A model generated the notes under the pieces. That model had not been told where the DNA came from. It worked only from the letters and a program-made list of their open reading frames with translations, and did not search any database. The translations under genes were made by a program, and so were the position numbers. From contig JAIQFB010000002.1 in assembly GCA_020073485.1 (NCBI GenBank), positions 62,001 through 126,000 of the forward strand: DNA of 64,000 nt, given 5' to 3'. Position 1 is the first letter of the stretch; the number at the start of each line of letters is the position of its first letter. This DNA is from Terriglobia bacterium. Lineage in GTDB: Bacteria; Acidobacteriota; Terriglobia; Acidiferrales; UBA7541. Positions 1-64,000 of this stretch are shown piece after piece.

Positions 1-443
1 GCGACGGCGTACACTTGCCCGTCCGGACCGAACAGCGAAGTGAGCAGGAGCGTGCCGCCTTCCAGGCTCTTGGCATCGCCGATGGATGAGATCGTGGCGT
101 CGATGCGCATGCCTGGCTGCGAGAAGGGCGGCAAGGTCGCGGTGACAAAGACCGCCGCAATGTTGTGAACCAGCATGGTCGCTGGAGCGGCCACGGTCAC
201 GCCCATTTTTTGCAGCATGCTGGCGAGGGTTTGCGTGGAGAAAATGGTCTGCTGGCGGTCCCCGGTCCCGTTCAGTCCGGCGACCAGCCCGTATCCCATC
301 AGCATGTTGTCGCGGACGCCCTCGACGGTGGTCACATCCTTCAGGCGCGCCGTGTGAATTTTTGCGTCCTCGGCGCACACGCCCGGCGTTAGTGCCGCCA
401 GAACAAGCAATGCGCCCGATAACACATTTTGCCGCACTCGCAT
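1..443 (-). CDS. flgI: Flagellar P-ring protein FlgI, N-terminal part
   Basis: FlgI builds the periplasmic P ring around the flagellar rod. About 147 N-terminal residues are present; the gene runs off the left edge. A signal peptide ends near residue 24 (GVCA), followed by the conserved FlgI block RLKDVTTVEGVRDN and then GYGLVAGLNGTGD, which is diagnostic. The ATG at 443 is the only start that gives an intact signal peptide. The gene is the last visible member of flgF-flgG-flgA-flgH-flgI but is separated from flgH by an unusual AT-rich gap of 174 bases. Whether flgJ or flgM follows cannot be seen. Confidence 0.95.
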   Translation of the reverse strand, partial: MRVRQNVLSGALLVLAALTPGVCAEDAKIHTARLKDVTTVEGVRDNMLMGYGLVAGLNGTGDRQQTIFSTQTLASMLQKMGVTVAAPATMLVHNIAAVFVTATLPPFSQPGMRIDATISSIGDAKSLEGGTLLLTSLFGPDGQVYAV

Positions 444-617
444 GAGTTCACTCTCGAATCTAAAAATCAAATTTGAGATTTGAATTCTCAAATGCCTGAT
501 TCAAATCTCAATTGCAAATTCATAATTCAATTTTTCTAATTTCGGATTTCACAATTCATATTTCAAATTGCAAATCGAAAATCAGCCGCAACCCAAAGCG
601 AAAATCAGATCCGCCAT
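444..617. repeat. AT-rich, repeat-like spacer between flgH and flgI
   Basis: This 174-base gap inside the ring operon is far more AT-rich than its surroundings. It consists of reiterated words such as AAATTGCAAAT, TTCAAAT and CAATT on both strands. One inverted repeat is clear at 471-493, with arms ATTTGAGA and TCTCAAAT around seven bases. I see no gene in it. It could be an expanded low-complexity or short interspersed element, or an mRNA-processing hairpin. Confidence 0.6.
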
Positions 618-1361
618 TTAGAAATTCAAGACCTTCAGCATGGTTCGCACCAGTACATTGGGCCGCCGAGTCGCGTCCGCGACCAGGCCTTTGCCGTGAA
701 TTTCCGCTTCCAGGTTGGCGATGTGGGTGGAGAGCACCGATCCGTCCGAGGCGACGTCGCCGGGGCGCACCAGGCCCCGCAGAATGATCGTCTGGCGGTC
801 GTTGCCCACGGTGATGTCCCGCACCGCTTCCACCACCAACACGCCGTTGGGCAGCGCTTCCACCACCTGTCCGGTAAGGCTCAACGACAACGTGGAGGCC
901 AGAGCCGATTGCCCTTTGCCGTTCAGGGCCTCGGCCGAAGTCGGTGAAAATAGATTTTGCCAAAGGCTGGTGGACGGAATCTTTCCCATGAAACTGCTCA
1001 GGCTCGAGGAGGCGCTGTAGGCCCGCTGCGACTGCGCCGTGCCGTTTGCGGTGGCCGAGAAATTGTCCACCACACGGATGATCAGCAGATCCCCGGTCCG
1101 CCGCGCTTTATAGTCGCTGGCCGTATTCGACATTCTGGCCTGCGGCGACCAAAGGCTTCCGGTGGTGCGCCCTTCCTCCGCGGCAATCTCATGGTTGCGT
1201 TTCAAGTAGTCGTCCAGCGAACTCTGCGCCTCGCTGGGCCTGGCCTTTTTTTTCGCGTCGTTCCCCTGCGCGAAAATCCTCCCGGGCGCGAGCAGCGTCG
1301 GGATCATTCCGGCCAGCGCGCAGGCTGCCAGGATTTGCGGTATTTTCCACGCAGTTCTCAC
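618..1361 (-). CDS. flgH: Flagellar L-ring protein FlgH
   Basis: FlgH forms the outer-membrane L ring. The 247-residue product has the usual family length and carries the conserved core TGDLLIIRVVDNFSA and the C-terminal block VRPGDVASDGSVLSTHIANL typical of FlgH. I chose the GTG at 1361 because it follows a GGGAGAG ribosome-binding site and starts directly at a hydrophobic leader. An in-frame open frame extends upstream but overlaps flgA. LAAC at residues 11-14 is a possible lipobox, as expected for this lipoprotein, although a longer hydrophobic stretch follows and leaves the cleavage site uncertain. It lies 14 bases after flgA. Confidence 0.93.
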   Translation of the reverse strand: MRTAWKIPQILAACALAGMIPTLLAPGRIFAQGNDAKKKARPSEAQSSLDDYLKRNHEIAAEEGRTTGSLWSPQARMSNTASDYKARRTGDLLIIRVVDNFSATANGTAQSQRAYSASSSLSSFMGKIPSTSLWQNLFSPTSAEALNGKGQSALASTLSLSLTGQVVEALPNGVLVVEAVRDITVGNDRQTIILRGLVRPGDVASDGSVLSTHIANLEAEIHGKGLVADATRRPNVLVRTMLKVLNF

Positions 1362-1375
1362 AAGTCCGCTCTCCC

Positions 1376-2098
1376 TCAAAACTTCAAATCCAGGTGCGCG
1401 CGCCCGTCCACCTGCGCGACAAATATTTTCCCCGTCTGCATCATGCGGACATGAATGCGCTGCCACAGCACTCCCCGCTCCAGCGGCATGACGTCCGCAA
1501 TCACGCGCAGGACATCGGAATGCAGAATCAGCGTGGCCTCCTGCCCGGCCGATACCAGGATTTCCTGCTGCGCCTGCCTGCCAAGCGCCGGAACGAGTGC
1601 CGCAACATTTCTGCTCCCATCCGTCACCGCCGCCGGGCGAGCCGCGCGGACCGGCAGAGCCTGATCCAGCTTCGCCGTCACAACAAATGGCAGCACTTTG
1701 GGATCCTTCGAAGGCCACAGAAGAAATCTGGCGCGCCGGAGACCCGCGTCCGAATCCGCGCGCAGGACTTGAAGTCCCGCGTCGCCGGGCGCCACGAGGA
1801 CTTGCGCCTGCAGCAGAATGTCTTCCGGCCGCAGCATTGTCCGCTGGCCGGCCCCGTTGCTGTCGAGCGATTCGCGGATCGCGTCAAATACTTCCAGCAA
1901 GCTGATTGCACGAACCACGCGAGATATTCCCCCGATCCCCGCCGCGCTGGTTGCAATCAGAAAGACACTCGCGCCGCCAGCGCGAACCTCCCGCGACAAC
2001 TCAATCCGCGGAACTCGCGCGGCGCGCGCGCCGCTTCCGCCAAGCAGCCCAACAGCAGTCAGGGCGCTCAAAAATATGGCTTGCCAATTCAGTTTCAT
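1376..2098 (-). CDS. flgA: Flagellar P-ring assembly chaperone FlgA
   Basis: FlgA is the periplasmic chaperone that lets FlgI polymerise into the P ring. The 240-residue protein has a signal peptide ending near residue 26 (GARAA). The C-terminal half, about residues 120-240, reads as the SAF-type domain of FlgA, with VTAKLDQALPVRAA, a GQEATLILHSDVL block and a terminal VDGRAHLDLKF. The N-terminal half is divergent. It sits 13 bases downstream of flgG and 14 bases upstream of flgH, the classical rod/ring order. Confidence 0.9.
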   Translation of the reverse strand: MKLNWQAIFLSALTAVGLLGGSGARAARVPRIELSREVRAGGASVFLIATSAAGIGGISRVVRAISLLEVFDAIRESLDSNGAGQRTMLRPEDILLQAQVLVAPGDAGLQVLRADSDAGLRRARFLLWPSKDPKVLPFVVTAKLDQALPVRAARPAAVTDGSRNVAALVPALGRQAQQEILVSAGQEATLILHSDVLRVIADVMPLERGVLWQRIHVRMMQTGKIFVAQVDGRAHLDLKF

Positions 2099-2111
2099 CC
2101 GCGGCTCCTCG

Positions 2112-2903
2112 CTATTGCGTCAACGCGTTTACGGTCTGGAACATTTGATCGGCCGCATGAATGACGCGCGAATTCGCTTCATAGGATCGCTGTGCGAGAA
2201 TCATATTCACGAACTCGGTCACCACATTCACGTTCGACTCCTCCAGGTTCCCCTGCTGAATGCTCCCCAGCCCGTCCGATCCGCCAGGCGTGCCGAGAAT
2301 GGCGTCGCCCGAGGCTGTGGTCACCTGGGAATAATTTTGACCGATGCTGTTGAGCCCGCCGGGATTGGCAAACGTGGCCAGCTGGATCGAGCCGACCTGC
2401 TGCGCCTGCGCCTGCGCCGGCAGCGTGATGCTCACCGTGCCGTCGGTGCCCACGGTAATCGAAAGAGCGTTCGAAGGAATCGTGATGTTCGGCGTCAGGG
2501 GATTTCCCTGAACGTCGACCACATTGCCGTTCTGATCCAGATGAAACGCCCCGGAGCGCGTGTAGGCCAGGTCTCCGGTGGGCAGTGTCACCTGAAAAAA
2601 ACCTTGCCCCTGGATGGCCAGGTCCAGCGGATTTCCGGTCGCGTTGAAATTTCCTTCGGTCTGCAGCATTTCGGAGGAAGCCGGACGCACTCCCAGCCCC
2701 ACCTGCAAACCGGCCGGAAGCGTGGTCTGTTGCGTCGACGCCGCTCCCGGCACCACCGTGTTCTGATAGATCAGGTCCTGAAATTGCAGCGCCCGGGTAT
2801 GGAATCCGGTCGTGGAAGCGTTGGCCAGGTTGTTGGCGATATTGTCCAGATTCATTTGCTGGGCCAGCATGCCGCCGGCCGCCGTGTATAAAGCGCGAAT
2901 CAT
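2112..2903 (-). CDS. flgG: Flagellar distal rod protein FlgG
   Basis: FlgG forms the distal rod that crosses the periplasm. At 263 residues it has the standard FlgG length. The N terminus has the rod/hook signature NIANNLANASTTGF, and the C terminus ends with the coiled-coil block VTEFVNMILAQRSYEANSRV, both strongly FlgG-like. The ATG at 2903 follows a GGAGGAAATCG leader. It lies 20 bases downstream of flgF. Confidence 0.97.
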   Translation of the reverse strand: MIRALYTAAGGMLAQQMNLDNIANNLANASTTGFHTRALQFQDLIYQNTVVPGAASTQQTTLPAGLQVGLGVRPASSEMLQTEGNFNATGNPLDLAIQGQGFFQVTLPTGDLAYTRSGAFHLDQNGNVVDVQGNPLTPNITIPSNALSITVGTDGTVSITLPAQAQAQQVGSIQLATFANPGGLNSIGQNYSQVTTASGDAILGTPGGSDGLGSIQQGNLEESNVNVVTEFVNMILAQRSYEANSRVIHAADQMFQTVNALTQ

Positions 2904-2923
2904 TTTTCGATTTCCTCCAGACC

Positions 2924-3670
2924 CTAGACGTGCGGCACGTCTTGCGCCGCCGCGCGATTGAAATCCCCGTTCAATATGGAAAGCGCCCGCCCCAGCAGAT
3001 CCGCCTGCCGCTGCAGAAGAATCAGTCCCACGGCGGCCTGCATCGGATTCAGGTTCGACGACTCGAGCATCCCCTGGCGAACATTGGCGCCCGACGCCGG
3101 AACTTCGCTGCTCGCCGCGGCGATGAATTTGGAATCCCCTTCCTGGATCAGGTCCGTGCCGGGTGCAAATTGAGCGATGTGCAACTTCGCCACCACGCCG
3201 CCATCCACGGATATGGTTCCATCGGGGCTGACGGCCAGCGTGCCGGTCGGCAAGGTGATGGGCACGGTTTGTTTTCCCTGTTCGGCAAGGACCAGATCCC
3301 CTTCCTGCGTTGTGATTTGGCGCGCGGCGTTCAGTCGGAAACTTCCGTTCCGTGTGTAGCGGATGCCCACGCTGGTTTGCAGCGTGAAGTAACCGTCTCC
3401 TTCCACCGCCAGATCGGTGCTGTCTCCGGTTGGATTGAACGATCCGCTTCGCAGGTCCATCTGGCTGCCCCCCAGCATCCCGAACTTATTCACCGCCTGA
3501 TTGAGAGGCGTGAGGGCTTCTCCGTCTTGCGCGGCAACAAACGCGCGGTAAAAGGGGTTTTGCGCCTTGAAACCAATCGTGGAGGAGTTGGATAAGTTGC
3601 TGGCGACAATATCCAGGGCCTGCATTCTGGCCGAGAGTCCCGCGTAAGCCACGTAGAAACCGCTGTCCAT
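2924..3670 (-). CDS. flgF: Flagellar basal-body rod protein FlgF
   Basis: FlgF is a proximal rod protein exported through the flagellar type III apparatus. The 248-residue protein has the rod N-terminal motif DIVASNLSNSSTIGF, the mid-protein block VEGDGYFTLQTSVGIRYTRN, and the C-terminal helix SSNLNPMQAAVGLILLQRQ. It is shorter and more divergent than FlgG, which fits FlgF. It is the first gene of the flgF-G-A-H-I unit. A good ribosome-binding site (GGGAGG) precedes the ATG, and a sigma54-type promoter lies directly upstream. Confidence 0.92.
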   Translation of the reverse strand: MDSGFYVAYAGLSARMQALDIVASNLSNSSTIGFKAQNPFYRAFVAAQDGEALTPLNQAVNKFGMLGGSQMDLRSGSFNPTGDSTDLAVEGDGYFTLQTSVGIRYTRNGSFRLNAARQITTQEGDLVLAEQGKQTVPITLPTGTLAVSPDGTISVDGGVVAKLHIAQFAPGTDLIQEGDSKFIAAASSEVPASGANVRQGMLESSNLNPMQAAVGLILLQRQADLLGRALSILNGDFNRAAAQDVPHV

Positions 3671-3693
3671 TTTTTCCTCCCGAGCGGAGAAAT

Positions 3694-3709
3694 AGCAATT
3701 GAGTGCCCA
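3694..3709 (-). promoter_or_regulatory. Sigma54-type promoter upstream of flgF
   Basis: On the minus strand the sequence is TGGGCACTCAATTGCT. It has the -24 TGG and -12 TTGCT elements, with exactly ten bases between GG and GC as sigma54 requires. The predicted transcription start is near 3684, about 14 bases before the flgF ATG and just ahead of its ribosome-binding site. Confidence 0.75.
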
Positions 3710-3858
3710 ATGGGGATGAACAGGCGAGGACGCGAACTTGATGAAGACGCAAGCGTTATTTTGGATTCGATTCAGGCTCGTGGAATATTTGCGCCAGTGC
3801 TGCTAATTCTGCCTAGAGACGCTCAACCGCAGGGCAAGCTTTGCCGTGTGCCCCGGGT

Positions 3859-3950
3859 ACGGGCTCTACTTGGAGCCCGCAGCATAAAGGGACGGGCTCT
3901 ACTTGGAGACCGCGGAGAATTAAGATGCGGGCTCTATGTGACTCAGCTCT
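3859..3950. repeat. Short repeats with hairpin between cheX and flgF
   Basis: ACGGGCTCTACTTGGAG occurs at 3859-3875 and again at 3892-3908. A third, partial copy (GGGCTCTA) begins at 3939. The first copy is also a hairpin: CGGGCTC, a six-base loop, then GAGCCCG. The block lies in the 323-base gap between the end of cheX and the flgF promoter, so it may act as a transcription terminator or boundary. No T-run follows. No gene is visible in the rest of the gap. Confidence 0.55.
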
Positions 3951-3993
3951 GAGATTGAGATACGTGAGGGATGGGGCCTTGAAAATGGGCGGC

Positions 3994-4491
3994 TCAGGAA
4001 TGAACCGCGAGAGTGACCCAGATTGGGGAGTGTTCATAACCGACGCAAACGACGATCTGCTCGCCATCCGCGATGGTGACCATCTCGTAGTCTTCCCCCC
4101 GGATCACCGTGGGCACCGACAGCATGCAATTGTCGGCCAGGCGGGTGATCTTGGACTTGAAATTTCCGGCCACCATATTGCATATTTCGGCCAGCGCGTC
4201 GGGCACTTCGCTGGGGTTTACCGCTCCCACCGAACCAAGCATCCTTCCCGCCACGCTCTCCGCGGTTTGCGAACTGCACCGGATCGACATCACACCGCAG
4301 AGCGATCCGGCAAGCCCGACCATGGCCGTGGTATCGCCGGCTGAGACCTCTTCGGCTGTCTTGGCGATCGTGGTCAACTCCGCCTGCAGCATGATCTGAA
4401 AGACTTCCTTCACGGCGCACTCCAGCATGGGCTCCCAGGTGGCATCGGGACGAACACTATTTTGAATTTTTGAGTCCAATGCTGGATTCAT
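3994..4491 (-). CDS. cheX: CheX-like chemotaxis phosphatase
   Basis: CheX-family proteins dephosphorylate CheY-P and so terminate chemotactic signals. The 165-residue protein has the catalytic E-x-x-N signature as E102-I-C-N105 inside ALAEICNMVAGN, and the family's C-terminal strand block (VVCVGYEHSPIWVTLAV). It overlaps the cheY stop by four bases (ATGA), so the two are translationally coupled, which fits a CheY/CheX pair. CheC is a relative, but only one ExxN motif is seen, as in CheX. Confidence 0.88.
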   Translation of the reverse strand: MNPALDSKIQNSVRPDATWEPMLECAVKEVFQIMLQAELTTIAKTAEEVSAGDTTAMVGLAGSLCGVMSIRCSSQTAESVAGRMLGSVGAVNPSEVPDALAEICNMVAGNFKSKITRLADNCMLSVPTVIRGEDYEMVTIADGEQIVVCVGYEHSPIWVTLAVHS

Positions 4492-4874
4492 CGCATAACC
4501 TCCAGAAGCGGCGAGACGCGCTCCTTGATTTGGTCCGGCGTAAACGGTTTGCGGATATAGCCCTTGGCGCCGATGGAGAGCGCTTCCACCACGCGTGTCT
4601 CGCTTCCTTCGGTAGTCACCATTACGACCGGCGTGCCCTTGGCCTCTTCCAACGTGACCAGCTGGCGAAGGAATTCAATGCCATCCATCCCCGGCATGTT
4701 AATGTCCGAAAGAATCAGGTCAAACACGCCTCCGCGAACCGCTGCCAGCGCTTCAATGCCGTTCCCCGCCTCAACCACCTCGCCCAGGTCCAACCCGGCC
4801 TGGCGCAGGGACCGCTCGATTATTTTTCGCATCACGGAGGAGTCATCCACAATCAGTACACGCGGTCTTTTCAT
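4488..4874 (-). CDS. cheY: CheY-like single-domain response regulator
   Basis: This is a stand-alone 128-residue receiver domain, predicted to control the flagellar switch through FliM. The acidic pair D10-D11, phospho-acceptor D57 (LSDINMPGMDG) and the conserved Lys in YIRKPFTPDQ are all present, so it should be phosphorylatable. No output domain follows. It overlaps cheX by four bases and lies 22 bases after the HDOD gene. No cheA is present in the window. Confidence 0.9.
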   Translation of the reverse strand: MKRPRVLIVDDSSVMRKIIERSLRQAGLDLGEVVEAGNGIEALAAVRGGVFDLILSDINMPGMDGIEFLRQLVTLEEAKGTPVVMVTTEGSETRVVEALSIGAKGYIRKPFTPDQIKERVSPLLEVMR

Positions 4875-4896
4875 TCCTCATCTCCCCTGATTCCGC

Positions 4897-5874
4897 CTAG
4901 ACTTTCTTTCCGGCCATCATTTGCTCGGTGGGATTATTGAACTCAATCACAGGCAGCAAATGCAGGTATTCGGTTTCGAGCATCTCGGTAAGCTCCACGC
5001 GGTCTCTGGCATCCAGCTGCGGAAAGCACAGCGTGAGAAATTCGTCGTCGGCCGGCGACCCGGTTTCCTCCAGCTCCGGCATCTCGCTCTCGGCGGGCTG
5101 ATCCAGGCTGTGCTGCTCGCAAAAGTGGTCGGCGGCGGCCACGATCCCCACCAGGTGCGGGTCGCGCACGCTGCGATCGGGATGGTGGTGGTTTTCAAAT
5201 ACATCGATGAACGAAGGGAAAAAATTCCAGGACTGGCCGATCCACCGCCCCACTTCGCAGTGGTTCATCCCGAAGAAATCCCTTTCGGCTTCCAGTGTCC
5301 CGCCCCGCGGCCCGCTCTTGGTATTGCACGGCAGCGTTTTTTCCTCGCTGGCTACAACCAGAAGAGGCAGCGCTCCGATATCATGAAGCAATCCTCCCAG
5401 ATAGGCCTGTTCGCGCTCGCTGTATTCGACCCACTTGGCGATACGCTCGCTGAGCATTCCGCTCATGAAGCTGTGCTGCCAGTACGATTGCACCTCTTCC
5501 CGCGATAATTGCCGCCCGGTAAATTCCATGATCGAGCAGGTCAGGACCAGCGTCCTCAGGCGTTCGGAACCCATCAGTATGGCGGCCTCCTCGATGCTCA
5601 GCACGCGACGCCGCAGGCTAAATAACGCCGAATTGCACAATCGCAGAACCTGCGCGGACAGGCTGGGATCGTTCCGGATGACTTTGCCGACGCGCTTCAA
5701 GTCCACCGAAGAGGAACTGAGCAACGTGTTGAGTTCAAAGACATAGCTGGGGAGCGTTGGAAGTCCCTCGGTGAGGATGGACATCAATCGCGCCTTGCGC
5801 CGCTTTTGTTGTTCCGGGGACGTAATCTCCACGAAGGTCTGCGCGGATGGTCGAGTCTGCTCGTGAACTTGCAT
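4897..5874 (-). CDS. HDOD-domain signalling protein
   Basis: HDOD domains are catalytically degenerate HD relatives found in chemotaxis and motility signalling proteins. In this 325-residue protein the domain spans about residues 35-240. Features include LPTLPSYVFELNTLLSSSSV near the start, NDPSLSAQVLRLCNSALF, and the degenerate HD region YLGGLLHDIGALPLL. I prefer the ATG at 5874 because AGGAGG lies just ahead of it, although the spacing is short. A GTG at 5922 and an ATG at 5916 would add 14-16 residues without a clear ribosome-binding site. The position between the MshEN gene and cheY suggests a role in switch control or flagellar number, which is unproven. Confidence 0.85.
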   Translation of the reverse strand: MQVHEQTRPSAQTFVEITSPEQQKRRKARLMSILTEGLPTLPSYVFELNTLLSSSSVDLKRVGKVIRNDPSLSAQVLRLCNSALFSLRRRVLSIEEAAILMGSERLRTLVLTCSIMEFTGRQLSREEVQSYWQHSFMSGMLSERIAKWVEYSEREQAYLGGLLHDIGALPLLVVASEEKTLPCNTKSGPRGGTLEAERDFFGMNHCEVGRWIGQSWNFFPSFIDVFENHHHPDRSVRDPHLVGIVAAADHFCEQHSLDQPAESEMPELEETGSPADDEFLTLCFPQLDARDRVELTEMLETEYLHLLPVIEFNNPTEQMMAGKKV

Positions 5875-5984
5875 CCGCCTCCTGTTTGATATTAATGTGC
5901 CAACAAGTGAGTTCATCGGCACGGAGGACGAATCCTTTAGCCGCCCATCCTTGGGGAAATAAAGAACATCCGAACGCTGTTCCG

Positions 5985-6884
5985 CTATGAAACCTGCCTA
6001 AGCGCCTGAAATAGAATATCTTTCGGCTCCATCAGGGTCTGCAGGCGAATCCAGATGAATCTCCCCGACCGCGCAATCCATACATCGGTCGCGTCCACTT
6101 GCCGGGCGTAGCTTCGGGTCGTGCGCGCCATCTCGACCGGACTGGTTGGGCTGTCGAACACCGTTGCCGGTTCGGATTCGGTGTGGCGCAGCGAATCGAG
6201 CGCGCTTAACAGTTCCGACTCGGAAACCACACAGGGAACCGTTCGCAGGCGCAACATCTGCTCCACCGCGTACAGCGCCGAGTGATCGATGCCTTCCACG
6301 AAACCGATGTACAGCATTTGCGCCGAACGCAGATGGTGCACTGGCAGCATGCGCCCGGTTTCCAGCAAGGTCAGCGGAAGCAGCGAAGCGCACTTCAGGA
6401 AATCGCGCGCATGGCCCAGCGGATACACCGGGCAACCCCATTGCGCCGCCAGGCCGTCGGTAATGTCCTGCTCGGATACGGCTCGAATCTGCTGCAGGAA
6501 TTTTCCGATTCTGCCGACCCCTTTTTCCTTTTGCATGTCCAGGGCCAGTTTGAGCTGCTCGCTATTGATCGTGCCGCGGGAAAGCAGGAACAAGCCGATG
6601 GGGATGCGGTGCGCTCTCTTGCGGCCCGATTCCGGATTGGGCAGCAAGCGGTGAAAAACCGCCTGCGCGGCAAGCTCGAAACACCCCGAACTGCAATACC
6701 ATTGCCCCTGCAGGCAAATACCATCATCTTTTCGCAGCCAGTCCGGCAAGACAACGCGGCGCTGCAAGCACGCCCGGTTCTGGCACACGCGCACCAGTTT
6801 TCCCAGCGACGCAAGCCGTCCAGGCAGGCGCAATCGCCCTCTTGCGATCGAATAGTTTTGCGAATTGGTGTAGCGTTCGGCCAT
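5985..6884 (-). CDS. MshEN-domain protein with cysteine cluster, predicted c-di-GMP effector
   Basis: I recognise a MshEN (GspE N-terminal) domain at about residues 90-165. R93-I-P-I-G, G104-T-I, then Q118 give the first repeat. GVGRIGKFLQQ, VSE and AAQWGCPV give the second. In MshE this paired motif binds cyclic di-GMP. No ATPase domain follows, so this is a stand-alone sensor. The N terminus carries C34-x4-C39, C57 and C64-x3-C68, which looks like a zinc-binding knuckle. The C-terminal third is unassigned. The gene is two bases from the long fliN-like gene, inside the flagellar operon, so a role in coupling c-di-GMP to the motor is inferred. Confidence 0.75.
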   Translation of the reverse strand: MAERYTNSQNYSIARGRLRLPGRLASLGKLVRVCQNRACLQRRVVLPDWLRKDDGICLQGQWYCSSGCFELAAQAVFHRLLPNPESGRKRAHRIPIGLFLLSRGTINSEQLKLALDMQKEKGVGRIGKFLQQIRAVSEQDITDGLAAQWGCPVYPLGHARDFLKCASLLPLTLLETGRMLPVHHLRSAQMLYIGFVEGIDHSALYAVEQMLRLRTVPCVVSESELLSALDSLRHTESEPATVFDSPTSPVEMARTTRSYARQVDATDVWIARSGRFIWIRLQTLMEPKDILFQALRQVS

Positions 6885-6886
6885 CT

Positions 6887-7756
6887 TCAGGTCCTCAAGG
6901 ATTCGATCCGTTGCTGCGGACTAAGAATTTCCGTGATCCGCAACCCGTAATTTCCGTCGACAATCACCACTTCGCCCCAGGCCACCATTCGTCCCCCCAC
7001 CAGCAATTCCACCGGCTCCTCCACTTGGCGGTCCAAGGCCACCGCGCTGCCCGGGTGCAGTTCCAGTATTTCCCGCAGCAGCATTTGCTTCCGCCCAAAG
7101 CGGATAGTGGCGTCCAGCTTGACGTCCAGCAGCAATTCCAGATTGGAGCTCCTGGCCGCGGACGCGTCCGGCGATTCCCCAACTTGCTCCTCGTTTTTCC
7201 TGGCGGGAGTCGCTTTTTCCATCGCTTCGGGGCGAAGACTCTGCAGGAGTTCGGCAGTGATGAGCAGGTCCAGGTAAACAGATTGGATTTTTTCTCCGGT
7301 GATACGGATTCCCAAACAGCTTGCGCCCGGCCAGGTAGGGGCCTCGGTGCCGGAAGGCTTCAGCTCGACTTCGCCGCCGGCAACGCCCTTCAAGCTGGTG
7401 GCCACCTGCCCCAGAACCTGGTGGAGCAATTCCTGGTAGGCATCGCGGCGGTCCTTATCAAACGCGGCGCTGGGATCGGGAGGTTCGGAAACCAGGATTT
7501 GCGCCAGCGGGAGAGCTTCCGTCTCGGTCGTATGAATGGCCATGCTTCCACGCAGCGCCTTCGAGACCGCAAACAATTCCCAAACAGGATGTTGATCCGG
7601 CGCGGCCTGCGCGGCGGCCGACTCCTGCTCGGTCGCCGGCTCGACGCTCACGGGGAATCCCGCGATCTGGCCGAGCACTGCGCGGAAGCATTCCACCCAG
7701 ATCTTCTGCAATTGCGCGGATTGCGGATCGACGGAAACCGGTGTCTCGACGCTCAT
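6887..7756 (-). CDS. FliN/FliY-like C-ring protein, long form
   Basis: The C-terminal 80 residues form a SpoA/FliN domain (LLLDVKLDATIRFGRKQM, then ILELHPGSAVALDR and VVIVDGNYGLRITEI), the building block of the switch C ring. The 289-residue protein is about three times longer than a standard FliN. The N-terminal 200 residues resemble a degenerate CheC/CheX fold, with ELLHQVLGQVATSL where CheC has E-x-x-N, but the catalytic Asn is replaced by His. It therefore resembles FliY in layout but probably without phosphatase activity. It overlaps fliM by four bases. A second, short fliN lies at 15018-15302. Confidence 0.8.
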   Translation of the reverse strand: MSVETPVSVDPQSAQLQKIWVECFRAVLGQIAGFPVSVEPATEQESAAAQAAPDQHPVWELFAVSKALRGSMAIHTTETEALPLAQILVSEPPDPSAAFDKDRRDAYQELLHQVLGQVATSLKGVAGGEVELKPSGTEAPTWPGASCLGIRITGEKIQSVYLDLLITAELLQSLRPEAMEKATPARKNEEQVGESPDASAARSSNLELLLDVKLDATIRFGRKQMLLREILELHPGSAVALDRQVEEPVELLVGGRMVAWGEVVIVDGNYGLRITEILSPQQRIESLRT

Positions 7757-8745
7757 GGAGCCGCCTTGCGGGAAACGGGAAGAATAGATTTTCGCTGCAG
7801 AATTTGTCCGCCGCGGAGGCGCCCGCAGGCCACCGGGTAGGCCGTGAACATTTCCTTTTGCCCGATGTAGAGAATGGCGGGTTCGTTGACCGGCTGGAAT
7901 AGGCGCAAGACGTTACCGACCTGCAGGTCGGTAAGCTCGCGCACGCTGACCAGGGCTGGCGGGAGCCGGAGTTCGGCCGCAAATTCCGAGTCGAGCGCCT
8001 GCGCGCGCAGCTGATTGCCGTGCGTGGCGGAAATCCCGTGTCGCGAATAGGCCGTTTGCGCCGAGAGTTTTCGCAGCAAGGCGTTGGAGGCCACCGCCGG
8101 AAGCGTCACGTTCAATATCCCGCGCACTTCCGGCATGGTAATTTCAAAGCTCAGCGCCAGGCTCCGCTCGGTCGTGGCCATGAGCGACATCGCCTGGTTA
8201 TTCTTCAGCCGCTGGTCAAAATCGATTTGCACTTCCAACACCGGGGCCCAGGCGTTCTGCAATTCCCGCGTCAGGATTTCCATCACCGACTGGATGATCT
8301 CTTCCTCGATTTCGGTCAAATCGCGCAGTTCGCTGGTGGCGCCTCCGGCGCCGCCAAGAACCAGGTCCATGATCGGAAAGGCGATGGCCAGGTCCATTTG
8401 CAGCAGCGCGTTGGCCTCGATCGGCTGCATGCGGATCGAGCACAGGTAGGTCAAGTCGGGCAATCGCGAGAGCACTTCGGAGAAGGTGAGTTGCTCGACC
8501 GAAACCAGATTCACGGCAAAACCCACGCGCAGGTAGGCGCCCAGCGAATTGGTCACGTTGCGCGCGAAACTTTCGTGCAGCGCGGAAAGCGCGCGCACCT
8601 GATCCTTGTTGATCTGGCTGATCGCCCGGAGATTGAGCTTGGAAATTTTTCTTTGCGTCGGCTGTGCAGGGCCCCCGGGGATCTGGCCCTTCTGCGTCGC
8701 CCGGAACAGCGCGTCAATTTCTTCCTGCGTCAGGATCTTTTCCAT
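7753..8745 (-). CDS. fliM: Flagellar motor switch protein FliM
   Basis: FliM is the CheY-P-binding component of the C ring. The 330-residue length is typical. The N terminus ILTQEEIDALF matches the CheY-binding peptide of FliM. The middle domain has LVLGGAGGATSELRDLTEIE, and a SpoA domain lies at the C terminus. The start codon is embedded in the 3' end of fliA (16-base overlap), and the stop overlaps the long fliN gene, so translation is coupled across all three. Confidence 0.97.
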   Translation of the reverse strand: MEKILTQEEIDALFRATQKGQIPGGPAQPTQRKISKLNLRAISQINKDQVRALSALHESFARNVTNSLGAYLRVGFAVNLVSVEQLTFSEVLSRLPDLTYLCSIRMQPIEANALLQMDLAIAFPIMDLVLGGAGGATSELRDLTEIEEEIIQSVMEILTRELQNAWAPVLEVQIDFDQRLKNNQAMSLMATTERSLALSFEITMPEVRGILNVTLPAVASNALLRKLSAQTAYSRHGISATHGNQLRAQALDSEFAAELRLPPALVSVRELTDLQVGNVLRLFQPVNEPAILYIGQKEMFTAYPVACGRLRGGQILQRKSILPVSRKAAP

Positions 8746-9545
8746 GCTTCTCCTTCCCTCTGCACGGCCCGCCCGGCCGGCGCGTGCATGCGCGAGCGCA
8801 ACAGGTCTTCCATCCGCGCGCGCAGCCGGATCATGGCCGCGGAATGGATCTGCGACACGCGCGATTCCCCCACGCCCAGCACGGCCCCGACTTCCTTCAT
8901 GGTCAGTTCTTCCAGGTAATACAGCGTCACCACTTGTTTCTCCTTTTCATCCAGCTCCTCGAGCGCGCCGCCCACCAGCGACCGCATTTCTCCGTGCAGG
9001 CACAAAAAGAAAGGATCTTTTTCGGCCCCGCCCGGGTTGTAGCTCACCACGTCCTCGTCCGATTGCGGGTCGGTCGATTCCATCTGCAGGCTCCCCAGAT
9101 CGAGGCCACGCAGCTCTCCCAGCAAATGCTGAAAATCCTCCAGCTTCATGCCCATTTCCGCGGCCAGTTCCGGCTCGGTGGCCACGCGCCCCAGCCGCAA
9201 TTTCAGATCGCGGTGCGCTTCCTCGATGCAGCGCGCCTGGCGCCGCAGGTGCCGCGGGCTCCAGTCTAGTTCTCGCAAACTATCCAGGATGGCTCCACGG
9301 ATGCGGAACTTGGCGTAGGATTTCAGCTGCACATTCTTGCCCGGATCGAATTTTTCCACCGCGTCGATTAATCCGACCACTCCGGCGTGGATCAGATCGT
9401 CCAGCGGCACCTGCGCCGGCAACCGGTCGTGAATCCTGCGGGCGATGTATTTCACTTGCGGCAAATGCTCGAGCAGCAGACGCTCTCGCGCTTCCGGATC
9501 CAAAACGTCGTGAGGAACGATGGTGCTCGATTCTTGGCGGCTCAT
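8730..9545 (-). CDS. fliA: Flagellar sigma factor 28 (FliA/WhiG type)
   Basis: This is the sigma factor for late flagellar genes. The 271-residue protein has sigma region 2 (VPLDDLIHAGVVGLIDAVEK, then KSYAKFRIRGAILDSLRELDW, the FliA signature) and region 4 (LEELTMKEVGAVLGVGESRV). It overlaps both flhA and fliM. No flhF or flhG is found between flhA and fliA, where many bacteria carry them, and no anti-sigma factor FlgM is seen in the window. A matching promoter lies ahead of the motAB unit at 35021-35048. Confidence 0.95.
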   Translation of the reverse strand: MSRQESSTIVPHDVLDPEARERLLLEHLPQVKYIARRIHDRLPAQVPLDDLIHAGVVGLIDAVEKFDPGKNVQLKSYAKFRIRGAILDSLRELDWSPRHLRRQARCIEEAHRDLKLRLGRVATEPELAAEMGMKLEDFQHLLGELRGLDLGSLQMESTDPQSDEDVVSYNPGGAEKDPFFLCLHGEMRSLVGGALEELDEKEKQVVTLYYLEELTMKEVGAVLGVGESRVSQIHSAAMIRLRARMEDLLRSRMHAPAGRAVQREGEAWKRS

Positions 9546-11617
9546 CGGACCACTCCTAGGGACTGCACGGCTGTGCCGGGCGGAATTTCCGCGGGCGAAA
9601 CGACCACAATGCGCGGAAGAAACGGCTCCAGCAGACGCCGCAAATGGAATCGCGCGGGGCTATTGCAGAGCAGGATCGTCGAGGACACCGCCGCCGGATC
9701 GCCGACCAGCCGCTGCAATCCATCGAGCAATCGCCGCAACAGTGGCGCGCCGGGTGCGGGAGCCCGTTCGGCCGCCGCCGGCGATTCAATCGTTCTGGTG
9801 AGTTCGTCCTCGATCGCCGGATCCAGCGTCAGCACTCTTAGTTTGCGATCGGTTCCCAGCAGCGGCATGACCAGCGAACGCCCCAGGGTTTGGCGCACCG
9901 CTTCCACCAGGTGAATGGGTGTTTTACTGGCGGGCGCCGTATCAATCAGCGTTTCCAGAATCGCCGGAAGGTCCCGGATCGATACCTGTTCGCGCAGCAG
10001 CAGCTGCAGCACTTTTTGGAGTTCCCCGAGCGTGAGCAGCCTCGGAACCAGCTCGTCCACCAGTTTTGGATGAGACTCGGCCAGGGCGTCCAGCAACCGC
10101 TTGGTTTCCTGGCGCGTGAGCAGTTCGTGCGCGTTGGAGCGTATGATTTCCGCCAGATGCGTGGCGATGATCGAGGTCTGGTCGACCACCGCGTATCCCG
10201 CCGCCAGCGCCGCCTCCTGCAGGCGCGGCTCGATCCACTTGGCGGCCACGCCGAAGGCCGGCTCGCGCGTGTCGATTCCCTCGAGCGCCGCCGCGCGCGG
10301 GTCCGAACTGATCGCCAGCAAACGGTCCTGATACATTTCCGAGCGCGCGATTTCCACGCCGCGCAGTTCCACCACGTATTCCCGCGGTTTTAGCCGGATG
10401 TTGTCGGTAATGTGCACGGAAGGAACCAGAAATCCCAGCTGGCCGGCCAGGTGGCGCCGCAACGCGCGTATGCGCTGCAGCAGTTGCCCGCTGTGCCCCT
10501 GATCCACCAGGGGCACCAGCGCGTAGCCCACTTCCAAATGAATAATGTCCAGGTGCAGCACGCTTTCCAGTTGCTGCTGTTGCGTCGCTTCCTTGTCTTT
10601 TTCCTTTTCCCCGGGCGATGGCGCGGGCTCGGCACCGGAGACGATCGTGTCGGGGGCGCGCGACGCCAGCCAGACGACCACGCCGGCGGCAAGAAAAAAC
10701 GGAAACTTCGGAAGTCCCGGAATCAGCGCCAGCAAAAACATCACGCCCGCCGCGATGCGCAGCGGCGCCTTCCTCGAAAACAGCTGGCGGATCAGGTCCA
10801 CTCCCACGGTCTTGTCCGAGGAAGCCCGTGTCACCACCAGCCCTCCGGCCACCGAGACCAGCAGCGAGGGAATCATCGTGACCAGGCCGTCGCCCACCGT
10901 CAGGATCGTGTAGGTCTTCAGGGCGTCCTGAAATGGAATGTTCAGCTGGAACACTCCAATCAAAAATCCCGCGAGAATATTGATGGCCGTGATCAGGATC
11001 GTCGCCAGCGCGTCTCTCTGGCTGAAGCGCGCCGCGCCGTCCATGGCCCCGTAGAATTCCGCTTCTTGCGCGATCTTGGCGCGGCGCGCGCGAGCTTCCT
11101 TCTCGTCGATCGAGCCGGAGTTCAGGTCGGCGTCGATGGCCATCTGCTTTCCGGGCAGCGCATCGAGCGTAAACCTGGCCGCTACTTCCGCCGTGCGCAC
11201 CGCGCCGTGGTTGATCACCAGGTACTGAATAGCGATGAGCGCGATGAACAGAACGAAACCCACCACGTAGTTGCCGCCCACCACGAACTGCCCGAACGAG
11301 GCAATCACGGTCCCCGCCGTCGCGGTTCCTTCGTTGCCGTGGAGCAGAATACGCCGGCTGCTGGCAATGTTCAGCGAAATCCGGAACAGCGTGAGAAACA
11401 GCAGCAAGGTGGGAAACACGGAAAATTGCGCGGGCCGCAGAATGTACAGCGACGACAGCAGCACGACCACGCCCAGCGTAATGCTCGTGGCCAGCAGCAG
11501 GTCCAGCAGAAACGCCGGCACCGGCACGATCATCACGAACACCAGGATCACGGTGGCGACCGGAAGCAGCCAGTCGGTGGTGCCCTGCTTTTGCACGGCG
11601 ATTGCGCTTGCGGCCAT
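9542..11617 (-). CDS. flhA: Flagellar export gate protein FlhA
   Basis: FlhA forms the nonameric ring and proton channel of the flagellar type III export gate. At 691 residues it has the family's usual size. The N-terminal half has about eight membrane segments and contains the FHIPEP-type region (ALPGKQMAIDADLNSGSID). The C-terminal half is the cytoplasmic docking domain. The stop overlaps fliA by four bases, and the gene starts one base after flhB ends. Confidence 0.98.
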   Translation of the reverse strand: MAASAIAVQKQGTTDWLLPVATVILVFVMIVPVPAFLLDLLLATSITLGVVVLLSSLYILRPAQFSVFPTLLLFLTLFRISLNIASSRRILLHGNEGTATAGTVIASFGQFVVGGNYVVGFVLFIALIAIQYLVINHGAVRTAEVAARFTLDALPGKQMAIDADLNSGSIDEKEARARRAKIAQEAEFYGAMDGAARFSQRDALATILITAINILAGFLIGVFQLNIPFQDALKTYTILTVGDGLVTMIPSLLVSVAGGLVVTRASSDKTVGVDLIRQLFSRKAPLRIAAGVMFLLALIPGLPKFPFFLAAGVVVWLASRAPDTIVSGAEPAPSPGEKEKDKEATQQQQLESVLHLDIIHLEVGYALVPLVDQGHSGQLLQRIRALRRHLAGQLGFLVPSVHITDNIRLKPREYVVELRGVEIARSEMYQDRLLAISSDPRAAALEGIDTREPAFGVAAKWIEPRLQEAALAAGYAVVDQTSIIATHLAEIIRSNAHELLTRQETKRLLDALAESHPKLVDELVPRLLTLGELQKVLQLLLREQVSIRDLPAILETLIDTAPASKTPIHLVEAVRQTLGRSLVMPLLGTDRKLRVLTLDPAIEDELTRTIESPAAAERAPAPGAPLLRRLLDGLQRLVGDPAAVSSTILLCNSPARFHLRRLLEPFLPRIVVVSPAEIPPGTAVQSLGVVR

Positions 11618-11618
11618 T

Positions 11619-12725
11619 TCAGTTCCTCATCCCTGGCGGAGGCCCGCCGGCGGCCCGGCCGCCCTGCGTGGCGTTGCGCAAATTCGCTTGCGTGCGGTAC
11701 AGGAAAGCGAGAATTTCGGCGACCGCCGCGTACAATTTCGCCGGTATGGCCTCGCCCACTTCCGTGGTCCGGAACAACGCCTGCGCCAGCGGCGGATTTT
11801 CCACGATCGGAATGTTGTGCCAGCGCGCCGCCTGCTTGATGCGCAGCGCCACGCGGTCCATGCCCTTGGCGATCACCACCGGAGCGGGCATGCTTTCGGG
11901 CCGGTATTCCAGCGCCACGGCGAAGTGCGTTGGGTTCGTGACCACGGCCGTGGCCCGCTGCACATCTTTCATCGTCCAGCGCTTGCGGATTTCACGCCGC
12001 AGCTTGCGGATGTGCCCGCGCACCAGCGGATTGCCTTCGGTGTCCCGCGATTCGCGGATGACTTCTTCCCGGGTCATCTTCAGCGCGTTTTCCAGATTCC
12101 TTCTCTGAAAGAAATAGTCGACCCCCGACCAGGCCAGCAGCACCAGGCCGCACTTCCAGGCGATCTCGTACCAACGGCTGTACATCCACCCGAGCAACGC
12201 GGAACTCGATGCCCTGGAAGAACCTTCCACGGCCATCCAATCCCGCTCGCCCATCAGCACGGCCACGTAAATGATCACCGCCACGGGCAATAGCGACTTC
12301 AGCATGCGGCTGAGCCCGGCCATGGAAAACAGGTGGCCGATGTTGGTGGCCGGATTCAGGCGTTCGAGCTTTGGCTGCAGCGCGTTCACGGAAAACACCA
12401 GCCCGCCCTGCGCAACGCTCGATAGCACCGCGACGCCCCACAGCAGCGCAAACGGTGCGGCCAGCCAGCGTATAAACAGCGTCCCCAGCACCGGCGCAAT
12501 GGTTTCGATCATTTGCTCATTCCCTTTTCGCGCGCTGCCCAGCATCTGGTTCAGTAAACTCCGCCACGGCCCGGTTCGAACGCCCGCCTGCCACCCGATC
12601 AGCAGCACCAGCGCCAGCAGGGCCAGCGCGCTGGTGAGTTCGCCGCTGCGAACCACCTGGCCTTCCTTGCGCGCGTCCTGCCTGCGTTTCGGTGTTGCCT
12701 GCTGGCTGCGGTCTTCTCCCGCCAC
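11619..12725 (-). CDS. flhB: Flagellar export switch protein FlhB
   Basis: FlhB switches export specificity from rod/hook to filament substrates. The 368-residue protein has four N-terminal membrane segments and the autocleavage motif N264-P-T-H in VVTNPTHFAVALEY, so cleavage should occur. The GTG start is chosen because GCGGAGG lies ahead of it. A Pro/Gly-rich tail ends the protein. FliR lies 16 bases upstream. Confidence 0.97.
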   Translation of the reverse strand: MAGEDRSQQATPKRRQDARKEGQVVRSGELTSALALLALVLLIGWQAGVRTGPWRSLLNQMLGSARKGNEQMIETIAPVLGTLFIRWLAAPFALLWGVAVLSSVAQGGLVFSVNALQPKLERLNPATNIGHLFSMAGLSRMLKSLLPVAVIIYVAVLMGERDWMAVEGSSRASSSALLGWMYSRWYEIAWKCGLVLLAWSGVDYFFQRRNLENALKMTREEVIRESRDTEGNPLVRGHIRKLRREIRKRWTMKDVQRATAVVTNPTHFAVALEYRPESMPAPVVIAKGMDRVALRIKQAARWHNIPIVENPPLAQALFRTTEVGEAIPAKLYAAVAEILAFLYRTQANLRNATQGGRAAGGPPPGMRN

Positions 12726-12741
12726 AACTGCCTCCGCTTAC

Positions 12742-13509
12742 TTAATGGACCAGGCGCAGCATTCGTTCGGCCGCGCCGATCGCGAAAGCGAAGCGCCGTT
12801 CCAGGATTCCCGGCCACAGCGAAACGGCCCCGATCAGAAGCGCGTAGCCGGTTAGGTTCTTGATGGGGATTCCCAACAGCAATGCCGGCAACTGCGGCGA
12901 AGCCTTGCTCAGAAACCCGAGCACGAGGTCAATCATCATCGTGGCCAGCAGCACCGGGGCGGCGACCTGAATGCCCAGAACGAACAGCGCTCCCACCACG
13001 TGCACCAGCTGCCGGCTCATCAATTGCGTGGCCACCATGGCGCCCGCCGGCAAGTACTCGAAGCTCCGGCTCAGCATGCGCAGCACCCAGTGATGCACGT
13101 TGAGTTGCAGGAAGATGAGCAGAGTGATCAGGTTGTAGAAAACCGTAAGCGCCGTCGAGTCCGCATTGCTTTGCGGGTCAAACAGAGAGGCCAGCGAAAG
13201 GCCTAGTTGAATTCCGGAAATTTGTCCGGCAAATTGCATTCCCTCGAATACCGCCTGCAGGCTCAAGCCCATCAGCAACCCCACCAGGAATTCGCCCAGC
13301 GCCATCTGCGCCCAGCCCACCGGACCGGGCGGCGCGGGCCGCGCCGGGATGACCGGAACCAAAAGCGCCGTGAGCGCCACCAGCAGGCCGGCTTTCACCA
13401 GGTTGGGTATCGCGCGGTCGCCGAAAAACGGGCTGAGCGTCAGCAAACCTCCCACCCGCAACGCCACCGGCGCCACCTGCGCCAGCCATCCCAAAAGTGC
13501 GCGCTCCAT
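12742..13509 (-). CDS. fliR: Flagellar export protein FliR
   Basis: FliR is part of the FliPQR export channel. The 255-residue product begins at the ATG at 13509 (MERALLGWLAQVAPVALRVG), which matches normal FliR length. A longer in-frame reading upstream would overlap fliQ. Family features include LVGLLMGLSLQAVFEGMQFA and the VAAPVLLATMMIDLVLGFL block. It lies 20 bases after fliQ. Confidence 0.95.
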   Translation of the reverse strand: MERALLGWLAQVAPVALRVGGLLTLSPFFGDRAIPNLVKAGLLVALTALLVPVIPARPAPPGPVGWAQMALGEFLVGLLMGLSLQAVFEGMQFAGQISGIQLGLSLASLFDPQSNADSTALTVFYNLITLLIFLQLNVHHWVLRMLSRSFEYLPAGAMVATQLMSRQLVHVVGALFVLGIQVAAPVLLATMMIDLVLGFLSKASPQLPALLLGIPIKNLTGYALLIGAVSLWPGILERRFAFAIGAAERMLRLVH

Positions 13510-13529
13510 GAGTTGCGTCCCCGGCCGCT

Positions 13530-13799
13530 TCAGCGGCAGTACGGATGGAAATCCGCGAACAACAGCAGAGTGAAAGACACCAGGTGATTCAGCATCCACG
13601 GCGTGGTGAAAAACAGGATCACGCCCACCGCCGCCAGGCGCGGCACGGTGGTTACGGTCACATCCTGAATCGAGGTCATCACCTGCACGATGTTGATCAG
13701 CAGGCTCACCAGCGTCGCCGCTCCCAGCACCGGCATGGTGATCCAGAAGGCCGCCTGGATCGCCAGCCGCGCCAGTTGCACCACGTGATCGACAGTCAC
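13530..13799 (-). CDS. fliQ: Flagellar export protein FliQ
   Basis: FliQ is an 89-residue two-helix membrane protein of the FliPQR channel. Typical features are the hydrophobic pair of helices and VSLLINIVQVMTSIQDVTVT between them. The GTG start is supported by an upstream GAGGGGGAA site. The gene sits 10 bases from fliP and 20 bases from fliR in canonical order. Confidence 0.95.
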   Translation of the reverse strand: MTVDHVVQLARLAIQAAFWITMPVLGAATLVSLLINIVQVMTSIQDVTVTTVPRLAAVGVILFFTTPWMLNHLVSFTLLLFADFHPYCR

Positions 13800-13809
13800 T
13801 TCTTCCCCC

Positions 13810-14616
13810 TCAATAAAAACTCTTCAGCGTCGAGCCCACGATCAGGTTCCAGCCGTCGGCGACCACGAACAGCAGAATCTTCAGGGGCGTGGAGATCACC
13901 ACCGGAGGCAGCTGAAACATTCCCACCGACGTGGTGATCGCCGCGACCACCAGATCGATCACCAGAAACGGCAGGAACAGCACGGCTCCGATCTGGAACC
14001 CGGTCTTCAATTCGGAAATGATGTAGGCCGGCACGACCACGCGCATGGAGAGGTCGTCTGGGCGGCTGGGGCGCGGTTCATGCGCCAGCTCCACGAACAG
14101 CGAGAGGTCCTTCTCCCGCGTATACCGCAGCATGAACTGGCGGAGCGGATCCGCGCTGCGCTCCACCGCCTGCCACGCGGTGATCGACCCTCTCTGAAAT
14201 GGCTCGATGGAAACCTTGTCGATCGAAATGCCCACCGGCTGCATCACGAAATACGTCAGGAAAAGCGCCAGCCCGATCAAGGTTTGATTGGTCGGGGCCG
14301 TCTGTGTCCCAAGCGCCTGCCGCAGGAAATGAAACACGATCAGGATGCGCACAAACGGCGTCATCGACAGCAGCAGCGCCGGAAGCAGCGTCAGGACCGT
14401 GAACAGGATCATGACCGTCCACGGCAGCGAATCGTTGCGCAGGTTGATTCCCGGAATCTCGATGGATCGGTCTTGCGGCGCGGGCCGTGCGGCCGGACGC
14501 GGCACCGCGGGCCGGGGCGGAGCGGCCGCCGCGGCCGGCACCATGACCAGCGCCAAGGCGCAGATCGCCACGCCAAAAATCAGAACGCCTGCGCAAAATG
14601 TGTCGGCCTTGCTCAT
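13810..14616 (-). CDS. fliP: Flagellar export protein FliP
   Basis: FliP forms the core pentamer of the export channel. The 268-residue protein has an N-terminal hydrophobic leader and an Ala/Pro-rich linker. The conserved core follows: MTPFVRILIVFHFLRQALGT, then PTNQTLIGLALFLTYFVMQP, and the C-terminal FLPFLVIDLVVAAITTSVGM. All are diagnostic of FliP. It lies 16 bases downstream of fliO. Confidence 0.97.
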   Translation of the reverse strand: MSKADTFCAGVLIFGVAICALALVMVPAAAAAPPRPAVPRPAARPAPQDRSIEIPGINLRNDSLPWTVMILFTVLTLLPALLLSMTPFVRILIVFHFLRQALGTQTAPTNQTLIGLALFLTYFVMQPVGISIDKVSIEPFQRGSITAWQAVERSADPLRQFMLRYTREKDLSLFVELAHEPRPSRPDDLSMRVVVPAYIISELKTGFQIGAVLFLPFLVIDLVVAAITTSVGMFQLPPVVISTPLKILLFVVADGWNLIVGSTLKSFY

Positions 14617-14632
14617 TTTGATTTCGAGTTCT

Positions 14633-14986
14633 CTATTCCGGATCCGGCCCCGCGCGCGGCGGCTCGCCGCCCGCCACGGAACTGGCGTCCAGGTACCTCA
14701 GCAGCGAAATCGTTTGCGGCGTCCCGGCCAGCAGGAATTTTTGCGACCCGTATTCCACAACCGCTACAAACCGTTTGTCCCCCAGTGGAAGCATCTCGCA
14801 CAGGCGCAGGCGGCGTTCCCGCCGGCGGACGGTGACCGCCGAAAATATGCGGCCCAGCAGCGCCGCGACTTTGGAATTGGCTGGCCCGGATTCGCCGGGC
14901 GGCCGGTCTACGCTCGATGCGAACACGGTGCGCCGCCTCTCTAAAATCTTTTCCGGCAATGGGGAACTTCCGCGTTGCGCTCGCAT
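14633..14986 (-). CDS. fliO: FliO-like flagellar assembly protein without membrane segment
   Basis: FliO helps assemble the FliP pentamer and normally has one N-terminal membrane helix. This 117-residue protein retains the cytoplasmic FliO signature RRLRLCEMLPLGDKRFVAVV followed by QKFLLAGTPQTISLL. No hydrophobic segment long enough to span the membrane precedes it. Identity rests on that signature and on its position between fliN and fliP. The start at 14986 has only a weak ribosome-binding site, and I cannot find a membrane-anchored alternative start. Confidence 0.75.
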   Translation of the reverse strand: MRAQRGSSPLPEKILERRRTVFASSVDRPPGESGPANSKVAALLGRIFSAVTVRRRERRLRLCEMLPLGDKRFVAVVEYGSQKFLLAGTPQTISLLRYLDASSVAGGEPPRAGPDPE

Positions 14987-15017
14987 GGCTGGCGGCCCCG
15001 GCGGGACATATTCAGAT

Positions 15018-15302
15018 TCAAACCAGTTCCGTCACGCGAACAGCCAGGGCGTCGCCCAGCGCCTCGAATTCCACCCACGCGATTTGCCGGCGGTTTGCCC
15101 GTAAAGGCATGTCATCGCCATTCTTCCAGTTCGTTTCGACAATCGATCCGACGGTCAGCTGCAACAGATCGCGCACGGTGAATTTGTGCAGCGGCAATTC
15201 AACGCTCAACTGGCAGTCCAGCCATCCAGCCTCTTCCCACAGGGCGGCAGGAACCGCCGAGGGCGCCGAACCGGAAGTCAGAGGGGGAGGAGTTTCCGCC
15301 AC
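15018..15302 (-). CDS. fliN: Flagellar motor switch protein FliN, short form
   Basis: This 94-residue protein is a minimal SpoA-domain FliN: LDCQLSVELPLHKFTVRDLL, then VGSIVETNWKNGDDMPLRAN and the terminal strand LAVRVTELV. It starts with GTG, preceded by an AGAGGTG site inside the end of fliL, leaving three bases between the genes. It is the likelier canonical FliN, while the long gene next to fliM resembles FliY. Confidence 0.85.
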   Translation of the reverse strand: MAETPPPLTSGSAPSAVPAALWEEAGWLDCQLSVELPLHKFTVRDLLQLTVGSIVETNWKNGDDMPLRANRRQIAWVEFEALGDALAVRVTELV

Positions 15303-15305
15303 GGG

Positions 15306-15821
15306 TCACCTCTGCACCAGAAATTCCGTGAAATACACTTCGCGGGCCCCCAGCGCCGGGACATCGCGATTGAGCGCGGCGATCAGGTCCGCCTTGAGTT
15401 TTGCTTTCCCCTCCGGCGTCAGCAGCTCTTCGGATTTGCAGGTGGTCAGAACCGAAAGAATGGAGTCGCGGATCGTGGCCATGGACACGGCGCTGGTTTC
15501 CATCCCCTTGTTTTCGCCTTTGCCGATCGATGGGAGTTCGCCCGCTACACCGAGCGCCAGCGTGGCCCGCAGAAAATGCCCTTCTTCCACGTCGGCCAGA
15601 TTCACCGTGAAACTTTCCAGCGGCAAAACCGTCGTAGTCGCGGCCCGCGCGGCCGGATCGGCCGAACTGGCGGCGCGAGGGCGTAGCAGTGTCCACCAGG
15701 CTCCGACTCCGGCTGCGAACAACAGCACCGCCGCGCCGGCTTTCTTCCCCCGGCTGCGTTTCCTGGGAGCCGGCATTCCGGCATCAGTCGACACAATGGT
15801 ATTTGCAGGTGCCTCGGCCAT
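15306..15821 (-). CDS. fliL: Flagellar basal-body-associated protein FliL
   Basis: FliL surrounds the stator units and tunes torque. The 171-residue protein has one membrane helix at about residues 28-48 (AAVLLFAAGVGAWWTLL). The FliL periplasmic domain follows, with VLPLESFTVNLADVEEGHFL, and the C-terminal VYFTEFLVQR is typical. I chose the ATG at 15821; a TTG at 15875 in the same frame is less likely. If the sigma54 element at 15837-15852 is used, the leader would be only about five bases, and the ATG at 15776 becomes an alternative start. Confidence 0.9.
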   Translation of the reverse strand: MAEAPANTIVSTDAGMPAPRKRSRGKKAGAAVLLFAAGVGAWWTLLRPRAASSADPAARAATTTVLPLESFTVNLADVEEGHFLRATLALGVAGELPSIGKGENKGMETSAVSMATIRDSILSVLTTCKSEELLTPEGKAKLKADLIAALNRDVPALGAREVYFTEFLVQR

Positions 15822-15836
15822 GGCACGTATCGAGAA

Positions 15837-15852
15837 AGCAATTCGCGCTCCA
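15837..15852 (-). promoter_or_regulatory. Possible sigma54-type promoter upstream of fliL
   Basis: The minus strand reads TGGAGCGCGAATTGCT, with -24 TGG and -12 TTGCT and correct ten-base GG-to-GC spacing. The predicted start near 15826 lies only about five bases from the fliL ATG at 15821, which weakens the case unless translation starts internally. It would drive the fliL-to-cheX unit. Confidence 0.5.
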
Positions 15853-15958
15853 AACCAGCGACCGCGGAGCGACAATCGCGCGTACCGTCCGCTTGTTTAA
15901 CCTGTTGCTGCGCCTTGCGTTACGAGCGAGCCGAAAGCAGGGCTTGTAAACTTACTTC

Positions 15959-15976
15959 GCCCGCATCCTTGCGGGC
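15959..15976. other. Perfect hairpin in the flgE-fliL gap
   Basis: GCCCGCA, loop TCCT, then TGCGGGC forms a perfect seven-base-pair stem. There is no T-run on either side. It lies between the flgE terminator-like hairpin and the fliL promoter candidate and may be a second transcription barrier or RNA-processing site. The rest of the 294-base gap shows no gene. Confidence 0.45.
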
Positions 15977-16058
15977 CGAACTCGTAGGGAAACTCTCATT
16001 AGAAATCTCTTGTACTGGGCCGGCGATGGGCAGCTTTCGCCGCCACGCTCAAAATTTT

Positions 16059-16092
16059 CCCGCCCCCCCGCGTTCGCGGCGCGGGAGGCGGG
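16059..16092 (-). terminator. GC-rich hairpin after flgE
   Basis: On the minus strand, about 24 bases past the flgE stop, CCCGCC...CGCG and CGCG...GGCGGG arms form a strong GC-rich stem, followed by AAAATTTT. It is a plausible intrinsic terminator separating fliK-flgD-flgE from fliL and the genes after it. The T-tract is short, so termination may be partial. Confidence 0.5.
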
Positions 16093-16115
16093 TTCGTGCG
16101 GGCCGACGGGGAAAA

Positions 16116-17660
16116 CTATTGTTTCAAGTTGATCGCGTCCTGAGTCACCTGGTCGAACGTGGTGATGGCCCGGGCATTGGCTTCGTAGCCTCGCTCGGCG
16201 AGGATCAATTGGGAAAATTCCGTGGCGATGTCCGCGTTGGAAAGTTCCAGCGACCCGCCATTGACCGTGCCTCGGCCTGCGGTGTCCGGAGCGCCGATAT
16301 TTGCCGCTCCCGATGCCAGGCTTTCGAGGAAATTGTTGGAGCCGTTGCGCTGCAAGCCCTGTACGTTGGAAAACGTGGCCAGGGCGATCTGCGCGATCGG
16401 AATGGTCTGCCCGTTGGTAAACACGCCTTGAATCGTGCCGGTGTTGTCGATCGCATAGCTGGACAACGTGCCGCTGGCAAAACCGTCCTGCAAGGTCGAC
16501 GAAGTCGCCGAGGCGCCCGCCACCTGCGTCAACAGGCCCGCACCATTGGGGTCAAAGAGTTGCCAGTTAAACGAGAGATTGCTGGCACCATCGGCAAAAC
16601 CGGTAATCGGGATGGCCGCGACGTTTGAAGCGGGCGTGCGCAGCTGGCCCGACCCGCTGAAGGTCATCGTGCCGGACTTGAGCACCACGGGATTTCCCGC
16701 CGCCCCGACGTCGGCGGCCGGAATGGTGATCGAATAGTTCCACGAGTTGGCGGCGGTCTTTGCGAAATTAAAGGTGAGCACGTGAGATGCGCCCAAGGCG
16801 TCGTTGACGGCAATCGACGTGGCAAACGTGCCGGTCGTGGAAGAGCCGGAAGCGGCGAAGGCTTCCTTCTGCAGTCCGGTCGCGGCGTCGGCCAGGGTAT
16901 TGGTGGTAAACGTGATCGCCGTGCCCTTGACCGCGTTGATCAACAGGGAGTTTCCGGAAAGGCTGGCGGTGAAATTCGGATTGGCATTGATCGCGTTGAT
17001 GACGTTGTTGATGGTGTTGCCCGCAACCGTGGTATAGGTGAAGGCGTTGGTTCCGTCGGAAAATGCCAGTGTTCCTCCGGTCGCCAGCACGGTGGCCGGA
17101 GCAAGTCCCGTGCCGGTTTGCTGGCTGGCCGGACTGATGGCGACGGGCGTCCCGGAATCCAGATTGAGCGTGAGCGCCACGTTCGTGGTTGCGTGCGGCG
17201 GGCTGGTCAAACCGGTGGGAATGGTCACCGAGCCGAGCGCCTGGCTCGGGTTGATCACGCCGTTGATCCCCTCGTAGCCCTGCACGTTGCCGCCGTCGGC
17301 GGTGACCAGCGATCCGTCCGTGGTTACCGAAAGATTTCCGGCGCGGGTGAATTCGGTCAATCCATTATTGACCAGGGTAATGAAACCCTGGCCCTGGATG
17401 GCGACGTCGGTGGGGACTCCGGTGGCCTCGATGCTGCCCTGCGTGAAATTTCCCGAGATGGAATCGATCTTGGTTCCCACGCCAACCTGCAGCGGATTGC
17501 CTGCGCCGTTTGTCCCGATCTGTTGATAGAAGAGGTCCTGAAAATTTGTCACCTGGGACTTGTAGCCCACGGTATTGAGATTGGCGAGATTGTTGGAAAC
17601 GACGGACAGATCCTCCGAATTTGCGTTCAAACCGGACAACGGTGTGGAAAATGATGGCAT
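16116..17660 (-). CDS. flgE: Flagellar hook protein FlgE
   Basis: FlgE polymerises into the flagellar hook. The 514-residue protein has the N-terminal rod/hook motif LSVVSNNLANLNTVGYKSQV, the mid-protein block VAIQGQGFITLVNNGLTEFT, and the C-terminal helix SNADIATEFSQLILAERGYE. The central region, about residues 150-400, is a Ser/Thr/Ala-rich insertion that forms the outer hook domains. It lies nine bases after flgD. A terminator-like hairpin follows the stop. Confidence 0.96.
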   Translation of the reverse strand: MPSFSTPLSGLNANSEDLSVVSNNLANLNTVGYKSQVTNFQDLFYQQIGTNGAGNPLQVGVGTKIDSISGNFTQGSIEATGVPTDVAIQGQGFITLVNNGLTEFTRAGNLSVTTDGSLVTADGGNVQGYEGINGVINPSQALGSVTIPTGLTSPPHATTNVALTLNLDSGTPVAISPASQQTGTGLAPATVLATGGTLAFSDGTNAFTYTTVAGNTINNVINAINANPNFTASLSGNSLLINAVKGTAITFTTNTLADAATGLQKEAFAASGSSTTGTFATSIAVNDALGASHVLTFNFAKTAANSWNYSITIPAADVGAAGNPVVLKSGTMTFSGSGQLRTPASNVAAIPITGFADGASNLSFNWQLFDPNGAGLLTQVAGASATSSTLQDGFASGTLSSYAIDNTGTIQGVFTNGQTIPIAQIALATFSNVQGLQRNGSNNFLESLASGAANIGAPDTAGRGTVNGGSLELSNADIATEFSQLILAERGYEANARAITTFDQVTQDAINLKQ

Positions 17661-17669
17661 GGTCTTCTC

Positions 17670-18008
17670 CTAGTTGGTGCTGCCTGCTGGATTGGATTGC
17701 GCTGCTGGTGCTGCTGTTGGAGTCGAGCTGACGGGCGTAGTACCGGTGGAAATATTTTGAAGCGTCTGGTTGATGCTGATCAATTGCTGTAACGAACTGA
17801 CCTGGGTCAGCTGATTCACCATGTCCTGCGGACTCATGGGACTCAGAGGATCCTGCGCCTGCAGTTGCGCGGTCAGCAGTGTGATGAACAAGTTCGGATT
17901 CGCGATGCTGTTGTTCGACGTGGACGAACTCGATGCCCCGGCCGCCGAAGAAGAACCCGCGGCGGCCGTGGCATCCGCGATCGCCGAAGTCAGATGATTT
18001 ACTTGCAT
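17670..18008 (-). CDS. flgD: Hook-capping protein FlgD, short form
   Basis: FlgD caps the growing hook. Only the export and assembly N-terminal region is present in this 112-residue protein. The conserved block is LFITLLTAQLQAQDPLSPMS followed by NQLTQVSSLQQLISIN. The C-terminal Ig-like/tudor domain of canonical FlgD is absent, and the protein instead ends in an Ala/Pro/Thr-rich tail. The ATG at 18008 follows a good GGAGG site. It is located between fliK and flgE in canonical order. Confidence 0.88.
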   Translation of the reverse strand: MQVNHLTSAIADATAAAGSSSAAGASSSSTSNNSIANPNLFITLLTAQLQAQDPLSPMSPQDMVNQLTQVSSLQQLISINQTLQNISTGTTPVSSTPTAAPAAQSNPAGSTN

Positions 18009-18038
18009 GCCTTCTTTCCTCCCTTCCTATCGAATGAA

Positions 18039-20408
18039 CTACGCGAGAACACTGAGCCGGGCGCTGGCATCGCCGGATCCTGTCCACTCCGGCGGCGCTT
18101 CGGGAAATGCAAAGGAAGTTTCTCCCCGCCCGGAAGGAGCGGATTTCGCATGGAACGGCGTAAAGTTTTTCTGGCCGGCGTCCGCCCCCGGGCCTCCGCC
18201 CATCGAGGCGTGCGCGCCCTGGGAGACAACCAGGCTATCCATGCGGATGTTCTTCTCAACCAGCGCGCTGTGCAGCGCCGGCAATTCGGTGTTGAGCATG
18301 ACTTCGGCTTCGTGATGCTCCACGGCGATCGACGCGCCGATTTGATTTCCAGAAACATGCGCGCGCAATTCGACGCTGCCGAGCGAGTCCGATTGCAGTT
18401 CAATGCGGACTTCCGTCCCTCCAGAATGGCCCAGCAAGCGCGTTGCGCTCACCACCGACATCGTTCCGTCTCCCCCGGGCGTGGCCAGTGCCTGGCGCAG
18501 CAAAGCCCCGCCATTTGCGCTGGACCCAGCGTCGGCTGCAGCCGCATGCGGTCCCGTGGAGTCGCGTGCCGCCCCGCTCGCTGCCGCCGTGTCAGCCGCG
18601 GGAACCACTCCGGCCCAGGGGATTGCTGCGACGGCATCGATCGGCTGGGCTAAGGTCCGTGTGTCCGGCACAGTAGCGGAACTACTGGCATTGTGGTCCG
18701 GCTTCGCGCTGGGGTCGTTGCCCTGCGAGCCGTTCGAAGTGTCTTTTCCCTGCGGCTTGGAATTTGGCGCCGCATCGGTGGCGGGCGCCACCGGAATTCC
18801 CGAAGTGGAGGAAACAATTTCGTGCAGTGACGGAACTGCCTCGCCAATCGCCACCGGTTTTGCCGCTGCCTTCGTCGTCGCGGCCGCCGCTGTCAGCAGT
18901 GCGGCGGAAGATCTGGAGCCGGACTGTGCCGCCGCATTGTTTGACGCCGGGCCGGGGCCCGGCACGCCGGTATTGGCGACGTCCGCGGCGGCGTCCACCG
19001 GCTGCGAGGGCAATGCACTGATGTCGGCTACGTTCGCCGGCAGGTTTGCCGAGTTCGCAAAGCTTGCGCCATGTGCCCGCACGTCACTGTGGACGACGTT
19101 TGGCTGGCCCGCGGAGTTCTGGGATTGCGGGGCGCGAGTTGGGACTGGATTGAATGTCGCGACCGCCTCGCGGGTCGAACTCGCAGGTTGCGCACTGGCG
19201 CTCAAATCCGCAAGCAAGGCGCTCAGTGCCACTGGAGGGGGCACAACGATGGTTGGGGCGTTTGGTTGGGGGGGCGGAGCCGCGGTTTTATCCTGGTTCT
19301 CTTGCGGCGCGGCGGCTGATTTCTGCTTTTCGACGCTGGCGCGTGGAGCGTCCACTGTCGATACGGGCTGCGGCAACGTATGGCTGCGAGCGTCTTGAAT
19401 GAACATCCGATTCCCTGCCGGCGTGCGCACATTGATATCCACGGGGGATGCGTCTTGCGCGGCCGGAACGGGAATCGCTGTCGTTGGAACGGTGGGTTGA
19501 GGGACTGAAGCCAGATTCGCATTCTTTGGCGCCGGCGGCGCGGCGGCTGAATTCTGTTTTGCGGCTAGATTTTGCAGGGTGTCAGCCGGAGAAATGGAGG
19601 GCGGGAATTGATTCGTAAGGGCGTCTGGAAGGAACGTCCCATTGCCTGGCTGGGGCGGAACATTCAAATCTGAAATGGGTCTGGTTTGCGCCGCGTGAAA
19701 TCGGACTGCTGCCGATGAAACCTTTGGCTGAGGGGTCGGAGCCGAAGTCGCATCTTTGGCCGCTGGCGGCTGGATGGGCGCATTCTGTCCGGCGGCGCTC
19801 ATCTGCCGCGCCTTCGCCAGTGAAATAATGGGCGGCTGCTCAGGACGATTTCCTGCATCTTTGCTCGCCGGGGGATAAGCCGGATTCCGCGCAACGGCGG
19901 GCTGACCCTGCCCGGTTTGCCGGACATCCGGTAAATTCGGTGAATCGGGTGGAACGCTATTTTCCGGAATTGTTGCGCTGGACGCGGGAGGATCAATCGC
20001 CGGAAAAATTGTTTGAGGGATGTCGGTTGCGGCAGTGCTGAGCGCTTGGGGGAAGAAATGATTCGCCACAGCCGCGGAACCTTCGTCGCCGGCGCTACGT
20101 TGTTTCGGGATACAAGGGGCCGCGAAGGTCGACGGGGCCGGAGGCTGCGGCGCAAACACAGCTGCTTCGATCCACATGGTTGCACCCGCGGGCGGCGCGA
20201 CCATTGCCGGTGCTTGATCCGGCTGCCGTTCCTGATCTTGTTGCTTGCCTGCTGGGGGCAAAGCTGCATTTTGATCGGATGCTTTTACAATTCCCTGAAA
20301 CAATGCGGCAAACGGGGAAGGCACCTGCGGCGCCAATGGCCCGATCGACAGTCCTGCAGTGACTGGCGCGCTGGCCGTCAAAACATTCGAGATGGTGGTT
20401 GCCTGCAT
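18039..20408 (-). CDS. fliK: Hook-length control protein FliK
   Basis: FliK is the exported molecular ruler that sets hook length and triggers the FlhB specificity switch. The last 100 residues carry the FliK C-terminal domain (GGTEVRIELQSDSLGSVELR and LNTELPALHSALVEKNIRMD). The rest of this 789-residue protein is an Ala/Pro-rich, probably disordered ruler with internal repeats at about residues 205-400. I chose the ATG at 20408; a TTG 36 bases upstream lies inside the predicted sigma54 promoter. The length is well above the roughly 400 residues of enterobacterial FliK. Confidence 0.9.
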   Translation of the reverse strand: MQATTISNVLTASAPVTAGLSIGPLAPQVPSPFAALFQGIVKASDQNAALPPAGKQQDQERQPDQAPAMVAPPAGATMWIEAAVFAPQPPAPSTFAAPCIPKQRSAGDEGSAAVANHFFPQALSTAATDIPQTIFPAIDPPASSATIPENSVPPDSPNLPDVRQTGQGQPAVARNPAYPPASKDAGNRPEQPPIISLAKARQMSAAGQNAPIQPPAAKDATSAPTPQPKVSSAAVRFHAAQTRPISDLNVPPQPGNGTFLPDALTNQFPPSISPADTLQNLAAKQNSAAAPPAPKNANLASVPQPTVPTTAIPVPAAQDASPVDINVRTPAGNRMFIQDARSHTLPQPVSTVDAPRASVEKQKSAAAPQENQDKTAAPPPQPNAPTIVVPPPVALSALLADLSASAQPASSTREAVATFNPVPTRAPQSQNSAGQPNVVHSDVRAHGASFANSANLPANVADISALPSQPVDAAADVANTGVPGPGPASNNAAAQSGSRSSAALLTAAAATTKAAAKPVAIGEAVPSLHEIVSSTSGIPVAPATDAAPNSKPQGKDTSNGSQGNDPSAKPDHNASSSATVPDTRTLAQPIDAVAAIPWAGVVPAADTAAASGAARDSTGPHAAAADAGSSANGGALLRQALATPGGDGTMSVVSATRLLGHSGGTEVRIELQSDSLGSVELRAHVSGNQIGASIAVEHHEAEVMLNTELPALHSALVEKNIRMDSLVVSQGAHASMGGGPGADAGQKNFTPFHAKSAPSGRGETSFAFPEAPPEWTGSGDASARLSVLA
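19209..19796 (-). repeat. Degenerate repeats of about 77 residues inside fliK
   Basis: Encoded residues of about 205-283 and 284-360, and a partial third copy at about 361-400, share one pattern: a KQNSA or GQNA start, PP, a PQP, an AAQ, then D-(L/I)-NV, a GN-x2-F-x2-DA element and a terminal SPAD or STVD. The copies are diverged, so the duplication is not recent. Repeats of this kind would change ruler length. Confidence 0.6.
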
Positions 20409-20444
20409 CGTGACTTCGCCCAAGGCGATTCCCGCAAGGGACAA

Positions 20445-20460
20445 TGCAAGCTGGCCGCCA
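20445..20460 (-). promoter_or_regulatory. Sigma54-type promoter upstream of fliK
   Basis: The minus strand reads TGGCGGCCAGCTTGCA. TGGC and TTGCA match the -24 and -12 consensus with the required ten bases between GG and GC. The predicted start near 20435 gives a leader of about 27 bases before the fliK ATG. The remaining gap up to fliJ (20461-20636) shows no convincing gene. Confidence 0.75.
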
Positions 20461-20636
20461 CGACGGCAGGGTGAAATACAGATAGGGCATATCTGGAAGA
20501 TTCAAGAATCCAAAGGTGATAAGGGAATCTATTCGCGCGGCGAGAACTGCTGGCGCGGCAATCCGCGGCCGCACGGGCAACACTTGCCCAACGACCGGGC
20601 AGGTTTCTCCCTGCGGGATCCCGTCGAGCCAACTTG

Positions 20637-21095
20637 TCATTCCTCCTCATCATTATCGGCGGACATTCCCGCTCGCATTAGGAATAGATCGTCGAGTTCC
20701 TGCTGTTCCCGGCGGGATTGCTCCATGCGATACACTTCGAGTTTGCGATGCCGCAAATTCTCCAGGATCTCCCGCGTTTGCCGGGCTTTCAGGAATTGCT
20801 GCATCTGAGCCGCGCGGTGCCGGTCAAGTTCAGCGAGGCGTCTGCGGAGGGAAATCCGCGTAGCGTCCACACCTTGTCCGCGCAAGGCTTCGAACTGCAA
20901 TTCCGATCCGGACAGCGTTTCCCCAAGGTCCTGCTGGAAGCGCCGGCGCGACTCGAAAAATTTCCGTGTCACCTGATCGAGGATGGCGCGCGTCCGCGCC
21001 TGCTCGGAGAGAATGGCTTCCAGCTTGAGCCGCTCCATCCGTTCCTGGCTGCGTCGGAATCGGAGTACCGCCTCGAGTGGAAATCGGTAAGGCAT
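20637..21095 (-). CDS. fliJ: FliJ-like flagellar export protein
   Basis: FliJ is a coiled-coil stalk of the flagellar export ATPase. The 152-residue protein starts MPYRFPLEAVLRFRRSQE, a FliJ hallmark, and continues as heptad-rich charged helices up to an acidic tail. It is diverged, as FliJ usually is, and the call leans on its position after fliI and ahead of fliK. Gaps of 152 bases to fliI and 228 bases to fliK flank it. Confidence 0.82.
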   Translation of the reverse strand: MPYRFPLEAVLRFRRSQERMERLKLEAILSEQARTRAILDQVTRKFFESRRRFQQDLGETLSGSELQFEALRGQGVDATRISLRRRLAELDRHRAAQMQQFLKARQTREILENLRHRKLEVYRMEQSRREQQELDDLFLMRAGMSADNDEEE

Positions 21096-21247
21096 ATTTT
21101 TTTCACTGTTTGCGGGTCATTTCTAGGCACCGTTATTGCGAACCTGCGCCTGCGGGTGGGGAGTGCCCCTCTCTTTCAGCGCTCAAACCCTTGGAGATTC
21201 CTCAATTCGTTCGGGATGAGAACACAAAAAGTTTTCCAGCAGGCGAA

Positions 21248-22561
21248 CTACCCCGGAAGCGAAAGCATGGCCTTGATATTTTCTTCGATCGGCGCGCGCG
21301 CGCTGCGATCTTGCTGCAGAAACGCATGCACCGCGGGAAGGGCGACCATCGCCTGGTCCAGCAAGGGGTCCGCGCCTTTTTCATAGGCTCCAACGCGAAT
21401 CAAATCCTCGGAGGCCGCGTACACAGCCAGGAGCTGCCGGAAGCGCCGGGCCTTGGCCAGGTGCTCCGCGGAGGTGACCGCAGGCATCAACCGGCTCAAG
21501 CTGTCGAGGACGGAAATGGGCGGGTAATGCCCCTGGATGGCGAGCTTTCGGTCCAGAACCACGTGCCCGTCCAGCAAGGCGCGCACGGCATCGACCAGCG
21601 GATCCTGCTGGTCGTCGCCTTCCATCAGGACGGTATAAAACGCGGTGATGCTGCCCGCTCCGAAATGCCCGGCTCGCTCGATCAGCCGCGCCAGAAGAGA
21701 AAACACGGAAGGCGTATAGCCTTTGGCCGTGGGGGGCTCGCCCGCGGCGAGGCCGATTTCGCGCTGCGCCATGGCAAAACGCGTCAGCGAATCCACCACC
21801 AGCAGGACGTGCTTGCCCAGGTTACAGAAATATTCCGCCACGGCCGTTGCCGCCAGCGCCGCGCGAATGCGCAGCAAGGGGGATTGATCCGAGGTGGAAA
21901 CGACCAGCACCGACCGGCGCAAACCGTCCTCTCCCAGGGCGTCTTCCAGGAAATCGCGCACTTCGCGGCCGCGCTCACCGACCAGCGCCAGCACGGTAAG
22001 TTCGGCGGACGTGCCGCGAGCCATCATTCCGAGCAGCGTGCTTTTTCCCACGCCGCTGCCGCCAAAGATGCCCACACGCTGGCCGCGCCCGCAGGTGATG
22101 AATCCGTCGATGGCGCGAATCCCGCATCCGATGGGGTCATGGATGGGCGTGCGCGCAAGGGGAAGCGGCGCTTCGGAATTGAGCGGCCAGTTTTCACGGG
22201 CGCGGTACGCGCCCTTGTCGTCCAGCGGTTTTCCGGCCCCGTCGATCACGCGCCCCAAAAGGCCGGGGCCCACCAGGATGGAAGGCCGCGTTCCGCGGCT
22301 GACGATATGATCGCCGAAGCGGATTCCCGCGGGGCGCTCCAGCGGCATGGAGAGCACGGTGCGTCCGCGAAATCCGACAATTTCTCCGGCATAAGTTTTC
22401 CCGTCGGCCGTCAGGATGCCGCACCCTTCGCCCACCGAACCGTAGGGCCCCTCTGACTCGATAATCTGGCCCACCGATTTGGTTACGCGCCCGACCCAAC
22501 GCAATGAGGAAAACTCATCGAGGCGCTTGAAGTAAGCCTCCAATAATTCCCGCGAAGACAT
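21248..22561 (-). CDS. fliI: Flagellum-specific ATPase FliI
   Basis: FliI is the F1-beta-like ATPase energising flagellar export. The 437-residue length is standard. The Walker A motif GGSGVGKST follows RVGIFG, LVGERGREVRDFLE is the FliI-type signature, and VLLVVDSLTRFAMAQREIGL is the Walker B region. The ATG overlaps the fliH stop by one base (TGATG), so the two are coupled. Confidence 0.97.
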   Translation of the reverse strand: MSSRELLEAYFKRLDEFSSLRWVGRVTKSVGQIIESEGPYGSVGEGCGILTADGKTYAGEIVGFRGRTVLSMPLERPAGIRFGDHIVSRGTRPSILVGPGLLGRVIDGAGKPLDDKGAYRARENWPLNSEAPLPLARTPIHDPIGCGIRAIDGFITCGRGQRVGIFGGSGVGKSTLLGMMARGTSAELTVLALVGERGREVRDFLEDALGEDGLRRSVLVVSTSDQSPLLRIRAALAATAVAEYFCNLGKHVLLVVDSLTRFAMAQREIGLAAGEPPTAKGYTPSVFSLLARLIERAGHFGAGSITAFYTVLMEGDDQQDPLVDAVRALLDGHVVLDRKLAIQGHYPPISVLDSLSRLMPAVTSAEHLAKARRFRQLLAVYAASEDLIRVGAYEKGADPLLDQAMVALPAVHAFLQQDRSARAPIEENIKAMLSLPG

Positions 22562-23247
22562 CAGCGCGCGCCCGGCCTCTGGGCCAGCAGGTCCAGGAAT
22601 CCTTGCTCGATCTCTTTGAGCTGGGTATCAAGCCCGATTTCGGTGGTGCCGATTTCGGTTTCCAGGATGCAGCGGCTGGGCTCGAGTTCCGGATCGCCGA
22701 TCAGCTCGGGCACCGGAAAATTTTCGCGGGCCTGCGCGAAATATTCGCGCCAGACTCTGATGTCGGCGGGATTGGCGCGCAGCCGCGTGCTGGTATTGGA
22801 TCCGACCTTTTCCAAGGCCACGCGCAGCACACCGGTGAGCAATAAAGGATCGACCTGCGCTTCGCGATTCAGGATTTTGCGCGCAATGGCCAGGGTGAGC
22901 CGGACGACTTGCTCCTCGACGCGGTGAAAATACGTTTCGCGTTCGGCGGTGAAGTCGCGCAGGGCGAGCGCGATTTCCTCGCGCAGTTTGGCGGCGCGCT
23001 GCTCGAAATCCGCGCGCACTTCCGCCCTCCCCGCTTCCACTCCCTTGCTCCAGGCCTGCTGCTCGCGCTTCGCGGCGGCCTCGGCGTCGGCTTGCGACGC
23101 CGAGTTCCCCCGCGCCGTCCATCGCAGCGCGGCTTCGCCGGCTTCCACCACCTTGCCGGAAGGCGCGGGAGGGTAGGTAAACTCCTCGGCGCCGATGGAA
23201 TTGCGGGAACCCGAAGGTTTAGACGACAAGTGCATCCTCCTTTTCAT
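22561..23247 (-). CDS. fliH: Flagellar export ATPase regulator FliH
   Basis: FliH is the peripheral stalk that binds FliI. The 228-residue protein has an Ala/Glu-rich coiled-coil middle (residues 60-130) and a C-terminal domain with AIARKILNREAQVDPLLL, SNTSTRLRANPADIRVWREY and EIGTTEIGLDTQLKEIEQGF, as in FliH/YscL. The start is ambiguous. The ATG at 23247 has little ribosome-binding site, whereas AGGAGG lies six bases before a TTG at 23229; that shorter form has 222 residues. Either start overlaps the end of fliG. Confidence 0.92.
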   Translation of the reverse strand: MKRRMHLSSKPSGSRNSIGAEEFTYPPAPSGKVVEAGEAALRWTARGNSASQADAEAAAKREQQAWSKGVEAGRAEVRADFEQRAAKLREEIALALRDFTAERETYFHRVEEQVVRLTLAIARKILNREAQVDPLLLTGVLRVALEKVGSNTSTRLRANPADIRVWREYFAQARENFPVPELIGDPELEPSRCILETEIGTTEIGLDTQLKEIEQGFLDLLAQRPGAR

Positions 23248-24238
23248 TTTTCAGAGTCAGCTTCCCCAGCGATTCCAGCTTGCGAGCCAGGGTAATGACC
23301 TCAAGCTGCGCCTGGCTGACCTCGCGGGACCTGGTCGGCCCCATGGCTTCCATGTCCTCCTTGAGCATTTCCGCCGCGCGCGAGGACATGCATCGGAAGA
23401 AGTGGTCCTTGAGCTCGTCCGTCGCGCCTTTCAGAGCCGTCGCGAGGACTTTTTTGTCGAGTTGCCCCAGCAGTTCCCGGAGGCTGACCTCCGACACTTC
23501 CAGGAAATCCTGGAACGTGAACATGAAATTCCGGATGGAAAGCGCCAGTTGCGGGTTTTCCAGCTCCACTGCCTCCAAAATCGTGTTGCTGAGGCTGGAC
23601 TCGACCACGTTGAGCAGGTCGGCAACGGCCTTGGCGCCGCCGAATCCGCGGCGGCTTTGGTCGCCGAGGGACATCATTTTCTTGCTCAGGATCATGGAGA
23701 TTTTCTGAACCATCTCGGGGGAAAATTGCTGCATCTGCGCCATGCGTACGACCGCCTGGCCGCGCAGTTTTTCCGGCAGCAGCGCCAGGATCGCCGACGC
23801 AGCCTTGCCGCTCATATGCGCCAGGACCAGCGCGATGGTCTGCGGGTGCTCGCTCTGAATGAATTTCGCCAGTTGCTGCGGATCGGCCTTCTGCAGCGTG
23901 ACCAGGTTGCGAGAGGCGTCTTCCTGCGCCTTCATGACCTGTTCCAGAAGCGATTTCGCTCCGGCCTCGCCGAACGATTTCATCAGCAACTGGGTGGCGT
24001 ACGCCGGCCCACCCTGCGCGAGATATTCCTGGGTCAAGGTCAGCTGGTGATATTCCTGCAGCACGTTCGCCGCGATTTCCGGCGAGATGAAATCCAGTTC
24101 GGTGATTTCCTCGGTGAGGATCCGCAAATCCTCCTCCGGAAGATTCTTGTACACCGCGCTGGCGGCTTCGTCCCCGAGCACCACCAGGAGAATGGCCGCC
24201 TTGCGCATGCCGCTCAGGGATTTGAATTCGGTCTCCAT
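23219..24238 (-). CDS. fliG: Flagellar motor switch protein FliG
   Basis: FliG transmits torque between stator and rotor. The ATG at 24238 gives 339 residues, the family norm; a longer open frame upstream overlaps fliF and is not protein-like. It has SGMRKAAILLVVLGDEAAS at the N terminus, EHPQTIALVLAHMSGKAAS in the middle (EHPQ is conserved), and a C-terminal domain carrying charged torque residues. GGAGTGAGG precedes the start. It lies two bases after fliF. Confidence 0.97.
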   Translation of the reverse strand: METEFKSLSGMRKAAILLVVLGDEAASAVYKNLPEEDLRILTEEITELDFISPEIAANVLQEYHQLTLTQEYLAQGGPAYATQLLMKSFGEAGAKSLLEQVMKAQEDASRNLVTLQKADPQQLAKFIQSEHPQTIALVLAHMSGKAASAILALLPEKLRGQAVVRMAQMQQFSPEMVQKISMILSKKMMSLGDQSRRGFGGAKAVADLLNVVESSLSNTILEAVELENPQLALSIRNFMFTFQDFLEVSEVSLRELLGQLDKKVLATALKGATDELKDHFFRCMSSRAAEMLKEDMEAMGPTRSREVSQAQLEVITLARKLESLGKLTLKNEKEDALVV

Positions 24239-24240
24239 CC

Positions 24241-25911
24241 TCACTCCTGAGGACCCTGCCGGACCCAGTTCTGCACCAATCGCGTCGCCCCGACAGGCTC
24301 TTTCTTCACCTTCTCCACCAGGTGCCGCTTCAGCAGCACCGTTCGTGTAACCTCCGAATTCGCCTGCATCAGTTCCTTTTGCAGTTCCGCTTCCAGATCG
24401 GCCTGGCTCATTTGCTTGCCGAAGTCCCTGGCCGGAGCGGCAGCAGCTGGCAACGCCGCCTGCTTGCTGGATTCCGGCAAGGCCCGCAACGTCGTCAGCA
24501 CTTGTTTCTTGACCGGGCGGAGGATGAACCAGTAGATCACCAGGAAGAGCACAGCCAGCCCGACATAGCGCAACAGCCAAGTCCACGGTTCGATGATGCG
24601 CAAGGTACGCTGAATGGCCGTGGGCGTGGGCAGAACTTCCGCGGGTGGCTCCTGGAAGGAAACATTTTGGATGGACAGTTCGTCGCCGCGCTGAGTGTTG
24701 AACCCGATCGCCGCGCGGACCAGATCATCGAGCTGCTTCATTTCTTCCGGGGTGCGCTTCCTGCGCGTCTGCGTGGTTTTCCCACCGGCGGTAGTGGTTT
24801 CCACGGCGTCGTCGATGAGCACGGCCGCGGCCAAATGCTTGACCTGGCCCGCCGGCTCCAAAGTATGGTGCGTGGTCCGGCTCACGGCAAAAGTCTTGCT
24901 TTCGCTCCTCATGCCCTGGGTCTCGGAACCAGGCTTGACCGCAGCGGCGGCGGCCGCGGCGGTCTGGCCCGGAGCGGGCGCCGGCTGTCCCGCCGGAACG
25001 TTGCTTGGAGTACCCGGGATTCCGGCAGCCGCGGAACTGCTGGTCTGATCCTCGGAAGTTTGCGAAGTCAGCATTGCGGTGGCATTGGGGTCGTAGATTT
25101 CCTGCGTGGTTTCGCCGGAATTGGGATTGTATTCGATGGTGACACTGGATTTGATGTGTTCGGCGCCCACAACGGGAGCGAGCGTGTCGACGATGCGTTC
25201 GGCAATGGCCGTTTCCAGATCGGGCATGCCGCGGCGCGCGGCGCCCGAACTGGAATTTCCAGCGGTCAAAGGCACGCGCCCGTCGGCGCTGACGATGGTG
25301 ACGTCGTCGGGAGAAAGATTTTCCCAGGCGCTGGCGACCAGGTTGGCGATGGCGTTGACCGTCTCGTCCGCCATGCGGCGCGAGCGCAACTTCACGACCA
25401 CGGCGGCTTTGGCGGGACGGTCCTGGTCGGTGAACAACGATTCGCGGGGTAATACCAGGTGTACCCGCGCGGACTCGACCGTATCCATGGTTTCGATCGT
25501 GCGTTCGAGTTCGCCTTCGAGCGCGCGCTGGTAATTCACGCGCTCGGAAAAATCGCTCGACGACCAGTTCGGCTTGTCGAACAGTTCGAATCCCATTCTG
25601 CCGGTGTGCGGAAGATTGTCCGAGGCCATCTTGATGCGCACCAGGTCAAGCCGGTCGGCGGGAACGTCGATGGAAGTTCCGTCGGTGGAAATCTGGTAGG
25701 GAATGTTTTCAACCGACAGCCGTTGCACGATTTTCTGCGTATCGGTGGGGTCCAGTCCGGTATAGAGGTTTCTGAAATCCACGGCGCCGAACAGGTGGAC
25801 AAACAGCCAGATCACCAGCGCCACTAGAACGACGCTGCCGCCCAGTAGCAATCGCTGGCTGAGGGTCAACCCGCGCAGAAACGCGCGAATCTGTTCCAGA
25901 ATTTTGTCCAT
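24241..25911 (-). CDS. fliF: Flagellar MS-ring protein FliF
   Basis: FliF forms the membrane MS ring. The 556-residue protein has membrane helices at about residues 21-41 and 445-464. Ring-building motifs are present between them, including NIPYQISTDGTSIDVPADRL and QRALEGELERTIETMDTVES. The C-terminal tail (TRLVQNWVRQGP) binds FliG. A Gly/Ala/Pro-rich insertion sits at about residues 300-340. Confidence 0.97.
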   Translation of the reverse strand: MDKILEQIRAFLRGLTLSQRLLLGGSVVLVALVIWLFVHLFGAVDFRNLYTGLDPTDTQKIVQRLSVENIPYQISTDGTSIDVPADRLDLVRIKMASDNLPHTGRMGFELFDKPNWSSSDFSERVNYQRALEGELERTIETMDTVESARVHLVLPRESLFTDQDRPAKAAVVVKLRSRRMADETVNAIANLVASAWENLSPDDVTIVSADGRVPLTAGNSSSGAARRGMPDLETAIAERIVDTLAPVVGAEHIKSSVTIEYNPNSGETTQEIYDPNATAMLTSQTSEDQTSSSAAAGIPGTPSNVPAGQPAPAPGQTAAAAAAAVKPGSETQGMRSESKTFAVSRTTHHTLEPAGQVKHLAAAVLIDDAVETTTAGGKTTQTRRKRTPEEMKQLDDLVRAAIGFNTQRGDELSIQNVSFQEPPAEVLPTPTAIQRTLRIIEPWTWLLRYVGLAVLFLVIYWFILRPVKKQVLTTLRALPESSKQAALPAAAAPARDFGKQMSQADLEAELQKELMQANSEVTRTVLLKRHLVEKVKKEPVGATRLVQNWVRQGPQE

Positions 25912-26055
25912 GGCCGTCGGTGGTGATTTCCCGGAATCCCCCGGCGTGTTTTTCCCCGGAACGCGCCGCGCGAAGGGTTAGTGATTCGGGTGCGGGCTCT
26001 GCTATTGCGCAGAACATCCCGCGATGCCGGGACGCGAAGCCCTCAAAAAGTTGAA

Positions 26056-26379
26056 TCAAAATTGCATGTTCGAGACCGTCTGGTAAGCCTGCACGATTTT
26101 GTTGCGCACCTGCACCATCATTTCAAACGCGAGGCCCGCTTTTTCCACGGCGATCATGGCCGAATGAACGTCGTCGCCCGAGCCGTCGAGCATTCCGGCG
26201 ACTTTGCTTTGCGCGTCGGTGTGCAGTTGCTCGACCTGGTTCATGGCGCCTTGCAGGGCGTCGAAGAAATCGGATTGCGCGCCCGCGCTGCCGGAGGATT
26301 TTGAGGCGCCGGCGCCCAGATCCGGAACCGGCAAACCTTTGATCGTGCTGGGTATGGTGTTGGGTATGGTATTGGCCAT
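26056..26379 (-). CDS. fliE: Flagellar hook-basal body protein FliE
   Basis: FliE links the MS ring to the rod. The 107-residue size is typical. The conserved C-terminal half includes VHSAMIAVEKAGLAFEMMVQ and VRNKIVQAYQTVSNMQF. The N terminus has a short repeat (NTIPNTIPSTI). It lies between flgC (22 bases) and fliF (144-base gap, no gene seen). Confidence 0.95.
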   Translation of the reverse strand: MANTIPNTIPSTIKGLPVPDLGAGASKSSGSAGAQSDFFDALQGAMNQVEQLHTDAQSKVAGMLDGSGDDVHSAMIAVEKAGLAFEMMVQVRNKIVQAYQTVSNMQF

Positions 26380-26401
26380 GCGCTTGCCCTCGCCGTTTGG
26401 C

Positions 26402-26842
26402 TTACGCCGCGATCTGAATGGCCGCCTGGATCATGGCCTTGGTGGTTTGGATGGCCGAAACATTGAGCTGATAGGATCTGGCCGCTTCCATCAGGTTGAC
26501 GCTTTCTTCCACGGGATTCACGTCCGGGAAACTGACGTATCCAGTGGCATCGGCGTCGGGATGTCCAGGCTCGTAGCGCCGCAGCGGCGCGGCGGTGTCC
26601 TGAACCACGCCGGCAACCTGCACGGACTTGGTATGAATGTCGGTGAAGCTGGCCAGGGTGGCGGCAAATCCGCTCGAGAGCGGGTGGCGCGCCTGGAACA
26701 CAACGTTCTGGCGGCGGTACGGCCCGCCTTCAACGGTGCGCGTGGTTTCGGCATTGGCCAGGTTGCTGGCCGAAATTTCGGCGCGCTGGCGCTCGGCCAG
26801 CAGAGCCGATCCGCTAAGTTGCATGATTCCGAAAAGATTCAT
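26402..26842 (-). CDS. flgC: Flagellar proximal rod protein FlgC
   Basis: FlgC is a proximal rod protein. The 146 residues show the rod signature ISASNLANAETTRTVEGGPY RR and the FlgC C-terminal block VNPVEESVNLMEAARSYQLN followed by AIQTTKAMIQAAIQ. The length is at the upper end of the family. It is positioned 18 bases after flgB. Confidence 0.95.
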   Translation of the reverse strand: MNLFGIMQLSGSALLAERQRAEISASNLANAETTRTVEGGPYRRQNVVFQARHPLSSGFAATLASFTDIHTKSVQVAGVVQDTAAPLRRYEPGHPDADATGYVSFPDVNPVEESVNLMEAARSYQLNVSAIQTTKAMIQAAIQIAA

Positions 26843-26860
26843 ACGGTGATCTCCCTTCGC

Positions 26861-27214
26861 TTAGGTCTCGTTCACTGCCGAACGAATCAATGAAAATTCC
26901 GCGCGCATGGCCTGGATGGCGGCCTGATATTTCAACTGGAGCTCGGCGAGCAAAAGCCCCTCGCGGTCGACGCTGACGTTGTTGCCGTCGGGCCGGGACA
27001 ACAGCCCGGAAACCTGCCGCACCATCGGCAGCACGGGCGTGCCGGGATCCTGGCTGAGGGCGCGCGCAAATTCGCCGTGGAAATCGATGTCCTGCGTACG
27101 ATAGCCGGGTGTATCCACGTTGGCGATGTTGCTGGCCAGCAGCGATTGACGCTTGGTGGCCAGGTCCAGGAAATTCTCTACCTGCGCAAGCTGCGAAGTG
27201 TTCATGAAGCTCAT
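26861..27214 (-). CDS. flgB: Flagellar proximal rod protein FlgB
   Basis: FlgB is the most proximal rod subunit. The 117-residue protein carries LASNIANVDTPGYRTQDIDF, the FlgB signature. The ATG at 27214 follows GGAGG and overlaps the stop of the upstream regulator by four bases (ATGA), so flgB is translationally coupled to its own regulatory genes. Confidence 0.95.
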   Translation of the reverse strand: MSFMNTSQLAQVENFLDLATKRQSLLASNIANVDTPGYRTQDIDFHGEFARALSQDPGTPVLPMVRQVSGLLSRPDGNNVSVDREGLLLAELQLKYQAAIQAMRAEFSLIRSAVNET

Positions 27215-28554
27215 GCGGGCCTCCTTGCCGGCAATCCGTAATTGCGGATTTTGTTGCGCACGGTGCGCAGGCTGACGCCCATGAGTTCGGCGGCACGTGT
27301 GCGGTTTCCGCCCGTGGCCTCGAGCGTGCGCTCGAGCAGCTGGCGTTCGGCGTTGCGTAGCGAAACCCCGGCCTCGAGCGACGCCGGACGGTCCGCCTCG
27401 ATCGACGATTCCAGATGGACCAGCATTTCCGGGCCCAGCACGGGGCTGTGGGAAAGCGCCAGCGCGCGGCGAACGAAATTTTCCAGTTCGCGGACGTTGC
27501 CCGGCCAGTTGTGCGCTTCGAGGCCCTGCGCAAGTTCCGGAGTGATACGGTAGGCAGCGGCCGGGCTGGGCGCATACTTGCGCAGGAAATGTCCGGCCAG
27601 TTCGGCGGTATCCTCGCGGCGCTCGCGCAGGGGAGGAATCGTGAGCGGCACAACGTTCAGCCGATAGTAGAGGTCCGCGCGGAATTCCCCCGAGGCAATG
27701 CTGGCGCGCAGCGACCGGTTCGTGGTGGCAATCACGCGCACGTCGAGCGGCACCGTGCGCGTGCCTCCGAGCGGATCCACTTCCCTTTCCTGCAGCACGC
27801 GCAGAATCTTGGGCTGCAACTCGATGGGCATCTCTCCGATTTCGTCGAGCAATAAAGTGCCGCCGTTGGCGAGTTCAAATTTCCCGGGCTTGGAGGAATT
27901 GGCGCCGGTGAACGCGCCGCGCACGTGGCCGAACAACTCGCTTTCCAGCAGGTGATCGGGAAACGCCGAGCAATTCACGGCGATGAACGGTCCTTCGCGC
28001 CGCGCGCTCTCGCCGTGGATGAGCCGCGCGACCAGCTCCTTGCCCGTGCCGCTTTCCGCTTCGATCAATACGTCCGTGCCGGTCCGCGCGACCTGGCGCA
28101 CGCGATCCAGAAACCGGAGGAAGACGGGCGAGCGGCCGACAAGTTTCGGCGAGGCGCCGTTTTTTTGGCGCGCGTTGCCCGATGCCACGGCCATGGCCAG
28201 CACGCGGTCGGCGGCTTCCCGCAACCGGTCGAACGACACCGGCTTCATCAGGTAGTCGCAGGCGCCCTGCTTGATGGCCTGCACGGCGTCGTTCACCGTG
28301 CCGTAGGCGGTCAGAAAAATCACCGCCGTTTCCGGAGCCAATTCGCGGACGCCCTGCATGACCTGCAGGCCGTCGCCGTCGGGCATGCGCACGTCGGTGA
28401 CCACCAGCGGGCACGGCATGCTGCGGAATTTGGCCAGGGCTTCGCCCGTGCCCGAGGCCGTGGCGACCTTCCAGCCGTTGCGGCGGAAGCTGGCCTCAAG
28501 CGCGGCGCGCATGGCCGCTTCGTCATCCACCACCAGGACTGCGGTTTCGTTCAT
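27211..28554 (-). CDS. NtrC-family sigma54 response regulator (flagellar)
   Basis: The 447-residue protein has three domains. The receiver (residues 1-120) has D10-D11 and phospho-acceptor D54 (VVTDVRMPDGDG). The sigma54 AAA+ domain (about 135-370) has Walker A ESGTGKE and the sigma54-contact loop GAFTGA. The C-terminal Fis-type helix-turn-helix includes NRTRAAELMGVSLRTVRNKI. Coupling to the histidine kinase gene upstream and to flgB downstream makes it the likely FlgR/FlrC-type activator of the sigma54 promoters in this locus. Confidence 0.92.
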   Translation of the reverse strand: MNETAVLVVDDEAAMRAALEASFRRNGWKVATASGTGEALAKFRSMPCPLVVTDVRMPDGDGLQVMQGVRELAPETAVIFLTAYGTVNDAVQAIKQGACDYLMKPVSFDRLREAADRVLAMAVASGNARQKNGASPKLVGRSPVFLRFLDRVRQVARTGTDVLIEAESGTGKELVARLIHGESARREGPFIAVNCSAFPDHLLESELFGHVRGAFTGANSSKPGKFELANGGTLLLDEIGEMPIELQPKILRVLQEREVDPLGGTRTVPLDVRVIATTNRSLRASIASGEFRADLYYRLNVVPLTIPPLRERREDTAELAGHFLRKYAPSPAAAYRITPELAQGLEAHNWPGNVRELENFVRRALALSHSPVLGPEMLVHLESSIEADRPASLEAGVSLRNAERQLLERTLEATGGNRTRAAELMGVSLRTVRNKIRNYGLPARRPA

Positions 28555-29819
28555 TCCAGGTCTCCTGCCGCGGGCAGAGTCATCGTAAACGTGGTGCCCA
28601 GACGCGGCGTGCTGTGCAAACGGATCGTTCCCCGGTGCTGCTCAATCACCTGTTTGCATACGGAAAGTCCGAGCCCGGGACTCCCGGCATGCGTGGTGTA
28701 CCCCGGATCAAAAACTTTTTCGAGCTGCTCCTCGGCAATGCCGACGCCCTGATCCTCGAAATCGATTTGCACTTGCGGGCCATCGACCGGAATCGCCCAG
28801 GCCACATTCACCTGCAACCACCCGCCCGGCGTCATGGCGCGAAAGGCGTTGAGCGCGAGATTCAGAAACACCTGCTGCAGCCGGTGAGGATCGGCGTGCA
28901 ATAAAACTTTCCCGGCGCTGTTGGTCAGGCGCACCTGCATGCCGCGCTGGCGCGCCAGAGGACCGAGAAAATCCACCGTCTCGCGCAGCAGGCGGTCCAG
29001 GTGCGTGGGGATCGGTTCGGGACACGGCTGGCTGTGAAACTGCAGGACGTTGTTGACGGTGGCGGCCAGGGTGCGCAATCCGGCGCGGATTTGCGCCACC
29101 CACTGGCTGGCTTCCGAAGTCGCCGCGGTGGAGTCGGCCAATAGCCCAGCGAAAAGTTCCAGGCTGCCCAGGGGATTGCGGATTTCGTGCGCCAGGACGG
29201 TGGCAATTTCGGCCAGCGCCTGGTTGCGCCGGGATTTTTCCCGCTCGCTGGCCAGACGTTTTTCCTGCGTCGTGTCGCGCACGATGCAGATCGTTTCGCT
29301 GGGGACGCCTGCGCGGCCCACGACTTGCGCCTGCGTGATTCCGAGGAAGCGAGTGCCGGCGTGATCGTTGAGCAACAATTCCCGTTCGGCAGCGGGAGCT
29401 TTGGAGGAAGATTCCGCTAGGAGCCGATCGATCACCGCCGGCCACGCTACGCCCTCTTCAGGCATCCAGGAAGGATCGAGCATCAGCAACCGGCGGGCCT
29501 CCGGATTGATGACTCGCAACCGCGCCGCGGCATCGAACACCAGCACGCCGCACGGCAACCCCTCTAAAATTTGCGCCAGAAAACTTCGTACCCTGGTGTT
29601 TTCCTCCAGGCTTCGCGACAATTCCGTATTGGCGCGTTCCAGCTCGCCGCTCAGGCGCGCAACTTCGGTCTGCAGTTGCGCGTAGGATTTTTCCAGCGAG
29701 TCGGCCGCCTGCGTGAAGGTGGCGAACGCGTGGACCAGCGAGCGCTGCGCGTCTTGCCGGACAGGATTCGCGCGGGGCGCCGTGCGCGATTTTTGCCGGG
29801 GACTGGGCAGATTTGTCAT
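28551..29819 (-). CDS. Soluble PAS histidine kinase (FlgS/FlrB-like)
   Basis: The 422-residue protein has no membrane segment. An N-terminal coiled coil (about residues 35-85) is followed by a PAS domain (about 86-185). Next come a HisKA domain with H211 in LAHEIRNPLGSLELF and an ATPase domain with DQGVGIAEEQ and GSPGLGLSVCKQV. This is the architecture of flagellar kinases such as FlgS and FlrB. I chose the ATG at 29819; a GTG at 29852 would add 11 residues. The stop overlaps the response regulator start by four bases, so they form a cognate pair. Confidence 0.9.
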   Translation of the reverse strand: MTNLPSPRQKSRTAPRANPVRQDAQRSLVHAFATFTQAADSLEKSYAQLQTEVARLSGELERANTELSRSLEENTRVRSFLAQILEGLPCGVLVFDAAARLRVINPEARRLLMLDPSWMPEEGVAWPAVIDRLLAESSSKAPAAERELLLNDHAGTRFLGITQAQVVGRAGVPSETICIVRDTTQEKRLASEREKSRRNQALAEIATVLAHEIRNPLGSLELFAGLLADSTAATSEASQWVAQIRAGLRTLAATVNNVLQFHSQPCPEPIPTHLDRLLRETVDFLGPLARQRGMQVRLTNSAGKVLLHADPHRLQQVFLNLALNAFRAMTPGGWLQVNVAWAIPVDGPQVQIDFEDQGVGIAEEQLEKVFDPGYTTHAGSPGLGLSVCKQVIEQHRGTIRLHSTPRLGTTFTMTLPAAGDLE

Positions 29820-29864
29820 GCCCGGGAGTTGTGCACGGCTCGGGCCAACCACGGCCCCGTCTGC

Positions 29865-31088
29865 TTAGATTTCTCTAACCGGCGCACTCCCGTCGGAAAA
29901 TGAAAAATGCGCGGCGCGCAGCTGGCCGTCCTCCCCGCAAAGGATGAACGCCCGCTCGACCGCGTGCTGCAGTTCGCGGACATTGCCCGGCCATCCATAC
30001 TGGCAAAGCGCGGCCGACGCCGAGGGCGACAGGACTTTTGTGCTCACCCCGGATTGTTCGGAAAGCATGTCCAGAAAATGTTCGGCCAGGGGAACGATGT
30101 CCTCTTTTCTTTCCCGCAAGGGCGGCAGTTCCAGCGGGAACACCGCGAGGCGGTAATACAGGTCCTGGCGAAACTTCTTTTCCTGCACCGAGCGCTGCAA
30201 GTTGATGTTGGTCGCGGAAATCACGCGCACATCCACGCGAAACACGTCCGGGCTGCCCAGGCGCTGGACTTCTCCGTCCTGCAGGAAGCGCAACAGCTTG
30301 GCCTGCATGCCGAGCGGCAGTTCCCCGATCTCGTCAAGGAACAGCGTGCCGCCCTGCGCCAGGTGAATGCGGCCGAGCCGCGATTGCACCGCTCCGGTAA
30401 AGGCCCCGCGCGCGTGGCCGAACAGTTCGGCTTCCAGCAGTTGCTCCGGTATGGCCGCGCAATTGACCACCACAAACGCGCTTTTCGCCCGCGAGCTGAT
30501 CTGGTGAATTCCGCGGGCGACGAGTTCCTTCCCCGTCCCGGTTTCCCCGGTGATCAGCACGGTGGTTTGACGCGGCGCCACCAGCCGCGCCAGGCGGTAG
30601 GTTTGCTCCAATCCCGGGCCGTCTCCCATCATTCCCGGCAGGGGCTCGATGCGCGAAGCGCGCGTTTGGGCGCTGGCTTCCTCCTCCGCCGCGGGATCCG
30701 CAGCATCTTCCGGCGCCACCTGCACGCCACCTTCGCAAATCCCGGCGGAACCGGAAAGAATCGAATCGTTCGGCACCTCGACAAGATCCCCAGCTGCAAG
30801 GGCACTGACGTCGGAATCCACCAGCCGCACCAGAAGGTGAGGGTGGCGGGCCCGGATGATGTGCAGGACCTCGTTCACATCGAGATCATGCAAGCGCCGG
30901 TCCAGCAGGACTTCGCCCCAGTTCGCCGATTCCAGCTTTGCCAGCGCGTCGGCTCCTCCGGCCGCTTCCTCCACGTCCACCGCGCCATACTCGGGATTTC
31001 CAGCCCATTGCCTGCGAAAATCTTCGTTGGAACTGGCGATCAGCACGCGTGAATTCCGATTCACAGCCTGTGTTTCAGCGAATGCCAT
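29865..31088 (-). CDS. Sigma54 activator lacking a DNA-binding domain, degenerate receiver
   Basis: The 407-residue protein has a receiver-like N terminus (residues 12-110) and a complete sigma54 AAA+ domain (about 150-385) with GETGTGKE, GAFTGA and the DEIGELPLGMQAKLLRFLQD region. The receiver keeps D63 but lacks the acidic pair (SSNED in place of a DD pair), so normal phosphorylation is doubtful. The protein ends about 20 residues after the AAA+ domain with no Fis helix-turn-helix. It is the first gene of the flagellar regulatory operon. Helicobacter FlgR also lacks a DNA-binding domain; FleQ also has a degenerate receiver but retains its helix-turn-helix. Confidence 0.85.
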   Translation of the reverse strand: MAFAETQAVNRNSRVLIASSNEDFRRQWAGNPEYGAVDVEEAAGGADALAKLESANWGEVLLDRRLHDLDVNEVLHIIRARHPHLLVRLVDSDVSALAAGDLVEVPNDSILSGSAGICEGGVQVAPEDAADPAAEEEASAQTRASRIEPLPGMMGDGPGLEQTYRLARLVAPRQTTVLITGETGTGKELVARGIHQISSRAKSAFVVVNCAAIPEQLLEAELFGHARGAFTGAVQSRLGRIHLAQGGTLFLDEIGELPLGMQAKLLRFLQDGEVQRLGSPDVFRVDVRVISATNINLQRSVQEKKFRQDLYYRLAVFPLELPPLRERKEDIVPLAEHFLDMLSEQSGVSTKVLSPSASAALCQYGWPGNVRELQHAVERAFILCGEDGQLRAAHFSFSDGSAPVREI

Positions 31089-31518
31089 GTTTCCTCCCCG
31101 GGTCGATTTGTCCTTCTCAGATTAGTAAAGGCTTATTTCCGTCGCTGGAGTCTTGTGCTGTCCGCGCCATCTGGCCGCGCGGGTCATCATGCGCTTCGCG
31201 GTCCAAATGGCGAGGGAAATGAGTGAAGCAAACAAGCGGGATATGGAATGGTGCGAAATTTGCGCGGGTCAAAACAGGAGAAGGTCTCCTGAATCGAAAC
31301 TATTCACAAAAAAACTTTAGTCTTTTTTGCGAAGCGTGTGATCTATTTGCACAGGAAAACTTTTTCCGTGTTTCATCTTGATGCGCGCCGCCGCGCATCT
31401 GGGTTTGCTCCCTTGACATTTTCTAATGTCACTGCAACACTGGACTCCCCTTCGTTAGAACGTTTGGCACGTAAATTCGCAAGGCTCCCAACAGAGCCCG
31501 AATCCACAGGTCCAACCC
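31089..31518. promoter_or_regulatory. Divergent regulatory gap with four inverted repeats
   Basis: This 430-base gap separates the flagellar regulatory operon from an OmpR-type regulator. It has no gene but contains four inverted repeats: 31275-31291 (CAGGAGA/TCTCCTG), 31354-31367 (GGAAAA/TTTTCC), 31380-31399 (GATGCGCG/CGCGCATC) and 31414-31431 (TGACATT/AATGTCA). The last overlaps a perfect -35 hexamer TTGACA at 31413-31418, with a weak -10 (AACACT) 17 bases on, pointing toward the OmpR-type gene. I could not identify the minus-strand promoter. Confidence 0.6.
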
Positions 31519-32220
31519 ATGCATATTCTGATTGCCGAAGATGACGCGCCGGTCGCCAACTTTCTTTCAATGGGCTTTACCGCCGAGCACTATAGCGTGC
31601 GAATTGCCGGCGACGGCCGGGAAATCCTGCGCATGGTCGAACAGGGCCCCTGCGACCTGATGATCCTGGATTTGAACATGCCCGGCGTCAGCGGGCTGGA
31701 AGCGCTGCGCCAGGTACGCTCCGCCCGGCCGCATTTGCCGATCCTGATCCTGACGGGAAGCGCGCGTGTGGAGGACCGGGTGGACGGCCTGAATTCCGGC
31801 GCGGACGATTACCTGACCAAACCGTTCGCTTTTTCCGAACTGCTGGCGCGCGTGCGGGCGCTGTTGCGCCGCAGCAGTCTGCCGTTCGAGCCCGTCCTGC
31901 ACAACCGGGACCTGGAGCTGGACCGCGTGGGGCACGTGGTGCGGCGCAACGGGCGCGCCATCGAACTCACGCCCAAGGAATTTGCCTTGCTGGAATATCT
32001 GATGCTGAACGCCGGGCACAATGTCTCGCGCTCGTTGATCATCCACCACGTCTGGAAGCTGTCGTCCGAAACCATGACCAACGTGGTCGATGTCTACATC
32101 AATTACTTGCGCAAGAAGATTGACTCGAACGCTTCCGAGCGCCTCATCCATACCGTACGCGGGGCCGGATACCGCATCGGATCGGAGTCACGCGGCGAGC
32201 AGGGCTCCGTCAACCATTAA
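31519..32220 (+). CDS. OmpR/PhoB-family response regulator, orphan
   Basis: The 233-residue protein has a receiver with E7-D8-D9 and phospho-acceptor D51 (LMILDLNMPGVSGLEAL), the Lys in DDYLTKPFAF, and a winged-helix DNA-binding domain (ELTPKEFALLEYLMLNAGHN, then VVDVYINYLRKKID and RGAGYRI). No kinase gene adjoins it. It is transcribed away from the flagellar regulatory operon and toward motB, so a link to motility is possible but unproven. Confidence 0.92.
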   Translation: MHILIAEDDAPVANFLSMGFTAEHYSVRIAGDGREILRMVEQGPCDLMILDLNMPGVSGLEALRQVRSARPHLPILILTGSARVEDRVDGLNSGADDYLTKPFAFSELLARVRALLRRSSLPFEPVLHNRDLELDRVGHVVRRNGRAIELTPKEFALLEYLMLNAGHNVSRSLIIHHVWKLSSETMTNVVDVYINYLRKKIDSNASERLIHTVRGAGYRIGSESRGEQGSVNH

Positions 32221-32339
32221 TGCATCGCTCATGTGGCCTTCGGTCAGGGCACGGCAGTGCCATACCCCTACAGGCGTGGCGCCCTCCGGCACACATTGAT
32301 TGCAATATGAGATTTTCGTCGGATCGGTGAGAATTCCGG

Positions 32340-33155
32340 TTAATGTTCGGCGGGAGGCTGTTTCGCGGGCTCTGCCCCGGCAGGTTTTTCCGCGCCATCG
32401 TCCTTGCCGGAATCGGATGGGGCGGCGGGCTCACCCTGCTTTTGATACTGCACGATGAGCGAGACGCGGCGGTTGGACGGATCAAGCGGCGCATCGGGTT
32501 TGCGCAGGCGCTGGTCGGCAAAGCCGCGAACCTGGATGATCTGGTCGGCGCGGATACCGTTTTCCTGCATCAATCTGCGCGCCGCGTTGGCGCGATCGAC
32601 GGAGAGCTCCCAATTCCCATAGGTCCCCTGCCTGGCGTAGGGAGTGGAATCTGTATGCCCTTCCACGGCTATCTTGTTCGGCAAGGCGCCGAGTTCCTTC
32701 GCCAGCAGGTCCAGGATTTCCTGGCCATCCGCGTTCGGATCCGCGCTTCCAGTATTGAAAAATGTGCTGGTGGCCGACTCCAGCAGTTCGATCCGCAACC
32801 CCTCGGGAGTGATGGTCATGTCGATGTGACTTTTTATCTTGTCGAAATCGGGCACCTTGCGGATCGTCTTCTGCAATTCGTCCTTGAGCTGCTCCATGTT
32901 GTCCTTGGAGACCAGAAAATTTTCCCCGGCGCCTTCCACGCCGCTTCCAATTGATTTTGTGCTTCCCGCGGGATCCTTAAAATACCCGCCCACCGCTTCC
33001 TGGATTTTCTTGCTGCTATTCATCAGCCAGAGGACGATGAACAGGGCCATCATGGCGGTCACGAAATCAGCATAAGCGACCTTCCAGGCGCCGCCGTGAT
33101 GCCCGCCATGGCTGATTTTTTTCTTGATAATGATGATGGGAGCTTTGCCGGCCAC
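32340..33155 (-). CDS. motB: Flagellar stator protein MotB
   Basis: MotB anchors the stator to peptidoglycan. The 271-residue protein has one N-terminal helix with the proton-carrying Asp in VAYADFVTAMMALFIVLWLM, and a C-terminal OmpA-like peptidoglycan-binding domain with VEGHTDSTPYARQGTYGNWE and LSVDRANAARRLM. The tail is Pro/Ala-rich. The GTG start follows a strong AAGGAGGG site. The stator is likely proton-driven, inferred from the E. coli-like subunit sizes. Confidence 0.96.
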   Translation of the reverse strand: MAGKAPIIIIKKKISHGGHHGGAWKVAYADFVTAMMALFIVLWLMNSSKKIQEAVGGYFKDPAGSTKSIGSGVEGAGENFLVSKDNMEQLKDELQKTIRKVPDFDKIKSHIDMTITPEGLRIELLESATSTFFNTGSADPNADGQEILDLLAKELGALPNKIAVEGHTDSTPYARQGTYGNWELSVDRANAARRLMQENGIRADQIIQVRGFADQRLRKPDAPLDPSNRRVSLIVQYQKQGEPAAPSDSGKDDGAEKPAGAEPAKQPPAEH

Positions 33156-33172
33156 CCGTTTTTCCCTCCTTA

Positions 33173-34057
33173 CTAGGCGGCAGCAGCTTGCGGCGCCGAC
33201 GAGCCGGACTTATCCTTGATATAAGCTTCGGTTTCCTGAAACGTAGGCCGGACGTTTCCCGGGATGGCCCGCCGGCCGATTTCGATGGCCACGGTGGGTG
33301 CGATGCCCTTGAGCAGGGCCACGAGCATCACGCGAAGAACGTGATAGTAGGCGTGCTCATCGTCCGCGCTCTTGGACATGTTGGACGCCAGTGGTCCGAT
33401 GAGTCCGTAACACAGCAGGATTCCAAGAAAAGTTCCGACCAGCGCCGCGGCCACTTTTTTCCCGATCTCCTCGGGCGGGCCGCCCAATGCGCCCATGGTG
33501 ATGACCACGCCCAGAACGGCGGCCACGATGCCCAGGCCGGGAAGCGAATCGGCCATGGTGGAAAGCGCCGCGACCGGCTGCGTGGCTTCGTGATGGCGCA
33601 CATCCATGTCCAGCTCCATCATCTGGTCCGCGTCAAACGGCTCGATTCCTCCGCTGGCCGCCATGCGCAGCGAATCGCAGACGAAATGCTTGGCGTGATG
33701 ATCCTTCAGGAACTTTGGATATTTGGAAAAAATCGGGCTTTGATCCGGCGCGTCCGCGTCCCCTTCCAGAGACATCAATCCTTCCTTGCGGGCCCGCGTG
33801 AACAGCTCGTACATCATTTTCAGCGACTCCAGATACCTCTGCCTGGTGAACGCGGAGCCTCCAAACGCTCCGCCGAGCCCGCTGCCGATTTTCTTCAGGA
33901 TGTGCATGGGGTTCGCGATCAGCACGGTTCCGATCGCCGCGCCCAGGATGATGATCAGTTCGGCGGGCTGCATGAGTACTTTTATATTTCCATGTTCCAT
34001 CAGGTAGCCGGCAATAACCGCGCCAAAGACCACCACGATCCCTATGATCGAAAACAT
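33173..34057 (-). CDS. motA: Flagellar stator protein MotA
   Basis: MotA is the membrane torque-generating stator subunit. The 294 residues (about 295 in E. coli MotA) have four membrane segments. MotA signatures are ILGAAIGTVLIANPMHILKK and MADSLPGLGIVAAVLGVVIT followed by MGALGGPPEEIGKKVAAALV. A cytoplasmic loop lies between helices 2 and 3. It lies 33 bases after the PAS-GGDEF gene and 17 bases before motB, forming one unit. Confidence 0.97.
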   Translation of the reverse strand: MFSIIGIVVVFGAVIAGYLMEHGNIKVLMQPAELIIILGAAIGTVLIANPMHILKKIGSGLGGAFGGSAFTRQRYLESLKMMYELFTRARKEGLMSLEGDADAPDQSPIFSKYPKFLKDHHAKHFVCDSLRMAASGGIEPFDADQMMELDMDVRHHEATQPVAALSTMADSLPGLGIVAAVLGVVITMGALGGPPEEIGKKVAAALVGTFLGILLCYGLIGPLASNMSKSADDEHAYYHVLRVMLVALLKGIAPTVAIEIGRRAIPGNVRPTFQETEAYIKDKSGSSAPQAAAA

Positions 34058-34090
34058 CGATGCTCCATCCTCCCGATTGCTAATTCCATT

Positions 34091-35002
34091 TCACGCGCGA
34101 GTGGTGACGCAGTTGCCACCTCTGACGATGCTTTCCTGCAACGATTGTTGAGCGCGCTCCATGAGCTGCTCCAAGGATTCGCCGACCCTGCTTCCGGCGC
34201 CCCCAAAGGCGCATGTCACGGAAAATGTGTCCCCCCACCATTCAATTTCCGATTGTCCGACGATCTTCCTGACCCTTTCCCCTACTCGAGCCAATTCGGA
34301 TTCCTTGCACTCGATCAAGACAGCTAAGAAGAGGTGCTCGGACCAGCGGCCCACTAGGTCGGTCGGGCGCAGGCAATTCTCCACGGTTTGCGCAACCACG
34401 CGTAGAATCGTGGGCACCACGCCGGGCCCCCGGCGGCATCGGTACTCATCCATGCCGTCGACTTGAATGGCCAGTATGCCAAAGGGAATATTGTGCTCGG
34501 CGAACGTGGCCAGGTTCTCCCGCAGCTGCGTCTCCATGAATTTTCGCGTGGGAACGCCGGTCACATCATCCAGGCAACCGAAATCCGCGAGGCCGGCCTG
34601 CCGGCGCGTCCAGTCCGAGGCGGACTGGTTCTTATCGAAGCTTTCCGCCGCGCCTACCACGGCGCCATGGCTGTTGCGAACGGGAATCGTGCGAAGAACG
34701 ACGGGTACCCGGAATCCATCTTTATGTAGTATGGAAACATCGCTCACCGAAGACTTTCCGTCGCGAAAAACCACGTTGATGGGGTCTTCCGGATCTGCCC
34801 CAACGCTATTTATCTGGTCCGGGGTCGTCAGCAAATGGTCTCGCAGAAATCGTCCGACGACGTCCTGACGGAAATATCCGGTAATCCTTTCCGCGCCCTC
34901 GTTCCAAAACCGGATGCAACGGTTCCGGTCAACAAGGTAGACTCCCGTTTGCAGGGTCTCCAGCACGGATTGAAAGATTTCGGGTTTGTCCAGTTCAGAC
35001 AC
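34091..35002 (-). CDS. PAS protein with degenerate GGDEF domain
   Basis: The 303-residue protein has a PAS domain (about 8-120, with GVYLVDRNRCIRFWNEGAER) and a GGDEF-like domain (about 138-295, opening DDVTGVPTRKF). The GGDEF loop reads SEHLF in GRWSEHLFLA. The substrate-binding FKxxND and GHxxGD motifs are also lost (GMDEYRCRRGPGVVP). It is therefore unlikely to make cyclic di-GMP and may be a structural or GTP/c-di-GMP-sensing relative. The GTG at 35002 has GGAG nine bases ahead. It is co-transcribed with motA and motB, so a stator-control role is inferred. Confidence 0.82.
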   Translation of the reverse strand: MSELDKPEIFQSVLETLQTGVYLVDRNRCIRFWNEGAERITGYFRQDVVGRFLRDHLLTTPDQINSVGADPEDPINVVFRDGKSSVSDVSILHKDGFRVPVVLRTIPVRNSHGAVVGAAESFDKNQSASDWTRRQAGLADFGCLDDVTGVPTRKFMETQLRENLATFAEHNIPFGILAIQVDGMDEYRCRRGPGVVPTILRVVAQTVENCLRPTDLVGRWSEHLFLAVLIECKESELARVGERVRKIVGQSEIEWWGDTFSVTCAFGGAGSRVGESLEQLMERAQQSLQESIVRGGNCVTTRA

Positions 35003-35020
35003 GCGATGACTCCAAAAGGA

Positions 35021-35048
35021 ATCATCGGTTAAATTCGGAACAAGTTTA
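35021..35048 (-). promoter_or_regulatory. Sigma28-type promoter of the PAS-GGDEF/motA/motB unit
   Basis: On the minus strand TAAA (-35) is followed after 16 bases by CCGATGAT (-10). Twelve of the 16 fixed positions of the enteric sigma28 consensus (TAAAGTTT-N11-GCCGATAA) match with correct spacing. The predicted start lies near 35013, about 11 bases before the GTG. FliA is encoded in this window. Confidence 0.7.
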
Positions 35049-35086
35049 GGGGGATTGCTGGAGCCTTATGCGGCAGGTGGGATTTA

Positions 35087-35770
35087 CTATTCCATCTTCT
35101 TTGGGGGAGTCTCCCAGAGCCGGAAACCTCCGGTAAACGCTGTGGAATTGTCGCCCAACCGGCAGCCTGGCGGCAGTGTTTTCAGCAGTTTGGCGTTCCC
35201 TCCGCCAAGCACAACATCGTCGGCTTCCATGGCGCCCTTCAGTTGTTCGGCCACTTCGGCGACTTGCTTCCGCCATTTCTTTTTTCCCAGCCGCTTAAGT
35301 CCGCGGATTCCGAGATAGTCTTCAAACGTGCGGCCCTTCTTATACGGGAGGTGCGCAATTTCCATGGGTTCGAGGATTCCGTCGACGATCATGGCCGAGC
35401 CCAAACCCGTGCCCAAACCGAGAAACAGCATGCGCCCGCCACGATAAATGCCCAGCGCCTGCATGGCCGCATCGTTGACGATTTTTACGGGATGCCCGAA
35501 CGCCTGCCGGAAATCGAATCCGACCCAGCCGCCTCCCAGGTTGTGCGGTTCGCTCAGCGGATGCCCGTGAATCACCGGAGCAGGATATCCGATGGAGACC
35601 AGAGAGTACTTCCAGCCTGCGGTCGCTTCGAGGACCAGTTTCACCATTTTCTTCGCCGTCATATTGGGACCGGAAGGAATCTTGACTGGCTCCTTGTGCT
35701 CCATGTCACGTACCTTGACGTGCGTGCCGCCCACGTCGATGACCAAGATGTTTTTGCGCTCCGGCTTCAT
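35087..35770 (-). CDS. ROK-family sugar kinase, polyphosphate-glucokinase-like
   Basis: The 227-residue protein has the ROK phosphate-binding motif DVGGTHVKV at residues 11-19, the mid-protein NDAAMQALG, and the adenosine-type loop GLGTGLGSAMI. Size and sequence resemble bacterial polyphosphate glucokinases, which phosphorylate glucose using polyphosphate or ATP; donor specificity cannot be read here. The ATG at 35770 is preceded by AGGAGC. A longer upstream reading is rejected as non-protein-like. It ends 84 bases from the motility unit and is unrelated to it. Confidence 0.8.
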   Translation of the reverse strand: MKPERKNILVIDVGGTHVKVRDMEHKEPVKIPSGPNMTAKKMVKLVLEATAGWKYSLVSIGYPAPVIHGHPLSEPHNLGGGWVGFDFRQAFGHPVKIVNDAAMQALGIYRGGRMLFLGLGTGLGSAMIVDGILEPMEIAHLPYKKGRTFEDYLGIRGLKRLGKKKWRKQVAEVAEQLKGAMEADDVVLGGGNAKLLKTLPPGCRLGDNSTAFTGGFRLWETPPKKME

Positions 35771-36085
35771 CACCGCTCCTGACTGCCAAAAAGCTCCGCG
35801 AGGCGACAAGTATACGGCATTCGGTGTGAATGATGAATGATCCGAATCACTCACCGGCCATGTCACACAAGTGGCGCGGAAAAACAGCAAGCCTCGATGA
35901 AATTATGTTCACATTGCCGCGGGCAGGCGAGGAAGGTGTACTACGCTTCCGATTTTGGATTCAATCCTTTATTCCCCATCTAAATCGCTGCGCGGGTCCA
36001 GTTTTGGCAAATTGGACCATGCGCGCCGCACGGGTGCTGGCACAGTGAAAAGAACGTTCAATTCTCAAATAGGAGGCGGAAAACC
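35771..36085. promoter_or_regulatory. Divergent gap with inverted repeat 35995-36018
   Basis: The 315-base gap between the sugar kinase and the aquaporin has no convincing gene. It contains a 24-base inverted repeat at 35995-36018. The arms GGTCCA and TGGACC are extended inward by TTT/AAA pairs, and nine of the ten outer pairs match. It lies about 68 bases before the aquaporin start, so it may be an operator. Confidence 0.45.
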
Positions 36086-36732
36086 ATGAGCAAGTACCTG
36101 ATGGAATTCATTGGAACGTTCTTTCTGGTGTTTACGATAGGATGCACGGTGGTTGGGCGGGTGCGGGACCTCTGGCTCCCATCGCGATCGGCTCGGCATT
36201 AATGGTGATGATTTTCGCCGGAGGGCACATCTCCGGAGGCCATTACAATGCTGCAGTGACTCTGGGTGTGTGGCTGCGTGGCCGGTGCGACACCAAGGAT
36301 GTCGCGCCTTACATAATCGCCCAGGTCGCCGCCGCTGCTCTGGCCGCCCTCGCGGTCAAGTTTCTTAAGGCGGGCGTTGCCGTAACGCCGATGAACCTCG
36401 ATACCGTGCCGACGCTCCTGGCGGAATTTCTGTTCACGTTCGCCCTGGTCTTCGTGGTGATCAACGCGGCCACGGCAAAAGGCACGGAGAACAATTCGTT
36501 TTACGGCGCGGCTATCGGCATGACCGTGATGACCGGCGCGTTCGCCGTCGGCGGCATTTCCGGAGGCGCGTTTAATCCCGCTGTGGCCGTCGGGATTTCG
36601 ACCATGAGTCTGGCGAGTTGGGGAAATATCTGGATTTACCTGGTGGCGGAATTCGCCGCCGGAGCTGCCGCCGCGATGATGTTCAAGATTCTCTGCCCCG
36701 ACGACAAGAAGTCCCTTTTCGCGGCAATTTAG
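36086..36732 (+). pseudogene. Aquaporin (MIP family), interrupted by a one-base frameshift
   Basis: The N-terminal 24 codons from the ATG at 36086 (preceded by AGGAGGCGG) encode YLMEFIGTFFLVFTIGCTVV, typical of MIP channels. The rest of the channel (AGPLAPIAIGSALMVMIFAG onward) is in another frame. Adding a single G to the GGG run at 36157-36159 restores one continuous protein. This is a recent mutation, a homopolymer slippage site or a sequencing error. The second NPA motif is intact (NPAVAVG); the first is NAA (HYNAAVTLG). Six helices can be followed. A good terminator follows the stop. Confidence 0.8.
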
Positions 36733-36755
36733 CATCCACGGCTCCTGCGGGCGGG

Positions 36756-36787
36756 AAGGGCGGTTTAGAGTCCGCCCTTCTTTTTTT
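36756..36787 (+). terminator. Intrinsic terminator after the aquaporin gene
   Basis: AAGGGCGG at 36756-36763 pairs with CCGCCCTT at 36772-36779 across an eight-base loop and is followed by CTTTTTTT. It terminates the aquaporin transcript and overlaps the last codons of the convergent ABC-F gene, whose Lys-Lys-Lys end is encoded by the T-run. Confidence 0.85.
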
Positions 36788-38585
36788 CCAACTCGGCCCA
36801 GCGCGCGTAGAGAGTGTCCAACGTGTTCTGCGCCTGCTCCATTTCCAGGCACGTGGTTCTCAGAAGCGAGGGATCGCTGGTGACGGCCGGATCTTCGAGG
36901 GCGGCACGCTTGGCCTCCAGCTGCTTGTCGGCTTCGGCAATGCGCTCCTCGATCGATTCCAGTTCGCGAACTTCGTTGTAGGAGAGCTTCTTTTTCGAGG
37001 CTGAGGGCTGGGCGTCTCCGCCCCCAGCCGAGGAACGCCGCGTGCCGGAGGAAAAGTTTGCCGTTCCCTTCTGCCGCGAGCGCTGCCAGGCGTCCCATTG
37101 CGAATAATCCGCGAAGCGTTCCGCGCCGCCCAGGCCGTCAAGTCCCAGCACAATCGTCGAAACGCGATCGAGCATGTAGCGATCGTGCGTGACCAGCACC
37201 AGCGCGCCACGAAATTCGAGCAGGCTTTCTTCCAGTATTTCCAGCGTGGGAATATCCAGGTCGTTGGTCGGCTCGTCCAGCAGCAGCACGTCCGCGGGCT
37301 GCAGCATGAGTTGCGCGATGAGGACGCGCGCGCGCTCCCCGCCGGAAAGTTTGCCGACCGGCTGGCTGAGGTGGTCTGGATCGAACAGAAATCGCGTCGC
37401 CCACGAGGCCACGTGAATCACGCGATCCTGATAAATCACCGAATCGCTGTCCGGGGCCAGCGCGCGGCGCAGGCTGATGTCGGGATCCAGCACGCGATTC
37501 TGATCGAAGTACACGATGCGGAGCGAATCGGCCTTGCGAATTTCGCCGCGCGTCGGCTCGATATCGCCGCGCAGCAGGCGCAGCAGCGTAGTCTTGCCGC
37601 TGCCGTTCGGGCCCACCAGGCCCACGCGCATTCCCGAGGTGACCGCGAAATTGATTCCTTCAAACAGCGTACGGCCGCCGATGGCATAGGTCAGATCGTC
37701 CAGCGCGAGCAGCCGCTTGGTCTGGCGGTCGGTCGAGGAAAAATCGATTTTCGCGGAGGTGGTGCGCGTCCTGGCATTCAAATCCGCCAGTTCACCGATC
37801 ATTTCCTGCGCGGTGTCGATGCGCGCCTTGGATTTTGTAGTCCGCGCTTTGGGACCGCGGCGCAGCCATTCAATTTCCGTGTGCACGCGATTTTCCAGCG
37901 ATTCCTGGTGCTTGCGCTGGGCGTGCAGATATTCTTCCTTGGCGATCAGGAAGGTACTGTAGTTTCCGCTGACGCGGAGAAACCCGCTCTCGTACAATCG
38001 TGACAGCTCGACGACTTCGGTGGCTATGTTTTCCAGGAAATAGCGGTCATGGCTGACCACCACGCAGGCAAACGGAGCGTTCTGCAAAACTGATTCGAGC
38101 CAGTTGATCCCGGCGAGGTCCAGGTGATTGGTCGGCTCATCGAGTAGCAGAATGTCCGGACCTTGCACCAGCCCTTCGACGATTGCGAGGCGCTTGCGCC
38201 AGCCGCCCGACAGCGCCGCCGTGGGCGTTTCGAGATCGGTGAAGCCCGCGCGGCCCAGGGGTTCGGCCATGCGCGCCGCTCGGTCTTTTTCCGGAACGCC
38301 CGCGCGCACCAGCGACTTTTCAATTACGGACCGGATGGTCGCGCCCTCGGGAAACTCGGAATTCTGCACGACCATGCTCAGGCGCGTGCGCTTGCGGACC
38401 GCGACTTCGCCGGTGTCCGGCTTCACGCGATCGCATAGAATTTCCAGCAGCGTCGACTTGCCCGAGCCGTTCGGGCCGATCAGGCCGATTCGTTCCCCTT
38501 CGGAAACCGTGAAGGAAATATCCTGGAAGAGCGGTTCGGCGCCATATCGTTTGGAAAGGCCTTGTGCAGTGATAATCGGAGGCAA
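36765..38585 (-). CDS. ABC-F family ATPase, Uup-like
   Basis: The 606-residue cytosolic protein has two ABC cassettes and no membrane domain. The first has GPNGSGKST, LSGGWRKR and LLLDEPTNHLD. The second has GPNGSGKTT, LSGGERAR and LLLDEPTNDLD. A linker of about 80 residues (the ABC-F arm region) joins them. A C-terminal charged coiled coil (residues 530-606) resembles Uup. ABC-F proteins act on the ribosome or, for Uup, on branched DNA structures. The apparent TTG start lacks a clear ribosome-binding site, so the start is uncertain. Confidence 0.9.
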   Translation of the reverse strand: MPPIITAQGLSKRYGAEPLFQDISFTVSEGERIGLIGPNGSGKSTLLEILCDRVKPDTGEVAVRKRTRLSMVVQNSEFPEGATIRSVIEKSLVRAGVPEKDRAARMAEPLGRAGFTDLETPTAALSGGWRKRLAIVEGLVQGPDILLLDEPTNHLDLAGINWLESVLQNAPFACVVVSHDRYFLENIATEVVELSRLYESGFLRVSGNYSTFLIAKEEYLHAQRKHQESLENRVHTEIEWLRRGPKARTTKSKARIDTAQEMIGELADLNARTRTTSAKIDFSSTDRQTKRLLALDDLTYAIGGRTLFEGINFAVTSGMRVGLVGPNGSGKTTLLRLLRGDIEPTRGEIRKADSLRIVYFDQNRVLDPDISLRRALAPDSDSVIYQDRVIHVASWATRFLFDPDHLSQPVGKLSGGERARVLIAQLMLQPADVLLLDEPTNDLDIPTLEILEESLLEFRGALVLVTHDRYMLDRVSTIVLGLDGLGGAERFADYSQWDAWQRSRQKGTANFSSGTRRSSAGGGDAQPSASKKKLSYNEVRELESIEERIAEADKQLEAKRAALEDPAVTSDPSLLRTTCLEMEQAQNTLDTLYARWAELEKKKGGL

Positions 38586-38742
38586 ATGATTCGGTGTTCT
38601 CCCACATTCAGTTTAGCGTGAAGGGGCGGCTGGCGCAAAACGTGCCAAGGAGAATTGAGATTATTCGATCAAGAAAATTCCCGCCTCTGATCCCTGGTTG
38701 TTGCTCCGAACCGGCGAGGCGGGCTTCAGCAACGATGCGGCG

Positions 38743-38886
38743 TCAGAACCAGCCGCTGCGGTAAGCGACCCACCAGCTCAAGACCCCAAGGGGAATCGAG
38801 GCCGCAAGCCCCCACCAAAATGGCAGGGCGAGATCGGCAACTAATCCCAGTACCGTCCAGATGGTCCAAAACATTTTCCGCTGCAT
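38743..38886 (-). CDS. 47-residue two-helix membrane protein
   Basis: This short frame encodes a highly hydrophobic, Trp-rich protein with two likely membrane helices (FWTIWTVLGLVADLALPFWW and IPLGVLSWWVAYRSGWF). The ATG is at 38886 and the stop at 38743. Composition and clean boundaries suggest a real small membrane protein, but the ribosome-binding site is weak. Function unknown. It lies 157 bases upstream of the ABC-F gene on the same strand. Confidence 0.6.
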   Translation of the reverse strand: MQRKMFWTIWTVLGLVADLALPFWWGLAASIPLGVLSWWVAYRSGWF

Positions 38887-39201
38887 GGTTCTATTTTAGC
38901 CCGGGCTGCGCCGGCTGAGGCCGTTTTCACCTCGTCCGTGCGCGGATTGTTCACTGACCGGGATTTGCCCAATAACGGATTCCGCCGCAGCCCGGGCATC
39001 ACGGCCGTTCACAGGGCTCCGCATTCAAAATACCGGCTGCAGCGTGGCATACTGATGTGGTGGATTCGAGGGATCGTCCGCCCGGTAGCGCAAAACGGAG
39101 AATTCAGACCAGAATTGATTCGCCTTCTACTCGAGGATCGTTCGTTGCCCCGGGAAAGCCTGAAAAGCGGCGAACGCAGCCTCAAAAGGAGCAGTACGAT
39201 C
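38887..39201. other. Gap upstream of the SnoaL-like gene
   Basis: These 315 bases carry an in-frame extension of the next gene, but its translation looks non-protein-like and there is a better start at 39202 with AAAGGAGC. I see no RNA gene, repeat or clear promoter here. Confidence 0.4.
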
Positions 39202-39663
39202 ATGCGACGACTTGTTATTTTGGGTACGCTGTCGATCGTGGCGGTTCTTGGCTTTGCGAAATACACCGTCCATGGCGCGGAGACGGACGCGAAGCTTAAA
39301 GCGGAAATACTGAAGATATCCGACGAACGAGAAGAAGCCCTGGCGAAAGGCGATGTGGCCACGCTGGACCGCATCGACGCGGACGATCTGATTTACACGA
39401 ATTGGCGTGGCGTGACTTTAACAAAAGCGGAACACCAAGCCGACGTCAAAGCCAGGAACATTTCCTTCCAGACGAATTTCAAGCACGCGGACGTGCAAGT
39501 CGCAATCCACGGCAACACGGGCATCTTGACCGGGGTCAGCTCGACGAATGTCACTTATAAGGGCAGTGCGATGAGCGGCTCGCGAAAATTTGTGAACGTA
39601 TACGTGAAGGAAAAGGGACAATGGCATTGCGTCGTGCACTTCGAGACGCCCGTGGCGCAGTAA
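39202..39663 (+). CDS. Exported SnoaL/DUF4440-like protein
   Basis: The 153-residue protein has an N-terminal signal sequence or anchor (RRLVILGTLSIVAVLGFA) and one NTF2-like domain of the SnoaL/DUF4440 type: ILKISDEREEALAKGDVATL, DDLIYTNWRGVTLTKAEH, and the final strands FVNVYVKEKGQWHCVVHFET. Such domains bind small ligands and are often of unknown function. AAAGGAGC precedes the ATG. No functional partner is evident. Confidence 0.8.
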   Translation: MRRLVILGTLSIVAVLGFAKYTVHGAETDAKLKAEILKISDEREEALAKGDVATLDRIDADDLIYTNWRGVTLTKAEHQADVKARNISFQTNFKHADVQVAIHGNTGILTGVSSTNVTYKGSAMSGSRKFVNVYVKEKGQWHCVVHFETPVAQ

Positions 39664-39803
39664 CAGGCTGCCGGGACCTCGCGAAACACGTTTTCCGCGT
39701 GCGTTTATGAGCCACGTTCTGATGCAGAATGCCGGCGATTTTAGCAATCCATGGATAGGTCAATTTCGTCGCGGCAATTACGAATACGAGGAGCCCTTTA
39801 CAT

Positions 39804-40691
39804 ATGGCGCAAGTGGGACATGGTGGCGTGGAAATTCCGGCCCCCGAAAATTTCCGGTGGCCGGGCGGGAAAAGGGTGGGCGTGATTTTCCGCGTCGCCC
39901 TGGAAGGATGGTCGGACGGCAAGTGGCCGGGCGCCGGGCCGATGGGAAATCCCCTGAAACCGGGAACGACCGATCTCAACGCCATCTACTGGGCCGATTA
40001 CGGTCCTCGCCGCGGCATTCATCGCCTGTTAAAAATTCTGGAGCGCCACCAGGTGCGCGCCACGGTGCTTGTGAACGGCGTTGTCACTGAGCGTTATCCC
40101 GACGCAGTCCGCAAAGTTGCGCAGGCCGGACATGAGATTGTGGCGCATTCCTACGCCATGGACGTCATTCCAGCGTATTTGACCGAAGAGGAAGAAAAAG
40201 AAAATATCCGGCGTACCACGGAAGCGATTCAACAGGTCTGCGGGGTTACTCCCACCGGGTGGATCAGCCCGCGCGCCACGCCCAGCGTAAACACGGCCCG
40301 GCTGCTCGCCGAAGCGGGTTACGAGTGGCATGGGGATTACTTGAATGACGATCTTCCCTACCAGATCCGATTCGGCGACCGCGTGATCATCGCCGCGCCC
40401 GGCAGTATGGAAGTGAATGACATGCCCATGTACGTGCGCTACGGCAATCCTCCCCGCGCCATGGTCGAGGTTTTTGAGGACACGCTCGCCGCCCTGATAA
40501 AAGGCGAGCCGGGCGCGGGAAAAATCGATGTCACCGCGCATGCGCATGTGTTTGGCCGTCCTTCCGGAGCGTGGGCATTCGAGCGGATCATCGAGATCGC
40601 AAAGGCCACTCCCGATGTGTGGATCGGCACGCGCGGGGAACTTGCAACGCAACTTCGCGCCACCGCCGGTGAAGCCCAAAAGGAGCGGTGA
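39804..40691 (+). CDS. Polysaccharide deacetylase-family hydrolase (PuuE-like)
   Basis: The 295-residue cytosolic protein belongs to the NodB-fold deacetylases acting on small C-N bonds. Features include GHEIVAHSYAMDVIPAYLTE (metal-binding His region), PTGWISPRATPSVNT and the C-terminal VTAHAHVFGRPSGAWAFERI. The DIGN-like motif of chitin deacetylases is not evident; the nearest relatives are allantoinase/PuuE-type proteins. GGAG precedes the ATG. The stop abuts the FAH gene, so they are probably one catabolic unit. Confidence 0.82.
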   Translation: MAQVGHGGVEIPAPENFRWPGGKRVGVIFRVALEGWSDGKWPGAGPMGNPLKPGTTDLNAIYWADYGPRRGIHRLLKILERHQVRATVLVNGVVTERYPDAVRKVAQAGHEIVAHSYAMDVIPAYLTEEEEKENIRRTTEAIQQVCGVTPTGWISPRATPSVNTARLLAEAGYEWHGDYLNDDLPYQIRFGDRVIIAAPGSMEVNDMPMYVRYGNPPRAMVEVFEDTLAALIKGEPGAGKIDVTAHAHVFGRPSGAWAFERIIEIAKATPDVWIGTRGELATQLRATAGEAQKER

Positions 40692-41552
40692 ATGAAGCTC
40701 CTATCGTATGAAGTGGGCGGCGTGCAAAGCTATGGCGCGCTCAAGGACGGCGCGATTGTGGACCTCGCCCGCCGCTTGGGCTCGGATTTCCCCACGCTAA
40801 AACAATTGCTGGCGGGCAGCGCTTTGAGAAAGGCCGAAGAAGCGGTTGCCAACGCCAAACCCGATTACGCACTGGACGACATTCGATTCCAACTGCCGAT
40901 TCCGGTGCCGGAAAAAATAATTTGCGTGGGTGTCAACTATCCCGAGCGAAATGCCGAGTACAAGGACAACTCCAACCTGCAGGAAAGGCCGAGCCTGTTT
41001 CTTCGCGTGACGCGGTCCTTCGTTCCGCACCGCGCCAATCTGATTCGCCCGCCCGAATCGCGGCAGCTCGACTATGAAGGAGAGCTTGCCGTGGTGATCG
41101 GAAAGCCGGGTCGCCGAATCGCTGCCGAGAAAGCGATGGAGCATGTAGCGGGCTTCACAATTCTGAACGAGGGCACGATCCGCGACTGGATTCGCCACGC
41201 AAAATTCAACAACACGCAAGGCAAGAACTGGGAGAAATCGGGTTCCATTGGGCCCTGGATTGCCACGCCTGACGAGTTTCCAAATCTGGAGGAAATCCAG
41301 ATCACCACGCGCGTGAACGGCAAACTGCGCCAGCAGGACAAACTGGGGAATATGCTGTTTCCGATTCCCTATCTCGTCAATTACATCTCGACATTTACCG
41401 AACTTGCGCCCGGCGACGTGATCGCAACAGGGACACCCACTGGGGCCGGCGCCAGAATGGATCCGCCTTGTTTCCTCGTCCCCGGCGACACAGTTGAAAT
41501 TGAAGTTTCCGGGCTGGGCACGTTGTCGAATGCGGTGGCGGACGAACATTGA
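40692..41552 (+). CDS. Fumarylacetoacetate hydrolase family protein
   Basis: The 286-residue protein has the FAH fold: KIICVGVNYPERNAEY, then DYEGELAVVIGKPGRR with the metal-binding acidic residues, FTILNEGTIRDWIRHAKFN and DVIATGTPTGAGARMDPPCF. Members hydrolyse or decarboxylate beta-diketo acids or hydratase products in aromatic and sugar-acid catabolism; the substrate is unknown. The start codon follows the deacetylase stop immediately and uses AGGAGC at its end as a ribosome-binding site. Confidence 0.9.
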   Translation: MKLLSYEVGGVQSYGALKDGAIVDLARRLGSDFPTLKQLLAGSALRKAEEAVANAKPDYALDDIRFQLPIPVPEKIICVGVNYPERNAEYKDNSNLQERPSLFLRVTRSFVPHRANLIRPPESRQLDYEGELAVVIGKPGRRIAAEKAMEHVAGFTILNEGTIRDWIRHAKFNNTQGKNWEKSGSIGPWIATPDEFPNLEEIQITTRVNGKLRQQDKLGNMLFPIPYLVNYISTFTELAPGDVIATGTPTGAGARMDPPCFLVPGDTVEIEVSGLGTLSNAVADEH

Positions 41553-41612
41553 TGTCAAGACGATGCCGGGCGCATCCATTGGCAAGAAAAAGCCGCAAGG
41601 GAAAGAGGAATC

Positions 41613-42866
41613 TTGACAGCGTCTGATTCCCCCGCTCAGGCCGTGCAGAATCAAGACACGCACGCTGCTGCCCTCGAAAAGGAATATTCTCCCGGCGCGT
41701 TCGCCTGGACAGTCCTGTTTTTTGCCTTCGGCGTTTATACCCTCACGTTTATCGACCGTCTGGCGTGGGGCAGCGTGGCCGCCAGTGCCGGCGCCTCGCT
41801 GGGCATGTCCGTGGCCGCTCTGGGAGTGTTCGTCACCGGTTTTTATGCGGCCTATGTGCTTTCCAACGCGGCGGGCGGATTCCTGATTGACTGGGCCGGC
41901 CCACGCCGGATGGTTTTGCTGGGTCTTGCGCCGCTGGGCGTTCTTACTTTCTCGTTCGGTTACACTCCTTCGGTCCACATAGGATTAATCATCCAGGCAG
42001 GTATGGGCGTCGCGGCCGGGATCGACTACACCGCCTGCATCAAGCTGGTTGCTTCCTGGTTCCCGCTGCGCACGCGCGGCAAGGCCATGGGGCTGTTCAT
42101 GGTCGGATCCTCGCTGGGCGTGGTCCTGACGAATGCAATCATGCCCACGCTGTTGAAATATTTCGGATGGCGGGGATCGTACAAGTGCCTGGGTGTGATT
42201 ACCATCGTTTGGGGCATCGCGGCGTACCTGGTCATCCGGGATGGTCCATCCCGGCAAAAATCACCGGGAAAACCCGACTACAGGCCCCTGTATCAGGACC
42301 GGAATTTGCTATTTCTGGCGCTGGCCGGGTTTGGCGTGTTCTGGGGAATCGTGGGATTCACGAATTGGGCCAGCACATTGATGGTGAAGAGCTATCATCT
42401 GCCGCTGGTTCGTGCTGGATTTGCGGTGGCGCTGTTTGGAGCGGGGGCGATGGCCGGCAAGCCGCTGATCGGCTTCGTCGCCGACCGGCTGGGCGGGCAT
42501 TACAAGGCTCTGTCGATTTTTTGCGTGGGATCGTTCGCGGTCATGCTGCTCGTGTTCGGCAGGCTGAGCACGGAAACCACTTTTCTGTTTGTTGCGCCGC
42601 TGGCGGGCGTAACCTGCCAATGGTCGATTCCCATCCTGGCCACGCTGATTACCGAAGAATTGACCGTGAACCTGGCCGGATCCGCCACCGGACTCACCAA
42701 TGCGGTCTGGCAACTTTCGGGCGCCATCGTGCCCGTTGTCGTTGGCAAAGTGTTTCAGTCCACGCAATCCTTCTCCGCCGCTTTTCTGGTGCTCGCCGGC
42801 GGGCCCGCGTTTGGCGTCCTGATGCTGCTGTTTGTGCGGGAGAAGAAAAGCTGGAGAAGCCCTTGA
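41613..42866 (+). CDS. MFS transporter
   Basis: The 417-residue protein has about twelve membrane helices and MFS features such as YTLTFIDRLAWGSVAASAGA, DWAGPRRMVLLG (motif A region) and GKPLIGFVADRLGGHYKALS (second motif A). It resembles anion:cation symporter/oxalate-formate-type transporters for organic acids. The TTG start has GAGG just ahead. With the deacetylase and FAH genes it probably forms an uptake-and-breakdown operon for an organic acid or amide. Confidence 0.87.
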   Translation: MTASDSPAQAVQNQDTHAAALEKEYSPGAFAWTVLFFAFGVYTLTFIDRLAWGSVAASAGASLGMSVAALGVFVTGFYAAYVLSNAAGGFLIDWAGPRRMVLLGLAPLGVLTFSFGYTPSVHIGLIIQAGMGVAAGIDYTACIKLVASWFPLRTRGKAMGLFMVGSSLGVVLTNAIMPTLLKYFGWRGSYKCLGVITIVWGIAAYLVIRDGPSRQKSPGKPDYRPLYQDRNLLFLALAGFGVFWGIVGFTNWASTLMVKSYHLPLVRAGFAVALFGAGAMAGKPLIGFVADRLGGHYKALSIFCVGSFAVMLLVFGRLSTETTFLFVAPLAGVTCQWSIPILATLITEELTVNLAGSATGLTNAVWQLSGAIVPVVVGKVFQSTQSFSAAFLVLAGGPAFGVLMLLFVREKKSWRSP

Positions 42867-43053
42867 CCAGCCTATGGAAGAAGCGCGAGGACCTCGGGGC
42901 ATTGCCCTCATCGCCCGGACAGTGATATTAGATATAGCGCTTGATGGGTATGGGTGGAGGAAGATCGGGCGAAGCTTTTCTCAGGTTTAAATAATCCGGA
43001 GTGGAAATTCAGGTCCGCAAGGAAAAATTCAGCGGGAGGGAATCGGAAAAGTG

Positions 43054-44385
43054 ATGAACACTAAAAGATTCGTGCGCGGGTGGACCGGGATCGCTGCACC
43101 TTTGGCCTTGGCGACTGTCGCGCTGGGACTGAATGCGACGCGCCTGGCCGCACAAGCCCCGGCTGGCGGACCGCCGCCCATGCCGGCGACCGCCGCCAAT
43201 CTGGCCGGCAAGACCGCCGAGCAGTTCTACAAAAAAATTGACGCGCTCAAAGGGATTCCGGCAGCGGAAGTTCACCCGGCGATGGAGTACATCACCACCG
43301 CGCTGGGAGTGGGATGCGGCTACTGCCACGTGCCCGGCAAGTTCGACTCCGACGACAAGCATGAGAAGAACGTCGCGCGGAGCATGATGAAAATGACCAT
43401 GGCGCTGAACAACACCGTGTTCGACGCCAAACGCGAAATCACCTGCTACACATGCCATCGCGGAGCCGCCAAAGCCGCCTCGACGCTGGCTCTGGCAGGC
43501 GATAAAGTTCCCACCGAACCCAGCGCCGCGGAAATCTTCCCGGCTCTTGCGGTCATGACCTATTCCAGCATCGAGCCCGACATGTCGCCGAGCAAGGCCC
43601 CTGCGACCGTGATGGCGGGACCTGCGCGGCCGGCCAAAGCCGAGGCACCGGTCACACTTCCCTCCGTGGACGATGTGTTCAGCAAGTACGAGGAAGCTCT
43701 GGGAGGCAAGGCTGCCATCGCCAAGGTTACTTCTCTGGTTCACAAAGGCATGGCCGAAATGCTGGTGCCCGCTCCTCCGGTTCCGCAGGGTGCGCCGCCT
43801 CCGCCTCCGCCCGCAATGGGATCGGTTGCGGCCGAACTCGACGTGAAGTCTCCGAAGGGCGTTGTCTCCGTCATTTTCCCTGGCCGCGGCCCGCAGATGA
43901 TGGGCTTCGACGGGACGATTGGCTGGACCAACGCGCCGAACCGCGAGGAGACCGGCGGTGAACTCCTGATAGTCAAGGAGTTGGGTGAGACGGTTCCGGC
44001 TCTCGAATTCCGGAAACAGCACACCAACGTGAAGGTAGACGCGATGGAAAAAATCGGAGACCGGGACGTGTATCGCGTCGTGGGCACGCGAAAGGAAGGC
44101 ATCACGACCCTGGACCGGATTTATTTCGACGCGCAGACCGGGTTGCTCGCCAGAACCTATACAACAATGCAGAGCGTTCTCGGCGGCTTCCCGGAAGAGA
44201 TGACCTACGAAGATTACCGCGATGTCAGCGGACTCAAGGTACCCTTCACCATGCGAGTGGTTAGCGCGGAAGGTAACCGCACGTACGAGTGGTCGCAGGT
44301 GGACGCGAACGCCCCGGTGGACGACTCTAAATTTACCAGGCCCGAGCCTCCGCCACCGCCGCCGGCCAGGCCCGCAGCGGATTAA
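43054..44385 (+). CDS. Diheme c-type cytochrome, photosynthetic-reaction-centre cytochrome family
   Basis: The 443-residue exported protein has a signal peptide (cleavage near LAAQA) and two heme-binding motifs, C88-GY-C-H92 and C131-YT-C-H135. They sit in the pattern ALGVGCGYCHVPGKFDSDDK and MALNNTVFDAKREITCYTCH, characteristic of this family in Acidobacteriota. The second half (residues 215-430) is a beta-rich domain with the DYRDVSGLKVPFTMRV signature seen in outer-membrane lipoprotein-carrier-like domains. It may be a periplasmic electron-transfer or quinoprotein-associated factor. The ATG at 43054 is preferred to the GTG three bases upstream. Confidence 0.85.
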   Translation: MNTKRFVRGWTGIAAPLALATVALGLNATRLAAQAPAGGPPPMPATAANLAGKTAEQFYKKIDALKGIPAAEVHPAMEYITTALGVGCGYCHVPGKFDSDDKHEKNVARSMMKMTMALNNTVFDAKREITCYTCHRGAAKAASTLALAGDKVPTEPSAAEIFPALAVMTYSSIEPDMSPSKAPATVMAGPARPAKAEAPVTLPSVDDVFSKYEEALGGKAAIAKVTSLVHKGMAEMLVPAPPVPQGAPPPPPPAMGSVAAELDVKSPKGVVSVIFPGRGPQMMGFDGTIGWTNAPNREETGGELLIVKELGETVPALEFRKQHTNVKVDAMEKIGDRDVYRVVGTRKEGITTLDRIYFDAQTGLLARTYTTMQSVLGGFPEEMTYEDYRDVSGLKVPFTMRVVSAEGNRTYEWSQVDANAPVDDSKFTRPEPPPPPPARPAAD

Positions 44386-44400
44386 TTCCGATCAGCATCC

Positions 44401-44477
44401 GGTAGGACAGGCTTTAGCCTGTCGGTTTGGTGTTTGCGCACGCGAGGCAGACCCAACAGGCTGCAGCCTGTCCTACC
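44401..44477. repeat. REP/BIME-like inverted repeat of two palindromes
   Basis: Two 23-base arms, 44401-44423 and 44455-44477, are inverted copies of one another differing at three positions. Each arm is itself a palindrome (ACAGGCT-2-AGCCTGT), with GGTAGG on its outer side. It lies in the gap between the convergent cytochrome and TonB-receptor genes, so it may be an interspersed REP-type element and can serve as a two-way terminator. Confidence 0.8.
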
Positions 44478-44530
44478 ATTCCCCCCGCCATTTTTTCTTC
44501 GGACGATTTTCTAATTGTTTGAGACCCGGA

Positions 44531-47500
44531 CTAGAAATGAAATTTCGCAGCAAGCTGGATCAGCCGCGGTGCGGCTGCGCTGACCACGTGGCCGAAGTTC
44601 GCGGTATCGTTGACCTGCCCGTTGACCGCCGCCGGGCCATAAAACTGAGCGTGGTTGAACACGTTAAAGGCCTGGACGCGGAAATCCAGCGAGCGATTTT
44701 CTGTTAGGCGAAGGGTCTTGCTGATTTGCATGTCGAAATTTTCAATGCCAGGGCCGTGAAAGAACCTGCGGGGCGTGTTGCCCAATTGCCCGAGTGATTC
44801 CACCGAGAACAAGCTGGTGTTGAACACCGGCTGGCCGTTGCGGGGATTCGTGTTGATCCGCAGAGGCCCGGCCGCCATCTGGGGAGTATCCAGCAACTGA
44901 TTGTTCACGCCGTTGCCCAGAGTCCCCAGCAGCGAGTTGTCCGACACGTCCGACAAAGTCACCGGAAGTCCGGTGCTGAACCGCGTCGTGCCCGAAAAGC
45001 TCCATCCTTCGGTTAGCCGGTTGCGCCGGAACCACCGGTCGAATGGCACCTCATAGTTATAGGTCGCCACGAAATTGTGGGTCATGTCCCAAGCGGAGAT
45101 GACACGCGTGAGGCTTTGGTCAAACGGATTGATCTGCTCGCCGAGATTCGACGCCTGATCGATGGATTTGGAATAGGTGTAGGCGAACAGGACCGTCGAA
45201 CCGGCGCCGGGAGCGAGCCGCAAGCTTGCCTCCAGGGAATTGTAATTCGAATTGGCGACGGTCTCTTGCGCAGTTACCGGCCCGAAGTTCGATCCTAAAC
45301 CCGTGCGCGCGCCATTCTCGGCGAAAGGCCCGCAACCGGGCAGGGTCAGGCACAGCGCCGGATCGCCGGTGTTCGTCGGAACCATAACCAGGAGATGATG
45401 CCCCTGATTTCCCGCGTAACTGACCGTCAACAAAGCGCTCGCGGCGATCTGCCGCTGCACGGAAAACATGTAGCTTTCCGTATAGGGCACGGCATTGCGG
45501 TAAAAAAAATAAGGATCGGCGCTGATCGGCGTCACAGCCGCAAAATTGAAGGAAGTGTAGGGGTTCTGCGCCGAAACATTATGCGGAGGAAACGTAAATG
45601 GAAACGGATTCGTGTTTTGCGCCCCGTCGGCGGAATTAATAAACGGCGTGGCGAACAGCGGCGGGGCGGGACTCAAGTAATTATATCCGAACGGCGGGAC
45701 GCCATACATGATGCCCGCGGACAACCCCGGAAACGCCGTATAGAATTGCCCGAAGCTGGCCCGGATGCCGCTCTTCCCCGCGCCGCCGAAAATTGCCCTC
45801 AAGAATCCGTTCTGGACGTTCGGCGAAAAAGCCGCTCCGATACGCGGAGCAAAATTGTGAAGCTGCGAAGGCGAGAGCGTCGAAGGGATTCCGGGATCGC
45901 CGGGAACCACGAGTCCGGGGATCGCGTTGGGATAGAGAACCGATTGGCGGCCGGGCACGACTGTCTGAAGATTATTGTATTTTTCCGACCACGGCTCGAT
46001 CAGGTCCCAGCGCACCCCAACATTCAGCGTCAGATTGCTGCGCGCGTGCCAACTGTCCTCGGCGAATACCGCGCCGTAGTGGTTGCGTAGATAAAATGCC
46101 TGTCCGGTGGACTGCGTAAAGTTACTGGGAAAACCCAGCAGGAAATCGGCAAACGCCGATCCGGTTTCCGTGCCGTTGATGATGAACGTGCCGTTGAACG
46201 TGCCGTTGGGATGCTCGTTCACCTGATCGGCATGAAATTGCCCGCCGAATTTCAGAGTATGCGCCCCCATCACTTTTGAAATTGCATCGCTGAGATACAG
46301 GGTATTGTTCCACTGGTCCACGTTCGTGACCGGAACGCCCATGACAAACGAAGGGAATACGATATTCTCCACCCCTTCGAATTGCGGCGCCTGAACAACG
46401 ATCCCCGCAGTTCCCTGCCCAGTCACAAAACCTTGCGATTGCAAGGAGACTCCCAAACCGCCATGCGGCTGGCCGATGATATTCGCGTTGCGCAGAAAAC
46501 CCGCGTGAAATTCATTGACCGTGGTCGAATTTACAACCTTCGTGTGCGCGACTGTGAATTCCTGTGCCCGTCCGATACTCAAGGCGTCAAACCCCGGTAC
46601 GCTAGCTCCGCCCTGCCCGCCCGGATAGGGATTATCCAACCTGTAGTCGTCGATAAAATAGTAGGCGGAAATTTCGCCCCAGCGGGTGTTCGCGTCGATC
46701 CGGCTCCCGGCCTTGTCGTCTCTAACGGTTTCCGGGAACGCGGAAGTGGAAAATTGATTCGCGCCGATATTCGGCTGCGGAATGTATTGGAGCAGGTGCT
46801 GAGCCGGGCCAGACAACGCGCTAATGGGGATGGTGGCGTTGGGGAATACGCACGCCGCCGAACTACTACACGTGGGCGAGTAGTAGGGTTCGCCCTCGGA
46901 AACAGCGTACCCTAGTTTTTGCGCAAGCAGATTGGCGACGTTGGGTCCGCTGACAGTTCCGGTCAAGTCACTCGCCGCGTCAGCGAGATTGCCGGAGCGT
47001 TCCTGCAAGGAAGGCACCGTGGTCCTTGGCGAAGTAATGCCTTGCGTGGTCCGGGTGCCTTGATAATCGATAAAGAAAAAAACCTTGTCTCGCCTGACCG
47101 GGCCTCCCAATACGCCGCCAAACTGATTCTGACGGAACACGCCGCGGGTGCTGTCGAAAAAATTCTTCGCGTCGAGCGAAGTGTTCCGCAGGAACTCAAA
47201 CGCATCGCCATGGAACGTATTGCTTCCGGATTTGGTGATGACGTTGATCATCCCGCCGTTGTAATTGCCATACTCGGGGTCGAAATTGTTGGTGAGCACG
47301 CGAAACTCGTCGATGGAGTCCAGATTTGGAATGACCGAGGTTCCGCCGTTCATGTGCTCCTGCACGTCGGTGCCGTTCACCATGAATCCGTTCGCGGATT
47401 CGCGCTGGCCATCGATGGAAACGTCGCCGGGATTGGCATCGCCGGAGGGATTGATGGTGCCCGTAACTCCGGCCATGATCACGGAAGTGGGCGTGAGCGT

Positions 47501-48064
47501 CGTTACCGGGCTGACGCCCGGCTGGATGGCCAGCAGGTCGGTATAACTTCGCCCGTTCAGGGGAATCGCCTCGACTTGTTTCGCGGGTACGACCTCGCCC
47601 AGGTGAGTGGAAATCGTTTCGGGCTGCGTTTCCACATTCTCGGCGATGGCGCTCACCGTGATCTCGGACGATGTTCCTTCTACTTGCAATTCCACGTTGA
47701 TCGTGACCGCCGCATCCGCGTCGATCACCACGTCCGTCTTTTTCTGAGCCTGAAATCCCTTGGCTTCCACGGTCAAGTCATACCGGCCCACCGGAAGCGC
47801 AGGAAACGAGTAATGGCCTTGCGCATCGGAAGCCGCCTTGAATTCGGTCTTGAGCGCGGTGTTGATAAGCGTGAGCCCAGCCCCCGGAACCACGCTGCCG
47901 CTCACGTCCTTGATCACTCCGGAAAGGCTGCCGCCTGCAAGACCCCACGCCGCGGATACACAAAGGAAAACCAGCGCCAGAGCACCAGCTGACTTCGCGG
48001 CCTCAAAGGAACCGATACTCACGAAGCGCATTCCGGTCTTTATCTTGCGCAACCGCTTGACCAT
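44531..48064 (-). CDS. TonB-dependent receptor, Oar-like with carboxypeptidase-regulatory domain
   Basis: The 1177-residue outer-membrane protein has a signal sequence and an N-terminal carboxypeptidase-regulatory-like beta domain (about 45-130, GVIKDVSGSVVPGAGLTLIN). The plug follows (about 150-290, with EAIPLNGRSYTDLLAIQPGV and INVITKSGSNTFHGDAFEFL), then a large beta-barrel ending in aromatic LIQLAAKFHF. This is the large Oar/OmpA-related receptor class that is abundant in Acidobacteriota. The substrate is probably a polymer or metal complex but cannot be read. The start ATG at 48064 has AGGG upstream. Confidence 0.93.
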   Translation of the reverse strand: MVKRLRKIKTGMRFVSIGSFEAAKSAGALALVFLCVSAAWGLAGGSLSGVIKDVSGSVVPGAGLTLINTALKTEFKAASDAQGHYSFPALPVGRYDLTVEAKGFQAQKKTDVVIDADAAVTINVELQVEGTSSEITVSAIAENVETQPETISTHLGEVVPAKQVEAIPLNGRSYTDLLAIQPGVSPVTTLTPTSVIMAGVTGTINPSGDANPGDVSIDGQRESANGFMVNGTDVQEHMNGGTSVIPNLDSIDEFRVLTNNFDPEYGNYNGGMINVITKSGSNTFHGDAFEFLRNTSLDAKNFFDSTRGVFRQNQFGGVLGGPVRRDKVFFFIDYQGTRTTQGITSPRTTVPSLQERSGNLADAASDLTGTVSGPNVANLLAQKLGYAVSEGEPYYSPTCSSSAACVFPNATIPISALSGPAQHLLQYIPQPNIGANQFSTSAFPETVRDDKAGSRIDANTRWGEISAYYFIDDYRLDNPYPGGQGGASVPGFDALSIGRAQEFTVAHTKVVNSTTVNEFHAGFLRNANIIGQPHGGLGVSLQSQGFVTGQGTAGIVVQAPQFEGVENIVFPSFVMGVPVTNVDQWNNTLYLSDAISKVMGAHTLKFGGQFHADQVNEHPNGTFNGTFIINGTETGSAFADFLLGFPSNFTQSTGQAFYLRNHYGAVFAEDSWHARSNLTLNVGVRWDLIEPWSEKYNNLQTVVPGRQSVLYPNAIPGLVVPGDPGIPSTLSPSQLHNFAPRIGAAFSPNVQNGFLRAIFGGAGKSGIRASFGQFYTAFPGLSAGIMYGVPPFGYNYLSPAPPLFATPFINSADGAQNTNPFPFTFPPHNVSAQNPYTSFNFAAVTPISADPYFFYRNAVPYTESYMFSVQRQIAASALLTVSYAGNQGHHLLVMVPTNTGDPALCLTLPGCGPFAENGARTGLGSNFGPVTAQETVANSNYNSLEASLRLAPGAGSTVLFAYTYSKSIDQASNLGEQINPFDQSLTRVISAWDMTHNFVATYNYEVPFDRWFRRNRLTEGWSFSGTTRFSTGLPVTLSDVSDNSLLGTLGNGVNNQLLDTPQMAAGPLRINTNPRNGQPVFNTSLFSVESLGQLGNTPRRFFHGPGIENFDMQISKTLRLTENRSLDFRVQAFNVFNHAQFYGPAAVNGQVNDTANFGHVVSAAAPRLIQLAAKFHF

Positions 48065-48278
48065 CCGGTATGCCCTTCAAAAGAGTGAAATGAAATTGCG
48101 ACGCACTTCACCACGCGTACACCTCAGGCTCTGCTGACACGATGCTGATAATGATCGGCGATCCTCTGCTTGCGGCCCCAACCCGTGACCCACAAGAAAT
48201 TGCCGTGCCTGGCGGAAATTACGACGAACAAAACAGATTTCGTACTCGGATGCTTCTCATCCAAATCGTGAGAGTCCC

Positions 48279-48668
48279 CTAACTTCCGGGCCCCAGGAAC
48301 GTCAATTCCTGCCCATTGGAGAGGACCAGTTTCTCGATCCGCATGGCCCTGGCGCCATCCTTGGCGGGATGTCCGGTCGCCGTAATCTCATCTCCCGGCT
48401 TCACCGTGTTTCTCGCCCATCCCTCGCGCACCAGCATGTTGGGACTGGTGCCTTCGACCAGCCATTTTTCCACGCTGCCGCTGCTGCCTTTCACGTTGAG
48501 CTGCACCAGCACATGAGGGTTCACAAATTCCACGGCGGCTACAGTGCCCTTCACGGTTGCGAATTTCGCCGAGTCATATCCTGCACGCCCGTGGTGCGCA
48601 AACGCGGGAAAAGAAATCGCGAGAATTCCGATCCCCGCAACGAACAAATTCATCCTCTTATTTTTCAT
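48279..48668 (-). CDS. DUF6152-like periplasmic protein
   Basis: The 129-residue protein has a signal peptide (LFVAGIGILAISFPAFA) and the family signature HHGRAGYDSAKFATVKGTVA, followed by FVNPHVLVQLNVKG and a strand-rich end. The function of this family is unknown. GGGAGG precedes the ATG at 48668; the longer in-frame reading overlaps the response regulator gene and is rejected. It lies between the TonB receptor and the two-component genes. Confidence 0.82.
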   Translation of the reverse strand: MKNKRMNLFVAGIGILAISFPAFAHHGRAGYDSAKFATVKGTVAAVEFVNPHVLVQLNVKGSSGSVEKWLVEGTSPNMLVREGWARNTVKPGDEITATGHPAKDGARAMRIEKLVLSNGQELTFLGPGS

Positions 48669-48807
48669 GCGCACCTCCCTGGCAGGCAGAAAACGGCGGT
48701 CCGCTGGTTCAAGCGCCCAACCCGGCCCTCGCTCCATTATCGGCCCGGCAGGCGCCCGGGCTGCGTTAAATCGAGGTAAAACTTTCTTCGCGGAAGATTC
48801 ACCTCGG

Positions 48808-49494
48808 TCAGCCGGCGAATTTATAGCCGAAGCCGACCACGGTGAGAATGTATTGAGGATTCTTGGGGTCTTGCTCGAGTTTCTGTCGCAACCAGGCGAC
48901 GTGCACATCCACGGTCCGCGTCGAGGGAAGTTCCTGGTAGCCCCAGACATCGCGCAGAAGTTCCTCGCGGGAGAGCGTGGCGTCGCGGTGCTCCAGAAAA
49001 TAGTGGAGCAATTGAAATTCCTTGGCGGAAAGCGGCACCACTTTGCCGCTGCGCAAAACTTCCGTGCGCCGTACGTTGATTTCCACCTTCCCGAATTGAT
49101 AATGCTCCACCGGCGCTCCGCTCAAATTGGAGGGCCGACGGAGCAGCGCCTCGATCCGTGCCAGAAGTTCCGTCATGTGGAACGGCTTGGTCAGATAGTC
49201 GTCGCCGCCCGCCTTCAACCCGGCGACCTTATCCCTGGTCTGACGCCGGGCGGTGAGCATGAGGATGGGAGTGTTTGACCCGCCTTTTCGCAATTTCTCG
49301 CAGACGGCCAGTCCGCTTTGCCCCGGAAGCATGAGATCGAGAAGGATTAAATCAAACGAGTGCTTCGCGGTCGCCTCGAGCGCGGACTCCGCATCCCGTG
49401 CAACGCTCACGATGTACCCCTGCTTGCGCAGGCGGTCCCGCAGCGTCGTAATCAGGCCGGCCTCATCCTCGACGATCAGAATTCTCGCAGCCAT
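48808..49494 (-). CDS. OmpR-family response regulator
   Basis: The 228-residue protein has an intact receiver (E9-D10, D53 in LILLDLMLPGQSGLAVC, and the Lys in DDYLTKPFHM) and a winged-helix output domain (VPLSAKEFQLLHYFLEHRDA and GYQELPSTRTVDVHVAWLRQ). It is 16 bases downstream of the histidine kinase gene, so they form a cognate pair. Confidence 0.94.
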   Translation of the reverse strand: MAARILIVEDEAGLITTLRDRLRKQGYIVSVARDAESALEATAKHSFDLILLDLMLPGQSGLAVCEKLRKGGSNTPILMLTARRQTRDKVAGLKAGGDDYLTKPFHMTELLARIEALLRRPSNLSGAPVEHYQFGKVEINVRRTEVLRSGKVVPLSAKEFQLLHYFLEHRDATLSREELLRDVWGYQELPSTRTVDVHVAWLRQKLEQDPKNPQYILTVVGFGYKFAG

Positions 49495-49510
49495 GCCGCC
49501 TCGCTCCTCG

Positions 49511-51247
49511 CTACGTCCCTTTGCGTGTTTCGCGCCCTTCGGATTCCATCACGGGAAAATGCAGAGTGACCTGCGTGCCTCGGCCCAGTTCGCTCGAAAT
49601 ACTGACCCGTCCTCCCATATCCTCCATCATGCGCTTCACAAGATGAAGACCGAGCCCCACGCCGCTAATCTGGGTATCGCGCGCGGATTGCACACGATAG
49701 AACGGCTCCAGAATATGCGGCAGGTCCACGGAAGGAATTCCCACTCCTTTGTCTTCCACCACGATCCGCACTTCTTTGTTCAAATCGGAGCACACCGCGC
49801 GCGCGCGCACGGCTACCCACCGGCTCGAATCAGAATACTTGGTCGCATTGCTGATCAGATTTTCGATGCAGGTCGTCACCGCGGATGGATCGGCCATTAC
49901 CAGCGGGAGACTGGCGGCAATTTCCTTTTCCAGCGTAAAGCCCGCATCGCTCAGATTGGGCTCGGCTGCACGCAACGCCTGCTCGAGGATCGCAGAGACA
50001 TCGAGCGGGGCCATTTCGTACCCGGAAAGTCCGAATCGTCCCGCGGTGAAAAGTAGCACTCCATCCACCAGCCGCTCCAGACGGCGCCCTTGCCCTCGAA
50101 TCATTCCGCCATACTCCCGCATCTGCCCGGGAGTGTCGACCACTCCGTCCGCCAGATTCTCAGCCGCCGAATTGATCACCGCAAGCGGCGTGCACAATTC
50201 ATGCGATACGCCAGCGACGAATTCCATCTGCATTTTTGCCAGCGCCCGCGAGCGCCGCGCCGCGGAAAGCATCAGCGCCATGCTTGCCGCCAAAACGGCG
50301 AGCAGGCCCAGGCTGATGGCCAGATTGCGCCGCCTCCAACTGGTTACCGCCCCTTCCAGCGATCCCGCCGGGTGCTGCACAGCCAGTCGCCATTGCCGGC
50401 TCGCATCGCTTGGTTGCAGCGGCGCATGGCCTCGCCTTCTCGCTTCTCCCCCGGCCAGATCGAATAAATTCACCGCCGCATCCGGCGACGAAGGCGAAAT
50501 GAAAACTCCGGGATCGGAAATATAGACGGCGTGGTACGGGGGCTGCGCGCTGCGAATCGTCACTGCAAAGCTTCGTTGCCCCGAAACGCCGAAATGGCGG
50601 TCCACCAGATCTGGAAAGTATTGCCGCTCGAGAAACGTTTCGTTCAGCTCGACAATGAGAAATCCGGTGGCATGCACCTCCGGCTCGGCGCCACTTCCAG
50701 TAGAAACAATTCGGAAGAACGGGCGAACCAGAGCTGGAATTTCCTCAACCACGGTCCAGGGATAATAGACCGCGTCCCGGTCATTGATCGCGGAAGGAAG
50801 CTGCCGCCCATGCGGGGCCAGAAAGTCGCGCGCCGGTTGCAATCTTGCGGGCCAGTCAGCCTCCCGGAATCGCTGGCCGTTGTCATCGAATTCCTCGAGG
50901 CGAGGATTGCTTTTGGAATCCGTTTTCCAAAGGAAGAGGCCGCTGACAAGCTCAGGATGGGGACTGGATTTATTCCAGTTCAAATGCCGGCCCGCCAACT
51001 GAGTTTCGACCCCGGACGCTTCCCTTTCCGGTTCCAGCTCGAAACCCTCGCACAACTGCTGAAAATCGTACGAAAATTCCTGATCAAAATCCCGGACGCT
51101 CGCGGCCAGGGAGACTTTCAACCGGTTCTGCTCGGTCCTGCTGATGTCCCCTGTCCAGCGGTATTGAAAAACGGCAAGGATCGAGACCCCCGCGACCATC
51201 ACAGCAATCGCCACCCATTCTCCGCCCGGCCTTTTCGTCCAGTTCAT
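49511..51247 (-). CDS. Membrane sensor histidine kinase
   Basis: The 578-residue protein has two membrane helices (about 13-31 and 308-328) enclosing a periplasmic sensor of about 275 residues that I do not recognise. A HisKA domain with H349 (AGVSHELCTPLAVINSA; the usual HELRTP is HELCTP here) and a HATPase domain follow (NLISNATKYSDS, EDKGVGIPSVD, GVGLGLHLVKRM). The partner is the adjacent response regulator. The signal is unknown. Confidence 0.93.
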   Translation of the reverse strand: MNWTKRPGGEWVAIAVMVAGVSILAVFQYRWTGDISRTEQNRLKVSLAASVRDFDQEFSYDFQQLCEGFELEPEREASGVETQLAGRHLNWNKSSPHPELVSGLFLWKTDSKSNPRLEEFDDNGQRFREADWPARLQPARDFLAPHGRQLPSAINDRDAVYYPWTVVEEIPALVRPFFRIVSTGSGAEPEVHATGFLIVELNETFLERQYFPDLVDRHFGVSGQRSFAVTIRSAQPPYHAVYISDPGVFISPSSPDAAVNLFDLAGGEARRRGHAPLQPSDASRQWRLAVQHPAGSLEGAVTSWRRRNLAISLGLLAVLAASMALMLSAARRSRALAKMQMEFVAGVSHELCTPLAVINSAAENLADGVVDTPGQMREYGGMIRGQGRRLERLVDGVLLFTAGRFGLSGYEMAPLDVSAILEQALRAAEPNLSDAGFTLEKEIAASLPLVMADPSAVTTCIENLISNATKYSDSSRWVAVRARAVCSDLNKEVRIVVEDKGVGIPSVDLPHILEPFYRVQSARDTQISGVGLGLHLVKRMMEDMGGRVSISSELGRGTQVTLHFPVMESEGRETRKGT

Positions 51248-51309
51248 TCTGATTCAGGGTTGATCGGCTTCCCAAGACCCGCCAAGCGCGCGGCCCATTG
51301 CCACGCGGA

Positions 51310-52095
51310 TTAGTTGCTCCCGCTTGCCCGCGCCTGGTTATCTTCGCAAACATATTCGCTGAGCCGCCATGCCGGTTTGAGCTTGAAAACCTGCTGGCCG
51401 GTCCAGGGTTTCGCGTAGGCCCGAGGGTCGTCGATCGTTAGATCATCCTGCAGGGTGTCGCGGTCCACGCGGCGGATGCGCTCGACGACGTGCAAGCTGT
51501 CGGAATGCGGGTGGCCCACCTGGTCGAGCCACGTCTTGTCGTTCAATCCCGTGGTGTCGACGACCAGCGTGTCACCCTCCCAGTGGCCGATCGAATCCCC
51601 CATCCAGGTGAAATCTAAATTCTTCGGATGTTCCCGCCGGTCCAGGGAAATGTGGCGCACGAAATGATCGTATTCAAACAGCAGGATCACTTCGCCGGAC
51701 GTCTGCACCACCTGCATAGGAAACGGGATGAGCATGATTCTCGGAACCCCGGGCGGGAGACAACTGAGGATCGGGTCCTGCGAATTCGGCGTGGCGCGAG
51801 GACCGTAACCTGGTTTCGCAGCCTTGAATTTTTCCGCAGCCCAGGACAGCAGCGGAGGCTCCTGAGCGCTGAAGGTCACGGCCTCCTGGCGCTCCATCCA
51901 CACGCCGGTCAAATCGCGCGGAGAAATCGCGGTGGTGGTTCTGGCCACCTTAGCGGGTCGGGGAGACTGCGCGTACAATGCGGCGGCAATCGCAAACGCG
52001 GCCATGAGCGTGGCGAGGCCGCGCGTCCAATTCCATAATTTGCTCTGGCGATTTCGCAGCTTCCCGCCCCTTGGATTTTTCGCCGGGCCACCCAT
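51310..52095 (-). CDS. Conserved exported protein of unknown function
   Basis: The 261-residue protein has an N-terminal hydrophobic leader (GLATLMAAFAIAAALYA). It contains sequence blocks common in acidobacterial exported proteins: LTGVWMERQEAVTF, FEYDHFVRHISLDRREHPKN and GHWEGDTLVVDTTGLNDKTW followed by LDQVGHPHSDSLHVVERIRR. I do not know a function. I chose the ATG at 52095; a GTG at 52128 lacks a better ribosome-binding site. It is 62 bases upstream of the histidine kinase gene, possibly in the same operon. Confidence 0.7.
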   Translation of the reverse strand: MGGPAKNPRGGKLRNRQSKLWNWTRGLATLMAAFAIAAALYAQSPRPAKVARTTTAISPRDLTGVWMERQEAVTFSAQEPPLLSWAAEKFKAAKPGYGPRATPNSQDPILSCLPPGVPRIMLIPFPMQVVQTSGEVILLFEYDHFVRHISLDRREHPKNLDFTWMGDSIGHWEGDTLVVDTTGLNDKTWLDQVGHPHSDSLHVVERIRRVDRDTLQDDLTIDDPRAYAKPWTGQQVFKLKPAWRLSEYVCEDNQARASGSN

Positions 52096-52229
52096 GGTCC
52101 CGGATGGAGACGCGCTAACGAGCCGCACTTTTGCCCGATGCGCTTCAACTTATCATCAGATTTGTGAAATTACGAGGATCGAGTAGGGACAACGGAGATG
52201 CGCTGTCATTTCGTTTTTTGGGACGCTAT

Positions 52230-53108
52230 TTACCCGCGCACGCTGAGCACAGGACAAATCGCCTGCCGCACAATCTTGTATGCCGTGGCCATCCCCAGGT
52301 GAGTTCTGGTCCCGGCAAACCGGGAAACATGTTTTGTTCCCAAGACAATCAAGTCCACGGCAAGCTCCTCGGCCATTTCAAGGACGACCTGCGGCGGATC
52401 ACCCGATTCGAGGAACACTTTCGGCTCGCACCACAATTTCGCGTCCGGCGGAATCAATGCGTGTATGCGGGACTTCAGGAAAGTTTCCTGCAGTTCATCC
52501 ACGGGCTCGGGTATCACATGCAATAAATAAAGCCGCGCATGATCTTCCTGCGCCAGGGAAACCGCGTACGGAAATGCGGCCATCGATTCGACGCTGAAAT
52601 CGGTGGGATACAGGATGGTATGGATATCCGCGACGCTTCCCGGCTCTCCGGAAACGTTTGGCCCAACGGTGAGGACCGGGCACGGGGCCTGCCGCAAGAT
52701 CCGCTCGGCGACCGATCCCATGAGCAGCTTGCTGGCCCCCGCCCTCCCGTGAGTTCCCACAACGATTAGATCGATTCCCTTCTTTTCCACAATGGAAGAC
52801 AACTCGCCCCAGATATCGCCGTCGCGAACGATAAACTCATGGGGAATTCCTCTCAAGGGCGCCTCCAGCGCCTTCATGCTGGCGCGAGCTTCCTTCATGG
52901 CTTGCGCGGCGAGGGCCTGCAATTCCACGGTTGGCGGAGCCGCGCCGAGAGGAGAAGTGGAATGCACGTGTGCGGCAATAACCGTCGACCCGTACTTTCG
53001 TGCAATCGAAACGACGTAAGGAAGCGCTTCGCTGGAGTGCCTGGAAAAATCCGTTGCAAACAGAACATTCTTCAGGGAAACCTGCGCGGAAGCCATTGGC
53101 GCTGGCAT
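52230..53108 (-). CDS. Tandem universal stress protein (two USP domains)
   Basis: The 292-residue protein has two UspA folds (about 8-150 and 158-290). The first has the complete nucleotide-binding motif in VVGTHGRAGASKLLMGSVAE (G-x2-G-x9-GS). The second is altered (VLGTKHVSRFAGTRTHLGMA), so it may not bind ATP. GAGGAGG precedes the ATG at 53108; an open frame further upstream is not used. It is divergent from the P-type ATPase gene with a CRP-type box between them. Confidence 0.93.
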   Translation of the reverse strand: MPAPMASAQVSLKNVLFATDFSRHSSEALPYVVSIARKYGSTVIAAHVHSTSPLGAAPPTVELQALAAQAMKEARASMKALEAPLRGIPHEFIVRDGDIWGELSSIVEKKGIDLIVVGTHGRAGASKLLMGSVAERILRQAPCPVLTVGPNVSGEPGSVADIHTILYPTDFSVESMAAFPYAVSLAQEDHARLYLLHVIPEPVDELQETFLKSRIHALIPPDAKLWCEPKVFLESGDPPQVVLEMAEELAVDLIVLGTKHVSRFAGTRTHLGMATAYKIVRQAICPVLSVRG

Positions 53109-53191
53109 GACCCACCTCCTCGCGGCACTTGTTCGTAATTTACGATACCTCTTCTTGGGAAGCTCCATCGGTGACCACGCGCACGCCGGAA

Positions 53192-53207
53192 TGTGATCTT
53201 GGTCACG
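53192..53207. promoter_or_regulatory. CRP-type box between usp and the P-type ATPase gene
   Basis: TGTGATCTTGGTCACG matches TGTGA-N6-TCACA at nine of ten fixed positions. It lies in the 191-base divergent gap and could serve both genes. For the usp gene a -10-like TATCGT (53142-53147, minus strand) places the box near -64. For the ATPase gene the promoter is unclear. Confidence 0.7.
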
Positions 53208-53299
53208 TCCCGCAAAGCGGCAAGGCCCCAAACTGCTGGCAAAAGAAATCGTGAGGAGGTTTTGGGAAATTTGATATATAAGCGATCGACTGACGCAAC

Positions 53300-55888
53300 T
53301 TGGAGTACGGGTGCAGGCTGCGCCTGGAACCCGCCAGATGGTGGAAGGCAAGGATAATCCCCATTCCGCAAAATACTCAAACCGGCGCCGTGAATGCGCC
53401 CGACGCGCTCATCGGCCTGACCAGCAAGGAAGCGCAAGAGCGTCTCTCGCAATATGGTCCCAACGATCCCACGCCGGTAGCGCGCGGCGCGATCGTCCGC
53501 GAAGTCCTTGCGTTGTTTCTGAATCCGCTCGCGGTCATACTTCTGATCGCCGCCGTGATTTCGGGAATCTTGGGGCAGACCGCGGACGCGGGAATCATCT
53601 TCGTGATGGTTGTGCTGGGCGTCTCGATCAATTTCGCGCAAACCTACCGGTCGCAGCGCGCCATCGAGCACCTCCGGGAACACGTCAGCCTGACGGCGAC
53701 CGTGATGCGCGACCAGACGTGGCAGGAAGTGAAGCGCCACGAAGTGGTCCCGGGAGATCTCGTCCGGCTCTCCGCCGGGGACCTGGTTCCGGCCGACGGA
53801 CAACTTTTGCAGGCGCGCGATCTTTATGTCCAGCAGGCCGCACTAACCGGCGAATCCATGCCCACGGAAAAGGATGCAGGGCCTGCGGACGCCAAACCCG
53901 GAGGAGGTCCGGATACTCGCTACCTGGTTTTTCTGGGAACGTCCGTGGTCAGCGGCACCGGCATGGTTCGCATTCTGGCCACCGGGGCGCGGACCATGTT
54001 TGGCGCCATCGCCAAGCGCCTGGTGGTTCGGCCCGAGGAAACCGAATTTGAACGGGGTTTGCGCCGGTTTGGCATGCTCATTATGCGCGCCGTGTTTTTT
54101 CTGGTTTTCTTCATTCTTGCGACGCGCATCGCGCTTCACAAAGATGCCTTTGAATCCTTCGTATTCGCCGTCGCACTGGCCGTTGGGTTGACGCCCGAAT
54201 TCCTGCCCATGATCACTTCGGTGACGCTGGCGCGCGGCGCGGTTCGCATGGCGCGCGATCAAGTAGTGGTGAAACGCCTGCCCGCGATTCAGAATTTCGG
54301 AAGCATCGACATCTTCTGCAGCGATAAAACCGGAACGCTTACAACCGGCGTGATGACGCTGGAGAATTCCGTGGACGTATCGGGCAAGCCTTCGGATCGC
54401 CCGTTTTCTCTCTCTTACCTAAATAGCCAGTTTGAAACCGGCATCCGCAGCCCTCTGGATGCGGCGATCCTGAAGACCACAAACCCGAATACGGAAAATT
54501 ATCGCAAAGTCGATGAAATCCCGTTCGATTTCAACCGGCGGCGCCTCTCCATCATCGTCGAGCGCGACACTCCGCAGGGTTCGGAGAAGCTGCTCATTAC
54601 CAAGGGCGCACCGGAAGGGATTATCGCGCTTTGCGATTCGTTCGAGGCCGGAAAAGAATCGCGGCCCGCAGAATCCCAGGGCGCAGATCAGGCCCGGAAG
54701 ACGTATCAGTCGCTGTGCAGCAAGGGCTTTCGCGTACTGGCCGTCGCTTCCCGCCTCGTCCAGGGCAGCGGCGGGTTTTCGCCGGCCGATGAACACTCTC
54801 TCGCCCTCGCGGGATTTCTGGCGTTTGCGGACCCTCCGACCGCGGATGCTGCCGAGTCCGTTGCGGCCATGAAGCGAGACGGTATTCAGGTGAAAATTCT
54901 GACCGGGGACAACGAACTGGTGGCGCAGAACGTTTGCTCCTGCGTGGGCCTGGAAAATCCGACGGTCGTCCTCGGCGATGACCTCGACCAAATGACCGAC
55001 ACGGCGCTGGCCCACGTGGCCGAGCAAGCCACCATCTTTGCGCGCGTTTCGCCCATGCAAAAACTGCGCATCATTCTGGCGTTGAAGCATCGCGGCCATG
55101 TGGTGGGCTACATGGGCGACGGAATTAACGACGCTCCCTCGCTACACGCCGCCGATGTCGGGATTTCCGTTGCGTCCGCCGTCGACGTGGCGCGCGACGC
55201 CGCCGACATCATTTTGCTCCAGCCGGGCCTGGCCATTCTTCACCGCGGAATCATCGAGGGCCGCAGGGCCTCGGCGAACGTCCTGAAATACCTGCTGATG
55301 GGCACCAGCTCCAATTTCGGAAACATGTTCAGCATGGCGGGGGCTTCCGTGTTCCTTCCCTTCCTCCCCATGCTGTCCACGCAAATTCTGCTGAATAACT
55401 TTCTTTACGACGCGGCGCAGATCACCATTCCATCCGACAATGTGGACGATTCCTATGTCCGCAGCCCGCAACGCTGGGATATGCGCCTGATCCGCAATTT
55501 CATGATCTTGATCGGCCCCATCAGTTCGATCTACGACTTCCTGACGTTCTATGTTCTGCTGCATTTCTTTCACGCCAGCGAGCCGCTGTTTCATACCGGC
55601 TGGTTTGTGGAATCGCTGGCCACGCAGACACTGGTCCTGTTCGTGATTCGCACCATGGGCAATCCGTTGAAAAGCAGGCCCAGCCTCCCGTTGGCGATCA
55701 CCACCATCGCGATGGTCGTCATCGGCATATTGCTCCCCGTATCGCCCCTGGCGCGCATCCTGGGCTTTGTCCCGCTCCCGGGCCCGTTCTTTGCTTTTCT
55801 GGCCATTTCCATTGTGACTTACATGCTTCTGGTGGAGTTCGCGAAGCGCCTGCTCTTTTCCAGACTCCCCGCGCCGGCCGTTCCTTGA
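53300..55888 (+). CDS. MgtA-like P-type ATPase (magnesium/cation transport)
   Basis: The 862-residue membrane protein has a P-type ATPase N-terminal region (ALIGLTSKEAQERLSQYGPN), the TGES phosphatase motif (LTGESMPTEK), phosphorylation site D342 in CSDKTGTLTTGVMTLE and the hinge MGDGINDAPSLHAADVGISV. The C-terminal helices contain LLNNFLYDAAQITIPSDNVD. That block and the P3B-like layout match MgtA/MgtB magnesium transporters. The start is uncertain: a TTG at 53300 is first in frame, and a GTG at 53390 begins closer to conserved sequence. Confidence 0.88.
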   Translation: MEYGCRLRLEPARWWKARIIPIPQNTQTGAVNAPDALIGLTSKEAQERLSQYGPNDPTPVARGAIVREVLALFLNPLAVILLIAAVISGILGQTADAGIIFVMVVLGVSINFAQTYRSQRAIEHLREHVSLTATVMRDQTWQEVKRHEVVPGDLVRLSAGDLVPADGQLLQARDLYVQQAALTGESMPTEKDAGPADAKPGGGPDTRYLVFLGTSVVSGTGMVRILATGARTMFGAIAKRLVVRPEETEFERGLRRFGMLIMRAVFFLVFFILATRIALHKDAFESFVFAVALAVGLTPEFLPMITSVTLARGAVRMARDQVVVKRLPAIQNFGSIDIFCSDKTGTLTTGVMTLENSVDVSGKPSDRPFSLSYLNSQFETGIRSPLDAAILKTTNPNTENYRKVDEIPFDFNRRRLSIIVERDTPQGSEKLLITKGAPEGIIALCDSFEAGKESRPAESQGADQARKTYQSLCSKGFRVLAVASRLVQGSGGFSPADEHSLALAGFLAFADPPTADAAESVAAMKRDGIQVKILTGDNELVAQNVCSCVGLENPTVVLGDDLDQMTDTALAHVAEQATIFARVSPMQKLRIILALKHRGHVVGYMGDGINDAPSLHAADVGISVASAVDVARDAADIILLQPGLAILHRGIIEGRRASANVLKYLLMGTSSNFGNMFSMAGASVFLPFLPMLSTQILLNNFLYDAAQITIPSDNVDDSYVRSPQRWDMRLIRNFMILIGPISSIYDFLTFYVLLHFFHASEPLFHTGWFVESLATQTLVLFVIRTMGNPLKSRPSLPLAITTIAMVVIGILLPVSPLARILGFVPLPGPFFAFLAISIVTYMLLVEFAKRLLFSRLPAPAVP

Positions 55889-55959
55889 CAGGGCTAGCTG
55901 CCGTTATTCCATTTCTATTCGAGTTGCAGGATTCCGCGTCGTCCCGGCGGACCGTGCGG

Positions 55960-55975
55960 TATGACGCAAATCACA
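55960..55975 (+). promoter_or_regulatory. CRP-type box upstream of the second usp gene
   Basis: TATGACGCAAATCACA matches TGTGA-N6-TCACA at nine of ten fixed positions. It lies about 81 bases before the second universal stress gene. An overlapping second inverted pair at 55971-55986 (TCACA-N6-TGTGA) is in the everted orientation. Confidence 0.6.
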
Positions 55976-56048
55976 TTGCATTGTGACTTGGCGCATAGCC
56001 TCCCTTTTGATAACCGCTTAAAAGTAGTTAAGGGCGGGGAGTAAGAAA

Positions 56049-56993
56049 ATGAATACCGACAACGCAAATGAACGCCGGTCCCGGATTCCAGACTCAGCGC
56101 AATGGAGACATGCGGTGAATATGCTCCAGACAAACGGACAGGTCCCTTTCCAGAATATTTTATTTGCGACGGATTTCTCATCCACGACACAACTGGCCTT
56201 GCCCTACGCTGTCAAGATGGCCCAAAGATCGGGTGGAAAAATATATGTGGTCCACGTGATTTCCCGGGACATCTACCCCCTGGTGCCACCTGAAGAGTGG
56301 GCAAACATGGAGCAAAGCGAGGCGGAGTTCCGCAAAAGCAATCAACGCGCATTGGATGCGGAATTGTCGAATATCCCCCACGAATTTCTTTTTCCCTCGG
56401 GCGACGTCTGGAAACAACTTTCTCGAATTATCGATGAGAAACAGATCGACTTGGTGGTTTTGGGCACGCACGGACGCACGGGAATCAGCAAGACAGTGTT
56501 CGGATCGGTCGCGGAGCGGATTTTCCGGCAAGCAGCATGTCCAGTGTTGACGGTTGGCCCTCGCGTGTCTTTCCGGGCCGATCATCCCGCGACCAGAGAG
56601 GTGAACCGGATTCTGTACGCGACCGATTTCAGTCCGGATTCTCTGGGGGCAGCGCGCTATGCCATCTACCTGGCAAAGGAATTTCACGCAGGTCTGGCCT
56701 TGCTGCATTCGATCCAAAAGGCCGAAGCAGGGCAAGTGAACTCCGCGTTTGAGACGCTACGGGATATAGTTCCACTCGGCGCAGGCCTTGCTGAGAAACC
56801 AAAGTGCACGGTCGAGCGAGGTGCCCCGGCGGAATCCATCCTGGGAGTTTCCTTGAGGGAGAATGCCGATTTGATTGTCCTCGGCATTGGGCACGCCAAA
56901 CTAAGCGCCGCGGTCGGGACGCATTTTGCGCGTTCCATTGCTTATAAAGTTGTTACTCAGGCGGAATGCCCTGTCCTGACGGTTCGAGGCTGA
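56049..56993 (+). CDS. Tandem universal stress protein (two USP domains)
   Basis: The 314-residue protein again has two UspA domains (about 33-180 and 187-314). The first carries an intact motif (VLGTHGRTGISKTVFGSVAE). The second ends with VLGIGHAKLSAAVGTHFARS, where the motif is degenerate. It is a paralogue of the protein encoded at 52230-53108. GGGGAG precedes the ATG. It is preceded by a CRP-type box and followed by an inverted repeat. Confidence 0.93.
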   Translation: MNTDNANERRSRIPDSAQWRHAVNMLQTNGQVPFQNILFATDFSSTTQLALPYAVKMAQRSGGKIYVVHVISRDIYPLVPPEEWANMEQSEAEFRKSNQRALDAELSNIPHEFLFPSGDVWKQLSRIIDEKQIDLVVLGTHGRTGISKTVFGSVAERIFRQAACPVLTVGPRVSFRADHPATREVNRILYATDFSPDSLGAARYAIYLAKEFHAGLALLHSIQKAEAGQVNSAFETLRDIVPLGAGLAEKPKCTVERGAPAESILGVSLRENADLIVLGIGHAKLSAAVGTHFARSIAYKVVTQAECPVLTVRG

Positions 56994-57102
56994 CGATTCC
57001 TGATCTGCATGGCGCTTGTGATCCGATGGGATTTCTTCTTCAACGAGCACAAGTACGTTTCCATTTTTTGACGCGCGGTTTCAGCGGCATGACAAAGCAA
57101 AC

Positions 57103-57121
57103 GCTTGTCAGAATGACAAGC
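57103..57121. terminator. Perfect inverted repeat between convergent genes
   Basis: GCTTGTCA, spacer GAA, TGACAAGC forms a perfect eight-base-pair inverted repeat 110 bases after the usp stop and 37 bases past the stop of the convergent zinc-ribbon gene. It could be a two-way terminator, though no T-run follows, or a protein-binding site. Confidence 0.4.
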
Positions 57122-57157
57122 AAGGACAATCGCTGGTCGTGCGTGAACGAAGCGGTT

Positions 57158-57412
57158 TCAAGCAGCTGAGGCGAACTCTGGAGTCTTCTTTTGGGATGCC
57201 GCCTCGTTAGCGCTCTTCAGTTTGAGGTTCAATCTGGATTCGTATTCAAATACATAAATCTCAGAGCACTTTCCGCAGAGCCAAAAATGCTCAATGGGAT
57301 GCTCCATATTAGAGTTGCACTCGCTCGGCAATGCTTTACATATTCGGACGATTCGTCCCTGGCGAAAGTCAAATGGCGCACTGCAATCCGAATTGCAGCA
57401 GTTCGTGATCAT
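57158..57412 (-). CDS. Small zinc-ribbon protein
   Basis: The 84-residue protein has CCNSDCSAPFDFRQGRIVRI near its start and HFWLCGKCSEIYVFEYE near its middle, giving two Cys pairs (C-x4-C and C-x2-C) that predict a zinc ribbon. A Lys/Ser/Ala-rich tail follows. Function unknown. I chose the ATG at 57412 (MITNCC) because AAAGGAGAG precedes it. It lies 90 bases downstream of hsp20 on the same strand and is probably co-transcribed. Confidence 0.78.
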   Translation of the reverse strand: MITNCCNSDCSAPFDFRQGRIVRICKALPSECNSNMEHPIEHFWLCGKCSEIYVFEYESRLNLKLKSANEAASQKKTPEFASAA

Positions 57413-57502
57413 CGCTCTCCTTTCCGCCACGGGCTTCGATTCACCACCCTGTGAGGTTTGAGGGCGGGCTGGATGAATCGTTGCCCGCCCCCTCAATCTT
57501 GC

Positions 57503-58039
57503 TTACTTCGCGGCCTTGGCCTCGACTCGAACCGTCTTGGCATGGGCGGCCTTCGGCAATTCAATATTGAGGATGCCGTCTTTCAATGTCGCGGTTGTCT
57601 TTGGGCCGTCGACTTCGGCGGGCAAATCAAACGATCTCAGAATCTCCTTCGCGGTTCGCTCGGAGTAGATCGTCTTGCCCTTTGTGGTCTCTTCCTTGGA
57701 TTCATGTTTTCCGGCAATGGTCAGCCGACGGGGTTCCACGGTGATGTCCAGTTCGTTGGTGGCAAATCCGGGCACTTCCGCCCGAACGGTCAGGGCCTCG
57801 TCCGTCTCTGCCACATCCAGGTGTACGGGTTGCAGGATCTCGGATTCGGCGCGGAGCCAATCGTCCAGTTCGCGGCCGAACCACCGTCCGTTTCTTTCAA
57901 AGATATCGAAGGCTCTTCGAGCGATCGAGTCATAGGATTGTTGAAGCCGGTCGAAGACATCCATGGTGCCCGTTTGTTTGACGGGCGGTGGTGCCTTGGC
58001 GGGCTGTGCGGCTATTGCTGCTTGCGCTTGCGCGGCCAT
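57503..58039 (-). CDS. Hsp20 small heat-shock protein with N-terminal DUF2934 segment
   Basis: The 178-residue protein has an alpha-crystallin domain (about 72-165: VAETDEALTVRAEVPGFATN, then LTIAGKHESKEE, ending GILNIELPKAAHAKTVRVEA). Before it, residues 36-66 (SIARRAFDIFERNGRWFGRE followed by LDDWLRAESEI) match the DUF2934 pattern, a fusion to a segment usually found in other proteins. Hsp20 proteins hold unfolded proteins without ATP. It is divergent from the PAS-sigma54 activator, with a CRP-type box placed as for a class II activated promoter. Confidence 0.9.
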   Translation of the reverse strand: MAAQAQAAIAAQPAKAPPPVKQTGTMDVFDRLQQSYDSIARRAFDIFERNGRWFGRELDDWLRAESEILQPVHLDVAETDEALTVRAEVPGFATNELDITVEPRRLTIAGKHESKEETTKGKTIYSERTAKEILRSFDLPAEVDGPKTTATLKDGILNIELPKAAHAKTVRVEAKAAK

Positions 58040-58136
58040 TCTTGTTCACCTCATGTCTGCTTGTCTTTGGGAGGCAGCGCCAACCCAGATGTAAGGCATG
58101 ACCCCCAATATCCTGGCGGAAATCCAGAGCCCCCGG

Positions 58137-58166
58137 TTGACGCTCTGCATCCTTAATTTTTATATT
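58137..58166 (+). promoter_or_regulatory. Possible sigma70 promoter of the PAS-sigma54 activator
   Basis: TTGACG (58137-58142) and TATATT (58161-58166) are separated by 18 bases and point toward the activator gene, giving a leader of about 190 bases. It overlaps the hsp20 promoter candidate on the other strand. Confidence 0.4.
58159..58164 (-). promoter_or_regulatory. Candidate -10 element of hsp20
   Basis: TATAAA on the minus strand predicts a start near 58152. That puts the centre of the CRP-type box (58193.5) at -41.5, the textbook class II position. The leader to the hsp20 ATG would be about 113 bases. Confidence 0.5.
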
Positions 58167-58185
58167 CCTGGGCGATGTCAAAAGC

Positions 58186-58201
58186 TGTGCGCTGCATCAC
58201 A
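58186..58201. promoter_or_regulatory. CRP-type box between hsp20 and the sigma54 activator
   Basis: TGTGCGCTGCATCACA matches TGTGA-N6-TCACA at nine of ten fixed positions. The surrounding arms AGCTGTG and CACAGCT are a perfect inverted repeat. It lies in the 327-base divergent gap, which otherwise shows no gene. Confidence 0.65.
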
Positions 58202-58366
58202 GCTAGACGTATCTGATCTCACCGTTCCAACAATTCTGCTAGAATCGGCTGCATCGCAAGGCCACGGCGCCCATTTCCATACGCCTCTTGAATCCGGTCG
58301 GGAAGTATGCTCTTCTGTAAGTATTCAGTCAGTATTGGCCTGCCGAAAGCGTGGGGATGAGATAAT

Positions 58367-60166
58367 ATGAGTGCGTCGTCAGGACTAATGCCGCAACCCT
58401 CTCAGCCGCAAGCACTTTTCGAGAAGCTGTTCGAATTCTCTCCCGACGCCATCGTAGTGACGGACGCGCAAGGCCACATCACTTCAGTCAACGCGCAAGT
58501 CGACAAGACATTCGGATATAAACGTGAGGAACTTATCGGCCAGCCCATCGAAATCCTCGTGCCGGAGCGGTTCCGCCAGGGCCATCCGCAGCACCGCCAG
58601 ACCTACACAGCCCATGCGAGCGTTCGCCCCATGGGCGCGGGCCTGGAACTTTTCGGCCGGCGCAGGGACGGCAGCGAATTCCCGGTAGACATCATGCTCA
58701 GCCCGGTGGACACGGCCGAAGGCCCCGTGGTGCTGAGCGTTATCCGGGATATTTCCGACCGTAAGAAAGCCCAGGAAGCCATCCAGCGCAGCGAACAGCT
58801 GTTTCGCGCGCTCTTCGAGTTCTCGCCGGATGCGATCATTGCCAGCGATGCCGACGGAAGAATCACAAGTGTGAACGCGCGGGTGGAATCCTCGTTCGGC
58901 TACAAGCGGGATGAATTGTTGGGTCAATCCGTCGATATTTTGGTTCCGGAACGTTTCCGCCGCGCTCACCCCGACCGGCGCAAGGAATATGGCGCGAAAG
59001 CCAGCGTGCGGCCCATGGGCGCGGGCCTGGAGCTTTACGGCCGGCGCAAGGACGGCAGCGAATTCCCGGCCGACATCATGCTTGGTCCGGTGGAGACGGC
59101 GAAAGGGCGAGTCGTCCTCAGTGTGATTCGGGATCTGACGGAGAAACGAGAGGCGGAGGAAGCCCTGCGGCGAAGCGAGCAGGAGCGGCGGTATCTGGAA
59201 GAGGAACTCAGCACCGAGTCCAAGTTCGAGGAGATCATCGGCGAAAGCGTCGGCTTGAAACGCGTCCTGAAACATGTCGAGACGGTAGCGGCAACCGACG
59301 TGACCGTTTTGATTCTCGGCGAGACCGGCGTCGGAAAGGACGTCATTGCCAGAGCCATTCATTATCTGAGCCCCCGAAATGAGCGCACACTAGTGAAGTT
59401 GAATTGCGCGGCCATCCCGACTGGGCTTCTGGAGAGTGAATTATTCGGGCACGAAAGAGGGGCGTTTACCGGAGCGATTGACCGGAAAATCGGCCGCCTG
59501 GAACTGGCGCATAAGGGCACCCTGTTCCTGGATGAAATTGGCGATCTACCCCTGGAGCTGCAGCCGAAGATCCTCCGCGCCTTACAGGAAAAGGAATTTG
59601 AGAGGCTCGGCAGCACGCAAACCATTCCGGTGAACGTGCGGTTGGTCGCGGCCACCAATCGGGACCTGGCGCAAATGGTGGCCGACCGGACATTCCGCAG
59701 CGATCTTTATTACCGCCTGCGCGTTTTTCCGATCCTGCTTCCCCCCTTGCGCGAGCGCCGCGAAGACATACCGCTTCTGGTCCGCTACTTCGTCGATAAG
59801 CACGCCCGGCGGCTTTATAAGAAAATCGAAACCATCGAGCCGGCCACCATGCGCGCCTTGACCCGCTGGGATTGGCCGGGAAACATCCGCGAGCTGGAGA
59901 ATTTTGTCGAGCGCGCCGTCATCCTCACGAAGGGCCCGGTCCTTCGCGCTCCTCTGGCTGAGTTGGAATTGCCGGAAGAAGCCAGGCCGGTGGAGCAGGA
60001 TGCCACCCTGGAGGCTAAGGAACGAGAACATATCCTTCGCGTGCTCCGCGAAACAAAGGGCAAAATTTCAGGACCGCATGGAGCAGCCGCTAGGTTAGGT
60101 CTAATCCGGACTACATTAAATTCCAAACTAAAGAAAATGGGAATCGAACGAAAAGACTATATATAG
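58367..60166 (+). CDS. PAS-PAS sigma54-dependent activator
   Basis: The 599-residue cytosolic regulator has two near-duplicate PAS domains (about 12-135 and 140-265, both with [11 protein letters not shown] and RDGSEFP/KDGSEFP). A sigma54 AAA+ domain follows (about 290-525; [41 protein letters not shown]), then a C-terminal Fis-type helix-turn-helix ([20 protein letters not shown]). It is FhlA/NorR-like in layout, with PAS in place of GAF. The signal is unknown; redox or oxygen is possible. A sigma54 promoter and an inverted repeat lie directly downstream, the likely targets. Confidence 0.92.
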
Positions 60167-60173
60167 TCAAAGC

Positions 60174-60189
60174 TGACGATTTTTCGTCA
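60174..60189. promoter_or_regulatory. Perfect inverted repeat, possible enhancer site
   Basis: TGACGATTTTTCGTCA has six-base arms (TGACGA/TCGTCA) around TTTT. It is 106 bases upstream of the sigma54 -24 element, the usual distance for an activator enhancer, and overlaps by one base the CRP-type box that follows. Confidence 0.55.
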
Positions 60190-60204
60190 GTGATTTTCGT
60201 CACA
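60189..60204 (+). promoter_or_regulatory. CRP-type box upstream of the STAS-crp pair
   Basis: AGTGATTTTCGTCACA matches TGTGA-N6-TCACA at nine of ten fixed positions. It lies upstream of the operon that encodes the CRP/FNR-family protein itself, suggesting autoregulation. Confidence 0.6.
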
Positions 60205-60294
60205 ATTATGCGATTTCACCACTCGATCTCGAAAATTTTGCTCTAACTCCCCACGCCTCATTGAATTAGAAGATATCCCCACAATTTGCTCATT

Positions 60295-60310
60295 TGGTTC
60301 CTTGATTGCA
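60295..60310 (+). promoter_or_regulatory. Sigma54-type promoter of the STAS-crp pair
   Basis: TGGTTCCTTGATTGCA has -24 TGG and a perfect -12 TTGCA with ten bases between GG and GC. The predicted start is near 60321, 24 bases before the STAS-like start codon. Confidence 0.75.
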
Positions 60311-60344
60311 CTTACAAGGTTATAAGTTGGAGCGAACAATTCGA

Positions 60345-60626
60345 ATGTTAAGAGTGACGGTTAGTAATAGTTATGGTGAGCCTGTGACACTGAAGATAGA
60401 GGGAAAGCTTGCGGGAAAAAGGGTTTCGGAGCTGGATCGAGCATGGCAGGCTATGGCGCCTTCCTTGTCATCAAAAGGGCTTGTTGTTGACCTTCGCGGC
60501 GTGACCTTTGCCGATGCGGAAGGAAGGCGAGCGCTGGCCAACATTCATTCCAAGACCGGCGCGGAATTCTTGGCGGATACGCCTCTGACCAAGTACTACG
60601 CAGACGAGGCGCTAAAGGGAATTTGA
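60345..60626 (+). CDS. Small STAS-like protein
   Basis: The 93-residue protein follows the STAS/anti-sigma-antagonist pattern: VTLKIEGKLAGKRVSELDRA, KGLVVDLRGVTFADAEGRRA and LANIHSKTGAEFLAD. The phosphorylatable Ser before the second motif is replaced (FADAEGRRAL), so it may act by binding rather than as a switch. GGAG lies 12 bases before the ATG at 60345; the earlier in-frame start at 60306 would begin inside the promoter. It is 34 bases upstream of the CRP/FNR gene. Confidence 0.75.
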   Translation: MLRVTVSNSYGEPVTLKIEGKLAGKRVSELDRAWQAMAPSLSSKGLVVDLRGVTFADAEGRRALANIHSKTGAEFLADTPLTKYYADEALKGI

Positions 60627-60660
60627 ACACATTCAGGAGAAACAAACTGAGGAGGATGTC

Positions 60661-61461
60661 ATGAAGGGTCCATACGGATTGGAATTGAACGATGGCTGCA
60701 AGTCTTGCAAGCTGAGCGGGGCGGGATTTTTCTGCCATCTGGGCCCTGCCGCGGTGAAGGAATTTGACGCGATCAAATCCACCTCGACTTATCCGAAAGG
60801 CGCTCTCCTGTTCGTTGAAAAACAGGATGCCCGTGGAGTTTTCGTGCTGTGCCAGGGAGAAGTGAAGCTCTCGATCAGCTCGAGCGAAGGCAAAACGCTG
60901 ATCATGAGGATTGCGCGCGCCGGCGAACTACTGGGCCTGGTCGCCGCCATGGCGGGGACCGCTTACGAGGTTACCGCCGAGACCATCCATCCCTGCCAGG
61001 TTGCCTTTGTGCGCAAGGAAGACTTCCAGCGGTACCTCGCCAACCATCCCGATGCCTCCAAGAACGTTTTTAACCAGATGAGCTCCCAGTACACCGACGC
61101 CTGCGAACAGCTGAGAACCGTCGGCCTGTCGTCCTCGGCCAATGAAAAACTCGCCCGGCTCCTGCTGACCTGGTCTGCGCGGGCGCCGAAGACAAGAACA
61201 GGAACGCACATCACCATGCCGCTGACGCACGAGGAGATCGCGGAATTCATCGGCACCACTCGCGAGACAGTTACCCGCACCTTGAGTGAATTCAAGAATC
61301 GTCAACTGATTTCCATTCAGGGATCGGCGCTCAACATCCCGGATCGCGCGGCACTGGAAGACATGGCGAACGTTTCGGAACCTTTTAGAGGATCCGGCCA
61401 TGCTGTGCCTGTCAAAGAGACCGCCAGCGCCTGGCGGCTACGCATGGATCGTGTGCAGTGA
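60661..61461 (+). CDS. CRP/FNR-family regulator with N-terminal cysteines
   Basis: The 266-residue protein has a cyclic-nucleotide-binding-type beta barrel (about 30-145) and a winged helix (about 175-245; THEEIAEFIGTTRETVTRTL). The recognition helix RETVTR has the Arg-Glu-x3-Arg of CRP, which reads GTGA. The N terminus has C13-x2-C16-x8-C25, and C112 lies where FNR has its fourth cluster ligand, so an iron-sulfur or redox sensor is plausible but the spacing differs from FNR. A ribosome-binding site (GAGGAGG) precedes the ATG. A C-terminal tail of about 30 residues is unassigned. Confidence 0.88.
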   Translation: MKGPYGLELNDGCKSCKLSGAGFFCHLGPAAVKEFDAIKSTSTYPKGALLFVEKQDARGVFVLCQGEVKLSISSSEGKTLIMRIARAGELLGLVAAMAGTAYEVTAETIHPCQVAFVRKEDFQRYLANHPDASKNVFNQMSSQYTDACEQLRTVGLSSSANEKLARLLLTWSARAPKTRTGTHITMPLTHEEIAEFIGTTRETVTRTLSEFKNRQLISIQGSALNIPDRAALEDMANVSEPFRGSGHAVPVKETASAWRLRMDRVQ

Positions 61462-61567
61462 GGAACGAAAGGCTTTGCGGAAAAACAGTACGGGCCGGCA
61501 AGGGTGCGGGAACAGAATGGAAAATCGCCGGGAGAAACGGATAGAAAGCTTCTTTCGATAAACGAAC

Positions 61568-63382
61568 ATGAAATTTGGCGTGCTCGCGCTGGACTACGAT
61601 GGAACGATCGCCCGGGACGGAGTCCTGGACCCGGAAGTGAGAAAAGCCATCGCGGAAGTGCGCGCCCACGGTATTGCGGTGTTGCTTGTGACCGGCCGAA
61701 TTCTCAGCGAACTGCAACAGGTTGCCGGGGACCTGCATTTCGTCGATGGCGTGGTCGCCGAAAATGGCGCGGTCTTGTGGTTTCCTAACGGCCATTCGCG
61801 GCTCATTTCCAATTCCTCATCTCTTCCCCTTCTGCAGGAGCTCAGCCGGCGCGGCTTGCAGTTTAAGGCCGGTCAGTGCGTGGTGGAACTGGATGCTTCT
61901 GCCGCTCCACAAGTCCTTTCCGTGATCCGAGATCTGGAATTGCCCTTTGTGCTGCTGTTCAACCGGGGGCGGCTCATGGTGCTTCCCCAAGCGGTCAGCA
62001 AAGGCATGGGGTTGCGCGAGGCGCTGGCAACGTTGCGACTCTCGGTTCACAACGCGTTGGCCATTGGGGACGCGGAAAACGATCACGATCTTCTCGCTAC
62101 GTGTGAGCTGGGAGTCGCAGTGAGCTGGGGCAGCCAGGTTCTGCAAAAAGTCGCGGATGAGGTCTTGCGGGGAGACGGTCCAACCGCAGTCGCCGGATAC
62201 ATCCGGCGGGTAGCGTTGGAATTAAGGCTCCCGCCGGAACGCATCGGTCAACACCGGCTGTCGCTGGGAGTTGCGGAAGACGGACACGAATTGACGCTTG
62301 CACTTCGTGGACGAAATATGCTCATTGCGGGTGATCCCCGGTCCGGAAAATCCTGGGTGACTGGGTTGGCCTGCGAGCAGTTGATTCTTCAGGGCTATTC
62401 GGTTTTCGTGATCGATCCGGAGGGCGACTACCGCACGCTCGAAGCGCTGCCGGGAATCGTTGTCTTTGGGGGAGACGATCCTCCCCCGGAATTGCCGGTA
62501 TTGGCTCGCGTGCTCCGGCATCCCGACATGAGTGTTGTGATGGATCTTTCGCACGCACCGTATCAGGAAAAAGTGAGTTATTTGAAATCTCTGCTTCCCA
62601 TGCTGGCCGCGATCAGGAGAGCCACGGGCTTGCCGCACCGGATCGTGATCGATGAAGCGCATTATTTCCTGCACGAACCGAACGTGGGTGAATTGCTGGA
62701 CCTCGCGCTGGGCGCATACACGCTGGTTACCTACCGCATGTCCGACCTGCACCCCAATCTACGCCGGGCGATTGAAGGCGTGATCATCAAGCGCACAACC
62801 GAACCGCGAGAAATTCAGGCCCTGACCGATATTTTGGCTGCCAGAGGGACCGGAGCCGAGAGCATGAACATTCTCTCTTCACTGGGCATGGAGGAAGCTG
62901 TTCTGCTCCCGGGGATTGAAGAATCCAGGAACAAACTGGTGAAATTCAAGCTGTTCCCGCGTTTGACGTCTCACGTCCGGCATAAAGCCAAATATCTCGA
63001 TGTGCAATTGCTCGTCGAGCAAGGATTTTCGTTTACGGATAAGGGGACGGTCCTTGATGGTCCCGCGCGAACGCTGAAGGAATTTGTCGGCCAATTGGTC
63101 ACTGCCCCGCCTGATGTGGTTGCCGAACATGCTCACCGCGGGGATTTTTCCAACTGGATCGGCGGTGTATTCCACGATCATGCGTTGGCTTCCGATGTCC
63201 GCAAGGTGGAACAACGGTTTCGCATCGGTCACATTCATGATCTCTCCGATTCCATCGCAAAATTGATCCGGGAAAGGTACGAATTTTCCGCAGAACAACT
63301 CCCCGTGGCCACGATGGATTCCGCTGCCTCGGCGTCCGACACAGAAAGCTCACGCATGGCCCGCGCCGGCAACGGCGGATGA
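61568..63382 (+). CDS. Fusion of Cof-type HAD phosphatase and HerA-like ATPase
   Basis: The 604-residue protein joins two enzymes. Residues 1-210 are a HAD-IIB phosphatase: D9-Y-D11-GT in LALDYDGTIARDG, a conserved Lys (SKGMGLREAL) and the metal motif GDAENDHDLL. Residues of about 215-520 are a P-loop ATPase with Walker A G255-DPRSGKS and Walker B RIVID362-E363-AHYF, close to HerA/FtsK-type ATP-binding proteins. The last 85 residues are unassigned. No membrane segment is seen. The start has only a weak ribosome-binding site. The role is unknown; its position after the CRP/FNR gene suggests a stress function. Confidence 0.82.
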   Translation: MKFGVLALDYDGTIARDGVLDPEVRKAIAEVRAHGIAVLLVTGRILSELQQVAGDLHFVDGVVAENGAVLWFPNGHSRLISNSSSLPLLQELSRRGLQFKAGQCVVELDASAAPQVLSVIRDLELPFVLLFNRGRLMVLPQAVSKGMGLREALATLRLSVHNALAIGDAENDHDLLATCELGVAVSWGSQVLQKVADEVLRGDGPTAVAGYIRRVALELRLPPERIGQHRLSLGVAEDGHELTLALRGRNMLIAGDPRSGKSWVTGLACEQLILQGYSVFVIDPEGDYRTLEALPGIVVFGGDDPPPELPVLARVLRHPDMSVVMDLSHAPYQEKVSYLKSLLPMLAAIRRATGLPHRIVIDEAHYFLHEPNVGELLDLALGAYTLVTYRMSDLHPNLRRAIEGVIIKRTTEPREIQALTDILAARGTGAESMNILSSLGMEEAVLLPGIEESRNKLVKFKLFPRLTSHVRHKAKYLDVQLLVEQGFSFTDKGTVLDGPARTLKEFVGQLVTAPPDVVAEHAHRGDFSNWIGGVFHDHALASDVRKVEQRFRIGHIHDLSDSIAKLIRERYEFSAEQLPVATMDSAASASDTESSRMARAGNGG

Positions 63383-63452
63383 CTGGAATTCCAAAAAGCG
63401 ACCTTTGTCGAGTGTCTGAAACTCGGAACATCTGGGTTATGATGCCCCGCAC

Positions 63453-64000
63453 ATGCGAATGCGCTGGGTGATTGTCAGCCTGCTGTTTTTTGCAACGACC
63501 ATCAACTATCTGGACCGCGCGATTCTGGGCGTGATTCTTCCGGAGATTCGCGACAAATTTCATTTTGGACTGCCGGCCTACGGCACGATCCAGATGGTGT
63601 TCCAGCTGGCCTACGCCGGAGGGTCCTTGCTCGGCGGCAAATTGCTGGACCGCTATGGCACGCGCGTCGGGTACGGTCTCGCCGTGGCCGTATGGTCGTT
63701 GGCCGCGACGCTCAATGCGTTCGCGGGCAGCGCGTTGCAATTCGGATTATTCCGGACCGTGCTGGGCCTGGGCGAATCTGCTAATTTTCCCGCGTGCAGC
63801 AAAGCCACCGCGGAATGGTTTCCGCCCGAGGAACGCGCCACGTCCATGGGCATCGTGAATGCCGGCACGAACATCGCCAACATTGTGGGCCCGCCGCTGG
63901 TTATCCTGATCGCTCTGAAGCTCGGGTGGCAGTATTGTTTCGCGATCATGGGCGGCCTGGGCTTTCTGTGGCTGCCCTTCTGGCTGCTTACCTACCGGCT
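63453..64000 (+). CDS. MFS transporter, N-terminal part (ACS/ExuT-like)
   Basis: About 182 residues are present before the right edge. The start (WVIVSLLFFATTINYLDRAI) and YAGGSLLGGKLLDRYGTRVG, FRTVLGLGESANFPACSKAT and AEWFPPEERATSMGIVNAGT match the anion:cation symporter family that imports hexuronates and related sugar acids. Substrate unproven. The start ATG at 63453 has a weak ribosome-binding site. Confidence 0.9.
   Translation, partial: MRMRWVIVSLLFFATTINYLDRAILGVILPEIRDKFHFGLPAYGTIQMVFQLAYAGGSLLGGKLLDRYGTRVGYGLAVAVWSLAATLNAFAGSALQFGLFRTVLGLGESANFPACSKATAEWFPPEERATSMGIVNAGTNIANIVGPPLVILIALKLGWQYCFAIMGGLGFLWLPFWLLTYR

Follow-up and report, generated by a model that had tools for sequence, protein, structure and literature searches.

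The stretch of DNA analysed here (the window; 64,000 nucleotides) contains a gene for a putative PAS-PAS sigma54 activator that is followed, after a gap of 181 bp, by genes for a small STAS-domain protein and a CRP/FNR-family regulator. The question raised by this locus is whether the gap holds the control region through which the activator switches on the regulator, and whether the regulator, in turn, controls itself and the neighbouring genes, as suggested in an earlier note on this DNA. The genome comprises 5.05 Mb, and the related-locus search gave one relative, a Terriglobia (Acidobacteria) MAG; Acidobacteria are common in soil.

Organization of the locus

The claimed order, that is, activator, gap, STAS and CRP genes, was recovered, and the elements within the gap follow one another as inverted repeat, CRP-type box and sigma54 promoter:

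58367-60166, plus strand: gene for a PAS-PAS sigma54 activator (bacterial enhancer-binding protein) with a Fis-type HTH (Pfam: two PAS, Sigma54_activat, AAA_lid_14)
60174-60189: putative enhancer, inverted repeat TGACGA-N4-TCGTCA (two half-sites), kept in orthologous gaps and covarying with the activator helix
60190-60203 (60189-60204 with flanks): CRP-type box GTGA-N6-TCAC, GTGATTTTCGTCAC, composite with the third half-site
60197-60202, plus strand: putative third half-site of the enhancer (TCGTCA), 13 bp downstream of the second, overlapping the CRP-type box
60295-60310, plus strand: predicted sigma54 promoter (-24/-12), TGGTTCCTTGATTGCA, with GG and GC cores 12 bp apart and a predicted +1 at about 60321
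60329-60332, plus strand: probable ribosome-binding site, GGAG, read from the sequence
60345-60626, plus strand: gene for a small STAS-domain protein of 93 aa (STAS_2, E 0.00067, under the Pfam cut-off)
60661-61461, plus strand: gene for a CRP/FNR-family regulator of 266 aa, with the recognition helix RETVTR and an N-terminal C-x2-C-x8-C group

The activator gene ends with the stop codon at 60164-60166, and ATG 60345 is the likely start of the STAS gene because the alternative start in the ORF list, TTG 60306, overlaps the -12 element of the promoter. The activator translation contains GAFTGA, which we take to be a motif of sigma54 activators with an AAA domain; the HTH_8 match is marginally below the Pfam cut-off, and Pfam lists no receiver or kinase domain in this protein. 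Classical anti-anti-sigma STAS proteins carry a phosphorylatable serine within a D-S-S-G motif. This serine motif is absent from the STAS protein of the window, which has ADAEG at the expected place, and the protein probably does not belong to this class. Among the 18 members of the STAS family, STAS_2 was matched by 11 and STAS by 8 in Pfam. Farther downstream, at 61568-63382, a HAD hydrolase domain is followed by a HerA-type ATPase stretch within one gene, an unusual fusion that adjoins the STAS-CRP genes also in the loci L052, L054 and L055.

Comparison of related loci

The first comparison set consisted of 21 loci, namely, the window and L052-L071, chosen as STAS matches. The gene order activator-STAS-CRP is present in 13 of the 21; three contain the activator and STAS genes without a CRP gene (L058, L063, L071), four contain STAS-CRP without an adjacent activator gene (L062, L065, L067, L070), and one contains STAS alone (L068). 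Another 20 loci were added, 19 from a class-wide search (399 genomes, 152 positive) and one, L123, from a second activator-STAS pair on contig C19 of the same genome. All p-values given below overstate significance, given that the compared rows are related and that thresholds were set after inspection of the data; the same applies to the shuffles of the promoter, the partner box and the tandem boxes of the window, in which single letters were permuted.

The gap is 175-196 bp long across 14 family loci; among distant members of the family, likeness of the gaps, judged by eye, is mostly limited to the enhancer and the promoter. The comparative alignment of the gap that the earlier note had proposed as a check showed that the enhancer and the sigma54 core are kept among related loci.

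A conserved putative sigma54 promoter

Considered alone, the -24/-12 match is near chance level: with at most one mismatch, the window contains 53 such matches compared with 38 expected. Of 40 loci, 36 have the YGG-N10-GC core 20-90 bp upstream of the STAS start, compared with 3.8 loci on average and at most 12 in 2000 shuffled sets. The misses are L132, L138, L139 and L140; L139 and L140 were counted as such although they have promoter matches (at -32 and -34) slightly closer to the start than the scored stretch. Two matches in L067 are weak and probably due to chance; L069, in which the STAS start is mis-set, was left out of this count, and its gap contains TGGTTCCTCGATTGCC. The genome encodes rpoN together with the AAA-domain activator. 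The promoter that had been placed at 60295-60310 is, then, present with a core shared by nearly all compared loci, and the comparative evidence convincingly indicates that the repeat and the promoter exceed chance.

A putative enhancer that changes with the recognition helix of the activator

The inverted repeat reported at 60174-60189 is indeed perfect (TGACGA-TTTT-TCGTCA). The inverted repeat and the CRP-type box, in its right half, share a direct repeat, TTTTCGTCA, at 60181-60189 and 60194-60202, so that the putative enhancer would consist of three half-sites. The pattern TGACGA-N4-TCGTCA is not enriched in the genome: with at most one mismatch, it has this one site, compared with four for the reversed-pattern control, and no further copies were found elsewhere in the 5.05 Mb. 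In orthologous gaps, the conserved repeat lies at least about 100 bp upstream.

Enhancer and helix were compared for 26 loci in which an activator gene is adjacent. Among the 20 activators with the helix TTLNSK, 19 are accompanied by a better fit to TGACGA-N4-TCGTCA and none by a better fit to TGCCGA, with one tie; for the five activators with TLQS, TGCCGA-N4-TCGGCA fits better in four and TGACGA in none, again with one tie. One activator reads TLHAK. The association is significant (Fisher 1e-4 for the non-tied, related rows, that is, leaving out L064 and L129, which tie, and L132, which is of the H type), with several weak fits: L136 matches 9 of 12 letters, and L054, L058 and L063 favour their pattern by a single letter. 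Sequence comparison thus strongly supports the view that the PAS-PAS activator encoded upstream uses the TGACGA half-sites as its enhancer and that these change with its recognition helix.

The same genome provides further instances. The sole perfect TGCCGA-N4-TCGGCA in 5.05 Mb lies on contig C19, between an activator gene (helix RTTLQSK) and a STAS gene; allowing one mismatch, there are 17 sites in the genome and 19 in the control, with no enrichment. The sensor part of the C19 activator is, in our reading, GAF-like. In the activator-STAS pair on contig C45, the helix is PNTLRNR and the promoter, TGGCAAAGCATTTGCA, matches the consensus; neither a TGACGA nor a TGCCGA palindrome was found in the region of that pair. 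Both additional pairs (G000:C19:59388-60048, loci L039 and L123; G000:C45:52135-52702, locus L038) have their own sigma54 promoters, and the three activator-STAS modules of the genome are apparently insulated from each other. The DNA-binding domain of the window activator has three weaker relatives in its own genome (56%, 46% and 45% identical).

A second STAS-CRP operon of this genome (G000:C36:98299-98589) retains the promoter, and its enhancer has diverged to CGACGA-N4-TCGCCA plus TTCGTCA. Because its vicinity contains only an 86-base match to the 3' end of the activator gene and the enhancer, this operon is probably served in trans.

The CRP/FNR-family regulator

Among 16 orthologues of the regulator, Cys13 and Cys25 are present in all and Cys16 in 15; the cysteine of a central 'HPC' is found in 14. 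The recognition helix is RETVTR in 15 of the 16 and RESVSR in L065. RETVTR conforms to R-E-x-x-x-R, the pattern of CRP-like recognition helices. Two paralogues in the same genome have the same cysteines and helix, and the helix recurs in several paralogues. Matches of the protein to FNR structures begin at residue 13. FNR, a 4Fe-4S oxygen sensor, carries C-x2-C-x5-C plus a central cysteine; the spacing C-x2-C-x8-C of the window protein differs, and the protein was accordingly not classed as FNR. A redox or oxygen signal for this regulator would be a guess.

A CRP-type box overlapping the putative third half-site

The CRP-type box had been placed at 60189-60204, and GTGA-N6-TCAC indeed occupies 60190-60203 plus flanks; its right half is shared with the third enhancer half-site. 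We anchored 16 of the 18 family loci by hand on TCGTC of this half-site, and L060, L066, L067, L068 and L071 were left out of the box analysis for want of an anchor; L060 and L066 have no TCGTC at this position. TCGTC is thus found in 16 of the 16 anchored rows, a count that is partly circular because the anchors were set on it. TCGTCA is present in 14 of these rows, at least seven of the eight box letters in 9, and the exact box in 8, so the other 8 have no exact box at the composite position. The better-kept half of the composite box, on this comparison, appears to be the one that belongs to the activator enhancer.

A partner box (at least six of eight letters, a threshold picked after the data were seen) lies at +22/+23 in 7 of the 9 rows with a good box, compared with 0 of the 7 others (Fisher 0.003), and none of 5000 single-letter shuffles reached seven partners. 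In the window and in L052, the first box lacks a partner at +22/+23, and the composite box of the window is thus single, in contrast to the tandem boxes at the presumed targets, described below.

Exact boxes within 260 bp upstream of the STAS gene occur in 12 of 41 loci. All 12 are among the 25 loci with a CRP gene, compared with 0 of the 15 without (Fisher 0.001, post hoc and on related rows; L125 was left out, since only 498 bases of its contig follow the STAS start), and the other 13 loci with a CRP gene have no exact box within this distance. The claim that the regulator controls itself gains support from this confinement. In L066 and L069, the exact box lies 2-3 bp upstream of the -24 element. 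A CRP-family site near the STAS promoter apparently tends to be retained when the CRP gene belongs to the operon; some members of one family have such a site, as judged by sequence, overlapping the third half-site of the activator. In L052, the nearest relative, a second exact GTGA-N6-TCAC spans -43 to -30 before the STAS gene, over the -12 element of the promoter; this box is a natural candidate for direct repression by CRP.

Tandem boxes and the putative second tier

Perfect copies of GTGA-N6-TCAC number 2 in the window and 172 in the genome, compared with 30 for the control. We dropped this plain enrichment as proof of a regulon of the window regulator: an excess over the reversed control was found in all 61 of the 61 relatives searched, and because of this excess of single boxes a test for tandem boxes with a 22-bp step was adopted. 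The excess extends to genomes without a STAS match, so many of these sites probably serve other CRP paralogues, and the window regulator may have few targets of its own.

In the window, tandem boxes were found at three places next to the following genes (letters matched out of 16; single-letter shuffles):

52233-53168 (approximate frame), minus strand: USP gene, divergent, left of the first boxes
53171-53206 (53171/53193): tandem CRP-type boxes, 22-bp step, 15/16 letters, 0/5000 shuffles, between the divergent USP and P-ATPase genes
53300-55888, plus strand: P-ATPase gene, right of the first boxes
55961-55996 (55961/55983): tandem CRP-type boxes, 22-bp step, 13/16 letters, 4/5000 shuffles, upstream of a USP gene
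56049-56993, plus strand: USP gene, downstream of the second boxes
57503-58039, minus strand: Hsp20 gene, divergent from the activator gene
58187-58222 (58187/58209): tandem CRP-type boxes, 22-bp step, 13/16 letters, 5/5000 shuffles, in the divergent Hsp20/activator gap

L052 and L055 retain the USP block, with the first box of the 55961 pair found and the second seen by eye; the Hsp20/activator gap contains box pairs in L054 and L055 and a single box in L052. The presence of these boxes before the P-ATPase/USP, USP and Hsp20/activator genes favours the claim that the regulator controls its neighbours.

Genome-wide, 71 tandem sites with the 22-bp step were found at up to three mismatches, compared with 10 in the control; tallied from the list, 5 of these match exactly and 19 with one mismatch, and 2 of the 5 exact pairs lie just upstream of CRP paralogue genes. 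Across 37 genomes, we counted 64 exact pairs with 0-30 bp between the boxes, compared with none in the control; 53 of the 64 have the 22-bp step, in a tally in which related genomes may share sites. Such exact close pairs are present in 19 of these genomes and absent from 18. The 22-bp tandem boxes look like a general CRP-family code, independent of the STAS-CRP operon, and CRP-family proteins, to judge by these patterns, probably bind them.

Among the sites listed, with gene types assigned by a simple script that takes the closest long frame, other tandem sites adjoin genes for USPs, HypD, a pyruvate:ferredoxin oxidoreductase-like protein, phosphofructokinase, a phosphoribosyltransferase, a BON protein and a molybdopterin oxidoreductase, as well as TonB-receptor-like, secreted, transport or unnamed frames. 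Pfam was run on a sample, namely, nine tandem-site frames chosen for interest and the P-ATPase of the window; the frame of L144 had no family. A role of the tandem-box set in low oxygen or energy stress might be inferred by analogy. Similar tandem boxes (L176:1515, 6719 and 9309; L168:1517) precede large genes that appear, by eye, to be TonB-receptor-like.

The proposed circuit and its rivals

The explanation that we consider best, and probable as a whole, is that the gap is the control region of a two-gene STAS-CRP operon, with a sigma54 relay feeding a tandem-box regulon with feedback. The PAS domains would sense a signal, and the activator would bind its three TGACGA/TCGTCA half-sites (60174-60202, some 119-147 bp upstream of the transcription start), loop to the sigma54-RNA polymerase at 60295-60310 and open transcription of the STAS-CRP genes at about 60321. 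This step, from activator through sigma54 to STAS-CRP, is very probable and is the best founded part of the scheme; the relay from a PAS activator to a CRP-family regulator that the earlier note had suggested is strongly supported by the conservation of the promoter core (36 of 40 loci) and the covariation of enhancer and helix. The CRP-type product would then bind GTGA-N6-TCAC boxes, often as 22-bp tandem pairs, before the P-ATPase, USP and Hsp20 genes, and also before the activator gene and other CRP paralogues. Because the CRP-type box spans the third half-site, the product bound there would most likely compete with the activator and damp its own synthesis; damping is likewise suggested by L052, L066 and L069, where exact boxes overlap or adjoin the promoter. 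We lean, with some reserve, toward negative rather than positive feedback.

The main rival to damping, which we hold possible and clearly the less likely of the two, is that the regulator at the composite box aids the activator, by bending or co-activation, so that feedback would be positive and the circuit would latch. Sites at this distance (100-125 bp upstream) could bend the loop, and CRP-type boxes also precede the activator gene; however, the box directly overlaps an enhancer half-site, the exact boxes of L052, L066 and L069 overlap or abut the promoter, and the precedent in PMC3900584 is inhibition of a sigma54 promoter by CRP. It is also conceivable, but rather unlikely, that the box is merely a third enhancer half-site with a chance GTGA on its left. 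Such a reading would fit the better conservation of TCGTC and TCGTCA than of the exact box in the anchored rows, and also the seven f11 loci with a CRP gene (L124, L126-L128, L130, L131, L133), which often carry additional copies of the half-sites and have no exact box overlapping these; in two of the seven, an exact box lies elsewhere in the gap (just downstream of the half-sites in L124 and upstream of them in L133). Against it, GTGA and the +22/+23 partner co-occur, although the sequence beyond is saturated; the box palindrome is kept with different spacer letters in L053, L054, L057, L062, L064 and L070; and the exact boxes are confined to loci with a CRP gene following. A tentative reading, to which we give about the same weight as to positive feedback, is that the composite enhancer works as a molecular switch: the TCGTCA(C) element would be read by both activator and regulator, so that the regulator would oust the activator of its own operon, giving a pulse, and the 22-bp pairs would be a Terriglobia 'double-dimer' code (two CRP-family dimers side by side on one helix face) common to several CRP paralogues, with the window regulator as its sigma54-driven entry point.

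The remaining rivals concern the enhancer and the promoter themselves, and both appear improbable. The inverted repeat, with its 8-pair stem, T-rich loop and tail, and position a few bases 3' of the activator stop codon, resembles an intrinsic terminator of the activator gene. We rejected this reading as highly improbable: one terminator-like site was found compared with 0.6 expected by shuffling, the tail, GATTTTCGTC, has no proper T run, the letters of the repeat are kept beyond what pairing demands, with both arms changing together with the activator helix, and the repeat persists without an adjacent activator gene in L062 (it has diverged in L070). Scarcely more probable is an operon driven mainly from another promoter, by read-through from the activator gene, with a vestigial sigma54 site. 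The chance-level frequency of single -24/-12 matches would allow this, but the core is kept across the compared loci, and a simple consensus scan of the plus strand at 60050-60600 found no sigma70-like site. The preferred reading, a sigma54 relay with CRP-type feedback, is the one placed next to known systems below.

Relation to known systems

In the rhizobial FixLJ-FixK relay, PAS sensing leads through a CRP/FNR-family regulator to a low-oxygen or stress gene set. As in FixLJ-FixK, PAS sensing at this locus would switch on a CRP/FNR-family regulator; unlike in that relay, the PAS domains are part of a sigma54 activator without a kinase or receiver domain, the promoter is of the sigma54 type, and a STAS gene belongs to the operon. 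One-component activators of the FhlA/NtrC type share the combination of sensor, AAA domain and Fis-type HTH, a conserved enhancer at least 100 bp upstream and an adjacent target, whereas here the target is a CRP-family regulator and the enhancer overlaps a CRP-type box. The likeness to FNR consists in the N-terminal cysteine group, the CRP fold and the HypD and pyruvate:ferredoxin oxidoreductase-like genes near tandem boxes; the cysteine spacing (x8, not x5) and the CRP-like helix differ. Hsp20, USPs, a cation ATPase, phosphofructokinase and a phosphoribosyltransferase recall the mycobacterial DosR dormancy regulon, a likeness of gene lists only, since the regulator family and the DNA site are different. 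The sequence evidence supports a variant of known systems in which a one-component sigma54 relay leads to a CRP-family regulator and the enhancer is composite.

Three half-sites also make up a predicted activator site in a figure legend of PMC4641369. In PMC3900584, CRP inhibits the sigma54 promoter Pu and CRP-cAMP poises the polymerase; a CRP-family protein would act on a sigma54 promoter in both cases, the difference being that here the box overlaps an activator half-site. Among the matches listed from the open-access literature, none concerned a sigma54 or CRP network in Acidobacteria.

The site offers a concrete, testable circuit. The matched set of enhancers and helices (TGACGA with N, TGCCGA with Q) is useful for decoding the specificity of sigma54 activators, the tandem CRP-type box predicts a stress regulon genome-wide, and the C36 operon is a natural test of trans activation.

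In L071 and in loci with frames of about 550-630 aa, the STAS sequence lies inside a much longer frame. Because the STAS frame of L071 continues, in our reading, into a TolC-like outer-membrane sequence, this arrangement suggests that the module often serves efflux genes.
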